Positions 1-64,000 of a DNA stretch of 64,000 nucleotides are shown one piece after another. Where the stretch lies: assembly GCF_014280235.1 (NCBI RefSeq), contig NZ_CP047940.1, positions 1,488,001-1,552,000 of the forward strand, read 5' to 3'. The stretch comes from Cyanobium sp. NS01 (GTDB lineage Bacteria; Cyanobacteriota; Cyanobacteriia; PCC-6307; Cyanobiaceae). The first letter of the stretch is position 1. Each line of letters begins with the position of its first letter. The notes beneath the pieces were generated by a model that was not told the DNA's origin, ran no database searches, and saw nothing but the letters and a program-made list of their open reading frames with translations. The position numbers and the translations under genes are program-made.

Positions 1-568
1 AGAGGCTGAGGGCCACCTGGCCACCGTGGGCGCGGGCCACCTCCGCCGCCGCGATGAAGGCCTGTTTGGCGGCCTCGCTGTCCCAGAGATAGCCCTCCAG
101 GTAGAGCAGCTTGGCGTCAGCCACCATCGAGAGATCGAGATCGGCGGGGTCGAGGCCCACCGACGCGCCCAGGTAGGTGCACATGGTGCGCTGGGCATCA
201 GGGCTCACCAGGATCAGGCAGCGGGCCGTGGAGGGACCGCCGGTGGCCGCGGGCGTGTCGAAGCGGGCCCCGGCGGCGCGGATGTCATGGGCAAAGATGG
301 CGCCGAGTTGGTCGTCACGCACCCGGCCGATGAAGCCGGCCCGCCCGCCCAGCTGGGCCACCCCGGCCAGGGTGTTGGCGGCCGAACCGCCGGAGGTTTC
401 CAGCCCAGCCCCCAGCCGGGCGTAGAGCTGCTCAGCCTGCTCGGCATCCACCAAGGCCATGCTGCCCTTGGTGAGGCCTTCGCTGGCGAGGAAGGCGTCG
501 TCGGCGTGCACCAGCACATCCACGATGGCGTTGCCGATGCCGACGACATCGAGACTCTTGACGGTCAT
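1..568 (-). CDS. PfkB-family sugar/adenosine kinase, 3' end cut by window edge
   Basis: Reading leftward from ATG at 568-566, the protein begins MTVKSLDVVGIGNAIVDVLV and runs open to base 1, giving about 189 residues. This is the ribokinase/PfkB N-terminal half: the GNAIVD strand, the GGSAAN substrate-binding motif and the following AGVAQLGG stretch are all visible. Cyanobacterial homologues are annotated as carbohydrate or adenosine kinases of about 330 residues, so the ATP-binding C-terminal part lies outside the window. The gene starts 5 bases after the purA stop, so the two are probably cotranscribed, which would suit a nucleoside substrate. The true substrate cannot be read from the sequence. 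Confidence 0.85.
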   Translation of the reverse strand, partial: MTVKSLDVVGIGNAIVDVLVHADDAFLASEGLTKGSMALVDAEQAEQLYARLGAGLETSGGSAANTLAGVAQLGGRAGFIGRVRDDQLGAIFAHDIRAAGARFDTPAATGGPSTARCLILVSPDAQRTMCTYLGASVGLDPADLDLSMVADAKLLYLEGYLWDSEAAKQAFIAAAEVARAHGGQVALSL

Positions 569-573
569 GGGGT

Positions 574-1893
574 TCAGGCGCTGAGGAGGGCGCGTTTGGG
601 GCCGTGGATCGGGTCTTCCATCACGATGGTCTGGTCGCGATCGGCCCCCAGGGAGATGATCGCGATCGGCACCTCCATCAGCTCAGCCAGGAAGCGCAGG
701 TAGCTCATCGCCGTGGCGGGGAGCTCATCAAAGGTGCGGCATTCGGCCGTGGAGCTCTGCCAGCCCGGCAGGGTCTCGTAGATCGGCTTGCAGCGGGCGA
801 ACACCTCGGCGCTGCTGGGGAAGTGCTCGATGCGCTGGCCGTCGAGTTCGTAGGCCACGCACACCTGGATGGCATCGAGTTCATCGAGCACGTCGAGCTT
901 GGTCACCGCCAGGCAGTCGAGCCCGTTCACCTCCACGGCGTAGCGGCCGATCACACCATCGAACCAGCCGCAGCGCCGGCGGCGCCCGGTGGTGGTGCCG
1001 TACTCGCCGCCGCGATCGCAGAGGTGGTCGTTGAGGCTGCCCTCCAACTCAGTGGGGAAGGGGCCCTCGCCGACCCGGGTCGTGTAGGCCTTGGCCACGC
1101 CGATCACCCGGTCGATCAGGGTGGGGCCCACGCCGGCGCCGATGCAGGCGCCGCCGCTCACCGGATTGGACGAGGTGACGTAGGGGTAGGTGCCGTGGTC
1201 GAGGTCGAGCAGCGTGCCCTGGGCCCCCTCGAACAGGATGTTCTGCCGGGCGCGGGCCGCCTCGTGGATGGTGCGGGTGCAGTCCACCACGTGGGGGGCG
1301 AGGCGCTCGCCGTAGCCCAGGTAGTCCTCCACCACGGACTCAAAGTTCAGGGGCTCGATGCCGTAGAGCTTCTCGAGGATTTCGTTCTTCTCGGCCAGGG
1401 GACCGGCGAGGCGATCCCGCAGCCGGTCGCCATCGAGCAGGTCGATGACGCGGATGCCGTTGCGCTCGGCCTTGTCGGCATAGGTGGGGCCGATGCCGCG
1501 GCCGGTGGTGCCGATGCGCCGGTCGCCGCGACGCTGCTCCATGGCCTGATCCAGCAGGCGGTGGTAGGGCATGGTCACATGGGCCGTGGAGGCGAGCCGC
1601 AGGCCGCTCACGTCGATGCCGAAGCCCAGCAGCATGTCCAGCTCCTCCAGCATCACCCGCGGGTCCACCACGGTGCCCGAACCGATCAGGCAGATGGTGT
1701 CGGGATAGAGGATGCCGGAGGGGATCAGGTGCAGCTTCAGCACCTTGTCGTCAACGACGATCGTGTGGCCGGCGTTCACCCCGCCCTGGTAACGCACCAC
1801 CACATCTGCCGAGCGGCTCAGCAGATCGGTGATCTTGCCCTTGCCCTCGTCACCCCACTGCGCACCGATGACGACGACGTTGGCCAAGGACAC
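574..1893 (-). CDS. purA: Adenylosuccinate synthetase
   Basis: This enzyme joins IMP and aspartate using GTP, the first committed step from IMP to AMP, in the cytoplasm. The 439-residue product has the usual family length. Near the N-terminus it shows the GTP P-loop region [11 protein letters not shown], then NAGHT with the catalytic His, GTTGRGIGP, and the late TKLDVL base-recognition motif. The ATG at 1893 fits the family start ([17 protein letters not shown]). It is followed after 5 bases by the PfkB kinase and preceded by psb27 in the same direction. Nothing is missing or odd. Confidence 0.98.
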
Positions 1894-1971
1894 GGCGGCC
1901 CGCAGCCGCTTCAGAGCACAACTGCAGAGACTCTCAGATCAAGGTCCCGTTCGTCAAAAGAACCGGCCGGC

Positions 1972-2403
1972 TCAGGCGCCGCGCACCACGTTCTTCTCGG
2001 CCTTCAGCAGCTCCTTGCTGACCCGCTCACGCAGGGCCTCGGGCAGGGGCCGGTTGGGGTAGTTGGCGTAGTGCCCGGCGAGGGAATTGAGCGCCGTCTG
2101 CATCGTGGTGAAAGAGGAGAGCCCATTCACGGCGTTGCGGGGGCGGTAACGGGCCATGTACTCATTGATCAGTCCGCGGGCCTCCTGCTCCGCCTCGGCG
2201 CGGGAGGGATCGTCGGCTTGGAGACCCACCGTGGTGATCAGCACGTCGGCCACCGCCACCGTGTCGTCCACGTAGCTGCCGCTGAGCCCATCGGCGCTGC
2301 TGCAGCCGGCGAGCAGCAGACACAGCCCCAGGCAACCGGCCAGCAGGGATCGGCTCCAGCGTCCCAGCAGGCGCCGAAGGGAGCTCAGAAGGTCGGCGGC
2401 CAT
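1972..2403 (-). CDS. psb27: Photosystem II assembly lipoprotein Psb27
   Basis: Psb27 binds the lumenal side of CP43 during photosystem II assembly and repair, before the oxygen-evolving cluster is finished. The 143-residue product has an N-terminal hydrophobic signal ending in a lipobox (LLLAGC, Cys34), so it should be a lipid-anchored thylakoid-lumen protein. The mature part carries the four-helix Psb27 signature, including YVDDTVAVADVL and the C-terminal RVSKELLKAEKNV helix. It sits between proS and purA on the same strand, 44 bases from proS. Length and lipobox fit cyanobacterial Psb27 well. Confidence 0.93.
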   Translation of the reverse strand: MAADLLSSLRRLLGRWSRSLLAGCLGLCLLLAGCSSADGLSGSYVDDTVAVADVLITTVGLQADDPSRAEAEQEARGLINEYMARYRPRNAVNGLSSFTTMQTALNSLAGHYANYPNRPLPEALRERVSKELLKAEKNVVRGA

Positions 2404-2447
2404 GGCGTGGGTGCGGATCGGGCGATCCTACGGACCCCGGCTGTCGC

Positions 2448-4277
2448 CTAAGCCGCGGGCAGCCCGCGGCGCTCGGCCGTCAGACGGGGCAGCAGATGAT
2501 CGAGCAGCCCATCGGCCGCCAGGTCGGTGCGCTGACTGCCGGCCCGCTGCACCAGTTCCACCTGGCCGTCGGCCGCACCCCGGCCCACCACGACCCGCCA
2601 GGGAATGCCGATCAGATCGGCATCCTTGAACTTCACCCCGGCCCGCTCGCTGCGGTCGTCGAGCAGGGTCTCCACCCCCGCTGCCGTGAGCTCGGCGTAG
2701 AGCCGCTCGCCCAGGGCCAGCTGCAGCGGCTCCCCCGTGTTGGCCACCACCACGATCACCTCGAACGGCGCGATCGCCGTGGGCCAGCAGATGCCGCTGG
2801 CGTCATGGTGCTGCTCCACCGCCGCCTGGGCCAGGCGCGACACGCCGATGCCGTAGCAGCCCATCCACAGGGCCTCCTCACTGCCGGATTCGGTGCTCAC
2901 GGTGGCCCCCAGGGCCGTGGCATAGCGGCGGCCCAGCTGAAAGATGTGGCCCACCTCAATGCCGCGGCTGGCCTCCAGGCACTGGCCCGGATCGTGCCGG
3001 CAGCGGTCGCCGGGCTGGGCGGCCCGCAGGTCGAGGGCTTCGGGCCTCGGGCAGAGCGCACCCCAGGCCGCTCCCAGCCGGTGCTGATCCAGCTGGTTCG
3101 CGCCGCACACAAAAGCGTCCAGCTCTGCGGCGGTGGCATCGGCCAAGCGCAGGAAGGCCGGAGTCCAGCGGCGGGCACCCGCGAGGCAGGCGTCGGCCAG
3201 ATCGGGCCCGAGATAGCCGAAGGGGAGCGGGGCCAGCCCCTCCCTGGCCACGGACTCCTCGCTGAGCGGGGCAATCTCCAGCAGAGTGCCGTGGCTGGGG
3301 GAACAGCGGGCGCTCACCACATTGGCCAGCTTCACGCTGTTGAGCTGCTGGTCGCCCCGCAGGCTCACCAGCAGGGGCAGCTCGGCCCCGTCGTCGAAGC
3401 GGGCCAGCAGCAGCAGCACCTTGAGGATCTGGCTGGCGTCAACGTCATGGGCCTGGACCAGGGCCTCGATCGTGCCCTGGCCCGGGGTGCTGAGCAGCTC
3501 TCCGGCACCGGCCAGGCGGGGGCCACCGATCAGGGGGCGGGGCTCGGGGGCCAGCGCGCTGGCCCGTTCCTGGTTGGCGGCATAGCGGCCATCCGGGCTG
3601 CTGAGGATCAGGTCCTCGCCGGCCTCGGCGGTGACCATGAACTCCTGGCTGGCGGAGCCACCGATGGCACCGCTATCGGCCTCCACGGCCACGGCCCGCA
3701 GGCCGCAGCGGCGAAAGATGCGGCTGTAGGCCTGATCCATGGCCCCATAGGTGCGGCGCAGGCAGGCCTCATCGGCATGGAAGGAATAGCCGTCTTTCAT
3801 GATGAATTCCCGGCCCCGCATCAGGCCGAAGCGGGGCCTGATTTCATCGCGGAACTTGGTCTGGATCTGGTACAGATGCACCGGCAGCTGGCGGTAGGAG
3901 CGCAGCAGATCGGCGGCCAGAACGGTCACCACCTCCTCGTGGGTCGGACCGAGGCCGAGTTCGCGCCCCTGGCGATCCTCCAGGTGGAACATGATCCCCT
4001 CGCCGGCGGTGTAGCCGCTCCAGCGGCCGCTGCGCTGCCAGAACTCGGCCGGCTGCAGCTGCGGCAGGAGGGTTTCCAGCGCCCCGGTGGCCTCCATCTC
4101 CTGGCGCACGATCGCCTTCACCTTCTGCAGCACCCGCCAGAGCAAGGGCAGGTAGGCGTAGATGCCGCTGCCCAACCGGCGGATGTAGCCGGCCCGCAGC
4201 AGCAATTTGTGGGAGGGAATCTCGGCCTCGGCGGGATCGTCCCTGAGCGTCACCAGCATCAGGCGGGAGACGCGCAT
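2448..4277 (-). CDS. proS: Prolyl-tRNA synthetase (bacterial type with editing insertion)
   Basis: The enzyme charges tRNA-Pro with proline. The 609-residue product starts MRVSRLMLVTLRDDPAEAE, the usual bacterial ProS N-terminus. Class II motifs are visible: motif 1 around LRAGYIRRLGSGIYAYLPL, motif 2 at FRDEIRPRFGLMRGREFIMK, and motif 3 at CYGIGVSRLAQAAVEQHHD. Between motifs 2 and 3 there is a roughly 180-residue insertion that fits the YbaK-like domain which clears misacylated Ala-tRNA-Pro. The C-terminal anticodon-binding domain (PFEVIVVVANTGE onward) is complete. It is first in a leftward group with psb27, purA and a PfkB kinase. Confidence 0.98.
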   Translation of the reverse strand: MRVSRLMLVTLRDDPAEAEIPSHKLLLRAGYIRRLGSGIYAYLPLLWRVLQKVKAIVRQEMEATGALETLLPQLQPAEFWQRSGRWSGYTAGEGIMFHLEDRQGRELGLGPTHEEVVTVLAADLLRSYRQLPVHLYQIQTKFRDEIRPRFGLMRGREFIMKDGYSFHADEACLRRTYGAMDQAYSRIFRRCGLRAVAVEADSGAIGGSASQEFMVTAEAGEDLILSSPDGRYAANQERASALAPEPRPLIGGPRLAGAGELLSTPGQGTIEALVQAHDVDASQILKVLLLLARFDDGAELPLLVSLRGDQQLNSVKLANVVSARCSPSHGTLLEIAPLSEESVAREGLAPLPFGYLGPDLADACLAGARRWTPAFLRLADATAAELDAFVCGANQLDQHRLGAAWGALCPRPEALDLRAAQPGDRCRHDPGQCLEASRGIEVGHIFQLGRRYATALGATVSTESGSEEALWMGCYGIGVSRLAQAAVEQHHDASGICWPTAIAPFEVIVVVANTGEPLQLALGERLYAELTAAGVETLLDDRSERAGVKFKDADLIGIPWRVVVGRGAADGQVELVQRAGSQRTDLAADGLLDHLLPRLTAERRGLPAA

Positions 4278-4432
4278 AGCCGAGGGTTCCGAAGAGGCCG
4301 GAAGCTACCACCGCTGACCCCTGAGGGCGGCAGGAGCGCTGGGCACACGGGCGGCAGTAACGGCTGCCACAGCTGCCGGCCGGGGGCTCTGCTAGCTTTC
4401 CAAAGCAATCCAATTCATCTCATCTGAGACTC

Positions 4433-4957
4433 ATGCGTTCCCCCGCGGGTGACGCCCCTGCCCCGGCACCACCGTCGCTCCAGCCCTACGCGCCCCTTGC
4501 TGATGGGCGCCCTGCTCAGGATGGGCGGGCCGACCTCACCACCCCTGCGGAAACCGGGAACGCCGATGCTCTGATCAGCATCGATGAGGTGCAGAAGGTG
4601 CTCAGTCGATCGAGGGCATCGGTGTATCGCTACACCAACACCGACCCCCGCAACCTCAATCCCCCCTTCAATCCCCGCCGCCTCAACCCGGAATACCGCA
4701 GCGATCAGAAGGATCCCCTCCTGTTCCACCCCCATGAGGTGGCCCGCTTCGCCAGGGACGTGCTGCGGATCAAGGAGGTCACCGTGGAGGTGCTCAACGC
4801 CCCTTCCACCGCCACCCATCAGCTGCTCGGCGCCATTCTCGACGAACTGCGCTCCATCCGCACCGAGCTGGCCCGGGTGAGTCCCCCTCCAGCCATCGCG
4901 GTGGCCCCGAGTGAACTCTCCTCACGCCACGACAATCAGTCGCGCCCAGCAGCCTGA
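4433..4957 (+). CDS. Hypothetical protein with AlpA/MerR-like helix-turn-helix
   Basis: The 174-residue product is transcribed divergently from proS across a 155-base spacer. After a Pro/Ala-rich N-terminal tail of about 45 residues there is a compact segment beginning ALISIDEVQKVLSRSRASVYRYT. It resembles the short helix-turn-helix of AlpA/MerR-like DNA-binding proteins. It is followed by an Asn/Pro-rich loop, then HPHEVARFARDVL, and a C-terminal amphipathic helix (LGAILDELRSIRTELARV) that could mediate oligomerisation. This pattern suggests a small DNA-binding protein, but no target can be named. The family assignment is by motif resemblance only. Confidence 0.7.
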   Translation: MRSPAGDAPAPAPPSLQPYAPLADGRPAQDGRADLTTPAETGNADALISIDEVQKVLSRSRASVYRYTNTDPRNLNPPFNPRRLNPEYRSDQKDPLLFHPHEVARFARDVLRIKEVTVEVLNAPSTATHQLLGAILDELRSIRTELARVSPPPAIAVAPSELSSRHDNQSRPAA

Positions 4958-5125
4958 AGGCCAGAGGCAGCGACAGCTCGCCTGGAACCTGCCCCCCACC
5001 GCCTCAGGGGGTGCCAGAATCAAAACGGTAATTTTCCTTCTGTCAGTCCGGTCTTCCCCGGGCCCCATCCACCCAGCTGAACAGACCATCGTTTCAGCCG
5101 GCGTGATCGGGCCTTGACCGTCCCC

Positions 5126-5443
5126 ATGACCTCCACCATCTCCAGCTTCAGGCCCTCTGAATCGGCCCCAGCGTCCACCCGGTCTTCCAGCGACGCGAGC
5201 CCCTCAGCGGCCGCCCTCCCTGACCCCAGCGATGACCCCCACAGTCCGGGCGGAGAACCCCTTGCCTTCCTGATGGGAGCGGCCATCGCCCTGCTCACCG
5301 CCATCGTCCCCCTGGCCACCGTGGTGGCAGGACGTCCCAGCCCCCCGGGCCCCTACCTGTTCTATGGATCTCAGCCACCTGCCGGCATCCCCAGCGCCAG
5401 GGCTGGTGAACCTGGTGGTGGAGATCCCCGCCGGCAGCCGTAA
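5126..5443 (+). CDS. Hypothetical small single-pass membrane protein overlapping ppa
   Basis: From ATG 5126 (an in-frame TTG lies at 5114) this frame codes about 105 residues. A Ser/Pro-rich soluble N-terminus is followed by one convincing transmembrane helix (AFLMGAAIALLTAIVPLATVV), then a Pro-rich tail. The 3' 80 bases overlap ppa in another frame, and the C-terminal residues there look like a shadow of ppa. The helix and its position ahead of ppa argue for a real gene, while the overlap and low-complexity ends argue against. I treat it as plausible with unknown function. Confidence 0.45.
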   Translation: MTSTISSFRPSESAPASTRSSSDASPSAAALPDPSDDPHSPGGEPLAFLMGAAIALLTAIVPLATVVAGRPSPPGPYLFYGSQPPAGIPSARAGEPGGGDPRRQP

Positions 5444-5897
5444 CAAATACGAATACAACAGCGTCGCCGGCGTGATGGCCCTCGATCGGGTGCTGCACTC
5501 CTCCGTGCGCTACCCCTTCGACTACGGCTTCATCCCCAACACCCTCGCCGACGACGGCGCTCCCCTGGACGCCATGGTGATCATGGAGGAGCCCACCTTC
5601 GCGGGCTGTCTGATCCGGGCCCGGCCGATCGGGATCCTCGACATGGTGGATGAGGGCTGCCACGACGGCAAGCTGCTGTGTGTGCCGGAGGTGGGATTCC
5701 GCCAGCAGCACATCCACTCCATTCGACAGATCGCCCCCGACACCCTCGAAGAGGTGGCGGAGTTCTTCCGCACCTACAAGAACATGGAGGGGCGGATCAC
5801 CCTGATCCAGGGTTGGCTCGACCCCGAGGCGGTGCCAGCCCTGCTGAAGCACTGCATCCAGGCAGCACTCCAGAGCCAGCCCAGCCCCCGGAGTTAG
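5364..5897 (+). CDS. ppa: Inorganic pyrophosphatase
   Basis: Soluble family I pyrophosphatase splits the PPi released by biosynthetic reactions into phosphate. The 177-residue product begins MDLSHLPASPAPGLVNLVVE and shows EIPAGSRNKYEY, the Asp-rich metal site region (DYGFIPNTLADDGAPLDAMV) and KDGK-like and EIxxF positions typical of the family. The start fits the homologues even though it overlaps an upstream small ORF by 80 bases. Its stop shares bases with the stop of the convergent methyltransferase gene (5894-5897), so no room is left for a terminator between them. Confidence 0.95.
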   Translation: MDLSHLPASPAPGLVNLVVEIPAGSRNKYEYNSVAGVMALDRVLHSSVRYPFDYGFIPNTLADDGAPLDAMVIMEEPTFAGCLIRARPIGILDMVDEGCHDGKLLCVPEVGFRQQHIHSIRQIAPDTLEEVAEFFRTYKNMEGRITLIQGWLDPEAVPALLKHCIQAALQSQPSPRS

Positions 5898-6568
5898 CTG
5901 GCGCGCTGCAGCAGGAAGCCCTCGTAACCCAGGGCCTGGAACACCCTGGCCGGATCGCTGAAGCCGGCGGCATTGACCAGGGCCGTGAGCCGGGCCACCC
6001 CGATCGGGTGCAGACCGTGGGTGAGGGCCGTGAGCTCGCCGTCTGCGCTGCTCGCCAGAGCCTCGAGGCCGCTGGCGCGCTGGAACCCCAGCCAGGCCTG
6101 CTGCACCTGGGCCTCCAGCGGCGAGCGCTCGGGGGCCATCAGGTCAACGAGCACCAGCTGGCCGCCCGGCTCGAGGCTGCGGGCCAAGGCGGTGAGGAAG
6201 GCCAGCTTGGTGCCGTCGTCAGGCAGCGACTGCAGCACCAGCACCGACAGGGCGCCGGCGAAGCAACCCCTGGTCTCCAGGTCTTCCACCCTGGCCTGGC
6301 GCCAGTCAATGCCCTCGCCGCCAAGCCGCTGGCGGGCCGCCGCCAGCATCTCCGCTGAGGGATCGAGGGCGGTGATGCGCCAGTCGGGGCGCTGGGCCCG
6401 GGCCTCGACCAGCTCGGCGCCGGTGCCGCAACCCGCCACCAGCACCGCAGCCCCCTCGAGGCCAGCCCGGGCGGAGGCGGCCAGCAGAGCCACCGAGAGG
6501 CGGGCCAGGCTCGCGTAGCCCGGGATCAGCTGCTGGGCGGTGAGGTCGTCAGCCTGGGGAACAGCCAA
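5894..6568 (-). CDS. Class I SAM-dependent methyltransferase
   Basis: The 224-residue product has the Rossmann-fold methyltransferase motif I (VLVAGCGTGAELVEA, residues about 40-55), an acidic post-I position (ITALDPSAEML) that would bind the SAM ribose, and a motif IV/V region (LSVLVLQSLPDDGTK). It then has LEPGGQLVLVDLMAP, which closes the fold. Such proteins methylate diverse small molecules and the substrate is not evident. The gene runs convergently into ppa with a 4-base stop overlap and lies divergent from the ferredoxin gene. Confidence 0.85.
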   Translation of the reverse strand: MAVPQADDLTAQQLIPGYASLARLSVALLAASARAGLEGAAVLVAGCGTGAELVEARAQRPDWRITALDPSAEMLAAARQRLGGEGIDWRQARVEDLETRGCFAGALSVLVLQSLPDDGTKLAFLTALARSLEPGGQLVLVDLMAPERSPLEAQVQQAWLGFQRASGLEALASSADGELTALTHGLHPIGVARLTALVNAAGFSDPARVFQALGYEGFLLQRAS

Positions 6569-6651
6569 GAACGCGCAACAAGTGCTTCGATGCTAGGCAG
6601 GGGGTACCCGGGGGCCTTAGGTTTGCGGACGCGTTTCACCCTTGATCGGCC

Positions 6652-7011
6652 GTGCCCACCATCCGATTCGAACAGGAAGGCCAGCAGGTCGGTTGCATCG
6701 AGGGGGCCAACCTCCGCAAGGCCGCTCTCGATGCCGGCATCAACCCCTACAAGGGCTTCAACAATGTCAATAATTGCGGCGGCATCGGCCAGTGCGGCAC
6801 CTGCGTGATGGAGGTGCTGGAGGGCCTGCAGAACCTCTCCCCCCGCAGCGATGTCGAGGAGGTGTACCTGGCCGATCGCCCCGCCAACTACCGCCTCAGC
6901 TGCCGCACCAGTGTCAATGGCGACGTGACAGTGCGCACCCGCCCCGCCGATGGCGTGGGCAAGGGCACCAACAGCCTGGTGGGCGCCCTCAAGGCCCTGG
7001 TGGGCCGCTGA
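6652..7011 (+). CDS. 2Fe-2S ferredoxin-like protein
   Basis: The 119-residue product from GTG 6652 (VPTIRFEQEGQQVGC) is a beta-grasp ferredoxin. The cluster-binding cysteines are visible as NNCGGIGQCGTCVMEV plus LSCRTSVNG near residue 85. After the ferredoxin domain there is a short Gly/Lys tail. It differs from photosynthetic PetF in its longer CGGxxxCGxC context and resembles plant/cyanobacterial 2Fe-2S proteins of unknown partner. It probably transfers electrons in the cytoplasm. The ArsC/Spx-like gene begins 19 bases downstream, so the two are likely cotranscribed. Confidence 0.88.
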   Translation: MPTIRFEQEGQQVGCIEGANLRKAALDAGINPYKGFNNVNNCGGIGQCGTCVMEVLEGLQNLSPRSDVEEVYLADRPANYRLSCRTSVNGDVTVRTRPADGVGKGTNSLVGALKALVGR

Positions 7012-7030
7012 AGCTCGGCCCCGCCCGGCC

Positions 7031-7390
7031 ATGAAGCTCTACAGCTATTCCGGCTGCAGCACCTGCCGCCGGGCCATCGCCTGGCTGCGGCAGCACGGCC
7101 TGACGGTGGAGCTGATCGACATCACCCTCACCCCGCCCGGCCGGCCCCTGCTGGAGCAGGCCCTGACGCAGCTCGGCCGGGGGCGACTGTTCAACACCAG
7201 TGGCCAGAGCTACCGGGCCCTGGGCGCCGCCACCGTGAAGGCCATGGACGACAGTCAGGCCATCGAGGCCCTGGCCGCCGATGGCCGGCTGATCAAGCGC
7301 CCCCTGCTGGTCAGCGACGACGGCCGCCTGCTGATCGGCTTCAAGCCCGAGGAGTGGCAGACCCTGCTGGAGGAGGGGGCGGCACCGTGA
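7031..7390 (+). CDS. ArsC/Spx/MgsR-family thioredoxin-fold protein
   Basis: The 119-residue product starts MKLYSYSGCSTCRRAIAWLR and so has the N-terminal CxxC of the Spx/ArsC/MgsR group. It ends with KRPLLVSDDGRLLIGFKPEEW, the usual RP-containing cis-Pro region and C-terminal helix. In other bacteria these proteins are arsenate reductases or redox-sensing RNA polymerase-binding regulators; the sequence does not settle which. ATG 7031 is chosen because the longer frame upstream has no family similarity. Its 3' 50 bases overlap the end of the convergent membrane-protein gene. Confidence 0.88.
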   Translation: MKLYSYSGCSTCRRAIAWLRQHGLTVELIDITLTPPGRPLLEQALTQLGRGRLFNTSGQSYRALGAATVKAMDDSQAIEALAADGRLIKRPLLVSDDGRLLIGFKPEEWQTLLEEGAAP

Positions 7391-8855
7391 GGGCATCCAG
7401 CTCCTGCAGCAGCGACTCGATGCCGGCGCGGCTGATCTGGGTGAGGTAAGACCCCTTGAGCTGCTCCAGCAGGGCACAGAGCAGGCCCTGGGAGCGCTCC
7501 AGGGCCGGTCCGCTCTCCAGCGCCACGGCCAGTTCCTCCCAGAAGCGGTCCACGAAGCGCTGCAGCAGCTCCAGCTGGGCGTCATCGCGGCGCGACAGGC
7601 TGCTGCCGGCATTGCGCGAGAGCTCCAGCAGGCTCTCCACCATGCCGTTGGCCAGCTGGCGGCTGAGACCGCTCTCCATCTGCATCAGCGGCTGCAGCTG
7701 CCGCAGCGGCGGCGGCACCACCGTGCGATCCAGGCTCTGGCGCAGGCTGTAACTCAGCACCCCCTGGAGCTCCGGAGCCAGGCGCGGGGCCACCTGACTG
7801 AGCAGCAGGGGCGCCCAGATCCGCACCAGCTCGGCCAGCTCCCGCTCATCGCGGCTGCTGGCCACGCTCTGGTGGCTGCGCAGGCTGCGGATGCGCTGCG
7901 GCCACTGGCGCGAGCGGATCAGACCCTGGATGCCATCCAGCAGCTGCAGGGCCAGCACCTCGAACAGCTCCACCGCCAGGAGGGCAACCACGCCCCTGCT
8001 CACCACGGCACGCAGGGGCTCCAGATTCACCAGCCCGGAGGTCTGCAGCCGCTCCCCCACGGGCACGATGCGCAGCCAGCGCCAGAAGGGCAGCAGCAGG
8101 GGCAGGTCGGTCCAGCGCCTCAACAGCACCTCGTGCCAGGCCAGGCCAGGCAGCCGCCGCTTGATCCGGATCAGCCGCTGCAGGATGTCCAGCAGGAACA
8201 CGCTCTGGAACAGCAACAGGTCGATACGCCAGAAGTGGTCCGTGGGCCGGCCGTTCTCGTCGATCGAACGCCAGTAGTTGGTCTCCACCAGGGGCAGCAC
8301 CTGGTCGGCCCAGAAGCGCCGCTCGCCCGCCCAGGGGTTGCTGGCCAGCCACTCGGGGCTGAGCAGCCGCTGGGCGGAATCCTTGGAGGAGTCGAGGTCG
8401 GCGCGCTGGCGCAGGCGGTTCTTGATCTTCTCCAGCGTGCCGGCCCGGTCGGAGGCCAGGAAGGGGTTGCTGTCCACCATCTGGGCCATCAGATCCGCCT
8501 GGCGCTGCAGCAGCCTCGTCTTCAGGGCGGGGTCGGCGGCAGGCTGGTCCATCACCCGCTCCAGCTCCTGGAACTGCTTCAAGAAGGTGCTGGTTTCCCG
8601 ATGGGGCTCAATCCCCTTGATCGGATCCACCCAGGGGGTGATGTCCGGGATGAAGGTGAGCGGCACCGCCAGGGGCACCGAGGGAATCGGATAGAGGTTG
8701 CGCTGCAGCCAGAAGGTGCGCAGGGGCACATAGGTGATGTCGAAGGCCACCCAGAGCAGGTTCAGCGTGGCCCAGATCGCCACGAACCGATCCCAGGCGA
8801 TGGCCCCCAGGCCGGCGGGAACAGGTCGGGATCGCTGCCAGCGGGGACGGGCCAT
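7341..8855 (-). CDS. Conserved cyanobacterial hypothetical membrane-associated protein
   Basis: ATG 8855 gives 504 residues beginning MARPRWQRSRPVPAGLGAIA. An N-terminal hydrophobic stretch (WDRFVAIWATLNLLWVAFDI) could be a membrane helix. It is followed by a region rich in aromatic and proline residues, a second hydrophobic segment near LLLFQSVFLLDILQRL and another near VVALLAVELFEVLAL. The C-terminal half is helical and charged with no catalytic motif I recognise. The frame remains open upstream to 9497, but that part is antisense to lepB. The gene is divergent from lepB and its last 50 bases overlap the convergent ArsC-like gene. Function unknown. Confidence 0.8.
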   Translation of the reverse strand: MARPRWQRSRPVPAGLGAIAWDRFVAIWATLNLLWVAFDITYVPLRTFWLQRNLYPIPSVPLAVPLTFIPDITPWVDPIKGIEPHRETSTFLKQFQELERVMDQPAADPALKTRLLQRQADLMAQMVDSNPFLASDRAGTLEKIKNRLRQRADLDSSKDSAQRLLSPEWLASNPWAGERRFWADQVLPLVETNYWRSIDENGRPTDHFWRIDLLLFQSVFLLDILQRLIRIKRRLPGLAWHEVLLRRWTDLPLLLPFWRWLRIVPVGERLQTSGLVNLEPLRAVVSRGVVALLAVELFEVLALQLLDGIQGLIRSRQWPQRIRSLRSHQSVASSRDERELAELVRIWAPLLLSQVAPRLAPELQGVLSYSLRQSLDRTVVPPPLRQLQPLMQMESGLSRQLANGMVESLLELSRNAGSSLSRRDDAQLELLQRFVDRFWEELAVALESGPALERSQGLLCALLEQLKGSYLTQISRAGIESLLQELDALTVPPPPPAGSATPRA

Positions 8856-8876
8856 CGGCAGGGCTGGGGGTAAGGC

Positions 8877-9680
8877 GTGCCTAATCTGCCCCGACGAGCC
8901 GTCATCCCGTCGCGGAGAGTTCAGGAGTTGAACCAGGAGAACAGGCCGATCGAGGCTGAGGATCCGGCGGAGGGCGCCCGCGTCACCCCGGCGCAGCAGC
9001 CGGAAAGCCCGTGGGTGTTCTGGCGCAGCGTGGTGCTCACCCTGGCGGTGGCCCTCGGCATCCGCCAGTTCGTGGTGGAGGCCCGCTACATCCCCTCGGG
9101 CTCGATGCTGCCCGGCTTGCAGCTGCAGGACCGGCTGCTGGTGGAGAAACTCACCTACCGCCGCGAGGCGCCCCAGCGCGGCGAGATCGTGGTGTTCCGC
9201 TCCCCCTACAGCTTTGATCCGGTGCTGGCCGGCGCCGGCGAGCCCAATCCGCTGCGCTGCCTTGTGGTCAACATCCCGTTTCTGGGTTCTCTGCCGGGGG
9301 TGAGCGATCCGGCCTGCGACGCCTACATCAAGCGGGTGGTGGCCCTGCCAGGCGAACAGGTGGCGGTGAACCCGAAGGGCGAGGTGTTCATCGACGGCCA
9401 GAAGCTCGAGGAGCCCTACGTGGAGAACTACTGCCCCGTCGATGAGCGGGGCATGGGACCCTGCCGCACCCTGAAGGCGCAGGTGCCCCCTGGCCACGTG
9501 CTCACCCTGGGGGACAACCGGGCCAACAGCTGGGATGGACGCTTCTGGCCAGGGGGGGCCTTTCTACCGAGCAGCGAGATCATCGGCCGGGCCTTCTGGC
9601 GCTTCTTTCCGTTCAACCAGGCGGGAACGCTGCTGCCCCAGGCGCAGCCGGATCCAGCCACCACTGATCCGGCGCCGTGA
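8877..9680 (+). CDS. lepB: Signal peptidase I
   Basis: This membrane-bound serine/lysine protease removes signal peptides on the periplasmic or lumenal side. A single N-terminal membrane helix (WRSVVLTLAVALGIRQFVV) precedes the catalytic Ser box (YIPSGSMLPGL). The catalytic Lys box (AYIKRVVALPGE) and the GDNRANSWDGR box follow. A Cys-containing insertion (LRCLVVNIPF and DPACDAY) is typical of cyanobacterial enzymes. The GTG at 8877 gives 267 residues; an in-frame TTG at 8928 would also fit, so the exact start is open. The 3' 68 bases overlap the convergent dihydroorotase-like gene. Confidence 0.95.
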   Translation: MPNLPRRAVIPSRRVQELNQENRPIEAEDPAEGARVTPAQQPESPWVFWRSVVLTLAVALGIRQFVVEARYIPSGSMLPGLQLQDRLLVEKLTYRREAPQRGEIVVFRSPYSFDPVLAGAGEPNPLRCLVVNIPFLGSLPGVSDPACDAYIKRVVALPGEQVAVNPKGEVFIDGQKLEEPYVENYCPVDERGMGPCRTLKAQVPPGHVLTLGDNRANSWDGRFWPGGAFLPSSEIIGRAFWRFFPFNQAGTLLPQAQPDPATTDPAP

Positions 9681-10932
9681 GCCCGGTGGCCCGCACGGCT
9701 CCCGCAGAGGCCTGCGGCGGCCCGGGCTGATTCGCCGCCAGGGAGCCGCCGCCGCCGCCGCCCCAGGCGCTCGGCTGGGCCTCGGGATCAAACAGCAGCC
9801 AGCGGCGGCTTCCCGCTACCAGCCGCTCGGCCGGCTGCTGCAGCAGGCCTGAAGGCCCCCAGCTCAACACCTGCCACAGCTGGGACGCACTCCAGCCGCG
9901 GCCCCTCACCAACGCGTGCCAGAGCGCCGGCAGCACCAGTCCGTGGTGGCCGCCATGACCGGCTATCCCTGGAGGCCGCTGGTCGAGGGGCAGCATCTGC
10001 TCCTCCGCATCGAGGGCCTGATGGTGCACCGCCACGGCGCTGAGCGTGCCGGCGGCGAGAGCGGCGATCAGGGCCTGCCGGTCGCCGGGAGTGCCGAGGG
10101 AGGGCTCCAGCCGCCAGCCCTCGGCCGTGGGCGAGAGGCTGCCACTGTCGGCCACCAGATGCCACCAGGCCACCGTGGCCGGCGGGCGCCAGGGGGCCCG
10201 CTCCAGGGCGGCCACACCGGCCGCGGTGGAGAGGTTCATCAGATTGAGCACCTGGCCACTGCCCGTGGCCGCCAGGGTGAGCAGGGATTGCAGGGGCAGG
10301 GTCTCGCTCACCTGGGGATCGATCGGCCAGCCGGCCCGCAGCGCCTCCACGCCCTCCCGCACGAAGCCGCCACTGGTGAGCGCCAGCTGGCGCGGTGCCA
10401 CCAGCAGGGGCTGCCGCGGCGCCTCGGCCAGCAGCAGACCGCGCTCCAGCAGCGCCAGGGGCGGACACTCCGGCCCGCCAGCCAGGCCGATGGCGCCGGC
10501 GGCGACCTGGAGGGCGTGCAGGGCCAGATCGGTGTCGGCGCCGTCGCGGCTGAAACTGCCCCAGAGCAGCAGTTGCAGCGGGGCCGGCCAGCTGAGATTG
10601 AGGCGCTCGGGTCGGTCGCGCCAGGGCCGTGCCCAGGGCAGCAGGGCCACGGTGCCGTAGCCGCCCCTGGCGGCGGCCTCGGCCAGGCTGGTGAGGGTCT
10701 CGGCCTGGCCGGTCCAGGGATCGTCCAGCACCGAGTGGGGATCCACCAGCACCGGCGCCAGCAGGGAGCCCCCGGCCGGCCGGGGGCTGAGGCCCAGACC
10801 AGCGGCCCGGCGGCTCGCCTCCACACCCAGGGCTTCGAGGCGGCCGTCGGCGCCCAGCAGGGCATCACCCAGCTCCAGCTCGGCCCCGGGACCGCGCAGC
10901 AGCTGGACCTGATGCAGCCAGATCGCCTTCAT
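9613..10932 (-). CDS. Dihydroorotase-like amidohydrolase, metal motif degenerate
   Basis: The 439-residue product has the amidohydrolase layout of class I dihydroorotases, with a small beta-sandwich, a barrel region starting near residue 60 (LAPVLVDPHSVLDDP) and a C-terminal sandwich. Normal enzymes carry D-x-H-x-H at this place; here it reads DPHSV, so the second metal-binding His is Ser. The later His clusters (VHHQALDAEEQ, AGHGGHHG) do not restore the standard set. It may be a non-catalytic PyrC homologue that partners aspartate transcarbamoylase, or an enzyme with altered chemistry. It lies 9 bases downstream of the phosphatase gene on the same strand, so an operon is likely. Confidence 0.78.
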   Translation of the reverse strand: MKAIWLHQVQLLRGPGAELELGDALLGADGRLEALGVEASRRAAGLGLSPRPAGGSLLAPVLVDPHSVLDDPWTGQAETLTSLAEAAARGGYGTVALLPWARPWRDRPERLNLSWPAPLQLLLWGSFSRDGADTDLALHALQVAAGAIGLAGGPECPPLALLERGLLLAEAPRQPLLVAPRQLALTSGGFVREGVEALRAGWPIDPQVSETLPLQSLLTLAATGSGQVLNLMNLSTAAGVAALERAPWRPPATVAWWHLVADSGSLSPTAEGWRLEPSLGTPGDRQALIAALAAGTLSAVAVHHQALDAEEQMLPLDQRPPGIAGHGGHHGLVLPALWHALVRGRGWSASQLWQVLSWGPSGLLQQPAERLVAGSRRWLLFDPEAQPSAWGGGGGGSLAANQPGPPQASAGAVRATGLTAPDQWWLDPAAPGAAAFPPG

Positions 10933-10941
10933 CGCGCTGGC

Positions 10942-12369
10942 CTAGAGGGCCCCGGCGGCGGTGCGGTCGAGCACCCCGCCGAGGTGGGGGGTGAGGTTCA
11001 GGGCGGCCACCATGGGCAGCCCGTCGGCTCCGTGGGGATAGTCGATCACGGTGACGCCGCCGTTGCCCTGCTTGATGGCCCAGATGTCAGCGGGCTTCAG
11101 CCCCAGCAGGCCACAGAGGATGGTCTTGTTGACGGCGTCATGGGCCACCACCAGCGCCGTCTCGTCGGGGCCCAGGCTGGCCACGATCCGCGCCCAGGCG
11201 GCCAGGGAGCGATCCCACACCTGCTGGAGCGTCTCCCCTTCGGGCATCTGCACGGTCTGGGGGGCCCGCTTCCAGTCAGCAAGGAGCTCTGGCCAGCCGG
11301 CCTGGATCTCAGGCTCCAGCTGGCCCTCCCAGAGCCCATGGCCGATCTCCACCAGGCCGCTGCAGGTGGTGAGCGGCACGCCGGGGTGGGAGGCCAGGAT
11401 CGCTTCGGCGGTCTGGCGGGGCCGCGACAGGCCACTGCTGTAGGCCCGCTGAATGCTGATCGGCCCCAGGAAGCCGCCAGCCGCCTCCGCCTGGGCCAGG
11501 CCATGGGCATTGAGGGGGATGTCGATCTGGCCCTGGAACCGGCCCTGGCGGTTCCAGTCGGTTTCGCCGTGGCGCACCAGCAGCAAGCGGGGGCCCGATC
11601 CCTTCTTGGGCAGGGGCTCCCCGAGGTGGGCGGTTCCGTTCAGCGACTCCAGCTGCACCGCCGGATCCGCACTGAGTTCGGGGCCGCCGGGGTTCGCGCT
11701 GCCTGGGGAGGGGCTGAGGTTGAGCACCGAGATCGAGCCGTTGTCGATGCGCAGACGGCGGAAATCCGAGGCGTCGAGCTGAAGCAGGCGCAGCACCAGG
11801 CAGCGCAGAATCGCGTTGTGGGCCACCACCAGCACGCTGGCATCGGCTGCAGCGGTCTGGCCCCCCGCCGGCTGAGGCTCCGCGTCGATCGCGGCGCCAT
11901 GGCGCTGGAGCAGCCCCGTCAGGAAGCGATCGGCCTGCTGCATCAGCTCGGGAAGCGGCTGATAGTGGCGGCCATCGGCATGCTGGAGCGTCAGGGTGTG
12001 GGGCGCCTCCCGCCACAGCCGCTCCCCGTCGGGAAAGCGCTGGCCCAGCTCCTCACGGGTGACGCCGCTCCAGGGGGAGAGATCGATCTCGACCAGGTCG
12101 TCATCGTGGATCGCTTCCAGCCCCTGGCCATGGGCCTGGAGCAGGCTGGCGGCGGTGTGGCTGGCCCGGCGCAACGGTGAGGCGTAGGCCGCGCTGAAGG
12201 CCACCGCTCGCAGGGCCTCTCCGGCGCGGCGGGCCTGGTCGTGCCCCTCCGGCGTGAGCGTGGAAAGATCGTCCCGTCCCTGGATGCGCCGCTCGGCGTT
12301 GAAGCTGCTGAGGCCGTGGCGAACCAACACGATCCGTAGGGCCACCGGCGCTCTGGCTGCTGGCGCCAT
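10942..12369 (-). CDS. Tandem two-domain histidine phosphatase (phosphoglycerate-mutase family)
   Basis: The 475-residue product contains two complete histidine phosphatase domains. The N-terminal one has LVRHGLSSFNAERRIQGRDD near residue 15, and the second has LVRHGETDWNRQGRFQGQ near residue 270. Each also has its distal catalytic His (VVAHNAILRC and VVAHDAVNK). Single-domain members act as phosphoglycerate mutases, alpha-ribazole phosphatases or general phosphatases; the doubled form is a cyanobacterial arrangement. The substrate is not evident. The dihydroorotase-like gene follows 9 bases later. The start is MAPAARAPVALRIVL, divergent from the CPBP protease gene. Confidence 0.9.
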   Translation of the reverse strand: MAPAARAPVALRIVLVRHGLSSFNAERRIQGRDDLSTLTPEGHDQARRAGEALRAVAFSAAYASPLRRASHTAASLLQAHGQGLEAIHDDDLVEIDLSPWSGVTREELGQRFPDGERLWREAPHTLTLQHADGRHYQPLPELMQQADRFLTGLLQRHGAAIDAEPQPAGGQTAAADASVLVVAHNAILRCLVLRLLQLDASDFRRLRIDNGSISVLNLSPSPGSANPGGPELSADPAVQLESLNGTAHLGEPLPKKGSGPRLLLVRHGETDWNRQGRFQGQIDIPLNAHGLAQAEAAGGFLGPISIQRAYSSGLSRPRQTAEAILASHPGVPLTTCSGLVEIGHGLWEGQLEPEIQAGWPELLADWKRAPQTVQMPEGETLQQVWDRSLAAWARIVASLGPDETALVVAHDAVNKTILCGLLGLKPADIWAIKQGNGGVTVIDYPHGADGLPMVAALNLTPHLGGVLDRTAAGAL

Positions 12370-12508
12370 CGTATGGGAGCACTGTGGAGGCCCCTGGCCG
12401 GGCCGCAGGGATCAGCCCCAGGCTGGCGTGCGGGCTGCGCCGGCAGCAGCGGCCCAGGGCGCGCAAGGACAGAATCGGGCCATCACCTTCCCTCCGCAGG
12501 ACGCCAGC

Positions 12509-13909
12509 TTGAACGCCCGAGGCTCGAGAACGCCGGCCTGGAAATCGCTTCTGGCCCTGCTCTGCCTGTTGATCACTGGCCTGCTCTGGCTGAACGGCCT
12601 CCTGCTCAGCCTGGAGAAACCCACCGTCACCGGGGCCCTGGACCAGCGGCAGCTGGAACTGCGGGCCCTGGCCATGCCTGCGGCGCCCCCCTCGCTGCAG
12701 CCCCTGCTCACCGGGGTGGATCCACTCGAGGAACTGCGCCAGTCACTGCTCGCTCAGGACGATGCCGATCCGGGCCCAGGCCAGGGCGAGCCCCTGCTGC
12801 AGCTCGCCCTGCTGCAACAGCGCCAGGGCCAGGACATCAAGGCCAGCCAGCTGCGGGATCGCCTGCAGGAGCAGATCCCCAGCGACCAGAGAGCCCTGGT
12901 GACGGCCCTGGAGCGGGGACAGCGGCTGGAGCGCTCCCAGCTGGACACCCTGCAACAGCCCTGGAGCCTGCGGCCGCTCACCCAGAGACTGCTCTGTGAA
13001 GGGCTGAGCCAGGACCCCCAGGGTTGCGGCACCAGCGGCGCAGCGCAGCAGGCCGTGTGGCGGCTGGTGGGGGTGAGCTGGGCCCCGGGGCTGCTGCTCC
13101 TGCTGGGCGTGGGGCTGCTGCTGCGCCAGATCTGGCAACAGTGGCGGGGCCAGGCCCCGGCAGCACCGCGGCTGGAGGGGCCGCCCCTGGATCTGGTGGA
13201 TGTGACCCTGCTGATCGCCGGCGGTTTCGTGGTGCTGGGGGAACTCACCGTGCCCCTGCTGCTGAGCCCGGCCCTGGGTGCCCTGCTGAGCCCCCTCAAC
13301 GGCGAACCTGCCCTGCAGCAGGGCCTGCAGGTGCTGCTGCTCTATCTGGGCCTGATGCTGGCGCCCCTCACCATTCTCTGGGCCCAGATGCGAGGCCGCG
13401 CCAGCGAGCACATGGGGGAGGGCGAACCGACAGGCGGGCTGCAGTGGCACTGGCGCCCCTTCGGCAGCAGCGCCCTGCAGGCGCTGCAGGTGATGCTGAT
13501 GCTGCTGCCGATGGTGGCCCTGGTGGGCTGGATCACAGACCGGATCGCCGGCGACCAGGGCGGCAGCAACCCTCTGCTGGAGCTGGTGCTGACCACCGGA
13601 CAGCCCCTGGCCCTGGCCTGTTTCGCGCTGACAGCGGTGCTGCTGGCTCCCCTTTTTGAGGAAACCCTGTTCCGTGGTGTGCTGCTTCCGGTGCTGGGTC
13701 AGCGCGTCGGCCCGGGCCTGGCGGTGCTGCTCAGTGCCCTGATCTTCGCGGCCGCCCATCTCAGCCTCAACGAGCTGGCCCCGCTGATGGTGCTGGGGCT
13801 GGGGCTCGGCTGGCTGCGGCTGCGCAGCGGCCGGCTCGGCAGCTGCGTGCTGGTGCACGCGCTGTGGAATGGGTTCACCTTCGCCAATCTGCTGTTGCTG
13901 GCCGGATAG
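12509..13909 (+). CDS. CPBP-family intramembrane glutamic endopeptidase
   Basis: The chosen start is TTG 12509, which follows a purine-rich AGGA and avoids a long antisense overlap with the phosphatase gene. It gives 466 residues. An N-terminal membrane helix (LLALLCLLITGLLWLNG) is followed by a roughly 150-residue Gln/Leu-rich extramembrane region, then about seven hydrophobic segments. The CPBP/Abi signature EETLFRGVLLPVLGQR lies near residue 385, with the later His motifs (FAAAHLSLNE and LVHALWNG). These proteases cleave within or near membranes; in eukaryotes Rce1 trims prenylated CaaX proteins. The target here is unknown. Confidence 0.88.
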   Translation: MNARGSRTPAWKSLLALLCLLITGLLWLNGLLLSLEKPTVTGALDQRQLELRALAMPAAPPSLQPLLTGVDPLEELRQSLLAQDDADPGPGQGEPLLQLALLQQRQGQDIKASQLRDRLQEQIPSDQRALVTALERGQRLERSQLDTLQQPWSLRPLTQRLLCEGLSQDPQGCGTSGAAQQAVWRLVGVSWAPGLLLLLGVGLLLRQIWQQWRGQAPAAPRLEGPPLDLVDVTLLIAGGFVVLGELTVPLLLSPALGALLSPLNGEPALQQGLQVLLLYLGLMLAPLTILWAQMRGRASEHMGEGEPTGGLQWHWRPFGSSALQALQVMLMLLPMVALVGWITDRIAGDQGGSNPLLELVLTTGQPLALACFALTAVLLAPLFEETLFRGVLLPVLGQRVGPGLAVLLSALIFAAAHLSLNELAPLMVLGLGLGWLRLRSGRLGSCVLVHALWNGFTFANLLLLAG

Positions 13910-13965
13910 AAGCCTTGCTGAGGCCGCGGCGGGGTGGTTCACTTGCGCAGAGTTCCGCAGCATCC

Positions 13966-14475
13966 GTGGTCGCCTCGTTCGTCCCCCGGCAGGCCTCCAC
14001 CCGCCAGCCCCTTGAGGGCCCCACTTCCGTGTTTCCTGCCCCTGCCACCCGGGCCACGGGAAACCGTCGCGCTGTCGACGGCGCCCCGCTCCAACTGATC
14101 CAGGGCTCGCTTTCGGGTCAGAAGGTGGCCCGGCGGGCCCCCTGGTTGGCTGGATTGCATCGGGTGGCCGATGGTGCCCTGGTGGGCCTGGGCCTCTGCA
14201 TGCTGGGGCTCAGTGGCCTCACCCTGCACTGGCAGAACCACTGGGGGCAGAGCTATCAGGCCCTGGAAGCGGCCCAGGTGCTGGAGCACCGGCTGCAGGA
14301 GTCGGCTGCCCTGCTGGAGCAGCACCACCTCAGTGCCGTGGGTAAACCCGGCCGGCTCGTGCCCACCGCCAGCCACCAGCTGATCCACCTGCCCATGGCC
14401 AAAGGCCAGCCGCCCCACCCCGCCGAGCCCCTGCTCAGCAGCCTCGAGATCCGCCGGATCCCTGCCGGCTACTGA
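13966..14475 (+). CDS. Small bitopic TM + coiled-coil protein upstream of ftsI (FtsL-like candidate)
   Basis: From GTG 13966 this gives 169 residues; an in-frame ATG at 13864 overlaps the CPBP gene. The layout is a basic cytoplasmic N-terminal tail, one membrane helix (ALVGLGLCMLGLSGLTLHW), then a heptad-like helix (YQALEAAQVLEHRLQESAAL), then a Pro-rich tail. It ends 40 bases before ftsI on the same strand. In most bacteria the gene just before ftsI is ftsL, whose product has exactly this topology and whose sequence is poorly conserved. I infer a divisome role from topology and position only; no sequence match was run. Confidence 0.72.
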   Translation: MVASFVPRQASTRQPLEGPTSVFPAPATRATGNRRAVDGAPLQLIQGSLSGQKVARRAPWLAGLHRVADGALVGLGLCMLGLSGLTLHWQNHWGQSYQALEAAQVLEHRLQESAALLEQHHLSAVGKPGRLVPTASHQLIHLPMAKGQPPHPAEPLLSSLEIRRIPAGY

Positions 14476-14515
14476 GTCCTACGGCCGCAGCCCACCCCCT
14501 CGGCCCTCCCCAGCC

Positions 14516-16366
14516 ATGGCGCAGCAAGCCCCTCCCCACACCCCCCGCCTGCCCCGCACCGCCAGGCCGGGCCGCCCTGGCCGCTCCGAGCGGGTGGTGG
14601 CCATGCAGCCCCTGCCGACGCACCGCCTGCTGCTGGTCTATGGCCTGCTGGCCACGGCCCTGGTCGGTCTTGGAGCGCGGCTTGCCTGGCTGCAGGTGAT
14701 CGACACCCAGAACCTCCAGAACCGGGCCCGGGCGATCCAGACCCAGTCGGTGGCGCCGCTCGGCAAGCGGCGCACGATCGTGGATCGCAACGGCCGCCTG
14801 GTGGCCCTCGATGAGCAGCGCTTCACCCTCTGGGCCCACCCGCGCTACTTCAACTTTCCCGGCGACGATCCCCAGAAGCTGCGCCGACCCGACGAGGTGG
14901 CCAGCCGTCTCGGCGCGGTGCTGGCCCAGCCCAGCGAGACCCTGCTGCAGAGAATGGCGGGTCGCCCCAGCGGCGTGAAACTCGGCACCGACATCGATCC
15001 CGAAACCGCCGACCGCATCCGCCGGCTCAACATCAGCGGCATCGATCTTGAGGCCTACCCCCAGCGGGTGTATCCCCAGGGCAGCCTGTTCGCCAATCTG
15101 GTGGGCTTCCTCAACCTGGAGCGGGTGCCCCAGGCAGGGCTCGAGCAGAGCCGCAACAGCGACCTGCAGCGCAACGAGACCACCCTGCGCATGCGCCGCG
15201 GCGCCGACGGCACCCCGCTTCCGGAGGGCATGGCCGCCGGCTCGCTCTATGGCGACGACCTCAGGCTGCAGCTCACCCTCGACGCCCGCCTGCAGCAGGT
15301 GACCCAGAAGGCCCTGCACGACCAGGTGAAGAAGTGGAAGGCCAAGCGCGGCGCGGCTCTGGTGATGGACGTGCGCAACGGCGAGATGCTGGCGCTGGCC
15401 TCGGTGCCCACCTACGACCCCAACCGTTTCTGGAGTTTCAATCCGGGCCTGTTCCGTGAATGGTCCGTGCAGGACCTCTACGAGCCGGGCTCCACCTTCA
15501 AGCCGATCAACCTGGCCCTCGCCCTGCAGGAAAAGGCCATCCAGGCCGACGGCAAGGTGTTTGATAACGGCTCCCTGAGCATCGGCGGCTGGCCGATCTT
15601 CAACCACAACCGCCAGGGCAACGGCCTGATCGACTTCCCCACGGTGCTGGAGGCCTCCAGCAACGTGGCGATGGTGAAGGCCATGGGCAAGGTGAAGCGG
15701 GAGCGCTTCTGGCAGTGGCTGAGCACGATCGGCATCGACGAGCGCCCCGACACCGACCTGCCCGGGGCCGTGGCCGGCGAACTCAAGGACCGCAAGACCT
15801 TCATCAGCCATCCGATCGAACCCGCCGTGGCGGCCTTCGGCCAGGGCTTCTCGCTCACGCCGCTGAAGCTGGCCCAGCTGCACGCCATGCTCGCCAACGG
15901 CGGCCGCCTGGTGAGCCCCCACATCACCCGGGGCCTGCGCTCAGGGGACGCCCTGGCTCCTGCCCCCGGCGGCGGGGGCCTGCAGGTGCTGGATCCGGAG
16001 GTCACCAAAGTGGTGATGGGCTGGATGGAAACCGTGGTGGCCAACAGCAAGAGCCTGGGCATCCACATTCCCGGCTACCGGATCGGCGGCAAGACGGGCA
16101 CCGCCCAGAAGGCCGAGCGCGGCATGTACATCCCTGGAGCCCTGATCACCAGCTTCGTGGGCCATCTGCCGATCGACGATCCCCGCTATGTGGTGCTGGT
16201 GGTGGTGGATGAGCCCAAGGGCGGCAACACCTACGGCTCCACCGTGGCGGCGCCGGTGGCCCGCAAGATCATCGACGCCCTGCTGGTGCTGGAGCAACTG
16301 CCCCCCTCCGATCCCAAGGCCCTGGGCGCCAGTCGAAGCAAGGCGGCCAACCCTTCCGCGGGCTGA
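14516..16366 (+). CDS. ftsI: Penicillin-binding protein 2/FtsI-type septal transpeptidase
   Basis: The enzyme cross-links peptidoglycan during septum formation. The 616-residue product has one N-terminal membrane helix (LLLVYGLLATALVGLGARLAW), a pedestal domain starting RRTIVDRNGRLVALDE, and a C-terminal transpeptidase domain. The active-site motifs are visible: STFK (YEPGSTFKPINL, near residue 328), SSN (LEASSNVAMVKAM) and KTGTAQ (IGGKTGTAQKAE). The length is normal for class B PBPs. It follows the small bitopic gene by 40 bases. The family and position favour the cell-division PBP over the elongation PBP. Confidence 0.95.
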   Translation: MAQQAPPHTPRLPRTARPGRPGRSERVVAMQPLPTHRLLLVYGLLATALVGLGARLAWLQVIDTQNLQNRARAIQTQSVAPLGKRRTIVDRNGRLVALDEQRFTLWAHPRYFNFPGDDPQKLRRPDEVASRLGAVLAQPSETLLQRMAGRPSGVKLGTDIDPETADRIRRLNISGIDLEAYPQRVYPQGSLFANLVGFLNLERVPQAGLEQSRNSDLQRNETTLRMRRGADGTPLPEGMAAGSLYGDDLRLQLTLDARLQQVTQKALHDQVKKWKAKRGAALVMDVRNGEMLALASVPTYDPNRFWSFNPGLFREWSVQDLYEPGSTFKPINLALALQEKAIQADGKVFDNGSLSIGGWPIFNHNRQGNGLIDFPTVLEASSNVAMVKAMGKVKRERFWQWLSTIGIDERPDTDLPGAVAGELKDRKTFISHPIEPAVAAFGQGFSLTPLKLAQLHAMLANGGRLVSPHITRGLRSGDALAPAPGGGGLQVLDPEVTKVVMGWMETVVANSKSLGIHIPGYRIGGKTGTAQKAERGMYIPGALITSFVGHLPIDDPRYVVLVVVDEPKGGNTYGSTVAAPVARKIIDALLVLEQLPPSDPKALGASRSKAANPSAG

Positions 16367-16467
16367 GCGGGCCCCGCTGTGTGGCCATTCGCGCAAGGAG
16401 CAAGGGCCTTGAGGGGGGGGCAGCGGCGTTCTGGCTAGCGTGACCAGGCACCGGCACCCCACCAGGC

Positions 16468-17640
16468 ATGGCCAATCTGCTCGACCAACTGTCCGCCATG
16501 ACCGTGGTGGTCGCGGACACCGGCGACATCGAGGCCATCCAGCAGTTCACGCCCCGCGACACCACCACCAACCCCTCCCTGATCCTGGCGGCGGCCCAGA
16601 TCCCGGCCTACCAGGAGCTGATCGACCGATCCCTGCGGGAGTCGAGAGCGGTGATGGGAGCCGAGGCCGGCGCCGATGCGGTGGTGCGCGAAGCCCTCGA
16701 TGAGATCTGCGTCACCTTCGGCAAGGAGATCCTCAAGATCGTGCCGGGCCGCGTGTCCACCGAGGTGGATGCGCGGCTCAGCTACGACACCGAAGCCACG
16801 ATCGCCAAGGCCCGGCGGCTGATCGAGCTCTACGCCGAAGCCGGCATCGGCAAGGACCGGGTGCTGATCAAGGTGGCCTCCACCTGGGAGGGCATCCGGG
16901 CCGCCGAGGCGCTGGAGCAGGAGGGCATCCACTGCAACCTCACCCTGCTGTTCTCCTTTGCCCAGGCCGTGGCCTGCGCCGAGGCCGGCGTCACCCTGAT
17001 CTCCCCCTTCGTGGGCCGCATCCTCGACTGGTACAAGAAGAGCACCGGCCGCGACAGCTATCCCGGCCCCGAGGATCCGGGCGTGGTGTCGGTGACGGAG
17101 ATCTTCAACTACTACAAGACCTACGGCTACAAGACCGAGGTGATGGGGGCCAGTTTCCGCAACACCGAGGAGATCATCGAGCTGGCCGGCTGCGATCTGC
17201 TCACCATTTCCCCCGCGCTGCTGGCCCAGCTGCGCAACACCCAGGGCTCCCTGGAGCGCAAGCTCAACGCCTTTGATCCGGCCCCGACCCGGCCCCAGGT
17301 GCACCTCGACGAGGCCGCCTACCGGGCCATGCTGGCCGAGGACCCCATGGCCACCGAGAAGCTCGATGAGGGGATCGGCGGCTTCATCAAGGCCATCGAA
17401 ACCCTTGAGGCCCAGCTGGCGCATCGGCTGGGGGAACTTGAGGGAGGCGCCGCCTTCGGCCATGCGGTCCACGAGATCTTCCTGCTCAACGACCTTGACG
17501 GCGACGGCTGCATCACCCGCGAGGAATGGCTCGGCAGTGACGCCGTCTTCGACGCCCTCGACACCGACAAGGACGGCCGGCTGGCGCCTGAGGATGTGCG
17601 CGGCGGTCTCGGGGCGGCCCTGGCCCTGGCCGGTCGCTGA
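16468..17640 (+). CDS. tal: Transaldolase with C-terminal EF-hand pair
   Basis: Transaldolase moves a dihydroxyacetone unit between sugar phosphates in the pentose phosphate pathway. The 390-residue product starts [20 protein letters not shown] and has the Schiff-base lysine in [11 protein letters not shown] and the PFVGRI motif. After the enzyme domain (about 325 residues) comes a linker and two canonical calcium loops, [12 protein letters not shown] (residues 342-353) and [12 protein letters not shown] (365-376). Similar EF-hand tails occur in related picocyanobacteria. Calcium control of the enzyme is a natural inference but not shown. No frameshift is visible. Confidence 0.96.
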
Positions 17641-17697
17641 GCCGCAGCCCCACCGCCGCGGTGCAGACTGTCAGCCCTGCCTCATTGAGTCGGCTGC

Positions 17698-18075
17698 GTG
17701 AACGCCCTCCGCACCATGCGCGCCCTCGCCAGCACAGGCGAGGTGGTCAGCGTTGAACCCGGTGCCCTGATCTTCGGCTCGGGAGAATCCGGCGACTGCA
17801 TGTTCGGCCTGCTCGAGGGCCGGGTGGAACTCACCTGGAACGGTGACCAGGGCCATGAACAGATCAACGCCGGCGATGTGTTCGGCGCAGGAGCCCTGGT
17901 TACCAGTGAGCACCGCCGCTACGGCAATGCCCGGGCCCTCACCCCCTGCCGGCTGCTGGTGATGAACCGCGAAAAGTTCCTGTTCGCCGTTCAGGAATCA
18001 CCGATGTTCGCCATCGAACTGCTGGGCTCGATCGACAAGCGCCTGCGCCAGCTCAAGGACTGCACCCGCATCTGA
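17698..18075 (+). CDS. Cyclic-nucleotide-binding-domain protein without output domain
   Basis: From GTG 17698 this is a 125-residue, single cNMP-binding (Crp-type) beta-roll. LIFGSGESGDCMFGLLEGRV, GDVFGAGALV and the LLVMNREKFLFAV exit strand give the domain outline. The usual phosphate-binding cassette with Arg is not clearly present (the HRRYGNARA region may stand in), and there is no helix-turn-helix after the domain. It could be a stand-alone sensor or a protein-interaction module. It starts 57 bases after tal and ends just before the convergent reductase gene. Confidence 0.85.
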   Translation: MNALRTMRALASTGEVVSVEPGALIFGSGESGDCMFGLLEGRVELTWNGDQGHEQINAGDVFGAGALVTSEHRRYGNARALTPCRLLVMNREKFLFAVQESPMFAIELLGSIDKRLRQLKDCTRI

Positions 18076-18086
18076 GTGCGCCGGCT

Positions 18087-19241
18087 TCAGCCGTTGCGCA
18101 GCAGCAGCCGGCGGATCACCCGCTGGGCGATGTCGCCGTAGCCCATCTCCCCGGAGAGGATCTGGGCGATGCGCCGCGGCGCCGTGGGGCGCTTGATGCC
18201 CAGCTGATAACCCACCCGGGGCACCCGGTAGAACACCTGGGCCATGCGCCGGCCCCAGGCCATCGACTCGCCCCACTCCCGCCGCATCGTGGCGCTGTAG
18301 GCCGCCAGCGCCCCGGCCTCACCGCCCAGCCAGCGATCGATGGCGAAGGCGGCCTGGCAGCCACTGAGCAGGGCCGGTCGCAGGCCCTCGGCCAGGAAGG
18401 GATCGCAGAGGGAGGCCGCATCACCGGCCAGCACCACCCCATCACCATGCAGGGCGTGGTGGCCATCCCAGAGCCGCAGCTGGCCGGCGCTGCGCACCCC
18501 GGCCCCGGGGGCAAAACCGAGGCTGGGCAGCAGGCGCGTCAGCACGGCTTCGGCCGCCACCGGGTCGCGGCCCACAAAGGTGCCGAGGCCGATGCTGTAG
18601 CCCCCCTGGCGCGGGAAAGCCCAGCAGAAGCCCTGGCGCACCAGGCCGAAATCAAAACGGGCCGCCGCCGGGTCGCTCACCTCGCCCTCCAGTTCCACCG
18701 ACACGGTGGAGGCGAAGCGGGGCCGCCTCGGGCCCAGGCCCAGGGGGCCCGCCAGCCGGGAGCCGGAACCATCCGCCACCACCACGGCCCTGGCCTGCAG
18801 GCCCTGCGGCGTCCCATCAGGGCCCTGCACCTCCACTCGCCAGCCGCCCGCAACGGGCCTGAGGGAGCGCACCTCGGTGCTGGGCTGAAAGTCCACGCCG
18901 GCCGCCACACCCTGTTCGGCGAGGAAGGCATCCAGGCGGGAGCGGCGCACGATCCAGAAGGGGGCCTCCCCAGGCAACTCCGCCAGCACCGGATCCTGCA
19001 GGGCCCAGGTGAACCGCACCCGCTCAACCACGGTGTCGACGGCGGGGCGCAGATCGAAGGGAAACCAGCGCTGCACGGAGGCCGCCATGCCGCCGCCACA
19101 GGGCTTGCTGCGCGGGAAGGCGGCAGCGTCGAGAAGCAGCACCTCGCGGCCGAGCCGGGCCAGGTGGAAGGCCGCCGCCGCGCCGGCGGCACCGGCACCC
19201 ACCACGATCACCTCGGGCCTGCAGTCCGCCAGCTCACTCAC
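18087..19241 (-). CDS. Geranylgeranyl-reductase-family FAD oxidoreductase
   Basis: GTG 19241 gives 384 residues starting VSELADCRPEVIVVGAGAAG. The Rossmann FAD motif is GAGAAGAAAAFHL with the ribose-binding acidic residue in LLLDAAAFPRSKPCGGG; the latter is the signature of the ChlP/geranylgeranyl reductase group. A second FAD motif, VVLAGDAASLCDPFLAEGL, lies near residue 270. ChlP itself, which reduces the chlorophyll side chain, is longer, so this shorter paralogue may reduce another isoprenoid or tetraterpenoid. It is the last gene of a leftward set after frr, starting 10 bases past the frr stop. Confidence 0.85.
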   Translation of the reverse strand: MSELADCRPEVIVVGAGAAGAAAAFHLARLGREVLLLDAAAFPRSKPCGGGMAASVQRWFPFDLRPAVDTVVERVRFTWALQDPVLAELPGEAPFWIVRRSRLDAFLAEQGVAAGVDFQPSTEVRSLRPVAGGWRVEVQGPDGTPQGLQARAVVVADGSGSRLAGPLGLGPRRPRFASTVSVELEGEVSDPAAARFDFGLVRQGFCWAFPRQGGYSIGLGTFVGRDPVAAEAVLTRLLPSLGFAPGAGVRSAGQLRLWDGHHALHGDGVVLAGDAASLCDPFLAEGLRPALLSGCQAAFAIDRWLGGEAGALAAYSATMRREWGESMAWGRRMAQVFYRVPRVGYQLGIKRPTAPRRIAQILSGEMGYGDIAQRVIRRLLLRNG

Positions 19242-19251
19242 GGGGGAGCGC

Positions 19252-19791
19252 TCACACCTTGAGAATCTCGGCTTCCTTTTCGGCCAGGTGCTTGTCCAGC
19301 TCAGCGATGAACCGGTCGGTGAGCTTCTGCACCTTGTCCTGCTCGTCGCGGCTCTGATCTTCGGAGAGCTCGCCGTCCTTCTCCTGCTTCTTGATCCGGT
19401 CGATGCCGTCGCGCCGATTGTTGCGCAGGGCAACCTTGCCCTCCTCGGCATACTTGGACGCGATCTTGCAGAGCTCCTTGCGCCGGTCTTCGGTGAGGGG
19501 AGGGATGTTGATGCGGATCAACCGGCCGTCGTTGTTGCAGGTGAGGCCGAGGTCGCTCATGGCGATCGCCTTTTCGATCAGCCCCATGGCGCCCATGTCG
19601 AAGGGCTGGATCTGAATCGTCTGCGAGTCGGGCGTGGAGAGGCTGGCCAGGGATTTGAGCGGCGTTTCAGCGCCGTAATACTCCACGCTGATCTTGTCGA
19701 GCAGTGAGGGGTTGGCCCTGCCGGTGCGGATGGTGTTGAAGTTGCGCAGGGCGGCATCCACCGATTTGCGCATGCTGGCTTCGAGGTCCAT
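19252..19791 (-). CDS. frr: Ribosome recycling factor
   Basis: RRF splits post-termination ribosomes together with EF-G. ATG 19791 gives 179 residues ([20 protein letters not shown]). The domain order is normal: helix 1 with the [11 protein letters not shown] loop, domain II ([14 protein letters not shown]), and the long C-terminal helices ending [17 protein letters not shown]. The frame stays open upstream, but the extra residues are unlike the family. pyrH lies 120 bases upstream on the same strand; pyrH-frr is a common bacterial pair. Confidence 0.97.
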
Positions 19792-19910
19792 GGCGGGTGG
19801 TGCGGGGGCAGGGCGAAGAAAGGGAGGGCAGGTGCTGCCGAATGGCCGGGGCTTTCGGACTCGCTGATCGGGAACCGTGGGGAGAGTACTCACGGCTGCG
19901 GGCGGGCGCC

Positions 19911-20621
19911 TCAGGCGGGATGGATGCGGGTGCCGATCGGCTCGCCGGCCACGGCTCGGCCGATGTTGCCGGGCCCGAACAGGTCAAACACCACGATCGG
20001 GATGGCGTTGTCCTTGCAGAGGGCGATCGCCGCGCCATCCATCACCTCCAGCTCACTGCTGAGCACCTCCAGGAAGGAGAGGCTCTCAAAGCGGCGGGCA
20101 TCGGCATGCTTGGCCGGGTCCTTGTCGTACACGCCGTCCACCTTGGTGGCCTTGAACACCACATCGGCACTGATCTCAGCGGCCCGCAGGGCGGCGGTGG
20201 TGTCGGTGGTGAAAAAGGGATTGCCGGTGCCGGCCGCAAAGATCACCACCCGCCCCTTCTCCATGTGGCGGATGGCGCGGCGGCGGATGTAGGGCTCCGC
20301 CACGGCCTGCATCGAGATCGCGCTCTGCACCCGGGTGGGCACCCCGGCCCGTTCGAGGCCGTCCTGCAGGGTGATGGCATTCATCACGGTGGCCAGCATG
20401 CCCACGTAGTCGGCGGTGGCCCGGTCCATGCCGGCGGCACTGCCCTTGAGGCCACGGAAGATGTTGCCGCCGCCCACCACGATCGCCAGCTGGGTGCCGT
20501 CGGCCACACAGGCCGCCACATCGGAGGCGATCGCCTTCACGATCTCCGGATCGATGCCGTAGCCCTGCTCTCCCATCAGCGCCTCACCGCTGAGTTTGAG
20601 GAGCACCCGCTGATAACCCAT
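19911..20621 (-). CDS. pyrH: UMP kinase
   Basis: The enzyme phosphorylates UMP to UDP using ATP, feeding UTP and CTP synthesis; bacterial PyrH is hexameric. ATG 20621 gives 236 residues ([20 protein letters not shown]). The amino-acid-kinase-fold motifs are present: [15 protein letters not shown], the UMP-binding [13 protein letters not shown] and [16 protein letters not shown]. The last is the adenine/GTP-responsive region. It is followed by frr and then the reductase gene on the same strand. Confidence 0.97.
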
Positions 20622-20744
20622 CGACACCACGGATTTGCCGCACCGTAGCAATGGCCCTGCTGCCGGCCCCGTCTCTGCCCCCGGCGGCGGCAAGGCTTGC
20701 CGGCCGCCGGGCCCGGCGCTTCACTGCTGCAAAGCAGCACAGCC

Positions 20745-20936
20745 ATGGCTCCCGCGCCGAAGCCGCCCACGGTGCGGTCCTGTCAGCTGATGGCCCGGCT
20801 GACCCTCTCGGCCCTGGGTCGCGCCGCTGAGCAGCCCGGCATCTGGAGCGAACCTGCTGTGCACCGGGCCGTGCTGATCAGCGGCCTCTCGGTGCTGGTG
20901 AGTGGCCTGGCCCAGCTGCAGGACGACCTGGGCTGA
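20745..20936 (+). CDS. Hypothetical 63-residue protein
   Basis: ATG 20745 opens a 63-residue frame (MAPAPKPPTVRSCQLMARLT) between divergent pyrH and convergent cobO. It is predicted as a short helical protein with LTLSALGRAAEQPG and a hydrophobic stretch HRAVLISGLSVLVSGLAQL that is too short and mixed for a secure membrane helix. It fills an otherwise empty spacer and keeps GC-rich third positions, which favours coding. No family is recognised. Confidence 0.45.
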   Translation: MAPAPKPPTVRSCQLMARLTLSALGRAAEQPGIWSEPAVHRAVLISGLSVLVSGLAQLQDDLG

Positions 20937-20959
20937 TCGGGCAGCTTCGGTGCAGGTTT

Positions 20960-21625
20960 TCAGTATTCGATGCCGGCCTGGGCCTTGACGCCCTGCTCCC
21001 GGAACGGATGGCGCACCAGGGTCATCTCGGTGACGAGATCGGCCCGCTCCAGCAGCTGCGGCGGGGCGCCGCGTCCGGTGAGGGCGACGTGGGTGAGGGG
21101 CGGCCGCAGGGCCAGGCCCTCCAGCAGCTGGTCCACCGCCAGGTAGCCCAGCTTGAGGGCCACGTTCACCTCATCGAGCACCACCAGCTTGCGCTCCGGG
21201 TCAGCGAGGTAGGCGCAGGAGCGCTCCCAGGCCTTCTGCACCAGGGCCCGGTCGCGCTCACGGTCCTGGGTTTCCCAGGTGAAGCCCTCGCCGAGGGCAT
21301 GCCAGTGCAGGGCCTCTCCGAACACGGCCAGGGCCCGGGCCTCGCCGGGCTGCCAGCCGCCCTTGATGAACTGCACCACCGCCACCTTCTCGTCGTGGCC
21401 CAGGGTGCGCAGCACCAGGCCCAGGGCCGCCGTGGTCTTGCCCTTGCCCTGGCCGGTGAACACCAGTACCAGCCCCTTCTCCAGGGAGCGCTCCCCCACC
21501 CGCTGCTGCTGCACCTCCTTGCGGCGGGCCATGCGGCGCTTGTAGCCCTCCTGGTCAGGCTCGGGGGCGAGGGCGCCGCCGGGGCCGAGGTCCTGGGCGA
21601 TCTGATCGAGGCTGGAATCCGGCAT
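20960..21625 (-). CDS. cobO: Cob(I)yrinic acid a,c-diamide adenosyltransferase
   Basis: CobO attaches the adenosyl group to the cobalt of corrinoids during (pseudo)cobalamin synthesis. ATG 21625 gives 221 residues. The P-loop reads FTGQGKGKTTAALGL, and later motifs include VVQFIKGGWQPGEA, VVLDEVNVALKLGYL and LTGRGAP, all standard for CobO/BtuR. An extra N-terminal tail of about 45 residues precedes the P-loop. The integrase gene lies 35 bases upstream in the same direction. I see no cobalamin riboswitch ahead of it. Confidence 0.95.
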   Translation of the reverse strand: MPDSSLDQIAQDLGPGGALAPEPDQEGYKRRMARRKEVQQQRVGERSLEKGLVLVFTGQGKGKTTAALGLVLRTLGHDEKVAVVQFIKGGWQPGEARALAVFGEALHWHALGEGFTWETQDRERDRALVQKAWERSCAYLADPERKLVVLDEVNVALKLGYLAVDQLLEGLALRPPLTHVALTGRGAPPQLLERADLVTEMTLVRHPFREQGVKAQAGIEY

Positions 21626-21660
21626 CGGCGGGGAAAGGGGAACGGGGAGACGGCGCCAGA

Positions 21661-22917
21661 TCACTCTGACCTGCCCCGGGCCAGGGCCGCATCGACGGCC
21701 TGCTGCTGGTCGCGGCGGGTGATCCAGTGGTGGTAAGTGCGGGTGTGGATCGCCACGGAGTGGCCCATCATGCGGGCCGCCACAGTGTCGGGCAGGCCGA
21801 TGTGGATCGTGCGCACGGCCCAGGCGTGGCGCAGGTCGTAGGGGGTGATCGGCAGCGCGTAACGCCGGAACTGCTCCGCCACCCGCCGGCCTACCTGCTG
21901 CAGGGTGGTGTGCCCCAAGTTGGTGGTCACCGGCGGCAGGGCGGCGCCGCCGCCAGCGAGGGCCGCCAGGCCGAAGTGATCCACCCAGTGCGGCTGAAAC
22001 GGCCACACCTGGTGTTCCCCGGTCTTGCTGGTGGGCAGCACTCGGATCACCCGGTCAGCCCCCGGGGCCAGAGCGGAGAGATCGGCGAAGAACGCCTCGT
22101 GGTTGCGCAGGCCGTAGGTGGCCAGCAGCCCGTACACCAGCCGCCAGCCGGGGTTGGGGATGCGCTCCAGCAACCCCAGGATCTCGGTGTCGCTGGGCAG
22201 CTGGCGGTAGCGGGCCAGGTGCAGCCCATAGCCGCTGGCCTGGGCGGCCCAGTCCGGGGGGAGCTCCAGCTGGCGCTCGCGGGCCAGGGCGGCCAGGGCC
22301 GTGCCGCACTGCTGACGGCTGCGGCTGCCCGGGGCGTAGCTCTCGAGGGTGCGGCGCAACAGGCTCTCGCTGCGGGCTCCAGGCGCCTCGGAGCTCAGCT
22401 GCAGCAACCGCCGCAGGTAGGGGCGGTAGGCGGCACTCCAGGTGGTGCGGCTGCCGGCGGGGTTGAGGCGCCGGCGCGGATCGGCGAAGAAGGCCAGCTT
22501 GAAGGCCTGCACCTGGGCGCCCCAGCCGTCGGCGTCGCCGGGTGCCGGACTGGCGCCCCCCCCGGCGGACTTGGCGGGCCGGTGCGCCGGGCGCCGGCTC
22601 CAGCGGGCCCAGTCGAACTGGCCCAGCTCCAGCTGGCGCTGCGCCTCCCGCAGCCTCTCGAGGGCCTCCCCCACCCCGGCCGCTGTGGCGGGAAGGGCCA
22701 GGCTCAGCCGCTGCACCCGGTCGTGCCCGGCCCCGGTGCGGCAGGGCAGGGGGCCCCGCAGGCTGAGCTTGCCACCGCGCATCTCCAGCCGCAGCCTGAG
22801 GCCAGCGGCCGCCAGACGCCGGTTGTGCTGGCTGATCAGGGCCGCCGTGGCTTCGCTGGAATCGGCCCCAGCCAGGGCCCCAATGGCGCTGAGGGCGGGG
22901 CTCACAGCAGGGCACAT
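21661..22917 (-). CDS. Tyrosine recombinase (chromosomal, solitary)
   Basis: The 418-residue product has a roughly 200-residue N-terminal region with no clear motif, then a tyrosine-recombinase catalytic domain. The active-site set can be traced: Arg in TYGLRNHE, Lys in TSKTGEH, YDLRHAW (the usual first His is Tyr), His in MMGHSVAIHTR, and the nucleophile Tyr in TRTYHHW. The gene sits between cobO and hemH with no phage genes, direct repeats or tRNA nearby, so it looks like a resident chromosomal enzyme. Roles in dimer resolution or in a lost element are both possible. Confidence 0.88.
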   Translation of the reverse strand: MCPAVSPALSAIGALAGADSSEATAALISQHNRRLAAAGLRLRLEMRGGKLSLRGPLPCRTGAGHDRVQRLSLALPATAAGVGEALERLREAQRQLELGQFDWARWSRRPAHRPAKSAGGGASPAPGDADGWGAQVQAFKLAFFADPRRRLNPAGSRTTWSAAYRPYLRRLLQLSSEAPGARSESLLRRTLESYAPGSRSRQQCGTALAALARERQLELPPDWAAQASGYGLHLARYRQLPSDTEILGLLERIPNPGWRLVYGLLATYGLRNHEAFFADLSALAPGADRVIRVLPTSKTGEHQVWPFQPHWVDHFGLAALAGGGAALPPVTTNLGHTTLQQVGRRVAEQFRRYALPITPYDLRHAWAVRTIHIGLPDTVAARMMGHSVAIHTRTYHHWITRRDQQQAVDAALARGRSE

Positions 22918-23047
22918 AGCAGCAGCGGATCGGGGCGCGATGGCTCCGGTGCGGACTGGGCCGACCCTATCGATGGCTGTCGCGCACCGCTAGGGCCCAG
23001 CCTGCAGCGTTACGCTCACGGCCATCACGCCGTACGGAACAGAAGGC

Positions 23048-24223
23048 ATGGCCAAGGTTGGCGTGCTGCTGCTGAACCTCGGGGGTCCCGAGCGGATCCA
23101 GGACGTGGGGCCGTTTCTGTACAACCTTTTCTCCGATCCGGAGATCATCCGGCTGCCCAATCCAGCCCTGCAGAAGCCCCTGGCCTGGCTGATCAGCAGC
23201 CTGCGGGCCGGCAAGTCCCAGGAGGCCTACCGCTCCATCGGCGGCGGCTCACCCCTGCGTCGCATCACCGAGCAGCAGGCGCGGGAGCTGCAGAGCAGCC
23301 TGCGCCAGCGGGGCATCGAGGCCACCAGCTACGTGGCGATGCGCTACTGGCACCCCTTCACCGAGTCGGCCGTGGCCGACATCAAGGCCGACGGTGTGGA
23401 TGAGGTGGTGGTGCTGCCCCTCTACCCCCACTTCTCGATCAGCACCAGCGGCTCCAGCTTCCGGGAGCTCAAACGCCTGCGCCAGGCCGACCCCGGCTTC
23501 GAGCGGCTGCCGATCCGCTGCATCCGCAGCTACTACGACGACCCCGGCTACATCAGCGCCATGGCGGGCTTGATCGCCAGGGAGATCGAGCAGTGCCCTG
23601 ACCCGGCCACGGCCCATGTGTTCTTCAGCGCCCATGGCGTGCCCAAGAGCTACGTGGCCGAGGCCGGCGACCCCTACCAGCGGGAGATCGAAACCTGCGC
23701 CGAGCTGATCATGGCCAGGCTGAAAGCTGATCTGGGCCACTCCAACCCCTCCACCCTGGCCTACCAGAGCCGGGTGGGCCCGGTGGAGTGGCTGCGGCCC
23801 TACACCGACGAGGCCCTCGAAGACCTCGGCGCCCAGGGCGTGAAGGACCTGGTGGTGGTGCCGATCAGCTTCGTGAGCGAGCACATCGAGACGCTCGAAG
23901 AGATCGACATCGAATACCGCGAGATCGCCACGGAGGCAGGCATCACCAACTTCCGGCGGGTGCCGGCCCTGGACACCACGCCGGCCTTCATCACCGGCCT
24001 CGCCGACCTGGTGCAGCACGCCCTGGAGGGACCGGAAGTGAACCTGGATCAGGCCGCCGCCCTGCCCACCAAGGTGAAGCTCTATCCCCAGGACAAGTGG
24101 GCCTGGGGCTGGAACAACAGTTCCGAAGTGTGGAACGGCAGGCTGGCCATGGTGGGCTTCTCCGCCTTCCTGCTGGAACTGCTCAGTGGACGAGGACCGC
24201 TCCATGCCCTTGGGCTGCTCTGA
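23048..24223 (+). CDS. hemH: Ferrochelatase with C-terminal CAB/Hli-type domain
   Basis: The enzyme inserts ferrous iron into protoporphyrin IX to make haem at the thylakoid membrane. The 391-residue product has the family start ([15 protein letters not shown]), the catalytic His in [13 protein letters not shown], and the [20 protein letters not shown] block. After about 345 residues of enzyme comes a Pro/Lys linker and a chlorophyll-a/b-binding-like helix ([20 protein letters not shown]) with the E-x-x-N-x-R motif. This fusion is known in cyanobacteria and chloroplasts and is linked to tetrapyrrole control. The M23 peptidase gene begins right after its stop. Confidence 0.97.
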
Positions 24224-24227
24224 AGGC

Positions 24228-24836
24228 ATGGCCGTGCTCAGGGCCGCAGGGAGGGCAGCAGGGAGGGCACTGACGCCGGCACGCCTGCTGCTGGCCTCCC
24301 TGGTGCTGACGCCCCTGCTGGCCGGCCCGCCCTCCGCCCGTGCCGAAAGCTGGCGGCTCGGGGCCTTCCCCGTGGCCAGCTTCGCCGGCTTCACCAGCGC
24401 TTTCGGCATGCGCGTGCACCCGATCGGGGGCGACGTGCGCCCCCACTACGGTCTGGACATCGCCGCTCCCCTGGGCTCCCCGGTGCGCAGCTGGTGGGGC
24501 GGCGTGGTGCAGGAGGTGATCAACGACGGCGGCTGCGGCGTGGGGCTGGTGATCCGCTCCGGGGCCTATGAGCACATCTATTGCCACCTGGCGGGCCGGG
24601 GCTCAGCAGGTGTCTACCGCAGCGGCGCGGTGCAGCTCAGGGTGGGCCAGGGCGTGCGCACCGCCCAGCTGATCGGCCATGTGGGGATGAGCGGCAGCAC
24701 CACCGGCCCCCACCTGCACTGGGGGTTGCGCCACGGCGGGCGCTGGATCGATCCAGCCCAGGTGCTGCGGGCCATGGCCCGGGCCAGACAAGCTCCAAAA
24801 ACCGCTCCAGCGCCTAGGGTTGCTGGTGTCCGATAG
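24228..24836 (+). CDS. M23-family (LytM) peptidoglycan endopeptidase, secreted
   Basis: ATG 24228, just after the hemH stop, gives about 202 residues; in-frame starts also exist at 24204 and 24186. An N-terminal signal peptide ([20 protein letters not shown]) precedes a compact LytM domain. Both zinc motifs are intact: HxxxD in [11 protein letters not shown] and HxH in [11 protein letters not shown], with the catalytic-region His in YCHLAGRG. It should cut peptide cross-bridges of the wall in the periplasm, or act as a divisome activator. The tight spacing suggests translation coupled to hemH. Confidence 0.88.
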
Positions 24837-24864
24837 TGGCCCCATTGGTGGGCCTGCTGCAGCC

Positions 24865-26763
24865 GTGACGCTTACGCCCCTCGCCTCTGCGGCCCAGTCC
24901 GCTCCCGCCCCAGCCGCGCTGGCTGAGAGTGAGGGCGGCCGGCGCAGCCAGCGGGTGACAGGCGGCTATGCCCTGATGGATGCCCTGCACCGCCATGGGG
25001 TGGAGCACATCTTCGGCTACCCCGGCGGGGCGATCCTGCCCATCTACGACGAGCTGCACCAGGCCGAGAGCCGCGGCTGGCTCAAGCACATCCTGGTGCG
25101 CCACGAGCAGGGGGGCACCCATGCCGCCGACGGCTACGCCCGGGCCACCGGCAAGGTGGGCGTGTGTTTCGGCACCTCCGGGCCCGGGGCCACCAATCTG
25201 GTCACGGGCATCGCCACCGCCCACATGGACTCGGTGCCCATGGTGGTGATCACCGGCCAGGTGCCACGGGCCTCGATCGGCACCGACGCCTTTCAGGAAA
25301 CCGACATCTTCGGCATCACCCTGCCGATCGTGAAGCACTCCTGGGTGGTGCGCGATCCGCGCGAGATCGGTCGCATCGTGGCTGAGGCCTTCTTCATCGC
25401 CGCCACCGGCCGGCCCGGTCCGGTGCTGATCGACGTGCCCAAGGACGTGGGCGCCGAACAGTTCGACTACGTGCCCGTGGAGCCCGGCACGGCCATTCCG
25501 GCGGGCTTCCGCCTGCCCCCCCGGCCCGATCCCGACCGGATCCACCAGGCCCTGGACCTGATCGGCCAGGCTCGCCGCCCCCTGCTCTATGTGGGCGGTG
25601 GCGCCATCAGCAGTGGCGCCCACGACCAGGTGCGCCAGCTGGCCGAGGCCTTCCGCCTGCCCGTCACCACCACCTTGATGGGCAAAGGCGCCTTCGATGA
25701 AACCCACCCCTTGTCCGTGGGCATGCTGGGCATGCACGGCACCGCCTACGCCAACTTCGCCGTCACCGAGTGCGACCTGCTGATCGCCACGGGCGCCCGC
25801 TTCGATGACCGGGTGACCGGCAGGCTGGATGGCTTCGCCCCACGGGCCCAGGTGATTCACATCGACATCGACGCCGCTGAGGTGGGCAAGACTCGGGTGC
25901 CCGATGTGCCGCTCGTGGGCGACGTGCGCCAGGCGCTCGAAGGCCTGCTCCAGGCCGCCGGCGTCGACGGCTCCGGCACCGACCGCTCCCAGGGCCGCAC
26001 CGAGGCCTGGCTGGAGCGCATCGACAGCTGGAAGCACCAGTACCCCCTGGTGACGCCGGCTCCGGAGGGTGAGATCGCCCCCCAGGAGGTGATGATCGCC
26101 CTGCAGGAGCTGGCCCCCAGTGCCTACGTCAGCACCGATGTGGGCCAGCATCAGATGTGGGCGGCCCAGTACCTGCACAACGGACCGCGCCGCTGGATCA
26201 GCAGTGCCGGCCTGGGCACGATGGGTTACGGCATGCCCGCGGCCATGGGCGTGCAGACCGCCTTCCCCGACCAGCAGGTGATCTGTGTGGCCGGCGATGC
26301 CTCGATCCTGATGAACATCCAGGAGCTCGGCACCCTGGCCCAGTACAACCTGGCCGTGAAGGTGGTGGTGATCAACAACGGCTGGCAGGGGATGGTGCGC
26401 CAGTGGCAGGAGAGCTTCTACGACGAGCGCTATTCCGCCTCCGAAATGACCGGTGGGATGCCGAACTTCGAAGCTCTGGCTGAGGCCTTCGGGGTGCGCG
26501 GCGTGTTGATCACCGAGCGCTCCAGCCTGCGCCAACAACTCCAGGAAGCCCTCGACCACCCCGGCCCGGCCTTCATCGACGTGAAGGTGCGCCGCAACGA
26601 GAACTGCTACCCGATGGTTCCCCCCGGCGCCAGCAATGCCCAGATGGTGGGGCTCCCCTCCCACCCTGAACTCGCCATCGACACCACCAGGCAATGCAAC
26701 AGCTGCGGCATCAGTACAGCCAGCGACCACCGCTTCTGCCCCAGCTGCGGCGCCAAGCTCTGA
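24865..26763 (+). CDS. ilvB: Acetolactate synthase large subunit with C-terminal zinc ribbon
   Basis: The ThDP enzyme condenses pyruvate with pyruvate or 2-ketobutyrate to begin valine/leucine and isoleucine synthesis. GTG 24865 gives 632 residues starting [11 protein letters not shown]; an in-frame TTG-type start lies at 24820. Visible motifs are [15 protein letters not shown], the catalytic-Glu block [15 protein letters not shown], and the ThDP/Mg motif [14 protein letters not shown] with [12 protein letters not shown]. Unusually, the last 23 residues form a CxxC...CxxC knuckle (QCNSCGIS... and FCPSCGAKL). A short secreted protein gene starts inside its last 70 bases. Confidence 0.95.
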
Positions 26764-27137
26764 ACCTGCTGCTGGCACTTCTGGCCGGATGGCTGCTCTG
26801 GCCCAGCGCGGCCCAGGCTGCTGAGGTGCTGCAGGTGCGGGGCAACGGCCAGTTGCAGGTGGGCGACGGCAACCGCAGCTACACCGTGGCCCTCGCCTGC
26901 ATCCGCATCGACCCCTCTGGCCAGGCCGAAGTCGCCGACTGGCTGCGCAGCGATCTGCCCCGCCGCAGCCGCGTCAACCTGCGGCCGATGGGCACAGCCG
27001 ATGGCATGCTGCTGGCCAGGGTCACCCGGCTGGCGCCAGAGGGCTCGGACCAGCTGGACCTGGGTGCCAGCCTGGTGCAGCGAGGCCTGGCCACCCCTGA
27101 CCCGGACGGTATCGAGGACTGCCGGAGCAGCTCATGA
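26694..27137 (+). CDS. Secreted SNase-like protein lacking clear catalytic residues
   Basis: The 147-residue frame begins inside the 3' end of ilvB. It has a signal peptide ([20 protein letters not shown]) and then a small OB-fold-like region resembling staphylococcal nuclease: [49 protein letters not shown], and the closing [14 protein letters not shown]. The usual GIDxPE aspartate and the catalytic Arg/Glu are not obvious, so it may be a binding protein rather than a nuclease. The downstream small membrane gene overlaps its stop (ATGA). Confidence 0.75.
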
Positions 27138-27361
27138 GCCTGAATCGCACCGCCAAGGGGGTTGTGCTGGTGCCCACCCTGCTGCTGGGGGGCGCCTTCC
27201 TGGCGGCTGCCGTGTGGAGTGACGGGCCAGGGGGCGACAACCGCACCCTGGCCGCCGTGCTGGGCGGCCTGCTGATGGGCTCCGGGCTGCTGGCCCAGCT
27301 GCTGCCGGAGCCCGCCGCGGAGAACGTCCGCGACAGTCAGCGAACAGAAGACCAGTCCTGA
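27134..27361 (+). CDS. Small two-helix membrane protein
   Basis: The 75-residue product overlaps the preceding stop by ATGA, so translation is probably coupled. Two hydrophobic segments are visible (VVLVPTLLLGGAFLAAAVW and LAAVLGGLLMGSGLLAQLL), joined by a short polar loop, with a charged C-terminal tail. No known family is recognised. It ends at the beginning of a triplicated 14-nt repeat. Confidence 0.65.
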   Translation: MSLNRTAKGVVLVPTLLLGGAFLAAAVWSDGPGGDNRTLAAVLGGLLMGSGLLAQLLPEPAAENVRDSQRTEDQS

Positions 27362-27385
27362 AACGTGTCAGACAACGTCTCAGAT

Positions 27386-27427
27386 CTGATGGCTCCGGAC
27401 TGATGGCTCTGGACTGATGGCTCCGGA
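27386..27427. repeat. Triplicated 14-nt tandem repeat
   Basis: Three head-to-tail copies of CTGATGGCTCCGGA (27386-27399, 27400-27413, 27414-27427); the middle copy differs by one base (C to T). The array fills most of the 66-base spacer between two convergent genes and ends one base before the stop codon of the leftward gene. Confidence 0.9.
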
Positions 27428-27847
27428 CTAGTTCCTCTGAACGGCGTTGGAGTACTCAGTGATCACGTCATCGACAAACTTCTTGTCGGCGCCGGCGAGT
27501 TTGGCGTAGCAGCCCTGGCGCACCCGGCCCACCACCTGAATGATCGCGCCATTGGCGATCTGCTCGGGCTGAAGCGTTCCGGCGTTGGCCACCTGGCTGC
27601 CGTAGCGGCTGGTCACCACATAGGTGATGGCCTTGGCGTTGGAGAGCACGACCTGCTCCACCGGAACCTTGGACTCCACGGCGAGCTCGCACACGTTGAC
27701 CGCGGCGGCGAGGGCCATGTCATTCATCAACTCCATCGAGGCCGGCTTGGCGGCCGCCTGAGCCAGGGCCGCAGGAGCCAGGGAGGTCGCTGCCGCCAGC
27801 GCCACCGCCAGGGAGGTGGTCACGGATGCAGCAGTGGTGGCAAGCAT
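27428..27847 (-). CDS. Secreted hypothetical protein
   Basis: ATG 27847 gives 139 residues with a clean signal peptide (MLATTAASVTTSLAVALAAA up to about AALAQA); an in-frame ATG at 27919 would add 24 residues ahead of it. The mature part (MELMNDMALAAAVNVCELA, VVLSNAKAITYVVTSRYG, AIIQVVGRVRQGCYAKL) is mainly helical with two cysteines that could pair in the periplasm. I do not recognise a family with known function, though the compact conserved look suggests a cyanobacterial family. It is divergent from ppsA. Confidence 0.75.
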   Translation of the reverse strand: MLATTAASVTTSLAVALAAATSLAPAALAQAAAKPASMELMNDMALAAAVNVCELAVESKVPVEQVVLSNAKAITYVVTSRYGSQVANAGTLQPEQIANGAIIQVVGRVRQGCYAKLAGADKKFVDDVITEYSNAVQRN

Positions 27848-28025
27848 CCGTGCGCTGAGGGCGGGGCCGGCCTGGGAGAAACGAAACACGAAAACCGTGG
27901 GTGGGGCGTGCTGAATCACTCCACTGTGCCACCCGGAATCGGGCTCACCCAGTCTTTAGGCCCATTCACAGTCGGAGCGCAGACTGTCCATCCGGGCCAG
28001 ATTCAGCTCAGCCGCACCGCCGCTG

Positions 28026-30479
28026 ATGGCCCCTGCCGACCCCCTGGTGCTGCCGCTGGCAGCGGTGGATCTGAAGGCCCTGCCCCAGGTGGGCGGCAAG
28101 AACGCCTCCCTCGGAGAGATGATCCGGGAGCTCGGCAGCCAGGGGGTGCGGGTGCCCGGCGGCTTTGCCACCACGGCGGCCGCCTACCGCCACTTCCTCG
28201 CCGTCAACGGCCTCGAACCCCAGCTCAAAGACCTGCTGGATGGGCTCGACAGCAGTGATCTCGGCGCCCTGCAGGCCGCAGGCGCGGCCTGCAGGGCGCT
28301 GCTGCTCCGCTCCCCCCTGCCGCCAGATCTGCAGCAGGCGATTGTGGAGGCCTTCCGCGCCCTGGAGCCCGACGGCGCACCGCCGGCAGTGGCCGTGCGC
28401 TCCAGCGCCACGGCCGAAGACCTGCCCCAGGCCTCCTTCGCGGGCCAGCAGGACACCTTCCTCAACGTGCGCGGTGAACAGGCCCTGCTGGCCGCCTGCC
28501 GCCGCTGCTACGCCTCCCTGTTCACCGACCGGGCCATCTCCTATCGCCAGATCCACGGCTTCGAGCATCTGGAGGTGGCCCTCTCGATCGGCGTGCAGCG
28601 GATGGTGCGCTCCGACCTGGCCGCCTCAGGCGTGATGTTCAGCATCGACACCGAGACGGGCTTTCGTGACGCGGTGCTGCTCACCGCCGCCTACGGCCTG
28701 GGGGAAACGGTGGTGCAGGGCGCGGTGAACCCCGATGAATATCTGATCTTCAAGCCCACCCTGGAGCAGGGATTTGACGCGATCGTGCACCGGCGCCTGG
28801 GCAGCAAGGCGATCCGGATGGTCTACGCCGACCCCCCTCCGAGCGGCGGCGGCGCCCCCGAGCCCGGCCATGCCAGCACCCTCACCCAGCCGGTGCCGGA
28901 GCAGGAACGCTGCCGCTTCGCCATCAGCGATGCCGAAGCCCTGCAGCTGGCCCGCTGGGCCTGTGCGATCGAGCGCCACTACAGCGCCCAGCGGGGTGCC
29001 CCCACCCCCATGGACATCGAGTGGGCCAAGGACGGCGGCAGCGGTGCGCTGTACGTCCTGCAGGCCCGGCCGGAAACGGTGGAATCCCGCCGATCAGCCG
29101 CGGTGTTGAAAACCTGGCATCTGGCACCCCACAGCGCCGAGCCACTCGCCCAGGGGAGAGCGATCGGCGCCTCGGTGAGCAGCGGGCGGGCCCGGATCCT
29201 CAGCCATCCCGGCGAGATCGCCCGGTTCTCCCCGGGGGAGGTGCTCGTCACCGAGCGCACCGATCCCGACTGGGAGCCGATCCTCAAACGGGCCAGCGCC
29301 GTGATCACCGACCAGGGCGGCCGCACCTGCCACGCGGCGATCATTGCCCGCGAGATGGGGATCACGGCCATCGTCGGCACCGGCGACGGCAGCCGCCGCA
29401 TCCCCGATGGGGAAGAGGTGACCGCCAGCTGCTGCGAGGGCGATCAGGGCCGGGTGTACCGCGGCGCCCTGCCCTTCAGCGTGGAGGAGAGCCCCCTGGA
29501 CGACCTGCCCTCCACCCGCACCCGGATCCTGATGAACGTGGGCAACCCCGAGGAGGCCTTCAAGCTGGCGGCCATCCCCTGTGACGGGGTGGGGCTGGCC
29601 CGGTTGGAGTTCATCATCGCCAACCACATCCGGGTGCATCCGCTGGCCCTGCTGGAGCCGGAACGGGTGACGGACGCCGGTGAGCGCCAGGCGATCGCCC
29701 GCCTCACCGCCGGCTATGCCGAGGCGAGTGAGTACTACGTGGATCGGCTGGCCCAGGGCATGGCGCGCCTTGCCGCGGCGTTCTACCCGCGACCGGTGAT
29801 CCTGCGCTTCTCCGACTTCAAGAGCAACGAGTACGCCCGGCTCCTGGGCGGCGGCGGCTTCGAACCCCGCGAGGACAACCCCATGCTCGGCTGGCGCGGC
29901 GCCTCCCGCTACTACGCCCCGGCCTTTCGAGCGGCGTTCGGCCTCGAGTGCCGTGCCCTGCGGCGGGTGCGGGAGGCGATGGGGCTGGTGAACGTGATTC
30001 CGATGGTGCCCTTCTGCCGCACCCCCGAGGAGGGGGATCGGGTGTTGGCCGAGATGGCGCAGCACGGACTGGTGCGCGGCCAACACGGCCTGCAGGTGTA
30101 CGTGATGTGCGAACTGCCCAGCAACGTGATCAGCGCCGAGGCCTTCGCCGAGCGCTTCGATGGCTTCTCGATCGGCTCCAACGACCTCACCCAGCTCACC
30201 CTGGGGCTGGATCGCGATTCAGCCCTGGTGGCTGATCTGTTCGACGAACGCGACGCCGCGGTGAAGGCGATGATCCAGCTGGCGATCCGCACGGCCCACC
30301 GCTGCGGCCGCAAGATCGGCCTCTGCGGTCAGGCCCCCAGCGACCATCCCGACTTCGCCGCCTTCCTGGTGGAAGAGGGCATCGATTCGATCAGCCTCAA
30401 CCCCGATGCCGTGCTCAGCAGCCGCATCGCCGTGGCCGCGATCGAAGCCGAGCTGGCGGGCCGCAGTGGTGCCTGCTGA
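28026..30479 (+). CDS. ppsA: Phosphoenolpyruvate synthase
   Basis: The enzyme converts pyruvate and ATP to phosphoenolpyruvate, AMP and phosphate for gluconeogenic flow. The 817-residue product has the N-terminal ATP-grasp domain (VGGKNASLGEMIREL, AVRSSATAEDLPQASFAGQQ), the swivelling phosphohistidine domain with catalytic His in GGRTCHAAIIAREMG, and the C-terminal barrel. The barrel shows MCELPSNVISAEAF, GSNDLTQLTLGLDRD and the catalytic Cys in IGLCGQAPSDHPDF. Length and order are normal. It is divergent from the secreted hypothetical gene across a 178-base spacer. Confidence 0.97.
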   Translation: MAPADPLVLPLAAVDLKALPQVGGKNASLGEMIRELGSQGVRVPGGFATTAAAYRHFLAVNGLEPQLKDLLDGLDSSDLGALQAAGAACRALLLRSPLPPDLQQAIVEAFRALEPDGAPPAVAVRSSATAEDLPQASFAGQQDTFLNVRGEQALLAACRRCYASLFTDRAISYRQIHGFEHLEVALSIGVQRMVRSDLAASGVMFSIDTETGFRDAVLLTAAYGLGETVVQGAVNPDEYLIFKPTLEQGFDAIVHRRLGSKAIRMVYADPPPSGGGAPEPGHASTLTQPVPEQERCRFAISDAEALQLARWACAIERHYSAQRGAPTPMDIEWAKDGGSGALYVLQARPETVESRRSAAVLKTWHLAPHSAEPLAQGRAIGASVSSGRARILSHPGEIARFSPGEVLVTERTDPDWEPILKRASAVITDQGGRTCHAAIIAREMGITAIVGTGDGSRRIPDGEEVTASCCEGDQGRVYRGALPFSVEESPLDDLPSTRTRILMNVGNPEEAFKLAAIPCDGVGLARLEFIIANHIRVHPLALLEPERVTDAGERQAIARLTAGYAEASEYYVDRLAQGMARLAAAFYPRPVILRFSDFKSNEYARLLGGGGFEPREDNPMLGWRGASRYYAPAFRAAFGLECRALRRVREAMGLVNVIPMVPFCRTPEEGDRVLAEMAQHGLVRGQHGLQVYVMCELPSNVISAEAFAERFDGFSIGSNDLTQLTLGLDRDSALVADLFDERDAAVKAMIQLAIRTAHRCGRKIGLCGQAPSDHPDFAAFLVEEGIDSISLNPDAVLSSRIAVAAIEAELAGRSGAC

Positions 30480-30525
30480 GGGGTCTCCGTCCAGCCACTT
30501 GCCCGGGGCGCTCCCGGCACGGCCA

Positions 30526-31299
30526 TCACCCTGGCCGCGTCAGCCGGTAGGGCTCGCCGGGGATCGGATCAATGAAGCGCGCAGGCTCAGCTACGGCGGC
30601 GATGGCTCCGGCAGCCTCGGCTGCACTACCCCGCTGCCAGAGGGCGCGGCTGAGCAGGCCATCGAAACGCACCTCGCCACCGGCCGTGCTGGCCAGCACG
30701 GTGGAGGGCCGCAGCCGCTCCAGCAGCTGGGGCAACACCTGCCGGCCCCGCACAAAGGCCCCGGCCAGGGGAAGGCCCAGGTCCACCACCGGCGTGATCA
30801 CCGCATCGAGGGGTTCGGCCGCCAGGCTGGGATCGAGGTAGCCGTGGGGCTCGAGGTAGAGGCTGCCGGCGGCATGCTCAAGCCGGTAGCCGTTCTCCAC
30901 CTGGGGCACCGGGGCCCCTGCCGTGGCAAGGATGGTGAGCCCTTGGATGCTGTAGGACTGACCTGGGGCCAGGGCGGTCACCTGCTGAAAACCCAGCTCC
31001 CGAGCGCGGCAGGCCGCCGTGGGGGAGGCCACCACGGGCAGCTGCGGATCCAGCAGCGCCAGGCTGGCGGGATGGCAGTGGTCGGGCAGGCCCTGGGTGA
31101 GCAGCAGCAGATCCAGCCGTTCCGGGGCGGGCCAGGGGCGGGGCAACTCTCCGCGGAACAGCCAGGGGCCCGGCGGGAACTCCAGGGTTCCGGTGAGCCA
31201 GGGGTCCACCAGCACCCTCAGCTGGTCGAACTGCAGCAGCCAACCGTTGGCGCCGAAGTAGGTGGCTTCGAGTCCGCAGACCTCGGGGGCGGAAGACAT
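30526..31299 (-). CDS. Metallo-beta-lactamase-fold protein with degenerate metal motif
   Basis: The 257-residue product begins GLEATYFGANGWLLQF and continues RVLVDPWLTG, the usual entry to an MBL-fold hydrolase of the UlaG/YhfI type. The metal motif that should read HxHxDH instead reads TQGLPDHCH, so two of the metal ligands are missing. The later VASPTAACRARELG and LYLEPHGYLDP regions keep the fold outline. It may bind rather than hydrolyse, or use a different metal set. It is divergent from the small Cys-rich ORF and convergent with ppsA. Confidence 0.82.
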   Translation of the reverse strand: MSSAPEVCGLEATYFGANGWLLQFDQLRVLVDPWLTGTLEFPPGPWLFRGELPRPWPAPERLDLLLLTQGLPDHCHPASLALLDPQLPVVASPTAACRARELGFQQVTALAPGQSYSIQGLTILATAGAPVPQVENGYRLEHAAGSLYLEPHGYLDPSLAAEPLDAVITPVVDLGLPLAGAFVRGRQVLPQLLERLRPSTVLASTAGGEVRFDGLLSRALWQRGSAAEAAGAIAAVAEPARFIDPIPGEPYRLTRPG

Positions 31300-31366
31300 G
31301 GAGGCAGGCGCTGCGAGATCGGGGTGGGAACGTGCACAGACTCGCCTGAGCCCCTGCCCCCAGACG

Positions 31367-31540
31367 CTAGGAAGTTGGAATCGGCAGCGGCACGGCAGCG
31401 GGCCTCAGCTGCCAGAGCTGCATGGCATGGGCGCCGCTGCGGAGCACGCAGAGCACCGCCAGGGCGACACAGAGAGGGCAGTGGGCCAGACCCATGGGCA
31501 GCGAGCAGGTCCCTGATGGGCACGGCGTTGTCCCCACCAT
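31367..31540 (-). CDS. Candidate small Cys-rich membrane protein
   Basis: ATG 31540 opens a 57-residue frame with five cysteines near the N-terminus (Cys7, 12, 21, 24 and 31). They are spaced CPSGTC and CPLC, leading into a hydrophobic stretch (CPLCVALAVLCVL) and a Pro-rich tail. The spacer between the MBL gene and the FAD enzyme holds nothing else. There is no clear ribosome-binding site, and the frame is open further upstream without sense, so the call is tentative. The paired cysteines could hold a metal or a disulfide at a membrane. Confidence 0.4.
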   Translation of the reverse strand: MVGTTPCPSGTCSLPMGLAHCPLCVALAVLCVLRSGAHAMQLWQLRPAAVPLPIPTS

Positions 31541-31631
31541 GGCAGGGGCGCCGGGTGAGGAGGGTGGCGGAGCGGCACGATTGCAACAGAACCGGGCCGA
31601 TCTACAACGGGAGCACCCTCCAGGAGATCCC

Positions 31632-33311
31632 TTGCTGCGGCTGAGTGAGCTGAAGCTGCCCCTGGACCATGGAGAGGCCGAGCTGCCGGCGGCGATCTGC
31701 TGGCGACTGCGGCTCAGGCCTGGCCAGCTGCGCGACCACCACCTGGTGAAGCGCAGTGTCGATGCACGCCGCGGCAAGCCGATCCAGCTGGTGTACAGCC
31801 TGGATCTGGTGCTCGATCTCAGTGAGCGTGAGCAGGAGCGGCTGCTGCAGCGCTTCCGCGGCGATCCCCACCTGAGGCCCAGCCCCGACAGCACCTATCA
31901 CCCCGTGCTGCCCGCCGGCAGCGGCAGCAACGGCACCGCCACCCGGCCCGTGGTAGTGGGCGCCGGACCCTGCGGCTATTTCGCCGCCCTGCTGCTGGCC
32001 CAGATGGGGCTGCGCCCCCTGCTGCTGGAGCGGGGTCCGGCCGTGAAGCAGCGCAGCGCCGACACCTTCGGCTTCTGGAAGGGCCAGCTTCCGTTCAAAC
32101 CGGAGTCGAATGCCCAGTTCGGCGAGGGCGGTGCCGGCACCTTCTCCGACGGCAAGCTCTACAGCCAGGTGAGCGAACCTCTCCCCTACTGCCGCAAGGT
32201 GCTGGAGGAACTGGTGGCGGCAGGAGCCAACCCGGAGATCCTCACCCTGCACCACCCGCACATCGGCACCTTCAAGCTGGCGACGGTGGTGCGGGGGCTA
32301 CGGCAGCGGATCGAGGCCCTCGGCGGGGAGGTGCGCTTCGGCAGCAGGGTGGAGGGACTGCTGCTGGCCCCAGGCAGCCGCAGGGTGCAAGGCGTGCGGC
32401 TGGCCGATGGCCACACGATCACCACCACTGCGGTGGTCTTGGCGGTGGGTCACAGCGCCCGCGACACCTTCCTGAGGCTCGAGGAGTGCGGCGTCGCCCT
32501 GGAGCCCAAGCCCTTCGCCATCGGTCTGCGGATCGAGCATCCCCAGCCCCTGATCGACCGGGCCCGCTGGGGCGAGGCCGCCGGCCACCCCCGCCTGGGC
32601 GCCGCCGAGTACAAGCTGGTGCATCACTGCAGGGGGCCTGGCCTGAAAGGCCGCAGCGTCTACAGCTTCTGCATGTGCCCGGGCGGCCTGGTGGTGGGGG
32701 CAACCTCGGAGGCCGGCGCGGTGGTGACCAATGGCATGAGCCAGCACTCCCGCAACGAGCGCAATGCCAACAGCGGCCTGGTGGTGCCGGTGACTCTTGA
32801 GGATGTTCGCCCCTACGGCCGCTTCGAAGACGACCCCCTTGCCGGGGTGGCCTTCCAGAGGCACTGGGAACAGCTGGCCTTTGCCGCAGGTGGAGGCACC
32901 TACCAGGCACCGGTCCAGACCGTTGCCAACTTCCTCGCTGGCATCGACCCAGATGGACAGGGCGAAGGGGGCAGCACGGGCGTGGTTGCCTCCTACCAGC
33001 CAGGGGTGCGTGGGGCCAACCTGGGTGGCTGCCTGCCGCCCTATGTGATGGAGGCCCTCAGGGAAGCGCTACCGGCCTTTGAGGGCAGGCTTCCGGGGTT
33101 CTGCAGCTCCAGTGCCCTGCTCACCGGCGTGGAAACACGCACGTCATCACCGGTGAGGATTCCACGCGATCGCACCAGCCTGGAAAGCCTCAACACCCCC
33201 GGGCTCTACCCGGGAGGCGAAGGGGCTGGCTATGCCGGCGGCATCCTTTCAGCCGCCATCGACGGCATCAAACTGGCTGAGCAGGTGGCTCTGGCCGTGG
33301 CTCAATCCTGA
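31632..33311 (+). CDS. FAD-dependent NAD(P)/FAD oxidoreductase
   Basis: TTG 31632 is chosen as start because AGGAGA lies 5 bases upstream and the product then begins LLRLSELKLPLDH. It has 559 residues. After an N-terminal region of about 95 residues (LVKRSVDARRGKPIQLVYSL, as in related cyanobacterial and plant proteins) comes the FAD Rossmann motif VVGAGPCGYFAALLLAQMG. It continues NAQFGEGGAGTFSDGKLYSQV and ends with PGLYPGGEGAGYAGGILSAA. The family is annotated only as an FAD-dependent dehydrogenase; electron partner and substrate are unknown. It is convergent with the cyAbrB gene, 4 bases apart. Confidence 0.88.
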   Translation: MLRLSELKLPLDHGEAELPAAICWRLRLRPGQLRDHHLVKRSVDARRGKPIQLVYSLDLVLDLSEREQERLLQRFRGDPHLRPSPDSTYHPVLPAGSGSNGTATRPVVVGAGPCGYFAALLLAQMGLRPLLLERGPAVKQRSADTFGFWKGQLPFKPESNAQFGEGGAGTFSDGKLYSQVSEPLPYCRKVLEELVAAGANPEILTLHHPHIGTFKLATVVRGLRQRIEALGGEVRFGSRVEGLLLAPGSRRVQGVRLADGHTITTTAVVLAVGHSARDTFLRLEECGVALEPKPFAIGLRIEHPQPLIDRARWGEAAGHPRLGAAEYKLVHHCRGPGLKGRSVYSFCMCPGGLVVGATSEAGAVVTNGMSQHSRNERNANSGLVVPVTLEDVRPYGRFEDDPLAGVAFQRHWEQLAFAAGGGTYQAPVQTVANFLAGIDPDGQGEGGSTGVVASYQPGVRGANLGGCLPPYVMEALREALPAFEGRLPGFCSSSALLTGVETRTSSPVRIPRDRTSLESLNTPGLYPGGEGAGYAGGILSAAIDGIKLAEQVALAVAQS

Positions 33312-33315
33312 GCAG

Positions 33316-33678
33316 TCACTCGTCCTCGTCCTCACCCCCGAGGGGCACCAGACGGATCTGCTTGCGACCCAGCTTGATCTCGAATTCATCTCCGGGCTCG
33401 AGGCCGAGCAAAGCGGTGTAGGCCTTGCCCACCATCAAGTTGCCGTTGAACTGTACCTTGGTGGAAAAGCTGAGCTTGCGCCCTCCCTTGCCGGTGGAGG
33501 GAGCAGCACCGAAATCCACCCCCTTCGCACTCAGAAGGGCTTCGTAGAACGCTGTGAAGTTCAGCCGCTCGCTGCCGTCTTTCTTGGTGGACACATACCC
33601 GCAAGCTCTCACGAGATCGGATTTACCAACATCGTCCAGCTCTTTGACCTTGGTGAGGAGGTCTGTTCCGGTCAGCAT
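33316..33678 (-). CDS. cyAbrB-family transcriptional regulator
   Basis: The 120-residue product starts MLTGTDLLTKVKELDDVGKS and ends with an acidic tail. The C-terminal half (KLSFSTKVQFNGNLMVGKAY... GLEPGDEFEIKLGRKQIRLV) is the swapped-hairpin AbrB DNA-binding domain typical of cyanobacterial cyAbrB. Members of this family influence nitrogen, carbon and inorganic-carbon uptake genes in model cyanobacteria. Which genes it controls here is not visible. It is divergent from the photolyase locus across 62 bases. Confidence 0.93.
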   Translation of the reverse strand: MLTGTDLLTKVKELDDVGKSDLVRACGYVSTKKDGSERLNFTAFYEALLSAKGVDFGAAPSTGKGGRKLSFSTKVQFNGNLMVGKAYTALLGLEPGDEFEIKLGRKQIRLVPLGGEDEDE

Positions 33679-33740
33679 GAAATCAGAATCGCACTAATCA
33701 CAGCTTAACCATTCAACCCCACCGATTGCAAGCAACGATC

Positions 33741-35406
33741 ATGACTCTGCAGGTTGTCTGGTTTCGTCGGGATCTTCGGCTCAGCGATCATCCAGCCCTG
33801 TGTCATATCAGCTCCAGCGCAAGGGTTTTACCGCTTTTCATACTGGACCCTGCCCTGCTGAGGCATCCCGAAACGGGGGCCGCCCGTGTGGCCGTCATGC
33901 TGGACAGCCTGGCCAGCCTTGAGCAGGATCTCAGAGCCCGTCAGTCTCGGCTGGAAGTGCGCTGGGGCGAACCAGCCACCACCCTCCTGCAGGTTGTCCG
34001 CGACTCCGGCGCCGATGGCGTTGTGGCCCATGTGGACACGGAACGCATCGTAGGCCGGGTCCGCGATGCCCGCGTCAATCGGATGTTGGCAGAGGCCAGG
34101 ATTCCCATCGATTGGATAGAGCCTCCGGGAGCAGTCGCTCCACTGCTGGCCTATAGCGATTTTCGGCGATCCTGGCACGCGGCGATGGCGCAGAAACCGC
34201 TGCCTGCTCCCACCCGACTGCGCACCCCTCCCCATCCCGGCGGACGCCCCTCCCCCATCCCGAATCTGACGGCCCTCGGTCTGCTTGACGATGGCAAACC
34301 CCGGCCGCCGGCCGGCACAGCAGCAGCCCTGAAGCGGCTGAAGCTGTTCTGCAGCCAGGGCGTGTCGTCGCGCTACTACTGGCAGCTCAGCTACCCCGCT
34401 GCCCGCGCCAGTTCCGGCCTCAGCCCCTACCTCAAGTTCGGGGTGGTGAGCCATCGCGCCGCTGCAACGGGGGGACAGCGGCCAGCAGCGCAGCTGGCGG
34501 CAGCTGGTGAGCCGGCTGCGCTGGGGGGCGGGTATGGCCCAGCGTTTTCGCTACCTGCCCCAGCTGGAACTGGAGCCCCTCTGGCACTGCCACCAGCAGG
34601 AGACCCGACTCAACGCCCGCCAGGAGGAGCTGTATCGGCGCTGGCAGGAGGGGCGCACCGGCTTCCCGATCGTCGATGCCGCCTCCCGTTGTCTGCTGGC
34701 CACCGGCGGCTGGCACGAGCTCAACTTCCGCAGCCGGGCCATTCACGCCAGCTTCCTCACCAATCTCTGCGGCATCGACTGGCGCTACGGAGCCCTCCAC
34801 TACATGCGCCATCTGCTCGATGGCGACTGCCCCATCGATCACTACCAGTGGGCGATGCAGGCGGGCGTCACCACAGGTGGCGGCCAGCAGAGTGGCGGTG
34901 AGTGGGGCGGCCAGGGAGCCTGGACCCGCATCTACCATCCCGGCCAGCTGGCGGTGGACCGCTGCGATCCCCAGGGGGTGTTCGTGCGTCGCTGGCTGCC
35001 GGAGCTCGCCGACCTCACCAACGACCAGCTGGGCCAGCCCCCTGCCATGGCCGACTATCCACCGCCGATGCTCGACTACACCAGCGCCCGAGCAGACCGC
35101 CTGGCCTGGCTGCAGCAGCGACGCCAGGGATGGAGCCGCGGCGGCTTCAGTGCCATGCCCAGCGATGTGACCCCCTTCGGGGCCAGCCGCATTCCCGGCA
35201 GCTGCCTCGACTGGTGCCAGGAGCGCCATCCGGCCCTGTTTCCCGAAGGCCTCGATCCCGGCAGCCTGGACAGAGAGCAGCAAGCCGCGCTGGAGAGCTG
35301 GTTCATGGGCGGGCGCACACCTGCTGAACGGCCCCGTTCCAGCCGGCGTCAGCGCAACAGCACCATGCAGCAACTGGAGCTGTTCGGCGGCGAGCGGGGA
35401 GACTGA
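33741..35406 (+). pseudogene. DNA photolyase/cryptochrome-family gene interrupted by a frameshift
   Basis: The N-terminal half reads in one frame from ATG 33741 (MTLQVVWFRRDLRLSDHPAL) through the photolyase alpha/beta domain to SPYLKFGVVSHRAAATG. The FAD-binding half continues in the next frame (SRLRWGAGMAQRFRYLPQLE, ELNFRSRAIHASFLTNL, DGDCPIDHYQWAMQAG) to the stop at 35406. The break falls at a run of six G at 34469-34474. Removing one G joins the halves without loss into about 554 residues, normal for a photolyase-family protein. As written, the product would lose the whole FAD domain. It is therefore a pseudogene, a sequencing error in the homopolymer, or a slippage site. Confidence 0.9.
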
Positions 35407-35446
35407 ATCGGGCGCACTGAATCCGGCGGCCCGAATCGGGCGGCCT
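35405..35446. repeat. Triplicated 14-nt tandem repeat
   Basis: Three imperfect 14-nt units starting GAATC: GAATCGGGCGCACT (35405-35418), GAATCCGGCGGCCC (35419-35432) and GAATCGGGCGGCCT (35433-35446). The array begins at the photolyase stop codon and almost fills the 55-base spacer before the convergent pgeF gene. Confidence 0.85.
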
Positions 35447-35461
35447 GGAGCCAGCCAGGGA

Positions 35462-36265
35462 TCAGCCCTGAGCCACGATGCCGCTCCACTGCACCGCCTT
35501 GACCTGGTCACGGCGCCAGGAGTGGAAGAGCTGGGTTTCGGTCACGGTGCAGAGGGGACAGGTGGCGATCTGCTCAGCGGGGATGCCGCAGAGCAGCAGC
35601 TGGGCCTGGGCAGCCGCCCGGATGTCGAGCCGGTCGTGGCCGGGCTGGGGATCGTTCAGCAAGGCACCACAGGCCTGCAGGACATCCAGGGCCGCAGCGA
35701 TCGGTTCAGGCGCAAGGCTGAGGGCCACCTGTTCGCTCACCTCGCGCCGCACCTGATTGCACTCGCCGGACACGGCGGGACCCAGGGCCACCCGCAGGTC
35801 AGCCGCCCGGCTGCCGGCCGCCTCCAGCTGGGCCACCGCAGCCGGCAGGATGCGTGCCGCCACGCCCCGCCAGCCGGCATGGCAGGCCGCCACCCTGCCG
35901 CTGCGGGGGTCGGCCAGCAGCACGGGGGTGCAGTCGGCACCGCACACCCACAGGCTCTGGGCAGCGGCATCGCTGACCAGCCCATCCGCCTCGGGCCAGG
36001 GCTCCAGCGCCGCCGCGCTGGCGGGCAGCACCAGGGCTCCATGGACCTGCTGGGGTCGATGCACCGTGACGCCGGCGCTGAGGTAACCCACCAGCACCTC
36101 GGGAATCCGGCCCTGCCACTGGCGGGTGAAGAAGCCATGCTCAAAGCCTTCCAGCAGGTCGGCCTGCAGGTAATAGCCGCCGTAACAGCCCACCCAGGTC
36201 CAGCCAGCCAGTTGATTGAATCCCGCATCAGGCCGATCGAACGGCGGTGGCACGGCCTCAGCCAT
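35462..36265 (-). CDS. pgeF: PgeF/YfiH-type polyphenol oxidase (laccase-domain) protein
   Basis: Proteins of this family act as purine nucleoside phosphorylase/deaminase-like enzymes and as peptidoglycan-editing factors in other bacteria. ATG 36265 gives 267 residues. The metal-binding signature is present: VHRPQQVHGALV, GADCTPVLLADP and VAACHAGWRGVAARI. The C-terminal cysteine region (EQIATCPLCTVTETQLFHSW) is also typical. The longer open frame upstream is a shadow of the Tab2 gene. It overlaps the Tab2 stop by 8 bases, so it is the last gene of a leftward trio with the S1-domain protein and Tab2. Confidence 0.92.
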   Translation of the reverse strand: MAEAVPPPFDRPDAGFNQLAGWTWVGCYGGYYLQADLLEGFEHGFFTRQWQGRIPEVLVGYLSAGVTVHRPQQVHGALVLPASAAALEPWPEADGLVSDAAAQSLWVCGADCTPVLLADPRSGRVAACHAGWRGVAARILPAAVAQLEAAGSRAADLRVALGPAVSGECNQVRREVSEQVALSLAPEPIAAALDVLQACGALLNDPQPGHDRLDIRAAAQAQLLLCGIPAEQIATCPLCTVTETQLFHSWRRDQVKAVQWSGIVAQG

Positions 36266-37226
36266 CGGGCAGATCCCGCAGCAGCCAGAAGCCCTCGAAG
36301 CGCTGATCGCTCTCGCGGCTCTGCACGGCGATGAACTGCAGGCCCGCTGCCTGCTGCCGCGAACTGGCGAAGGCCTGGGCCGCCGCCTCGGCCTCAGCCT
36401 CGGGCAACGAGGCCAGCAGCCAGCGATCATCCATGCCCGCTTCCAGCACCAGCTGGGTGCCCACGATCTCCAGGCGCACCGGCTCGAGGCCGGCCAGCCA
36501 GCCCGCCACCGCCAGGGCGCGGCTGGAGCTGAACAGCCGCAGACCGGGCACGCCAGCGTCAGCGGCGGCGGCCTCCGGCAGGGGCACCAGGCCCGAAAAG
36601 CCGCTGTCCCAGGCCTTCGCCCCGGCCAGGGCACTCACCGGCAGGCTGGCCCAGGCCCAGCTGTCACCTCGGGCGGCCTCGGGCAGGGGCACCGGCACCG
36701 GACGCACGGCCTGGGGCGGCGGTGCCAGGGGACCGGCCAGGTAGCCCTCCTGCTGGGGATAGACCTCCCGCTCGCGCTGCTGCAGCCAACCCACCAGGGC
36801 ATAGGTGCGGCGGCTGGGGATGAGGTCCAGCCCCAGGCCCTCGGCGGCCCGCTGCACCATGGTGCGCATCGAGGCCCGCCAGCAGCGCAGCCGCCGCGGT
36901 GGCGCCACTCCAGCGGCCGTCGCATCGGCCTGGGCCGCCTGCAGGGCCTCCCTCAGCCAGATCGAATTCACGCTGGAGGCCGGGCAGGTCCGCACCCAGC
37001 GAAAGCTGTCACTGGCCGCAGCGCCGTCCTCACCCACCTCGGGGGTGGAGCAGATCAGCAGCTCCCAGCGTTTTTTGCCCTCGGGATCCAGGATCGGACG
37101 GGAATAGAAATCGAGCTCCCAATCGGGGCCGATCGCCGAGCCAGCGGCCGCCGAGGCGAGGGCCGCCGACTCAGGCGATGGGGGTGGGGCCGAAGCGGCA
37201 GGTATTGGAGGGTTCAGATCGCTCAT
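36258..37226 (-). CDS. Tab2/Atab2-family RNA-binding protein
   Basis: The 322-residue product contains the Tab2 hallmark WELDFYSRPILDPEGKKRWE near residue 36, then WELLICSTPEV, LGLDLIPSRRTYALVGWLQQ and a C-terminal domain rich in Leu/Glu. In algae and plants Tab2/Atab2 binds the psaB leader and promotes its translation; cyanobacterial members are thought to serve photosystem biogenesis, which is inferred here. An Ala/Pro-rich tail of about 30 residues precedes the conserved domain. Its start overlaps the stop of the S1-domain gene by 4 bases, a sign of coupled translation of two RNA-binding proteins. Confidence 0.92.
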   Translation of the reverse strand: MSDLNPPIPAASAPPPSPESAALASAAAGSAIGPDWELDFYSRPILDPEGKKRWELLICSTPEVGEDGAAASDSFRWVRTCPASSVNSIWLREALQAAQADATAAGVAPPRRLRCWRASMRTMVQRAAEGLGLDLIPSRRTYALVGWLQQREREVYPQQEGYLAGPLAPPPQAVRPVPVPLPEAARGDSWAWASLPVSALAGAKAWDSGFSGLVPLPEAAAADAGVPGLRLFSSSRALAVAGWLAGLEPVRLEIVGTQLVLEAGMDDRWLLASLPEAEAEAAAQAFASSRQQAAGLQFIAVQSRESDQRFEGFWLLRDLPDG

Positions 37227-38485
37227 CCGGCTGCCTGCTCCTGCTGGCGCAGCTGGGAACGGGCCCGGTTGGCCCTGTCGGCGGCCTCCTCCATCACCCG
37301 CTGTTTGTCCACCAGCAGCTCGCCGGCCTGGCCCTCCAGCAGGGCCGTGTTCAGGGCAATGCGACCGCGCCCGGGGTCGAGGTCGGTGACCAGGGCGCAG
37401 AGCCGCTCGCCCTGGCTGAAGGCCTGGCGCAGATCGCGCAGGTCGGCACCGGTGATGCAGCTGGCGTGCAGCAGTCCGCTGATGCCGCCCAGATCCACAA
37501 AGAAGCCGTAGGGCTTCACCGACACCACCACGCCCTCCACCAGCTGACCCACTTCCAGCTGGCTGAAGCGCGCCGCCGTGGCCGCCTTCTTCTCCGAAAG
37601 CACCAGCTTGCGGGTCTCGGCATTCACCTCCAGGAAGGTGACACCCAGGGTCTTGCCCACCAGGGCCTCATGGTTCTCTCCCTCCACGAGCTGGGAGCGC
37701 GGGATGAAGCCCCGCAGCCCCTCGAGATCGCAGGTCACACCGCCGCGGTTGAAGCCGCTCACCTTCACCTGCACCACCTTGCCATCCTTCTCGAGCGCCC
37801 TCACCTTCTCCCAGCTGTGGCGCAGGGCCAGGGCCCGGGCACTCACGGTGACCATGCCGTCGGCGTTCTGCTCCCGGGTCACCAGCACCTCCACGGCCGT
37901 GCCGCTGGGGAAGCGCTCCTTGAGATTGGTGATCACGCCCAGGGCGGCCTCCTTCTTGGGCATGAAGCCGGGAGCCTTGCCGCCGATGTCCACATAGACC
38001 CCATCGCTCTCGAGGCCCACCACCACACCCGTCACCACCTCACCGGTGGAGCCCACGAAGTCCTGCTCGTCAAGGGCGGCGAGAAAGGCCTGCTCATCAA
38101 AGTCGAACTCATCGACGCTGCGGCTGACGGGACGATCAGCGGACTCGGCGGCTCGGGAGCGCCCCTGGCGGGAGCCATCGGGCCCCAGCAGGTCGGCCAT
38201 GGTGAGACCCTCCATACCCCCCAGGTCAAACAGCTCGTCGTCCGTCCGCGGGGCTGCAGGGGGCTGGCTCTGGGGCGGGTGGACCGGGGCTGCAGCCCGA
38301 GGGCTGGCTGGCGCCTGCTGGCCAGCTGCCGGCGCAGCGGCAGGAACCGGAGCCGCGGGCTGATCCTTCTTGATCAGCAACACCTGGGGGGGCTTGCGCT
38401 GGGGGGGCTCCGCGCCAGAACGGGGCGGCCTCGGCGGCACGGGCCGGGAGGACGGGGCGGGCGAGCTGTTGCCTGATCCGGCCAT
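37223..38485 (-). CDS. S1-domain RNA-binding protein (ribosomal protein S1-like)
   Basis: ATG 38485 gives 420 residues. A Pro/Ala-rich disordered N-terminus of about 110 residues is followed by an acidic linker and three S1 repeats. Repeat one is around TGEVVTGVVVGLESDGVYVD, repeat two around VVQVKVSGFNRGGVTCDLEG, and repeat three around GQLVEGVVVSVKPYGFFVDL. Cyanobacteria carry two or more S1-type proteins, and this matches the shorter, proline-tailed one (nucleic-acid-binding Nbp1/Rps1b type). It likely binds mRNA leaders on ribosomes. Its pairing with Tab2 supports a role in translation control. Confidence 0.9.
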   Translation of the reverse strand: MAGSGNSSPAPSSRPVPPRPPRSGAEPPQRKPPQVLLIKKDQPAAPVPAAAPAAGQQAPASPRAAAPVHPPQSQPPAAPRTDDELFDLGGMEGLTMADLLGPDGSRQGRSRAAESADRPVSRSVDEFDFDEQAFLAALDEQDFVGSTGEVVTGVVVGLESDGVYVDIGGKAPGFMPKKEAALGVITNLKERFPSGTAVEVLVTREQNADGMVTVSARALALRHSWEKVRALEKDGKVVQVKVSGFNRGGVTCDLEGLRGFIPRSQLVEGENHEALVGKTLGVTFLEVNAETRKLVLSEKKAATAARFSQLEVGQLVEGVVVSVKPYGFFVDLGGISGLLHASCITGADLRDLRQAFSQGERLCALVTDLDPGRGRIALNTALLEGQAGELLVDKQRVMEEAADRANRARSQLRQQEQAAG

Positions 38486-38554
38486 CGGTGCGGCTGCTGA
38501 GCGCAGCACACTGTAGAGATCGGATTCATGGGGATTCGGTGTGCGTCAGGGCCG

Positions 38555-38593
38555 CCCCGCCCCGATGCCCCGCTCCAATGCCCCGCCCCGATG
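38555..38593. repeat. Triplicated 13-nt tandem repeat
   Basis: Three head-to-tail units CCCCGCCCCGATG (38555-38567), CCCCGCTCCAATG (38568-38580) and CCCCGCCCCGATG (38581-38593). Each unit ends in ATG, which gives spurious start codons. The array lies in the leader ahead of the creatininase-like gene, in the divergent spacer after the S1-protein start. Confidence 0.88.
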
Positions 38594-38634
38594 CCACACC
38601 ACGCGCCTCTTCATTCCGACCCCAGCCATCCCCC

Positions 38635-39447
38635 ATGCCCCTGCAGCGCGAACTGATGGCTCTGACCTGGCCCGCGCTGCAGCGGGCGGGGGCTCGCAAG
38701 GGCAGCACCGTGGTCTGGCCCTGGGGCGCTGTGGAGCAGCACGGCCCCCAGCTGCCCCTCGGCACCGATGCCGTCTTCGCTGAGCGCCTGGTGGAGGCGG
38801 TGCTGGCCCGGCTGCCGGACGATCGGCCGATCTGGCGGCTGCCGCTCCAGTCCCTGGGGTTCTCGCCGGAGCACCTCGGCTTCCCCGGCACCCTGAGCCT
38901 GCCGGCCAGCCTCGTGGTGGAGCTGGTGCAGGGCATCGGCCAGCAACTCGCTGCTGCCGGATTCCGCAGGCTGGTGCTGCTGAACGGCCACGGCGGCCAG
39001 ATCGCCCTGCTGCAGGCGGCAGCGCGGCAATTGCGGGCCGCCGCGCCCCAGATGGCCGTGTTGCCCTGCTTCCTGTGGAGCGGGCCGGAGGGGCTGGGCC
39101 CGCTGTTGCCCCAGGCCGAACGGCTGCAGGGCCTCCATGCCGGTCTGGCGGAAACCAGCCTGATGCTGCATCTCGCCCCCGAACTGGTGGGACCCGAGCG
39201 CCCCCGCGATGGCGTGGATGGACCGACGCCCCCCGAGGGCTGGAGCCTGGAGGGGGCGGCACCCTGCGCCTGGCTGAGCCACGACCTCACCAGCAGCGGC
39301 GTGATCGGTGACAGCCAGGGGGCCACGGCGGCCCTGGGGGCCGACCTGTTCGAGCGCCTGGTGGACGGGTGGACGCGCCGGCTGGAGTCCCTGCTGGCCA
39401 GCGACTGGCCGCCCGTTCCCCCGCAGAGGCAACGGGCGGGGGCCTGA
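38635..39447 (+). CDS. Creatininase-family amidohydrolase
   Basis: ATG 38635 gives 270 residues starting MPLQRELMALTWPALQRAGA. The metal-ligand signature is intact: PWGAVEQHGPQLPLGTDAVF with Glu, His and Asp, and LVLLNGHGGQIALLQ. The family includes creatinine amidohydrolase and enzymes that open cyclic amides in cofactor synthesis (for example MftE and ArfB); the substrate cannot be chosen from sequence. It is 94 bases upstream of ado and in the same direction. Confidence 0.9.
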   Translation: MPLQRELMALTWPALQRAGARKGSTVVWPWGAVEQHGPQLPLGTDAVFAERLVEAVLARLPDDRPIWRLPLQSLGFSPEHLGFPGTLSLPASLVVELVQGIGQQLAAAGFRRLVLLNGHGGQIALLQAAARQLRAAAPQMAVLPCFLWSGPEGLGPLLPQAERLQGLHAGLAETSLMLHLAPELVGPERPRDGVDGPTPPEGWSLEGAAPCAWLSHDLTSSGVIGDSQGATAALGADLFERLVDGWTRRLESLLASDWPPVPPQRQRAGA

Positions 39448-39541
39448 ACCGGGCAGGCCCGGGGTGGCTGTTCGGACAACCGCTGGGCCCAGTTCCACCC
39501 AAGGTGGTTACAGTCTGGCGATTGCTTGACCTGCGGCCCCT

Positions 39542-40285
39542 ATGGCATCTGTCGCCCACCCTGCTGTCATCGAAACCACCAGTGCCGCCGGCAGCGGCCA
39601 GGCTCCGGCCGACGGCCTGCCGGATTTCGCCAGCTCCACCTACAAGGACGCCTACAGCCGCATCAATGCCATCGTGATCGAGGGTGAGCAGGAAGCCCAC
39701 GACAACTACATCTCCCTGGGCACCCTGATTCCTGACCAGGCCGATGAGCTGGCCAAACTGGCCCGCATGGAGCTGAAGCACATGAAGGGCTTCACCGCCT
39801 GTGCCAACAACCTGAGCGTCACTGCGGACATGCCGTTCGCCAAGGAATTCTTCTCCCCGCTGCACAGCAACTTCCAGAAGGCCCTGGCGGAAGGCAAGGT
39901 CACCACCTGTCTGCTGATTCAGGCCATCCTGATCGAAGCCTTCGCCATTTCGGCCTACCACATCTACATCCCGGTGGCCGACCCCTTCGCCCGCCGCATC
40001 ACCGAGGGGGTGGTCAAGGATGAGTACACCCACCTCAACTACGGCCAGGAGTGGCTCAAGGCCAATCTGTACACTGTGCGCGAGGAGCTCGAGCAGGCCA
40101 ACCGGGAGAATCTGCCTCTGGTGCGCAAGATGCTCGATCAGGTGGCCGATGACGCCGCCGTGCTGCTGATGGATAAGGAAGATCTGATGGCCGATTTCCT
40201 CAGTTCCTACCAGGAAGCCCTGATGGACATCGGCTTCACCGGCCGCGAAATTGCCAAGCTGGCCGCTGCTGCTCTGGTCGGCTGA
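39542..40285 (+). CDS. ado: Aldehyde-deformylating oxygenase (alkane synthesis)
   Basis: The non-haem di-iron enzyme turns fatty aldehydes into alkanes and formate, using oxygen and ferredoxin electrons. The 247-residue product has the ferritin-like di-iron ligands in [38 protein letters not shown] and [12 protein letters not shown]. Start MASVAHPAV and length fit cyanobacterial ADO. It is followed 61 bases later by aar, its partner, with a strong hairpin in the gap, so the two may be expressed at different levels. Confidence 0.98.
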
Positions 40286-40308
40286 CGCGCTGCCCCACAC
40301 CCCCCATG

Positions 40309-40336
40309 GGAGGATGTAGCGTCCGCGACATCCTCC
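40309..40336 (+). promoter_or_regulatory. Perfect 9-bp hairpin between ado and aar
   Basis: GGAGGATGT at 40309-40317 pairs exactly with ACATCCTCC at 40328-40336 across a 10-base loop. No T-run follows, so it is not a classical terminator. It ends 10 bases before the aar start, and its left arm holds the only good Shine-Dalgarno-like GGAGGA of this gap. Confidence 0.75.
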
Positions 40337-40346
40337 ATCTCTGCGC

Positions 40347-41396
40347 ATGTTCGGCCTCATCGGGCACTCCACCAGCTTTGAGGAGGCCAGGGCCAAGGCT
40401 CGCTCCCTTGGATTTGACGAGTTCGCCGATGGGGACCTCGACATGTGGTGTTCAGCGCCTCCCCAGCTCGTCGAGCACGTGGAGGTGACCAGTCGAACCG
40501 GCAAGGTGATCAAGGGCGCCTACATCGATTCGGTGTTCGTGCCAGAGATGTTGCGTCGTTTCAAGACGGCCAAGCGCAAGGTGCTCAAGGCCATGGAGCT
40601 GGTGCAACGCTCCGGCATTGACATCACGGCCCTCGGTGGTTTCACCTCCATCATTTTCGAAGATCTGAATCTGCTGCGTGAAGAACGCATCAGCGCCGTT
40701 CAGCTCGACTGGCAGCGCTTCACCACCGGCAACACCCACACAGCCTGGGTGATCTGCCAGCAGGTGGAACGCAACGCCCCGAAACTGGGCATTGACCTGG
40801 CCAGGGCCAAGGTGGCCGTGGTGGGCGCCAGCGGCGACATCGGCAGTGCCGTCTGTCGCTGGCTGCAGCGCACGGGCGTTGGCGAGCTGCTGCTGGTGGC
40901 CAGGCGGCCCCAGCCCCTGGTGGCGCTGCAGGAGAGCCTGGGAGAAGGCAGGATCCTTCCCCTGGAGGAGGCCCTGCCGGAGGCCGACGTGGTGGTCTGG
41001 GTGGCCAGCCTGCCCCAGAGCCTCACCATCGACACGGACAGCCTCAAGCGTCCCTGCCTGATGATCGACGGCGGTTACCCCAAGAACCTCGACACCAAGG
41101 CCGCCGCCGCCGGCATCCACGTGCTCAAGGGAGGCATCGTGGAGTTCTGGCAGGACATCGGCTGGCAGATGATGGAGCTGGCCGAGATGGCGGTGCCGGA
41201 GCGGCAGATGTTTGCCTGCTTCGCCGAGGCCATGCTGCTCGACTTCGAGGACATCCACACCAACTTCAGTTGGGGGCGCAACAACATCAACCTGGCCGCC
41301 ATGGACCTGATCGGCGAGGCCTCCCTGCGCCACGGCTTCCAATCCCTGGGCCTGGAGCCGGCCAGCTCCTCGTCGCCCGCCCTTTCGATCGCCTGA
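40347..41396 (+). CDS. aar: Long-chain acyl-ACP reductase (alkane synthesis)
   Basis: AAR reduces acyl-ACP to fatty aldehyde with NADPH, supplying ADO. The 349-residue product starts [21 protein letters not shown] nucleotide-binding motif [19 protein letters not shown] lies near residue 155, preceded by [15 protein letters not shown] and [13 protein letters not shown], both characteristic of the family. It lies between ado and accA; the accA neighbour makes malonyl-CoA for the fatty-acid pool it draws on. Confidence 0.98.
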
Positions 41397-41432
41397 CCAG
41401 GGCGTTCATCCTCCCCGATCCCCAGCCACCCC

Positions 41433-42422
41433 ATGGCACGCCGCGCTCTGCTCGAATTCGAGAAACCTCTGGTGGAACTGGAGGATCAGATCGAGCAGAT
41501 CCGCCAGCTGGCCCGCGATTCGGAGGTGGATGTGAGCCAGCAGCTGCTGCAGCTGGAAACCCTGGCCACCAGACGCCGCAAGGAGATCTTCGACGGCCTC
41601 AGTGCGGCCCAGAAGATCCAGGTGGCCCGTCACCCCCAGCGGCCCAGCACGCTCGACTACATCCAGCTGATCACTGACAGCTTCCTGGAGCTTCATGGCG
41701 ACCGCCGTGGCTCCGACGACCAGGCGCTGGTGGGCGGTGTGGGCCGGGTGAACGGCATCAGCGTGATGCTGCTGGGCCACCAGAAGGGACGGGACACCAA
41801 GGAGAACGTGGCCCGCAACTTCGGCATGGCCTCCCCCGGTGGCTATCGCAAGGCGATGCGCCTGATGGAGCATGCCGACCGCTTCCGACTGCCGATCCTC
41901 AGCTTCATCGACACCCCTGGCGCCTATGCCGGTGTGCTGGCTGAGGAACAGGGCCAGGGCGAGGCGATTGCCGTGAACCTGCGCGAGATGTTCCGGCTGC
42001 GGGTGCCGATCCTGGCCACGGTGATCGGGGAGGGGGGATCCGGCGGTGCGCTCGGCATCGGCGTGGCCGATCGGCTGCTGATGTTTGAGCACAGCGTCTA
42101 CACCGTGGCGTCCCCGGAGGCCTGCGCCTCGATCCTGTGGCGCGACGCCGGCAAGGCTCCCGAGGCCGCTGAGGCCCTGAAGATCACCGGATCAGATCTG
42201 CTCAGGCTCGGAATTGTGGATCAGGTGTTACCGGAACCCTCCGGCGGCAACCACTGGGCGCCCCTGCAGGCAGCCGACACGCTCAAGGCCGCCCTGCTCG
42301 ATCACCTCGGCCAGCTGAGCAGCCTGGACGCAGCCGCTCTGCAGCAGGCGCGCTACGAGAAGTTTCGCCGCATGGGCCAGGTGCTGGAATCAGGTGCCCC
42401 AGAGCGCTCGCTCCGCTCTTAA
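41433..42422 (+). CDS. accA: Acetyl-CoA carboxylase carboxyltransferase subunit alpha
   Basis: AccA forms the carboxyltransferase with AccD and makes malonyl-CoA for fatty-acid synthesis. The 329-residue product begins [20 protein letters not shown]. It shows the crotonase-like core: [57 protein letters not shown] and [19 protein letters not shown]. Length is normal. It lies 36 bases after aar; the ado-aar-accA order is common in alpha-cyanobacteria. Confidence 0.98.
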
Positions 42423-42440
42423 GGTTTGAGTCAATCGCCT

Positions 42441-42478
42441 GGAAGGTCCTCACCGAGGTCCTCGGTCTCCAACCTTCC
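42441..42478 (+). terminator. Two-stage hairpin between accA and the SDR gene
   Basis: An outer stem GGAAGGT (42441-42447) pairs with ACCTTCC (42472-42478). An inner stem ACCGAG (42452-42457) pairs with CTCGGT (42461-42466) around a 3-base loop. No U-tract follows, so this could end, slow or protect the accA transcript, or act on the SDR gene that starts 23 bases later. Confidence 0.6.
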
Positions 42479-42501
42479 GAGCCGTCGTCGCCCCGCCCCC
42501 C

Positions 42502-43212
42502 TTGCCCACAGTTCTGATCACAGGCTCGTCCCGAGGGATTGGGGCTGCAGCAGCTCGGCGGTTTGCGGCAGCAGGTTTCGATCTGCTGCTGCTGGCTCGC
42601 GACGGCCAGGCCCTGGCTGAGCAGGCGGCTGAGCTGGCTGCCCTGGGCCAGCGGGTAGAGGTCGAGCCCATCGATCTCGGCCAGCCCGAGCGCGTGGCAG
42701 CGGGCCTGGCGGATCTCTGCTCCCGGGGACTCGAACCAGATGTGGTGATCAACAATGCGGGCATGGCCTGCACCGGGGCTCTGACCACCATGGCCCTGGC
42801 CCAGTGGCAGCAGCTTCTGCAGCTCAATCTCACGGCGGTGTTCCAGGTCTGCCAGTGCCTGGTGCCTCGACTGCGGGCCCGGGGAGGGGGATTGATCATC
42901 AACGTGAGCAGCCATGCCGCGCATCAGGCTTTCCCCGACTGGGGCGCCTATTGCGTCAGCAAGGCGGCCCTGGCTTCGCTCAGCCGCTGCCTGGCTGTCG
43001 AAGAGCGTGAACACGGCATTCGCGTCAGCACGCTCACCTTGGGTGCGGTGAATACTCCCCTCTGGGACAGTGAAACCGTCCACAGTTCATTCGATCGCCA
43101 TGCCATGCTTGATTCCGAGCGGGCCGCCGATGCCCTGCTGTACCTGGCCCAACAGCCCGCCACCCAGGTGGTGGACGATCTGACCCTTATGCCGGCCGCC
43201 GGCGCGCTCTGA
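42502..43212 (+). CDS. Short-chain dehydrogenase/reductase
   Basis: TTG 42502 gives 236 residues starting LPTVLITGSSRGIGAAAARR. The Rossmann glycine motif TGSSRGIG, the NNAGMA motif and the catalytic Ser-Tyr-Lys set (NVSSHAAH, AYCVSKAAL) are complete, so it is an active NAD(P)-dependent reductase. The product resembles 3-oxoacyl-ACP reductases and sepiapterin-like SDRs. The next gene, folE, starts 6 bases after its stop, and a pterin-linked substrate is therefore worth considering. Confidence 0.9.
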   Translation: MPTVLITGSSRGIGAAAARRFAAAGFDLLLLARDGQALAEQAAELAALGQRVEVEPIDLGQPERVAAGLADLCSRGLEPDVVINNAGMACTGALTTMALAQWQQLLQLNLTAVFQVCQCLVPRLRARGGGLIINVSSHAAHQAFPDWGAYCVSKAALASLSRCLAVEEREHGIRVSTLTLGAVNTPLWDSETVHSSFDRHAMLDSERAADALLYLAQQPATQVVDDLTLMPAAGAL

Positions 43213-43218
43213 ACTCCT

Positions 43219-43962
43219 ATGACGTCCACGTTCCCTTCCAGCCTCAGTGCCAGCGGCTCGGCACCGAACACCGCTCCCACGCCCATTTCCCTGCGGATTC
43301 GGGATCGCCTCGAGAAGGAGGGTGTGTCCTTCTTTGCCAACGACAACATCGCCAATCACCTGCAGGATGGTGAGCTCGATCAGCTTGAGATCGAAGTGGC
43401 GGGCAAGGTGCGCGAACTGCTGCGCAGCCTCGTGATCGATATCGACAACGACCACAACACCGAGGAAACCGCGGAGCGCGTGGCGCGCATGTACCTACAC
43501 GAGGTGTTCAAGGGTCGCTACCACCACCAGCCCAAGATCGCCAGCTTCCCCAACGTGAAGAAGCTGGATGAGATCTACACCGTTGGCCCCATTTCTGTGC
43601 GTTCGGCCTGCTCCCACCACCTGGTGCCGATTCTCGGCAACTGCTGGATCGGGATCAAGCCCGGCGATCAGGTGATTGGCCTGTCCAAATTCTCCCGCGT
43701 GGCCGACTGGGTGTTCTCCAGGCCGCACATCCAGGAAGAAGCCGTGATGATCCTGGCTGATGAAATCGAGCGCCTCTGCAAGCCCCAGGGGCTGGCAATT
43801 CTGGTGAAGGCCCAGCATTACTGCATGAAGTGGCGTGGGGTTAAAGAACCCCAGACCAGCATGGTGAACTCCATCGTCCGCGGAGATTTCCGGCATGACC
43901 CGAGCCTCAAGTCCGAATTCTTTGAGCTCGTGAAACAGCAGGAATCCGTTCTCTCCACCTGA
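43219..43962 (+). CDS. folE: GTP cyclohydrolase I
   Basis: FolE turns GTP into dihydroneopterin triphosphate, the entry to folate and pterins. The 247-residue product has an N-terminal tail, then VARMYLHEVFKGRYHHQPK, the zinc-site SACSHHLVPILGNCWIG, and VIGLSKFSRVADWVF. The C-terminal QHYCMKWRGVKEPQTSM supplies the remaining zinc Cys. The ATG 43219 start follows the SDR stop by 6 bases, so the two genes are almost certainly cotranscribed. Confidence 0.97.
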   Translation: MTSTFPSSLSASGSAPNTAPTPISLRIRDRLEKEGVSFFANDNIANHLQDGELDQLEIEVAGKVRELLRSLVIDIDNDHNTEETAERVARMYLHEVFKGRYHHQPKIASFPNVKKLDEIYTVGPISVRSACSHHLVPILGNCWIGIKPGDQVIGLSKFSRVADWVFSRPHIQEEAVMILADEIERLCKPQGLAILVKAQHYCMKWRGVKEPQTSMVNSIVRGDFRHDPSLKSEFFELVKQQESVLST

Positions 43963-43996
43963 GCCCGAGCCGCAGGGCCTCTCAGCTGAGGCGTGC

Positions 43997-44527
43997 TCAG
44001 GGTCGAATCGGCCCCACCGGCGGGCTGGCCTGCCGGCGGCTAGCTGGCTTCGCCGTCGATTCGGAACGGCCAGCCCCGCCATCCACGCTGATCACGAGCA
44101 TCACCTCCCGGCCCACATCCTCAGGCTGGAGCCGATAGGTGGGGCCTGCGGCCGTGCTGATCAACAGCCAGGTGCTGTCATCCGGCGCCAGGCGATACCA
44201 GTGGTAGGCCGAAGCGGGCAGCGCCGCCAGGGCATCGGCATCGGCCACCGCCTGGAGCAGGGCTCCCTCGCTGGCCTCGCCCGCCAGCTCCAGGGATTCC
44301 AGGCCCTTGATGCTCTGTTCCACCGCATCCTCCTGGCTGATGGTGCCGGCGATCTGCCGGCGCAGAGCCCGGATCTGGGCCTCGGGATCGGTGCTGACCC
44401 CAGGCACACAGGAGAGTTGCCCATCGAGGAGCTGGCATCCCACCAGGTCCTGGGCCTGGCTGGACATGCCGCTCAGCACCAGCAGCGCGGCGAGGCCGGC
44501 CTGGCGCAACGCTTGCGGAGACAGCAT
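43997..44527 (-). CDS. Secreted hypothetical protein
   Basis: ATG 44527 gives 176 residues with a signal peptide (LRQAGLAALLVLSGMSSQAQ). The mature part has a Cys pair (VGCQLLDGQLSCVPGV), a helical stretch (IRALRRQIAGTISQEDAVEQ) and a C-terminal sandwich-like segment (YHWYRLAPDDSTWLLIS, VMLVISVDGG). I do not recognise a family. It is convergent with folE and 63 bases from trpF on the same strand. Confidence 0.75.
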   Translation of the reverse strand: MLSPQALRQAGLAALLVLSGMSSQAQDLVGCQLLDGQLSCVPGVSTDPEAQIRALRRQIAGTISQEDAVEQSIKGLESLELAGEASEGALLQAVADADALAALPASAYHWYRLAPDDSTWLLISTAAGPTYRLQPEDVGREVMLVISVDGGAGRSESTAKPASRRQASPPVGPIRP

Positions 44528-44590
44528 GGGCTTGGTCGTGATGGGCCCCCAATCCTGACTGGTCACAGGACCGTGGCGCTCCGACCCGCC

Positions 44591-45256
44591 TCAAGGCGCC
44601 GCAGGGCGACCCCGCACGGCGCTCACCAGGGCCGCCACCCGGTTGAGGTCCTTGTCTGCCGGAGCCCGCTCAACACCGCTCGAGGCATCCAGCCCGGTGG
44701 GACGCACCCTGGCGAGCACCTCGGCGACCCGTTCGGGCGCCATGCCGCCGGCCAGCCACCACGGCAGGGGGCTGGACCACCGCTCCAGCCAGTCCAGGGG
44801 AATCCGATGACCCGTGCCGCCCAGCTGATCCGGTACCCAGGCATCGAGCAACAGGGCATCCACATGGCCTTCATAGGCCTGGGCCTGGTCCAGATCGGCG
44901 CCAGAGCGGATCCGCAGGGCCTTCCAGAGCGTGCAGCCCAGACGCCGCCGCAGGGCACTGCACTGGTCAGGACTCTCGCGGCCATGCAGCTGCAGGATGC
45001 GGTGGCCCCGCTCCGGCAGCAGCGCGGCAAGGCCCTCCTCGCCGGGGTCCGCCACCACCAGCACACCGGCACAGGCAGGAGCGACGGCCTCGATGGCGGC
45101 GAACAGGGCCGGTCGCCTGGCCTCTGCCACGAAACGGGGCGAGGACGGCACCGCGATCACGCCGATTGCCTCCACCCCCAGGGCTGCCACCGCAGCAGCC
45201 TGGCTGGGATCGCGCAGCCCACAGATCTTGAGTTGGGTGGTGGGCCGCATCGGCAT
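44591..45256 (-). CDS. trpF: Phosphoribosylanthranilate isomerase
   Basis: TrpF carries out the Amadori rearrangement in tryptophan synthesis. The 221-residue product starts MPMRPTTQLKICGLRDPSQA, with the catalytic Cys in KICGL, LGVEAIGVIAVPSSPRFV, and the catalytic Asp/phosphate-binding loops DALLLDAWV, LAGGMAPERVAEVL and GLDASSGVE. The single barrel is complete. It is transcribed divergently from the site-2 protease, whose leader holds a 13-nt triplicated repeat. Confidence 0.96.
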   Translation of the reverse strand: MPMRPTTQLKICGLRDPSQAAAVAALGVEAIGVIAVPSSPRFVAEARRPALFAAIEAVAPACAGVLVVADPGEEGLAALLPERGHRILQLHGRESPDQCSALRRRLGCTLWKALRIRSGADLDQAQAYEGHVDALLLDAWVPDQLGGTGHRIPLDWLERWSSPLPWWLAGGMAPERVAEVLARVRPTGLDASSGVERAPADKDLNRVAALVSAVRGRPAAP

Positions 45257-45331
45257 CGGTCTTGGCGGCGGGGAGGCAAGCAGCTTTCTAGGATCAGGGA
45301 CAACCGCCGGAGCGCCGCCTGTATCCGGGAC

Positions 45332-45370
45332 GAACGCCGTGGGTGAACGCTATGGGTGAACGCCGTGGGT
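45332..45370. repeat. Triplicated 13-nt tandem repeat over a start region
   Basis: Units GAACGCCGTGGGT (45332-45344), GAACGCTATGGGT (45345-45357) and GAACGCCGTGGGT (45358-45370). The middle unit differs by two bases. Each unit contains GTG or ATG, so the array supplies several possible start codons for the site-2 protease gene. Confidence 0.88.
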
Positions 45371-46621
45371 GAGGGCTGGCAGCTGATGAGCATCCGCGGC
45401 ATCCCGCTGCGGATTCACCCGAGCTGGTTTGTGATCCTGCTGGTGGCCACCGCGGCCTTCCAGCAGCAGTACAGCGCTGGCCTCAGTGCCAGCGTTGGAG
45501 CCGCCGGCCTCTGGGGTCTGGGCCTGGGCACGGCCCTGCTGCTGTTCGTGTCCGTGCTGCTGCATGAGCTGGGCCACTCGTTTGTGGCCCTGGGGGAGGG
45601 CGTGAAGGTGCGCAGCATCACCCTCTTTCTGCTGGGGGGAGTGGCCAGTGTGGAGCGGGAGTGCAGCACGGCCATGGGCGCCCTGAAGGTGGCGGCGGCC
45701 GGCCCGGCCGTGAGCCTGGTGCTGGGGGTCTCGCTGCTCGCCTCCACCCATGCGGCCAGCCACGTGGCCCCCTGGCTGGGGGCGATGGTGTCGGAGCTCG
45801 GCACCCTCAACATGGTGCTGGCCCTGTTCAATCTGCTGCCCGGCCTGCCCCTGGACGGCGGCCTGATCGTCAAGGCGCTGGTGTGGCAGGCCAGTGGCAG
45901 CCAGCGCCGCGGCGTTGAAGTGGCCAATGCCTGTGGCCGCTTTCTGGCCTTCGGGGCCATGGCCCTGGGCACCTTGCTGCTGCTGCGGGGGGCGGGCATC
46001 GGTGGAGCCTGGCTGATCCTGCTGGGCTGGTTCGGTCTGGGCGCCGTGCGCAACCAGCAGCAGCTGCTGGCACTCCAGAGTGCCCTCAGCACCCTTCAGG
46101 TCAAGGAGGCCGCTGCGCGCCGCTTCCGGGTGCTGGAGGCCAATGCCTCCCTGCGGGAGGTGAGCCGCGTGCGGCTCACCGAGCCCAGTCCGGTGGGCAG
46201 CGCCGACTGGCTGCTGGTGTGTGAGCGCGGTCGCTGGCAGGGGGTGATCGACGACGCCACCCTCAAGGAGATTCCCGTGCAGCGCTGGGACACCGACCGC
46301 ATCGCCGACCATCTCAGGCCCCTGTCCAGCCTGCCGTCCATCCCCGAAACGGCGCCGCTCTGGCAGGCGGTGCAACTGCTCGAAACCGACCAGACCACCA
46401 GGCTGCTCGTGCTCAGTCCGGCAGGGCTGCCCTGCGGCACGCTGGAGCGCCCCGATCTGGGCGAGGCGGTGCTGCAGAAACTGGGTCTGAAGCTGCCTGC
46501 ACCACTGCTGGAAGCGGCCAGGCGGCAGAACATCTACCCGCTCGGCCTGGCCCTGCCCCAGGTGGTGCGCGGCATGGTGGCCTCCGGTGAGGCCCAGTCC
46601 TCAGCCAACGCCGGCACCTGA
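45365..46621 (+). CDS. Site-2-protease (M50) family membrane metalloprotease
   Basis: GTG 45365 gives VGEGWQLMSIRGIPLRIHPS; GTG 45356 and ATG 45386 are alternatives. The product is about 418 residues. The zinc motif HELGH lies in LLFVSVLLHELGHSFVAL, the second motif in FNLLPGLPLDGGLIVK, with about six membrane helices around them. A roughly 170-residue C-terminal soluble part resembles degenerate CBS domains (GSADWLLVCERGRWQGVIDD). Such proteases cleave membrane-bound regulators in regulated intramembrane proteolysis. The 3' end overlaps the convergent ligase gene by 21 bases. Confidence 0.9.
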   Translation: MGEGWQLMSIRGIPLRIHPSWFVILLVATAAFQQQYSAGLSASVGAAGLWGLGLGTALLLFVSVLLHELGHSFVALGEGVKVRSITLFLLGGVASVERECSTAMGALKVAAAGPAVSLVLGVSLLASTHAASHVAPWLGAMVSELGTLNMVLALFNLLPGLPLDGGLIVKALVWQASGSQRRGVEVANACGRFLAFGAMALGTLLLLRGAGIGGAWLILLGWFGLGAVRNQQQLLALQSALSTLQVKEAAARRFRVLEANASLREVSRVRLTEPSPVGSADWLLVCERGRWQGVIDDATLKEIPVQRWDTDRIADHLRPLSSLPSIPETAPLWQAVQLLETDQTTRLLVLSPAGLPCGTLERPDLGEAVLQKLGLKLPAPLLEAARRQNIYPLGLALPQVVRGMVASGEAQSSANAGT

Positions 46622-47386
46622 AACCTCGCCGAGCCCCAGCAGCTCCGCCACTGCGGCCAGCTCCTTGGCACGCAACGGCTCAGGACTGAGCTCCGCCAGT
46701 GGGAAGGGCAGGTGCTGCCGGGCCGCTGTGTGGAGCACCGCTTCAAGCTCAGCACCGGCGCAGGCAAGCGGCCTCAGGCAAGGTGCTGGCCTGCCGAACA
46801 GCTCCTGCCAGAGGCCGGCAGGGGGGGCGAGCTGGATCGAACCGTGCTGGAGCAGCCGGCCACCACGCCAGAGCTGGGCGCTGCCGATCCGCTTGCTGCC
46901 ATCGGCATGCACCAGGTCGGCGGCCGTGGCCAGCTCAAAGCAGTTGGCCGAGGCCAGCGAGCACCGGTCGTTGCCCCTCAGCAGAGGCTGGCCGAGCTGC
47001 GCGAAGGCCCGGCGCAGCCAGGTGCTGGCCTCGGCGTAGGCCTGCACTTTGCTCGGCGGGGGCGTGGGCCAGATCAGCGCGTAGCTGAGATCACCGCCAT
47101 GGAGCACAGCCCTGCCGCCACTGGGGCGACGCACCAGCTCGATCCGGCCCGCGGCAGCGAGCTCCTGCCAGTGCTCGGGCCAGCGGCGCTGATGACGGCC
47201 CAGAGAGAGGGTCGGACGCAGCCAGCGATAGAGGCGGAAGGCGGGGCGTTCCTGGGCCAGCAACCAGGCGTCGATGGCCATCTGCCAGTCACCCCCCAGG
47301 CTGCTGCCAGGCAACCAGCGCCCGGGGCGGCCCCCCTCGGGGCCGTCCCGCCCAGGACTGGAGAATGCTGGTGCCGTGGACTGCAT
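46601..47386 (-). CDS. Lipoate/biotin-protein ligase family protein
   Basis: ATG 47386 gives 261 residues (a start at 47407 is also open). The catalytic core is recognisable: RPTLSLGRHQ, RPSGGRAVLHGGDLSYALI, NDRCSLASANCFEL, and the substrate Lys motif SKRIGSAQLWRGGRLLQHGS. This family transfers lipoyl or octanoyl groups to dehydrogenase E2 or GcvH subunits. Whether it acts as LplA, LipM or LipL cannot be judged. The start is 10 bases from that of the divergent TauE gene, leaving almost no promoter space. Confidence 0.88.
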   Translation of the reverse strand: MQSTAPAFSSPGRDGPEGGRPGRWLPGSSLGGDWQMAIDAWLLAQERPAFRLYRWLRPTLSLGRHQRRWPEHWQELAAAGRIELVRRPSGGRAVLHGGDLSYALIWPTPPPSKVQAYAEASTWLRRAFAQLGQPLLRGNDRCSLASANCFELATAADLVHADGSKRIGSAQLWRGGRLLQHGSIQLAPPAGLWQELFGRPAPCLRPLACAGAELEAVLHTAARQHLPFPLAELSPEPLRAKELAAVAELLGLGEVSGAGVG

Positions 47387-47395
47387 CCCTCCAGA

Positions 47396-48163
47396 TTGAT
47401 CCCTCAAGCAAGCGAGCTGCTGCCCTTCCTGCCGCTGGGCCTGCTCGCTGGAGTGCTCTCGGGCCTGCTGGGCGTGGGCGGGGGGCTGGTGTTCTCACCG
47501 CTGCTGCTGTTGCTGGGGCTGGAGCCCCACCAGGCCCTGGCCACCAGCACCCTGGCGATTGTGCCCACCACCCTGGGCGGCACCTGGACGCACCTGCGCA
47601 GCCGCACCCTGCCCCTGCGCAGCGGGGCGGCCATCGCCCTGGGTGCCAGCCTCGGCGCCGCCTTCTGCAGCCGCCTGGGCATGGGCCTGCAGGGCTCTCT
47701 GTTGCTTGCCCTGCAGGCCACCCTCTACGTGGGGCTGGCCCTGCTGATCAGGCCCCGCGCGGTCCAGGCCGCAGCGGCGGCCCCGCGGCAGGCGACCCTC
47801 GCAGCCCTGGGGAGCGTGGGGGCCGTGGCCGGCCTGGCCAGCGGCCTGCTGGGCGTGGGCGGGGGGCTGTTGATGGTGCCCCTGCTCGGCCAGGGGCTGG
47901 GGGTGCCCCTCCACCTCGCCATCCGCTACAGCACCCTGGCCGTGCTGGCCTCAGCGGCCACAGCGAGCGCCACCTTCGTGGCCGATGGACGGGGCCTCTG
48001 GACGATCGGCCTGGCCCTGGGAGGCCCAGCCGCGCTGGCGGCGCAGTGGTCGGCAGCCCGGATGGAGCGCTTGCCCGAGCACCTGCTCGTGGTGCTGTTG
48101 CGGGGCCTGACGCTGCTGCTGGCCGCCGACAGCAGCCGTCGGGCCCTGGCCCTCTGGGGCTAG
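47396..48163 (+). CDS. TauE/SafE-family membrane exporter
   Basis: TTG 47396 gives 255 residues. There are about seven or eight membrane helices in two halves, each opening with the same motif (GLLAGVLSGLLGVGGG and GAVAGLASGLLGVGGG). This is the internal duplication of the TauE/SafE/DUF81 family. Members move sulfite, sulfoacetate or other organic anions; the substrate here is unknown. Longer frames upstream are antisense to the ligase gene. Its stop overlaps that of the convergent crr6 gene by 4 bases. Confidence 0.9.
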   Translation: MIPQASELLPFLPLGLLAGVLSGLLGVGGGLVFSPLLLLLGLEPHQALATSTLAIVPTTLGGTWTHLRSRTLPLRSGAAIALGASLGAAFCSRLGMGLQGSLLLALQATLYVGLALLIRPRAVQAAAAAPRQATLAALGSVGAVAGLASGLLGVGGGLLMVPLLGQGLGVPLHLAIRYSTLAVLASAATASATFVADGRGLWTIGLALGGPAALAAQWSAARMERLPEHLLVVLLRGLTLLLAADSSRRALALWG

Positions 48164-48708
48164 GGCTGGGGGAGGCTCGACGCAGGGGCCAGAGGCAGGG
48201 GCTGCCAGAAGGCGGGGTCCACCTCCAGACCCAGCACCGCCGCCATCTGCCCCAGGCCGTGGCGGCAGTTGAGGCCGTGGCCCCGGGCCCAGGTGTCGAG
48301 CAGGAACAGCCGATGGGGCAGCCAGAGCTCCAGGGCCTCAGGAGCAAAGCGCAGCCCCTCCGTTCGGCTGAAGCCATGGGGCAGGAGCATGGCCACATGG
48401 CGGGTGAGCTGGCCGCTGCTGCGATCGATCAACAGCGGCAGCCAGGGCAGAGCCGCATCGGCCCGCAGGCACCACAGCCTCACCTCGGGGATCTCGGAGA
48501 GTTCGCGGGGGTCGTCAGCCTGGCGGGGCCACTCCAGGCTGAGGCTGAGGGTGCCGCCCAGCCGAACCAGCTGCTCCGGCGGCAGGGCGATCCAGGCGCT
48601 CAGGGGGCTCAGGTCCAGGGTCCTGATCGCCTCGGGATCCACCTGGACAGGGCCGGGCTGGGGAGGAGCAACCGGGGGAGGGGGGGGCATCAAGAGCTGT
48701 GACAGCAA
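48160..48708 (-). CDS. crr6: CRR6-family NdhI maturation factor
   Basis: CRR6 helps fold NdhI, an iron-sulfur subunit of the NDH-1 complex, in chloroplasts and cyanobacteria (Slr1097 in Synechocystis). The 182-residue product has the family core: EIPEVRLWCLRADAALPWLP, LLIDRSSGQLTRHVAML and PHGFSRTEGLRFAPEALELW, and ends with the LGLEVDPAFWQPL region. A Pro-rich N-terminal tail of about 25 residues is extra. NDH-1 genes (ndhF4, ndhD4) lie at the other end of this window. Recognition is from memory of the family motifs. Confidence 0.8.
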   Translation of the reverse strand: MLSQLLMPPPPPVAPPQPGPVQVDPEAIRTLDLSPLSAWIALPPEQLVRLGGTLSLSLEWPRQADDPRELSEIPEVRLWCLRADAALPWLPLLIDRSSGQLTRHVAMLLPHGFSRTEGLRFAPEALELWLPHRLFLLDTWARGHGLNCRHGLGQMAAVLGLEVDPAFWQPLPLAPASSLPQP

Positions 48709-48778
48709 GGCGCCTGCGGCTGGACCGTAGCGAGATCAGGCCAAACAATGGTGGAGTCATCCGATTGCCCCTACTGCC

Positions 48779-48883
48779 ATGGTCTCCGCTCTCAATCAAG
48801 CCGAGATTCTGATCGCCCTGGTGGTGGCGGCCCACGCCGGAGTTCTGGCCGTGCGGCTCTGCTTCAGCCTCTACAAGGCCTGA
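48779..48883 (+). CDS. psaM: Photosystem I reaction centre subunit XII (PsaM)
   Basis: The 34-residue product (MVSALNQAEILIALVVAAHA, then GVLAVRLCFSLYKA) is a single membrane helix with the PsaM pattern of a short polar start, IALV core, LAxRL and a C-terminal LYK. PsaM sits at the trimer-facing edge of photosystem I. It was too short for ordinary gene-length cut-offs. A small hairpin (CCCTT at 48889-48893 with AAGGG at 48897-48901) follows the stop by 5 bases. The gene is divergent from crr6. Confidence 0.85.
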   Translation: MVSALNQAEILIALVVAAHAGVLAVRLCFSLYKA

Positions 48884-48947
48884 ACCAACCCTTGGCAAGG
48901 GGGCCTGAACCCGTTAGAAGCATGAAGCACTCCTTGAGGCTTCTGCC

Positions 48948-49514
48948 TTGGCACCCCCGCTGCGGCCCCCAGCAGTCCCACGCCTGAGCGGGCCCGTCAG
49001 TGCACCCCGCCAGCAGAGTGCCCTGCGGCAGCGAGCGACCCCAGGCTCCCCGGCCCAGAAACCGTCTGGCTCTGACGCAACGCTCACTGACCCAATCCTC
49101 TCTGACCCAGCAGCCCTGACCCCTGTCTCCCAGGCGGCGCCTGCCGGTTCCGCCCTCGCCCTCTCTGCCGCCAGCACCCTGTCGCTGGAGCGGCGCGAGC
49201 TGGTCTGCAGCGTGGTGGGGCTCACCATCAAGGCGGCCCTGGCCATCGTGGCCGGGGTCAGCCTGGTGAGGCTGGCCATGGCCTACCAGGAGCGGATGGA
49301 GCGCCAGGGAGAGCTCTCGGCCGTGCTGCAGATCGAGAAGGCCAAGCTCACCAAGGCCCGCGAGCGCTTTGACCAGCTGTTCACCACTGAAGGGGAGCAG
49401 CGCCTGCTGCGCGAACAGAGCCAGTGGATCGCCCCCGATCGCCTGCGGGTGGTGTGGAAGCAGGCCCCGTTTCCTTCTGTTGAGCAGGCCGGATCGGGCC
49501 CGAGCAAACCCTGA
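48948..49514 (+). CDS. Bitopic TM + coiled-coil hypothetical protein (FtsB/DivIC-like candidate)
   Basis: TTG 48948 gives 188 residues. A Pro/Ser-rich cytoplasmic tail of about 80 residues precedes one membrane helix (VVGLTIKAALAIVAGVSLVR) and then a heptad-rich helix (QGELSAVLQIEKAKLTKARE). A short conserved-looking segment (REQSQWIAPDRLRVVW) near the C-terminus follows. This is the FtsB/DivIC layout of short TM protein, coiled coil and small globular end. The gene lies between psaM and por. The structural likeness is what I see; a divisome role is inference. Confidence 0.72.
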   Translation: MAPPLRPPAVPRLSGPVSAPRQQSALRQRATPGSPAQKPSGSDATLTDPILSDPAALTPVSQAAPAGSALALSAASTLSLERRELVCSVVGLTIKAALAIVAGVSLVRLAMAYQERMERQGELSAVLQIEKAKLTKARERFDQLFTTEGEQRLLREQSQWIAPDRLRVVWKQAPFPSVEQAGSGPSKP

Positions 49515-49526
49515 CCCTGTCCTTAG

Positions 49527-50591
<1,065 letters not shown>

Positions 50592-50603
50592 GACGGGGTT
50601 GCC

Positions 50604-50643
50604 GTCAGAGGGGTTGTGGTCAAAGGGCTTGTGGTCAGAGGCG
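50604..50643. repeat. 15-nt tandem repeat, about 2.7 copies
   Basis: Units GTCAGAGGGGTTGTG (50604-50618), GTCAAAGGGCTTGTG (50619-50633) and the partial GTCAGAGGCG (50634-50643). The last copy covers the 3' end of the convergent hypothetical gene. The array sits just after the por stop. Confidence 0.8.
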
Positions 50644-51099
50644 TCGCCGGAAACCGTCGTTGAAGCTGGCGGGGGGCGACTCCAGGCGGCTGAGCTTCCA
50701 CACATTGCGGCTCAACCGGCGCGCCCGCAGGCCGCCCCGCTCCACCACGGCAGATCCGGGGCGGGCGCCCAGCAGGGCAGTCACTTCAGCGGTGCTGAGC
50801 GGGGCACCGGTCTGCAGGGCCAGGTTCACCATCTCCAGGCGCTGGCGCAGGCTGATCAGATCCGCCGTGCCGCCGTCTTCGGGCTCATTCCAGGCCCAGG
50901 CGATCTCCTCACCGGCAGCGGCCATCTTCTGCATCAAGCCGAGGCCGATCAGGGCGAGGGCCTGCTCGGGCTTCACTCCCTGGGCTGAAGCGGCAGCGAT
51001 CCAGTCGGGGATCCTGCTGCCAGCGGAGGAGTCGGGCATCGGATCGGCCTGGGCCGGCCTCGATGTGGCGGAACTGGCGGCACTGCGCTTGGTGGCCAT
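50635..51099 (-). CDS. Conserved hypothetical protein next to the carboxysome locus
   Basis: ATG 51099 gives 154 residues. A Ser/Ala-rich tail leads to a helical core ([40 protein letters not shown]) and a C-terminal segment ([33 protein letters not shown]). The latter resembles a small winged-helix or HTH region and could bind nucleic acid. Its N-terminus is divergent from csoS1D. No function is recognised. Confidence 0.72.
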
Positions 51100-51300
51100 G
51101 GCGGATGGTTCAGCTTGTGCGGACGGTATCGGCTTCCCGCCGGGGGGCAAGGGCCACCCCGACGCCCGCTGCCGCAGCGACAGGTAAAGTCCCCCAAGAC
51201 CAGGAAACCTCGGGACAGCGTTCGAGCCGAACGGTTGCCTGTGCCACGTTCGGTCCCGCTCTCGCCTGCCGCCCCGCCGACCGAGGTTGTCCGCCGCCCC

Positions 51301-52140
51301 ATGCCCCCGAGCCCGCGCACTCCAGATGATCGGGCCTCAAGGCAGCGTCGTTCCCTGCGCCAGGCCCCGGCCCGGAGTGAGGGTGCCGGGCCGCTGATCA
51401 CCGGCACCGTGGTGCGCCCGGACTCCGACGGCGCCAGCTGTGTGATCACCACCGACAGCGAGGGCTCGAGGCTGGCCCGCCTGGACAGCCAGGTGCAGTC
51501 GATCGAGCTGCGCACCTACGTGTTCCTCGACTCCCTGCAGCCCCAGCTGGCGGCCTACATGGGCACCGTGAGCCAGGGCTTCCTGCCCATCCCGGGCGAC
51601 GCCTGCCTCTGGTTGGAGGTATCCCCTGGCATGGCCGTGCACCGGGTCACCGACATCGCCCTGAAGGCCAGCACGGTGCGGCTGGGCCAGATGATCGTGG
51701 AGCGGGCTTTCGGCTCCCTGGCGCTCTACCACCGCGACCAGAGCAATGTGCTGCACTCCGGCGATGTGGTGCTGGAGGCGATCGGCAACACCGTGGAGCA
51801 GCGCAGCCGCTGCGAGGTGAGCTGGACGGAGATCATCCGCGCCATCACCCCAGACCATGCCGTGCTGATCAACCGTCAGAACCGGCGCGGCTCGATGATC
51901 CAGGCCGGCATGAGCATGTTCATCCTGGAAACGGAGCCGGCCGGCTATGTGCTGATCGCCGCCAATGAGGCCGAGAAGGCCTCCAACATCACCGTGGTGG
52001 ACGTGAAGGCGGTGGGTGCCTTCGGGCGTCTCACCCTGGCCGGCCGCGAAGGTGACGTGGAGGAGGCCGCCGCCGCCGCCATGCACGCCATCCACCACAT
52101 CAACACCACCGCCAAGGGTTCAGCCCGCGGCCGGGGCTGA
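51301..52140 (+). CDS. csoS1D: CsoS1D, tandem-BMC carboxysome shell protein
   Basis: CsoS1D forms double-layered pseudohexameric trimers with a gated pore in the alpha-carboxysome shell. From ATG 51301 it has 279 residues; GTG 51241 would add 20. Two BMC halves follow a disordered tail. Half one includes [40 protein letters not shown] and [20 protein letters not shown]. Half two includes [37 protein letters not shown] and [20 protein letters not shown]. It matches picocyanobacterial CsoS1D closely and opens the cso region, separated from csoS1A by antisense rdgB. Confidence 0.96.
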
Positions 52141-52151
52141 GCCCCGCCCAC

Positions 52152-52730
52152 TCAGCTGAGGCCCATCAGGGCGATCAGCCCGGGGGCCAACTGGCGAGCC
52201 GCCTTGCCGCGACTGCCCAGGCGACGGCACAGATGCTCCCCCATGCGGGCGTAGCTGCTGGCGGCCTCGCGCACGAAGAAGATCGGTGCATAGCCCGGCC
52301 CCTCGCCATCGGCCCTGGTCAGCACCTGGCCATGGCAGAGGCCCTCGGCCTCCAGCACGGTCTCGCCGGCGGGATTGGCCAGGGCCATGGCCGTGCGGAA
52401 GCGCGCTGCCCGGTAGGGCGTATCGCCGAGCTCCCGCAACAGGCGCGCCACCCGCTCGGGATCGCTGGGGGCGTAGCGGGCGGAATAGAGGCCCGGAGCT
52501 CCTGCGAGGGCATCCACCTCCAGGCCCGAGTCGTCGCCCAGAGCCCAGCTGCCGGTGCGCCGAGCCGCGGCCTCGGCTTTCAGGCGGGCGTTCTCGGCGT
52601 AGGTCTGCCCCGTCTCTTCCACCTCCAGGTCGCGGGGCTGGGGCGAGACCAGCACGTCGAGGGGCTCAAGCATGGCGGCAATCTCCGCCAGCTTGTGCGG
52701 ATTGCCGCTGGCGATCACCAGGGAGGGCAA
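52152..52730 (-). CDS. rdgB: dITP/XTP pyrophosphatase (Ham1/RdgB)
   Basis: RdgB hydrolyses inosine and xanthosine triphosphates to keep them out of DNA and RNA. The 192-residue product starts MPSLVIASGNPHKLAEIAAM, with the SGNxHK substrate motif, ENARLKAEAAARRTGSWAL, DDSGLEVDALAGAPGLYSAR and GPGYAPIF near the end. It lies antisense between csoS1D and csoS1A, 11 bases from the csoS1D stop. This placement is common in alpha-cyanobacteria. Confidence 0.96.
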   Translation of the reverse strand: MPSLVIASGNPHKLAEIAAMLEPLDVLVSPQPRDLEVEETGQTYAENARLKAEAAARRTGSWALGDDSGLEVDALAGAPGLYSARYAPSDPERVARLLRELGDTPYRAARFRTAMALANPAGETVLEAEGLCHGQVLTRADGEGPGYAPIFFVREAASSYARMGEHLCRRLGSRGKAARQLAPGLIALMGLS

Positions 52731-53196
52731 GAGGGGTTGATGCCGCGGAGGCCAGTGTTGCAGCAGGCCCGCAGCATCTGCCCCGCAGGCCCGGTCTTGG
52801 CAGGGTCGTGGAGCGTTGGCGTCAGGGGGTGAGGGAAAGGGGTGGGACCGGATGGCTTGAACATTCCACCCCTGGCAAACCCAGAAGGATTCCGGCCCCC
52901 GATCACGCTAGGCATAAGTGCTGAATGTTCAGGCTTCCGGCTGTGATGCCGGATCGGGCCGGCCGGGCCCCACACGCCGATGGGGCGCTGGAACAGGGCG
53001 GAGCGAAAGCCCCAAACAGCAGTCCATGACTGGGCCGGCAAGCAGAAGCTAACGAAATGTATGCGATCAATCAGAGTCGCTTATCAGTAATGACCCAAAC
53101 GGTGATCACCCAACCAGGGCCTTTTGCTTGACGGAGGGTTTGGCGGCGGACCATGGTTGCGAGCGAACATTCCACCCCCTCCATAAGGAGCAGGTA
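52731..53196. promoter_or_regulatory. Divergent leader between rdgB and csoS1A
   Basis: I see no credible gene in these 466 bases. They hold two exact copies of GAACATTCCACCCC (52859-52872 and 53165-53178), an inverted core GAATGTTC (52923-52930), a perfect 10-base palindrome GGTGATCACC (53101-53110) and a locally AT-richer patch around 53055-53095. AAGGAG (53184-53189) precedes the csoS1A ATG. A promoter for the whole cso operon is expected here, but I cannot place its -10 element. Confidence 0.65.
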
Positions 53197-53511
53197 ATGG
53201 CTAACGAAACCATGGGCATCGCCCTCGGCATGATTGAAACCCGCGGTCTGGTGCCCGCCATTGAAGCGGCTGATGCCATGACCAAGGCAGCCGAAGTGCG
53301 TCTCATCGCCCGCGAGTTCGTCGGCGGCGGCTACGTGACCGTGATGGTGCGCGGCGAGACCGGCGCTGTCAACGCTGCTGTGCGCGCCGGGGCTGACGCC
53401 TGTGAGCGCGTGGGCGACGGCCTGGTCGCCGCCCACATCATTGCTCGCCCCCACCGCGAAGTGGAGCCTGCCCTGAGCGGCAGCGCCGGTTTCGTGGGTT
53501 CCAAGGACTGA
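53197..53511 (+). CDS. csoS1A: CsoS1A, major hexameric carboxysome shell protein
   Basis: CsoS1A hexamers tile the facets of the alpha-carboxysome shell. The 104-residue product is one BMC domain: MANETMGIALGMIETRGLVP, KAAEVRLIAREFVGGGYVTV, GAVNAAVRAGADACERVGDG and LVAAHIIARPHREVEPAL. Its ATG follows AAGGAG by 7 bases. It leads cbbL by 62 bases, with a stem-loop in the gap. The BMC part is nearly identical to that of CsoS1E at 60678 onward. Confidence 0.98.
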   Translation: MANETMGIALGMIETRGLVPAIEAADAMTKAAEVRLIAREFVGGGYVTVMVRGETGAVNAAVRAGADACERVGDGLVAAHIIARPHREVEPALSGSAGFVGSKD

Positions 53512-53517
53512 GGCCCT

Positions 53518-53534
53518 GAGCGCCTGAGGCGTTC
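53518..53534 (+). promoter_or_regulatory. Stem-loop between csoS1A and cbbL
   Basis: GAGCGCC (53518-53524) pairs with GGCGTTC (53528-53534), seven pairs with one G-U, around TGA, followed by TTTC. This may be a weak terminator, or a processing or stability element that sets shell protein against RuBisCO levels. Confidence 0.6.
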
Positions 53535-53573
53535 TTTCGTCATTCCCTTAACCGACCCAACCGGAGAATCTCC

Positions 53574-54986
53574 ATGAGCAAGAAGTACGAGTCAGGCGTT
53601 AAGGAGTACCGCGACACGTATTGGACTCCTGATTACGTCCCCCTCGACACCGACCTGCTGGCCTGCTTCAAGTGCACCGGCCAGGAAGGTGTTCCCAAGG
53701 AAGAGGTGGCTGCCGCCGTGGCCGCTGAATCCTCCACCGGCACCTGGTCAGCGGTGTGGTCTGAGCTCCTCACCGACCTCGACTTCTACAAAGGCCGCTG
53801 CTACCGCATCGAAGACGTGCCCGGCGACAAGGAGGCCTTCTACGCCTTCATCGCCTACCCCCTCGACCTGTTCGAAGAAGGGTCCGTCACCAACGTGCTG
53901 ACCTCCCTGGTCGGCAACGTGTTCGGCTTCAAGGCCCTGCGCCACCTGCGCCTGGAGGACATCCGCTTCCCCCTGGCCTTCATCAAGACCTGCATGGGTC
54001 CGCCCAACGGCATCCAGGTCGAGCGCGACCGGATGAACAAGTACGGCCGTCCCCTGCTGGGTTGCACGATCAAGCCGAAGCTCGGCCTGAGCGGCAAGAA
54101 CTACGGCCGGGTGGTGTATGAATGCCTGCGTGGTGGTCTCGACTTCACCAAGGACGACGAGAACATCAACTCCCAGCCGTTCCAGCGCTGGCAGAACCGC
54201 TTCGAGTTCGTGGCCGAGGCCGTGCAACTCGCCCAGGAAGAAACCGGCGAGAAGAAGGGGCACTACCTCAACTGCACCGCCGCCACTCCTGAGCAGATGT
54301 ATGAGCGGGCCGAGTTTGCCAAGGAACTCGGGCAGCCGATCATCATGCACGACTACATCACCGGTGGCTTCACCGCCAACACCGGTCTGGCGCACTGGTG
54401 CCGCAAGAACGGCATGCTGCTCCACATCCACCGCGCCATGCACGCGGTGATCGACCGGCACCCAAAGCACGGCATCCACTTCCGGGTGCTGGCCAAGTGC
54501 CTGCGCCTCTCCGGTGGTGACCAGCTCCACACCGGCACCGTGGTGGGCAAGCTCGAGGGCGATCGCCAGACCACCCTCGGCTTCATCGACCAGCTGCGCG
54601 AGTCGTTCGTCCCCGAAGACCGCAGCCGCGGCAACTTCTTCGACCAAGACTGGGCCTCCATGCCCGGCGTGTTCGCCGTCGCCTCAGGCGGTATCCACGT
54701 GTGGCACATGCCGGCCCTGGTGGCCATCTTCGGCGACGACTCCGTGCTCCAGTTCGGTGGTGGCACCCACGGTCACCCCTGGGGTTCGGCCGCTGGCGCC
54801 GCGGCCAACCGGGTCGCCCTCGAAGCCTGCGTCAAAGCACGCAACGCCGGTCGGGAAATCGAGAAGGAAAGCCGCGACATCCTCATGGAGGCCGCCAAGC
54901 ACAGCCCCGAGCTGGCCATCGCTCTCGAAACCTGGAAGGAGATCAAGTTCGAGTTCGACACCGTCGACAAGCTCGACGTCAACTGA
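53574..54986 (+). CDS. cbbL: RuBisCO large subunit, form IA
   Basis: CbbL fixes CO2 onto ribulose bisphosphate inside the carboxysome. The 470-residue product starts [20 protein letters not shown]. It has the active-site [19 protein letters not shown], the carbamylated Lys in [16 protein letters not shown], loop 6 in [11 protein letters not shown] and the HVWHMPAL segment. The form IA type fits the cso operon. The start has GGAGA upstream. cbbS follows 94 bases later, with a stem-loop in the spacer. Confidence 0.99.
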
Positions 54987-55002
54987 TCACCCCATGACTG
55001 CA

Positions 55003-55030
55003 GGAGCCGGTGGGTTCACCCCCCTGCTCC
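55003..55030 (+). promoter_or_regulatory. Stem-loop between cbbL and cbbS
   Basis: GGAGC (55003-55007) pairs with GCTCC (55026-55030), and GGTG with CACC can stack inside it. It is weaker than the cbbS-csoS2 hairpins and there is no U-tract. Confidence 0.45.
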
Positions 55031-55080
55031 TCCGGTGATCCAGAACCGCATCCATTCATCCCATCCGCAACAGGATCCCC

Positions 55081-55422
55081 ATGCCCTTCAAGAGCACCGT
55101 GGGTGACTATCAAACAGTCGCCACCCTGGAGACCTTCGGCTTCCTCCCGCCGATGACCCAGGACGAGATCTACGACCAGATCGCCTACATCATTGCCCAG
55201 GGTTGGAGCCCCCTGATCGAGCACGTTCACCCCAGCCGCTCCATGGTCACCTACTGGTCGTACTGGAAGCTGCCCTTCTTCGGCGAGAAGGATCTGGGCG
55301 TGATCGTCAGCGAGCTCGAGGCCTGCCACCGCGCCTACCCCGACCACCACGTGCGTCTTGTGGGCTACGACGCCTACATCCAGAGCCAGGGTGCCTGCTT
55401 CGTGGTGTTCGAAGGCCGCTGA
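55081..55422 (+). CDS. cbbS: RuBisCO small subunit, form IA
   Basis: CbbS caps the L8 core to give the L8S8 holoenzyme. The 113-residue product begins MPFKSTVGDYQTVATLETFG and shows the family stretch FLPPMTQDEIYDQIAYIIAQ, then YWSYWKLPFFGEKDLGVIVS and LVGYDAYIQSQGACFVVFEG. Length is right for the alpha-carboxysomal type, which lacks the long loop of plant small subunits. It is followed by a 136-base spacer with three hairpins before csoS2. Confidence 0.98.
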   Translation: MPFKSTVGDYQTVATLETFGFLPPMTQDEIYDQIAYIIAQGWSPLIEHVHPSRSMVTYWSYWKLPFFGEKDLGVIVSELEACHRAYPDHHVRLVGYDAYIQSQGACFVVFEGR

Positions 55423-55450
55423 TTGCAGCTGCTTTTGACAGACCACTGAT

Positions 55451-55527
55451 GGTTGCAGCGTGACCTGCAACCGTCCCCTCTCTCCGCCGGCGGCGCCGGC
55501 GGCTCAAGCTTCAGGCCCCCAAGGCCT
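55451..55527 (+). promoter_or_regulatory. Three consecutive hairpins between cbbS and csoS2
   Basis: Hairpin 1: GGTTGCAG (55451-55458) with CTGCAACC (55465-55472), 8 perfect pairs, 6-base loop. Hairpin 2: CCGCCGG (55484-55490) with CCGGCGG (55496-55502), 7 pairs, 5-base loop. Hairpin 3: AGGCC (55513-55517) with GGCCT (55523-55527), 5 pairs, followed by CTTC. Together they occupy most of the spacer and could cut readthrough from the abundant RuBisCO message or protect its 3' end. Confidence 0.75.
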
Positions 55528-55558
55528 CTTCACAGCGATCTCAACACGTCGGGCGGAC

Positions 55559-57949
55559 ATGGCCAGCACATCCAGTCGGGAAGCAGCACTCGAGCGCCGC
55601 CGGGCCCTCACCACGGGCGGCAAGAAGGCTGCCGGGAGATTCATCTCCAGCCCGAGTCGGGTTCGCACCGTCGAGGACCTGCGGCAGGCCCGCTCGATCG
55701 AGACCGCAGCCCCGGTGACGCCAGAGCGTCAGAGGGCTGCCAGCCCCAGAGCTGCTGCCAGCCGTCCGAGTCTTTCCCTCAGTGCCCCTGAGGCCCCACG
55801 CAGCAACCCCGCCAGAAGGGTTCTCAACCACAGCCGCGAGCTGGCGCTGGCCCGCCGCCAGGCCCTCACCCAGAAGGGCAAGCGGGCCAGCACGTCCCGC
55901 GATCGCACCCGAACGGACCTGGGGCTGACGGTGAGCCGAGGCACCAGCGCCTCCAGCGGCAGCGCCCCCGAGGCCAGTCCCATCGCTGCGGCCAGCGCCA
56001 CCAGCAGCGCTCCCAGCAGCCGTTCCTCCCTCAATCTCAGCCTGTCGAGCTCACGCCTCGGCTCCGGCAGCGGCGGAGCCGCCGAGCGCCGCACCATGAA
56101 GCGCGCCCAGGCCCAGCACAACCCCAGCCGGGCCCTCGTGCTGGCCAGGCGGGAGGCCCTCTCCAAGCGCGGCAAGTCCGCCAACGCCCCCACCAGCAGC
56201 ACCGCTGCCACCCTGGCCCGCCAGGGCAATCCAGACATCAGCACCCGCGAACTGGCCCAGAAGGTGCGCGAACTCAAGGCCAAGGTGGGCAGTGCCGGCT
56301 CCTGCCGCAGCGGTGGCACCCGCCCCTGCGGCCCCAACCGCCATGGCGCCCAGCAGGCCGCCACGGCCGATGCCCACTGGAAAGTGGGCATGAGTGAAAC
56401 CACCTCCGGCCAGGTGGTGACCGGCACCCAGGCCAACCGCTCGCCCAAGACCACGGGCAACGAGGCCGCCACCTGCCGTGCCATCACCGGCACGGAGTAT
56501 CTGGGGGCCGAGGTGTTCCAGACGTTCTGTCAGAGCGACGCTCCCAGCCGTCAACCGGCCAAGGTGCGCCTCACGGACACCAGCCACGGCAATCGGGTCA
56601 CCGGCAACGAGGTGGGCCGCTCTGAAAAGGTCACCGGCGATGAACCTGGCACCTGCAAGCTGGTCACCGGCACCGAGTACGTGTCGGCCAACCAGATGGC
56701 CTCCTACTGCGGCACAAGCCAAGCCAGCCCCCGCAAGGTGGGCAAGAGCCAGACCCTCGGCGGTCAACCCGTTTCCGGGGTGATGGTGGGCCGCTCCGAG
56801 CGGGTCACCGGCGATGAACCCGGCTCCGGCCTGCAGCTCACGGGTGACCAGTACCTCGGTGCCGAGCCGCCGGCTCCGGGTCGGGCCCCCACCAAGGTGG
56901 ACTCGCTTCACACCCTGCGGGGCACCAACGTGACCGGCACCCACGTGGGCCGGGGCCAGCGGGTCACCGGCGATGAACCCGGCAGCTGCCGCCTGGTCAC
57001 CGGCGATGAATACGTGGGCAGCCAGCAATACGCCGCCTTCTGCGGCTCGGTTCCTGAACCTGAAGCCCCCAAGGTGGGGTTCAGCGTGACCAACCGCGCT
57101 CAGGTGGTGAGCGGCACCCGCACCGGCCGCAGCGACAAGGTCACGGGCGATGAACCCGGAACCTGCAAGTCGGTGACCGGCACCCCCTACGCCGGCCTGG
57201 AGCAGGCCTCCGACTACTGCGCAACGCCCGCCGTGCGCGAGATCCGTCAACGCACCCCGGTGCGCGGCTCCAGCCGCATGAGTGGGATCCAGCCCGGCAT
57301 CGGCGGCGTGATGACCGGCGCCGAGCGAGGCGCCTGTGAACCCATCACCGGCACCCCCTACGTGGGGGGTGACCAGCTGGCGGCAGCCTGTGGTGCCGCC
57401 AGTGGCCAGGATGCCGACTACCCCCAGCCCCTCGAAACAGCCCCCTGGCAACGGTTCAGCGTTCAGTCACCGGCCCGCGCCGCCCAGACGGCGCGCCAGC
57501 AGGCCGGCGGTGTCACCGGCAACGCCTACGAACAGGGAGGCCGCATCACCGGCCCTTTTGACCTGGCCGCCGGACAGGTCACCGGCACCGAACAGTTTCG
57601 CTTTGACCGCAAGGGCCCCCAGCTCTCCCGGGGGCCGATCCAGGTCTCGCCGGCCCCTGTGAGCGTGGACCAGGACGTGCGCCCCACCTCCAGGGTCACC
57701 GGTGAAGGCATCTCCGCAGGCCTCAAGATCACTGGCGACGACTGGGATCGGGGCGAGCATGTGACGGGAACGGAAGGCCGTTCCGCCCGCCGCCGCAACC
57801 CCACCCGCGTGGGCCCGATGAGCGCCATGCCCGGTGCCCAGCCCAAGCGCAACGACGCGGTGCCCGAACCGGTGAGCCTGGTGACCGGCTCCAGCGGCAA
57901 CACCCAGGCCGGATCCCTGATCACGGTTTCCGGTGGGGCCCGCGGCTGA
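55559..57949 (+). CDS. csoS2: CsoS2, intrinsically disordered carboxysome scaffold
   Basis: CsoS2 bridges RuBisCO and shell during assembly. ATG 55559 gives 796 residues starting MASTSSREAALERRRALTTG; the frame opens at 55460, but that start lies inside a hairpin. The N-domain has three RuBisCO-binding repeats of the pattern SRExAxxRRxALxxxGK (SREAALERRRALT, SRELALARRQALT, SRALVLARREALS), with perhaps a fourth degenerate. Then come six M-repeats with VTGxE/D motifs; the third lacks the Cys pair. A C-domain (QQAGGVTGNAYEQGG, GLKITGDDWDRGEHVTGTE) anchors to the shell. I see no obvious slippery heptamer for the -1 frameshift known in Halothiobacillus. Confidence 0.96.
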   Translation: MASTSSREAALERRRALTTGGKKAAGRFISSPSRVRTVEDLRQARSIETAAPVTPERQRAASPRAAASRPSLSLSAPEAPRSNPARRVLNHSRELALARRQALTQKGKRASTSRDRTRTDLGLTVSRGTSASSGSAPEASPIAAASATSSAPSSRSSLNLSLSSSRLGSGSGGAAERRTMKRAQAQHNPSRALVLARREALSKRGKSANAPTSSTAATLARQGNPDISTRELAQKVRELKAKVGSAGSCRSGGTRPCGPNRHGAQQAATADAHWKVGMSETTSGQVVTGTQANRSPKTTGNEAATCRAITGTEYLGAEVFQTFCQSDAPSRQPAKVRLTDTSHGNRVTGNEVGRSEKVTGDEPGTCKLVTGTEYVSANQMASYCGTSQASPRKVGKSQTLGGQPVSGVMVGRSERVTGDEPGSGLQLTGDQYLGAEPPAPGRAPTKVDSLHTLRGTNVTGTHVGRGQRVTGDEPGSCRLVTGDEYVGSQQYAAFCGSVPEPEAPKVGFSVTNRAQVVSGTRTGRSDKVTGDEPGTCKSVTGTPYAGLEQASDYCATPAVREIRQRTPVRGSSRMSGIQPGIGGVMTGAERGACEPITGTPYVGGDQLAAACGAASGQDADYPQPLETAPWQRFSVQSPARAAQTARQQAGGVTGNAYEQGGRITGPFDLAAGQVTGTEQFRFDRKGPQLSRGPIQVSPAPVSVDQDVRPTSRVTGEGISAGLKITGDDWDRGEHVTGTEGRSARRRNPTRVGPMSAMPGAQPKRNDAVPEPVSLVTGSSGNTQAGSLITVSGGARG

Positions 57950-57956
57950 TTCGCCC

Positions 57957-59681
57957 ATGCCCCGCCGATCCTTCCGCCCCACCCAAGCGTCGCTCGCCCC
58001 CACGGCCCAGCGCCGCCGCCCGAGATCCAGCCGCGACCCGGAGATCCTCCCTGCTGACAGCGACGCCCAGCCTGCGGTTCCCCTGCGGGGCACCCGGGCA
58101 AGGGCCGCCATGCAGGCCGCCCGGCCTTCAGCAACGCCGAGCGGCGCCAGCCGGGCGCAGCGGACCCGCCTCTCCGGTGCAAAGGCCACCAGCCTCGGCC
58201 GGTCCGGAACGCGCACAGCAGCCTTCAGCAGTTCCTTCCCCAGCCGGGCCGTGGCCAGCGCCGGGCGCGGCTCCAGCACCCATCCGCTCACCGATCCGGG
58301 CGCCAACCGGGCGCTGCAGGCCTACGACGAGGGAGTGAAGCAGGCCTTCGACCGCATCGTGCCGGTGCTCAAGCAGCTGTCAGGTCTGCAGCACGAGGAC
58401 GACTTCGTGGACCAGGCCCAGGCGATCGCCCAGGACCAGCTGGGCTATGCCCTGCCCCTGCCGATCCTGGAAACCGCCTGGGTGAGCCAGCTCGACATGC
58501 GCACCCTGTTTGCCTGGTGTGTGTTCGAGACCTACGAGCAGACCAGCGCCGCCTTTTTCAACCGGGATCCCCTTGGCGGCCAGGCCGGCAGTGAGGCCTC
58601 CCAGGCCTTCAATGCCTTCCTGCTGGAGTGTGGCTTCCACCTGCTCGACATCACCCCCTGTGCCGACGGACGCCTGGCCCACGCCATCGCCTATGGCCTG
58701 AGGCTGCCGTTCAGTTCTGTGCGACGCCGGCCCCACGCCGGTGCCCTGTTCGATGTGGAGAACACGGTGAACCGCTGGGTGAAGACCGAGCACCTCCGCT
58801 ATCGGGAGGGGATCCCCAATCCAGCCCATGCCGATACCCGCTACCTGAAGGTGGCGATGTATCACTTCAGTTCCAGGGATCCAAGCCATGAGGGCTGCGC
58901 CGCCCATGGCAGCGACGACAGCCTGGCGGCCTCCTGCGGGCTGCTGCGGCTGCAGGACTTCCAGCAGGCGGTGGAGAACAGCTTCTGCTGCGGGGCCTCG
59001 GTGGATCTGCTGCTGCTGGGCATCGACACCGACACCGATGCCATCCGGGTGCATGTACCGGGCATGGATGGCAGCACCAACCTGGAGCGCTGGCTGGATG
59101 CCCAGGACGTCTATGCCGCCACCGCCGACCTGAACCCAGAGCAGGCCCGCCAACAGGTGCAGCAGATGGTGCGGCAGGCCGCGGCCTCCGCCCCTGACCC
59201 CGGCATGGTGAGCCTCGTGGCCCGCCTTCTGGAGCACAACATCTCCCAGATCGACTACGTGCGCCAGTTCCATGGCGGCGCCTACGACGACGCCAGCCAT
59301 GCGGAGCGCTTCATCGGCGTGGGGATCGGCTTCAAGGAAATCCATCTGCGCAACCTCACCTACTTCGCCTACATGGACACCGTGGAAGAGGGCGCCGCAG
59401 ACCTGGATGTGGGCGTGAAGATCTTCCAGGGGCTGAATGTGTCCCGGGGCCTGCCGGTGCCCGTGGTGGTGCGCTTCGACTACCACGGCCAGGTGCCCGG
59501 TGCCCGGGAGCGGGCCGTGCGCCATTGCCAGCGGGTGCAGGCCGCCATCGAGAGCCGCTACGCCGAGCTCTTCCAGCAGGGCCTGCTGCACGCCCTGCTC
59601 ACCATCCGCGACCAGGATCGCCACATTCCCGCCGAAATCGTGGCCTCCACCATCGTGTTCGCCGCCACGGGAGGTCATTGA
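57957..59681 (+). CDS. csoSCA: CsoSCA, carboxysomal epsilon-class carbonic anhydrase
   Basis: CsoSCA converts bicarbonate to CO2 inside the shell. ATG 57957, 7 bases after csoS2, gives 574 residues. A basic disordered tail of about 110 residues, likely the shell or RuBisCO anchor, precedes the helical and catalytic domains. The active-site triad Cys235, Asp237, Arg239 (TPCADGRLAH) and the further zinc ligands His317 and Cys327 (CAAHGSDD and LAASCGLL) are visible. They match Halothiobacillus Cys173, Asp175, Arg177, His242 and Cys253 by pattern. The C-terminal defective half (GVGIGFKEIHLRNLTYFAY) is complete. It is followed at once by csoS4A. Confidence 0.95.
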   Translation: MPRRSFRPTQASLAPTAQRRRPRSSRDPEILPADSDAQPAVPLRGTRARAAMQAARPSATPSGASRAQRTRLSGAKATSLGRSGTRTAAFSSSFPSRAVASAGRGSSTHPLTDPGANRALQAYDEGVKQAFDRIVPVLKQLSGLQHEDDFVDQAQAIAQDQLGYALPLPILETAWVSQLDMRTLFAWCVFETYEQTSAAFFNRDPLGGQAGSEASQAFNAFLLECGFHLLDITPCADGRLAHAIAYGLRLPFSSVRRRPHAGALFDVENTVNRWVKTEHLRYREGIPNPAHADTRYLKVAMYHFSSRDPSHEGCAAHGSDDSLAASCGLLRLQDFQQAVENSFCCGASVDLLLLGIDTDTDAIRVHVPGMDGSTNLERWLDAQDVYAATADLNPEQARQQVQQMVRQAAASAPDPGMVSLVARLLEHNISQIDYVRQFHGGAYDDASHAERFIGVGIGFKEIHLRNLTYFAYMDTVEEGAADLDVGVKIFQGLNVSRGLPVPVVVRFDYHGQVPGARERAVRHCQRVQAAIESRYAELFQQGLLHALLTIRDQDRHIPAEIVASTIVFAATGGH

Positions 59682-59682
59682 G

Positions 59683-59979
59683 ATGCTGATCTGCAAGGTG
59701 CTCAAGCCCCTGGTCTCCACCAACCGCATTCCCGGTTTCGAGCACAAGCTGCTGCAGGTGGTGCTGGATGGCAGCACCAAGAAAGTGGCGGTGGACGCCG
59801 TGGGCTGCATCCCCGGTGACTGGGTGATCTGTGTGGGGAGTTCGGCGGCCCGAGAAGCCGCCGGCAGCAAGTCGTATCCCAGCGATCTCACGATCGTGGG
59901 GATCATCGACCACTGGGATCCCGACGCCCCCAAACCGGCGGCCCCACCGCCCAGCTCGGAACCGGGAGCAGGCACCTGA
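59683..59979 (+). CDS. csoS4A: CsoS4A, pentameric vertex shell protein
   Basis: CsoS4A pentamers close the twelve vertices of the shell. The 98-residue product begins MLICKVLKPLVSTNRIPGFE one base after the csoSCA stop. It carries the EutN/CcmL fold motifs (HKLLQVVLDGSTKKVAVDAV, GCIPGDWVICVGSSAAREAA) and ends with an unusually long Pro-rich tail (DPDAPKPAAPPPSSE). csoS4B starts inside its stop codon. Confidence 0.96.
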   Translation: MLICKVLKPLVSTNRIPGFEHKLLQVVLDGSTKKVAVDAVGCIPGDWVICVGSSAAREAAGSKSYPSDLTIVGIIDHWDPDAPKPAAPPPSSEPGAGT

Positions 59980-60230
59980 TGGAAATCATGCAGGTGACCG
60001 GCTCCCTCGTCTGCAGCCAGCGGGTCAGTGGCATGGGCCATTGGAACCTGAGGGTGCTGCGCAACGTCAAAGGCAAGCTCTCGGTGGCCGTCGATCCCGT
60101 CGGCGCCTCCGTCGGCAACTGGGTGTTCACCTCCAGCGGCTCCGCCGCCCGTTTCGCCTGTGGTATCCCCGAAGCCCAGATCGATCTGACCATCTCCGGA
60201 ATCATTGATTTCTGGGAACCCGATGGCTAG
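59979..60230 (+). CDS. csoS4B: CsoS4B, pentameric vertex shell protein
   Basis: This is the second vertex protein of the EutN/CcmL family. The 83-residue product begins MEIMQVTGSLVCSQRVSGMG, with the family motifs VDPVGASVGNWVFTSSGSAA and IDLTISGIIDFWEPDG. Its ATG overlaps the csoS4A stop (TGATG), so the two are translationally coupled. CsoS4B lacks the long tail of CsoS4A. csoS1E follows after an 79-base gap without a visible hairpin. Confidence 0.96.
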   Translation: MEIMQVTGSLVCSQRVSGMGHWNLRVLRNVKGKLSVAVDPVGASVGNWVFTSSGSAARFACGIPEAQIDLTISGIIDFWEPDG

Positions 60231-60309
60231 CTGACGCCCCGACGGCTGCTGCTTCCCGCGGCGGCCGCTGTGCCGATCTCACCCTGTTCCCGTCCCCCCG
60301 CGCCCCGCC

Positions 60310-60984
60310 ATGGCCACACCGACCACCCGACCGACCGGCAAATCCGCCGCCTCAGAGGGCGCCGGTGACGCCAGCAGCGCCAGCGCCAGGCCAGCGCCGG
60401 CAGCGACGCCCACCAGCCAGGCGGCGACGCCACCCCCCACCTCCCAGAAGCCCGCCTCTCTGAAGTCCAGCTCCACCAAGCCCAGCCCGGCCGCCCCGGC
60501 TGCCGCGGCCACCACCACGGCCCGTTCCACAGCCAGCACCACCAGCCGGTCCAGGGCTCTGCCCCCCGCCTCCAGCACCAGCCAGCGCTCCAGCAGCAGC
60601 AGCAGCAGCCGCCGCTCCGGGGGCTCCAGTGGCACCCGGCCCCCCGCCTCTTCGTCCTCCTCCGCAACCTCCCCCATGGCTCCCACCGTTAACGGCATCG
60701 CCCTCGGCATGATCGAAACCCGCGGTCTGGTGCCTGCGATCGAGGCGGCTGACGCCATGACCAAGGCCGCTGAGGTCACCATGGTGGCCCGCGAATTCGT
60801 GGGCGGTGGCTACGTCACCGTGATGGTGCGGGGGGAAACCGGCGCCGTGAACGCCGCGGTGCGGGCCGGTGCCGACGCCTGCGAGCGGGTGGGTGACGGC
60901 CTCGTGGCTGCCCACATCATTGCCCGCCCCCACACCGAAGTGGAGCCCGCTCTGCAGAGCACTGAGACCGTTCGCCGCCTGTGA
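60310..60984 (+). CDS. csoS1E: CsoS1E, BMC shell protein with long disordered N-terminus
   Basis: The 224-residue product has about 120 residues of Ser/Pro/Ala/Thr-rich low-complexity sequence, with a CAG codon run at 60591-60609, and then a full BMC domain almost the same as CsoS1A (TVNGIALGMIETRGLVPAIE to PHTEVEPAL). CsoS1E is a low-copy shell component found in only some alpha-cyanobacteria. The BMC part would co-assemble with CsoS1A hexamers, and the tail, whose role is unknown, would hang from the shell. It overlaps the next start by TGATG. Confidence 0.94.
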   Translation: MATPTTRPTGKSAASEGAGDASSASARPAPAATPTSQAATPPPTSQKPASLKSSSTKPSPAAPAAAATTTARSTASTTSRSRALPPASSTSQRSSSSSSSRRSGGSSGTRPPASSSSSATSPMAPTVNGIALGMIETRGLVPAIEAADAMTKAAEVTMVAREFVGGGYVTVMVRGETGAVNAAVRAGADACERVGDGLVAAHIIARPHTEVEPALQSTETVRRL

Positions 60985-61457
60985 TGCCGATGGACGCCGC
61001 CCATCCGCGCGTCCTGGGCTATCTGGGTCGCGCCCTGAGCCTCGAGCTCACCGCCGTGCAGCAATACATGACCCAGGCCTCCCTGCTGGAGATCTGGGGC
61101 AATGCCGAGGCCGCCAAACGCTTCCGCGAGGAAACCGTGGAAGAACTCCGCCATGCCGAAAAGCTGGTGCAGCGGATGCTCAGCCTCGGCGTGGCTCCGG
61201 CCGCTTCCCAGTTGCAGCCGGTGGCCCACGCCCCCGATCTGCCTGGGTTGCTGCGCCACAACAGCGCCATGGAGGCCGAACTCATCAATCATTACGCCGA
61301 AGCCGTGCGCTTCTGTGTTCAGATCGGAGACGGAGAGAATGAAGCCTGCTTCCGTGAACTGTGGCGCGACGAGCAATCCCATGGGGAGGAGCTGGCCATC
61401 TGGCTGCGTCAGCTGGGCGGGCAGCCAGGCCCGGGCCTCGAGCGCGCGACCTTCTGA
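60984..61457 (+). CDS. Bacterioferritin-like (ferritin-fold) protein of the cso operon
   Basis: The start is ATG 60984, overlapping the csoS1E stop; the 157-residue product begins MPMDAAHPRVLGYLGRALSL. The four-helix ferritin pattern is visible with ligand-like residues in ELTAVQQYMTQASLLE, EETVEELRHAEKLVQRML and ELINHYAEAVRF, and in DEQSHGEELAIWLRQLG. A ferritin-like gene follows cso clusters in many alpha-cyanobacteria and proteobacteria. Whether it stores iron, oxidises iron or does something shell-related is not known from sequence. It is cotranscribed with csoS1E and leads ndhF4. Confidence 0.9.
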   Translation: MPMDAAHPRVLGYLGRALSLELTAVQQYMTQASLLEIWGNAEAAKRFREETVEELRHAEKLVQRMLSLGVAPAASQLQPVAHAPDLPGLLRHNSAMEAELINHYAEAVRFCVQIGDGENEACFRELWRDEQSHGEELAIWLRQLGGQPGPGLERATF

Positions 61458-61524
61458 GCCAGCAGCGGCTTGGCAGCCGCCGCCCTGAGCTCAGCTGGCT
61501 CCAGGCCGCCTGAAGGGCCAGCCA

Positions 61525-63399
61525 GTGACAGATCCCGTGCCCCTCCTGCCCCTGCCCCTCCAGCTGGCCTGGCTGATCCCGCTGTACGGGTTCAGCGGCA
61601 TGCTGCTCTCGCTGCCCTGGGCCTGCGGCTGGCTACCGCGCCAGGGTCCGCGGCCGGCGGCCTACCTCAACCTGCTGGTCACCCTGCTGGCCGTGGTCCA
61701 CGGCGCTCTGGCGGCCTGGCAAGTGAGCCTCCACGGCCCGGCCCACCTGGTCATCCCCTGGTTTTCCGCCGCCGACCTCAGCCTCAGCCTGGGCTTCGAC
61801 CTCTCGCCCACCAACCTGGCCGCCCTGGCGCTGGTGACCCTGCTGAGCCTGCTGGCCCAGGTGTTTGCCCTTGGCTACCTCGACAAGGAGTGGTCGCTGG
61901 CGCGCTTCTACGCCCTGGTGGGCTTCTTCGAAGGCGCCCTCTGTGGGGTGGTGCTGAGCAGCAACCTGTTCATGAGCTATTTCCTGCTGGAGATGCTCAC
62001 CCTCTCCACCTACCTGCTGGTGGGGTTCTGGTATGCCCAGCCGCTGGTGGTCACGGCGGCCCGCGATGCCTTCCTCACCAAGCGGGTGGGTGATGTGCTG
62101 CTGCTGATGGGCGTGGTGGCCCTCTCGGCCTGGGCCGGCTCGTTGGAGTTCACCGATCTCTACAGCTGGGCCGCAGCCGCCCACGCCGACGGCAGCCTCA
62201 CCCCCCTGGCCGGCACCCTGCTGGGCCTGGGGCTGATCGCCGGACCGATGGGCAAGTGTGCCCAGTTCCCGATGCACCTGTGGCTCGATGAGGCCATGGA
62301 GGGCCCCAACCCGGCCTCGATCCTGCGCAACTCAGCCGTGGTCACCGCCGGAGCCCTGGTGCTGCTCAAGCTGATGCCGCTGCTGCTGCTCTCTCCGGTG
62401 GCCACGGACGTGCTGCTGGCGGTGGGCACGATCAGCGCCCTGGGCGGAGCGCTCGTGGCCCTGGCCCAGGTGGACCTGAAGCGGGCCTGCTCCTACGGCA
62501 CCACCTCCTATGTGGGGCTGGTGTTCATTGCCATCGCCCTGCAGCAACCCGGTATCGCCGTGCTGCTGCTGTTCTCCCACGCCCTGGCCAAGGCGCTGCT
62601 GTTCATGGGTGTGGGCAGCGTGATCGCCGCCACCAACTGCCAGGACCTCACCGAGCTGGGCGGCATCGGCAGCCGCATGCCCGCCACCGCCACGGCCTTT
62701 GTGGTGGGGAGCGCCGGCCTGGTGGGGCTGCTGCCCCTGGGCTGCTTCTGGTGCTTCGGCCTGGGCGTGGAGGCTCTGCTGGCCGGTGCCCCCGCCTTCG
62801 CCGCGGTGCTGCTGATCACCAATGCCCTCACGGCCGTGAACCTCTGCCGGGTGTTCCGCAGTGTGTTTCTGGGTGCCGTGAGGCCCAAGACCCGCCGCAC
62901 GCCGGAGGTGATCTGGCTGATGGCCCTGCCGATGGTGAGCCTCAGCGTGCTGGTGCTGCTCACCCCCCTGCTGCTGGCCCGGCTGGATCCGGTGCCTGGC
63001 CTGGCCTCCTTCGCCTGGCCCATCGGCCTGGCGGTGGCAGGCAGCGGGCTGCTGGGGGTGGGGATCGGCGTCTGGCTGCCCCTCGATGCAGTGCGCAGCC
63101 GCTCCAGCCCCCAGGCCCTGCGCGGTCTGCAGGACCTGCTGGCCTTCGACTTCTACAGCGAGGCGGCCTACCGCAGCACGCTGGTGGCCCTGGTGGCGGC
63201 CCTGGCCCGCCTCAGCGACGGGCTGGATCGACGCCTGGTGAACGGCGTGGTGAACGGCTTCGGTCGGCTCTCGCTGCAGAGTGCCGAGGGTCTGAAGCTG
63301 GGGGTGAGCGGGCAGCTGCAGTCGTACCTGCTCACCGCCGTGGTGGCGATCGTGACGCTGACCGCCTGCCTGGCCTGGCTCAGCCGAGGCGGCCCATGA
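61525..63399 (+). CDS. ndhF4: NDH-1 subunit NdhF4 (CO2-uptake NDH-1)
   Basis: NdhF4 is a proton-pumping-type membrane subunit of the NDH-1 complex specialised for CO2 hydration. The 624-residue product has about sixteen membrane helices. The antiporter-like core shows GPMGKCAQFPMHLWLDEAM, EGPNPASILRNSAVVTAGAL and the Lys-bearing AQVDLKRACSYGTTSYVGLV. Placement after the cso operon and before ndhD4 marks it as the inorganic-carbon form rather than the respiratory NdhF1; alpha-cyanobacteria usually keep this one CO2-uptake type. It shares a 4-base overlap (ATGA) with ndhD4. Confidence 0.93.
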   Translation: MTDPVPLLPLPLQLAWLIPLYGFSGMLLSLPWACGWLPRQGPRPAAYLNLLVTLLAVVHGALAAWQVSLHGPAHLVIPWFSAADLSLSLGFDLSPTNLAALALVTLLSLLAQVFALGYLDKEWSLARFYALVGFFEGALCGVVLSSNLFMSYFLLEMLTLSTYLLVGFWYAQPLVVTAARDAFLTKRVGDVLLLMGVVALSAWAGSLEFTDLYSWAAAAHADGSLTPLAGTLLGLGLIAGPMGKCAQFPMHLWLDEAMEGPNPASILRNSAVVTAGALVLLKLMPLLLLSPVATDVLLAVGTISALGGALVALAQVDLKRACSYGTTSYVGLVFIAIALQQPGIAVLLLFSHALAKALLFMGVGSVIAATNCQDLTELGGIGSRMPATATAFVVGSAGLVGLLPLGCFWCFGLGVEALLAGAPAFAAVLLITNALTAVNLCRVFRSVFLGAVRPKTRRTPEVIWLMALPMVSLSVLVLLTPLLLARLDPVPGLASFAWPIGLAVAGSGLLGVGIGVWLPLDAVRSRSSPQALRGLQDLLAFDFYSEAAYRSTLVALVAALARLSDGLDRRLVNGVVNGFGRLSLQSAEGLKLGVSGQLQSYLLTAVVAIVTLTACLAWLSRGGP

Positions 63400-64000
63400 G
63401 CGAGCTGCCCCTGCTCTCGTTGCTGTTGCTGCTGCCCCTGGCCGGCGGCCTGGGCCTGCTGGCCTGGCCGAGGCCGGCCCCGGCCGCCCGGCTGCGCCAG
63501 GCCTGCATCGCCCTGCTCAGCCTGCAGCTGGGCCTCAGCCTCGCCGTGCTGCTGGCCTTCGACCCCAGCCAGAGCGGCCTGCAGCTGCAGGAGGTGCACG
63601 CCTGGCTGCCGGGGCTGGGCCTCGACTACCGGCTCGGGGTGGATGGCCTGTCGCTGCCGCTGGTGCTGATGAACGCCGGCCTCAGCCTGGTGGCCGTGGT
63701 CTGCAGCCGCGACCTGAGCCGACGACCGCGCCTCTACTTCGCCCTGCTGCTGTTGATCAGCGGGGCCGTGAACGGGGCCTTCCTGGCCGACAACCTGCTG
63801 CTGTTCCTGCTCTTCTACGAGCTCGAACTGATCCCCCTGTGGCTGTTGATCTCCATCTGGGGGGGCGCCGGGCGGGCCTACGCGGCCACCAAGTTTCTGA
63901 TCTTCACGGCCCTCTCAGGAATGCTGATCCTGGCGGCCTTTCTGGGCCTGGCCCTGCTCAGCGGAACGGTGAACTTCAGCCCCACCGCCGTGACGACCGA
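63396..64000 (+). CDS. ndhD4: NDH-1 subunit NdhD4, 3' end cut by window edge
   Basis: ATG 63396 overlaps the ndhF4 stop. About 201 residues are present, beginning MSELPLLSLLLLLPLAGGLG, with the first membrane helices and the NdhD-family YRLGVDGLSLPLVLMNAGLS and FLLFYELELIPLWLLISIWG, including the conserved Glu pair used in proton pumping. The stop lies beyond the window. A CupB/ChpX-type partner would be expected further right. Confidence 0.93.
   Translation, partial: MSELPLLSLLLLLPLAGGLGLLAWPRPAPAARLRQACIALLSLQLGLSLAVLLAFDPSQSGLQLQEVHAWLPGLGLDYRLGVDGLSLPLVLMNAGLSLVAVVCSRDLSRRPRLYFALLLLISGAVNGAFLADNLLLFLLFYELELIPLWLLISIWGGAGRAYAATKFLIFTALSGMLILAAFLGLALLSGTVNFSPTAVTT

Follow-up and report, generated by a model that had tools for sequence, protein, structure and literature searches.

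A conserved intercistronic hairpin between cbbS and csoS2 in the carboxysome operon of alpha-cyanobacteria

The spacer between cbbS and csoS2 in the carboxysome operon of Cyanobium sp. NS01 contains a hairpin that recurs at a conserved position in its relatives, where the pairing is kept by compensatory changes and the tail behind the stem is unlike that of the terminators of the same family. The comparison indicates that this stem, referred to here as hairpin 1, is a conserved RNA structure under selection, and it belongs to a known kind of element, the intercistronic hairpins. It probably contributes to the amounts in which the individual messages are retained in the cell. We estimate the probability that it holds the cbbLS message in excess by means of a protected 3' end at roughly 0.5; a function of the hairpin is plausible and readily testable.

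The window, i.e., the whole stretch of 64,000 nucleotides that was analysed, derives from a genome consisting of one contig of 2,748,087 bases and contains an alpha-cyanobacterial carboxysome operon on the + strand, in which the gene names other than CsoS2 and CbbS come from sequence reading. A csoS1-like shell gene (53196-53511, +), identified in this way, is followed by cbbL (53574-54986, +; RubisCO large subunit, 470 aa), an open reading frame assigned from its sequence and its place in the operons of relatives. The gene cbbS (55081-55422, +; RubisCO small subunit, 113 aa, stop codon at 55420-55422) was assigned from its open reading frame and the matches in relatives, and csoS2 (55559-57949, +), encoding the carboxysome scaffold protein, from its match to PF12288 (CsoS2_M; E=1.1e-199). 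The CbbS query has a match in 57 of 60 genomes, and 34 non-self matches in the alpha-cyanobacterial family lie at ~81-98% identity. The order cbbL-cbbS-csoS2 is annotated in both outgroup records (L112 and L113), and the small-subunit annotation for cbbS is present there too. Further carboxysome genes lie downstream of csoS2 in the window. An open reading frame of 224 aa at 60310-60984 has a CsoS1-like shell domain after a long low-complexity N-terminal part and presumably resembles the extended shell proteins of the alpha-cyanobacterial group. The cbbS-csoS2 spacer (55423-55558) measures 136 nt.

The first-pass annotation of this DNA had described three stems of 8, 7 and 5 pairs in this spacer and regarded them as a tandem unit. 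All three inverted repeats are indeed present, but hairpin 2 has 8 pairs instead of 7, and the unit as such did not hold up, with hairpin 3 at chance level and hairpin 2 unmatched in relatives. Hairpin 1 (55448-55475, +) is formed by GATGGTTGCAG and CTGCAACCGTC around the loop CGTGAC; its core, GGTTGCAG/CTGCAACC with the 6-nt loop, spans 55451-55472, and its 11 pairs, including one G-U, are reached by counting the flanking G-C, A-U and U-G. Hairpin 2 (55484-55502, +) pairs CCGCCGGC with GCCGGCGG around GGC (8 pairs, 3-nt loop), and hairpin 3 (55513-55527, +) pairs AGGCC with GGCCT around CCCAA (5 pairs). In 2000 dinucleotide shuffles of the local stretch, p was 0.0045 for hairpin 1, 0.008 for hairpin 2 and 0.18, i.e., chance level, for hairpin 3, which was dropped as a functional element.

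A chance GC palindrome without function would be in keeping with much of what the window itself offers. The fold of the whole spacer is ordinary (-51.1 kcal/mol, z only -1.07; 32 of 200 shuffles were equally good), and about 1% of half-overlapping 100-nt windows hold a stem equal to hairpin 1: a score of at least 26.5, the level of this hairpin, was reached in 12 out of 1278 with hairpin 1 itself counted, and a score of at least 24, the level of hairpin 2, in 35 out of 1278 with the hairpins themselves counted. Because equal stems are not rare in this GC-rich stretch, the window alone cannot decide; the relatives do, for hairpin 1 only, and there conservation with covariation refutes chance, to which we assign a negligible probability. 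For hairpin 3 chance is the right reading and for hairpin 2 a possible one. In two relatives the folding energy of the whole spacer is significant (z=-3.2 and -3.4). The strongest perfect hairpin in the whole 64 kb lies at 28262-28301 and has 18 pairs and a loop of 4.

Hairpin 2 is lineage-specific: among the 13 genomes of the genus, the own one included, the other 12 show no match to this part of the spacer apart from a single stray one of 21 nt located elsewhere. In the own genome, its arm palindrome has 3 exact occurrences and 10 more with one mismatch, and a control pattern has 7. Across the relatives, 16 of the 71 spacers tested hold a second significant hairpin further downstream, which speaks against a general tandem unit; this number is nevertheless above the 3-4 expected, which indicates that tandem stems recur in some lineages. 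A REP-like dispersed repeat was considered for hairpin 1 and rejected, since the exact core palindrome is found at 1 place in the genome, with 6 more at 2 mismatches. Rfam gave 0 matches in the window at gathering score, and three weak matches around the operon (E 2.8-4.9) were far below the gathering scores.

For the comparison, 110 cbbS loci were used, i.e., L001-L030 from the 60 genomes and the best 80 of the 431 named-genome matches to the cbbS query; they include repeats between the two sets, and distant matches were left unused. The ATG pattern of csoS2 was found in 106 of these loci and the other four (L033, L034, L049, and L093) were left out of the counts, which leaves 93 distinct cbbS-csoS2 spacers of 70-273 nt. 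Within the 100 nt that follow cbbS, the best hairpin reached p<=0.05 in 85 out of 92 distinct spacers with 100 dinucleotide shuffles, one locus cut short at cbbS being left out of this run, and in 85 out of 93 in a first run with 200 dinucleotide shuffles. The same shuffle test was positive for only 1 of 89 sequences covering the final 100 nt of cbbS, 0 of 91 from its middle, 7 of 91 from the first 100 nt of csoS2, and 3 of 49 csoS1-cbbL spacers. Four of the 7 failing spacers (L019, L020, L065, and L073) have, close to the stop, a stem interrupted by one mismatch, and in L046, L050, L068, and L075 the first hairpin is surpassed by a later one. The stem starts 6-66 nt behind the cbbS stop in the 85 spacers (median 19); the stems are GC-rich and the loops of the relatives' hairpins are mostly 3-8 nt. 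In the nearest relatives by CbbS (L002 and L003, 98%), the arms GCGGTTCCTG/CAGGAACCGC occupy spacer positions 28-53 and enclose the same 6-nt loop as the stem of the window, which lies at 26-53.

Outside these counts, a perfect stem is visible by eye in L033. In L093, the 3' flank of cbbS lacks a stem of this kind and instead carries repeats of short CTGATTCAG-like units, possibly reflecting loss or replacement of the hairpin element. Cyanobacterial cbbS genes at 95-97% identity occur on contigs titled Betaproteobacteria bacterium and Bifidobacterium breve (L034 and L097), which are probably misbinned or mislabelled MAG contigs. The two proteobacterial outgroups, both from plasmids, gave one strong hairpin (z=-3.9) and none (z=-0.16), respectively. 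The strong one, in the cbbS-csoS2 spacer of Candidatus Thiodictyon syntrophicum (L112, ~2915-2990), has ~24 pairs and is perhaps a mobile or repeat element.

Among the 85 hairpin-bearing spacers there are 53 different inner arms, i.e., the sequence drifts while the pairing stays. Many Cyanobium-like spacers have arms of the type GGTCCCGG/CCGGGACC; TAGCCTCGA/TCGAGGCTA is typical of low-GC Prochlorococcus-like spacers and GAGCCCTGA/TCAGGGCTC of the WH7803 group. Eight groups comprising 62 of the 93 distinct spacers were aligned with MAFFT on sequence only, the stem of one member serving as the structure in each group. In these groups, which like their reference stems were chosen by hand, a choice that favours a clean answer, 629 of 650 cells hold standard pairs; 35 of the 85 base pairs vary and 21 of the 85 have changed on both sides with pairing kept, as opposed to 2-6 covarying pairs, with 30-55% of cells pairing, when the partner is slid by 1-3 columns. 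RNAalifold, run unguided on 11 low-GC spacers, placed the hairpin with 9 pairs, 4 of which show change on both sides. Automatic clusters, in which the longest stem served as reference, gave a weaker result (35 both-changed cells paired versus 26 broken, and 72 one-sided breaks; for the slid versions 8-20, 28-41, and 74-120, respectively), which we attribute to reference stems that are too long or to a different hairpin within one cluster (L050). The compensatory changes that the first-pass annotation had suggested looking for are thus found in hairpin 1.

The same data bear on the idea that the palindrome acts at the level of DNA, as a protein binding site or cruciform, and not as an RNA element. 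Its symmetric sequence is compatible with DNA binding when judged from one sequence, but so many different inner arms do not form a fixed site and the pyrimidine tract, present on the 3' side only, points to the mRNA strand, which makes this reading very unlikely. In the window, hairpin 1 is followed by the 12 nt CCCTCTCTCCGC; they include a tract (55476-55485, +) in which 10 out of 10 positions are C or T, three of them T, and which overlaps the first bases of hairpin 2. The pyrimidine fraction behind the stem is 1.0 in the window and on average 0.78 in the 85 relatives, compared with 0.57 over whole spacers. The upstream side of the stem has no matching pyrimidine bias, and the element is therefore one-stranded, in the sense of the mRNA.

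As a yardstick for this tail we used the 3' ends of psbA in the same family (33 distinct, 28 of which have a stem scoring >=18). The intrinsic terminators of psbA and the cbbS hairpin are alike in their GC-rich stem of ~8-12 pairs, their short loop, and the pyrimidines behind it. However, in psbA the U-tract stands at the foot of the stem, whereas behind cbbS it lies 4-5 nt further on and is mixed with C. A U at +1 is present in 19/85 cbbS hairpins versus 26/28 psbA hairpins (Fisher p=2e-11), and the U fractions from +1 to +4 are 0.22, 0.28, 0.32, and 0.35 versus 0.93, 0.86, 0.89, and 0.78. A stretch of 8 nt close to the stem with 5 or more U is found in 27/85 versus 19/28. Behind the cbbS hairpin, U occurs at +5 to +8 in 42-48 of the 85 (0.49-0.56), and G is rare, with 10, 4, 1, 3, 2, and 4 of 85 at +3 to +8 and complete absence from +3 to +9 in 58/85. 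The tail of the cbbS-csoS2 hairpin thus differs from a normal terminator tail.

The obvious rival to a protected 3' end is a weak intrinsic terminator at the same place, where the displaced U/C tract would make the polymerase pause, with release of a part of it, so that less csoS2 than cbbLS message is made and stability plays no part. The strong GC-rich stem with its short loop, the enrichment of U at +5 to +8, the U-rich minority of relatives, which would pass as having a U-tract, and the U run directly behind the stem in some low-GC members (e.g., L018 and L030) all fit such a terminator. Against it, of the features of intrinsic terminators the stable GC-rich, short-loop hairpin is present but the U-rich tract at the stem foot is generally not, as the comparison with psbA makes clear; the tail in the window is CCCTCTCTCC, and a consensus scan for terminators over 52500-62000 gave 0 sites versus 3.8 in shuffles, so that the absence of a strong U-tract noted in the first-pass annotation stands. 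We regard weak termination as the main rival and as a possible, if tentative, explanation; both mechanisms may act. Strong termination is a less likely route to an excess of cbbLS message than a protected 3' end would be.

In the protected-end reading, the operon would be transcribed through hairpin 1 into csoS2, and the hairpin, once in RNA, would become the 3' border of the cbbLS message. Immediately downstream of the stem, in the single-stranded, G-poor stretch rich in C and U, the RNA would be cut, presumably by an RNase, or in some cases released. The stem would then halt 3' exonucleases, and the cbbLS piece would outlast the csoS2 piece, giving RubisCO message in excess over scaffold message, a ratio that may be the purpose of the arrangement. 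Two lines of evidence argue for co-transcription. The end of the stem lies 27-197 nt upstream of the csoS2 ATG and at <=40 nt in 26/85, where csoS2 is probably transcribed through the stem; such a distance leaves little room for a separate csoS2 promoter, and one inside cbbS or the stem is possible. In addition, the cso cluster is listed as an operon in a published map for Prochlorococcus MED4 (PMC3898218).

Stabilising intercistronic hairpins are known from the puf operon of Rhodobacter (pufBA-pufLMX) and, in the form of REP hairpins, from malE-malF of E. coli. The arrangement cbbS-hairpin-csoS2 resembles both in that a strong stem without a terminator tail stands within one operon, downstream of a gene whose product is needed in quantity and upstream of one in lesser demand. 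It differs from them in being known from sequence alone, in its clade-wide conserved position with covarying pairs, and in the pyrimidine-rich, G-poor tract behind it. Unlike REP elements, the core of hairpin 1 is not dispersed and has one exact place in the genome. A search of open-licence papers found no description of a cbbS-csoS2 hairpin. The transcript analysis of the H. neapolitanus cso operon by Cai et al. 2008 (Arch Microbiol 189:141), cited in PMC9164163, reportedly found unequal transcript levels of the cso genes; it concerns the same type of operon and the same question, albeit in a proteobacterium, and may anticipate part of our finding.

The neighbouring spacers qualify this picture. 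A significant hairpin by the shuffle test, with a similar non-terminator tail, occurs in 43 of 89 distinct cbbL-cbbS spacers, and as the two subunits are equimolar this is a point against stoichiometry as the purpose; in the window, the hairpin of the cbbL-cbbS spacer (54987-55080) is below significance (p=0.72). The genes apcB and apcC likewise place an abundant subunit beside a linker. Their spacers were taken from 17 genomes of the same family, and no strong hairpin was found in the 15 short ones parsed (30-50 nt, scores of 8-14.5); one further spacer has 5 nt, and L226 was wrongly parsed and left out. An intercistronic hairpin is, therefore, not a general habit of these cells. Other post-transcriptional layers exist, as in MED4 the sRNA Yfr10 is reported to bind the csoS1 and csoS2 messages and not those of other genes of the operon (PMC6778093).

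For building alpha-carboxysomes in plants, it matters in practice how a single operon can yield RubisCO in such large excess over the scaffold. The amount of CsoS2 and the protein stoichiometry are named as limits of alpha-carboxysome constructs in PMC10130085, and PMC6120970 and PMC10130085 describe such constructs in which native spacers were swapped for other elements. With its conservation in relatives from Cyanobium through to Prochlorococcus, the element at the cbbS-csoS2 border offers itself as a target for mutation. A further-reaching and rather unlikely interpretation is that an element whose shape is kept throughout the clade, with its displaced pyrimidine tract, represents a regulated RubisCO:scaffold set-point in alpha-cyanobacteria, responding to light, inorganic carbon, an RNase or an RNA-binding factor; if true, one hairpin would tune the filling of carboxysomes in the most abundant phototrophs of the ocean.

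The start of csoS2 at the ATG at 55559, proposed in the first-pass annotation, is supported by the ATG pattern mentioned above, by a conserved leader, and by an in-frame stop upstream of the ATG in 76/93 distinct spacers, the window being among the 17 without one. The GTG at 55460 lies within hairpin 1 and is implausible as a start, and the open reading frame listed from there represents an unconserved extension. Hairpin 1 might also act in translation, as an insulator that keeps ribosomes terminating on cbbS from moving further along or re-initiating and thus restricts the start of csoS2 to its own GGGCGGAC-AUG leader. The proximity of the stem to the stop codon (median 19 nt), the strong conservation of the leader, and a further hairpin over the cbbS stop in 22/93 distinct loci are in line with this. 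We nevertheless consider it improbable, as in longer spacers as much as 197 nt separate the stem from the start of csoS2, too great a distance to affect initiation, and the conserved pyrimidine tract would go unexplained. The hairpin covering the stop codon (region 55400-55445) is above chance in the loci just counted and exists in compensatory versions, with examples in L071, L062, and L103, e.g., GGTCGCTG-ATC-CAGCGACC; in the window only 4 pairs are present at this place. The csoS2 leader itself, GGGCGGAC (55551-55558, +), stands directly before the ATG, in a position like that of a Shine-Dalgarno sequence but with a non-standard sequence. It precedes the ATG in 54/93 distinct spacers, and GGGCGGA is found at -8 to -2 in 68/93. 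The own genome holds GGGCGGACATGG at 2 places. The leader is conserved across the range between GC-rich species such as Cyanobium and AT-rich ones such as Prochlorococcus and may be a special initiation signal.
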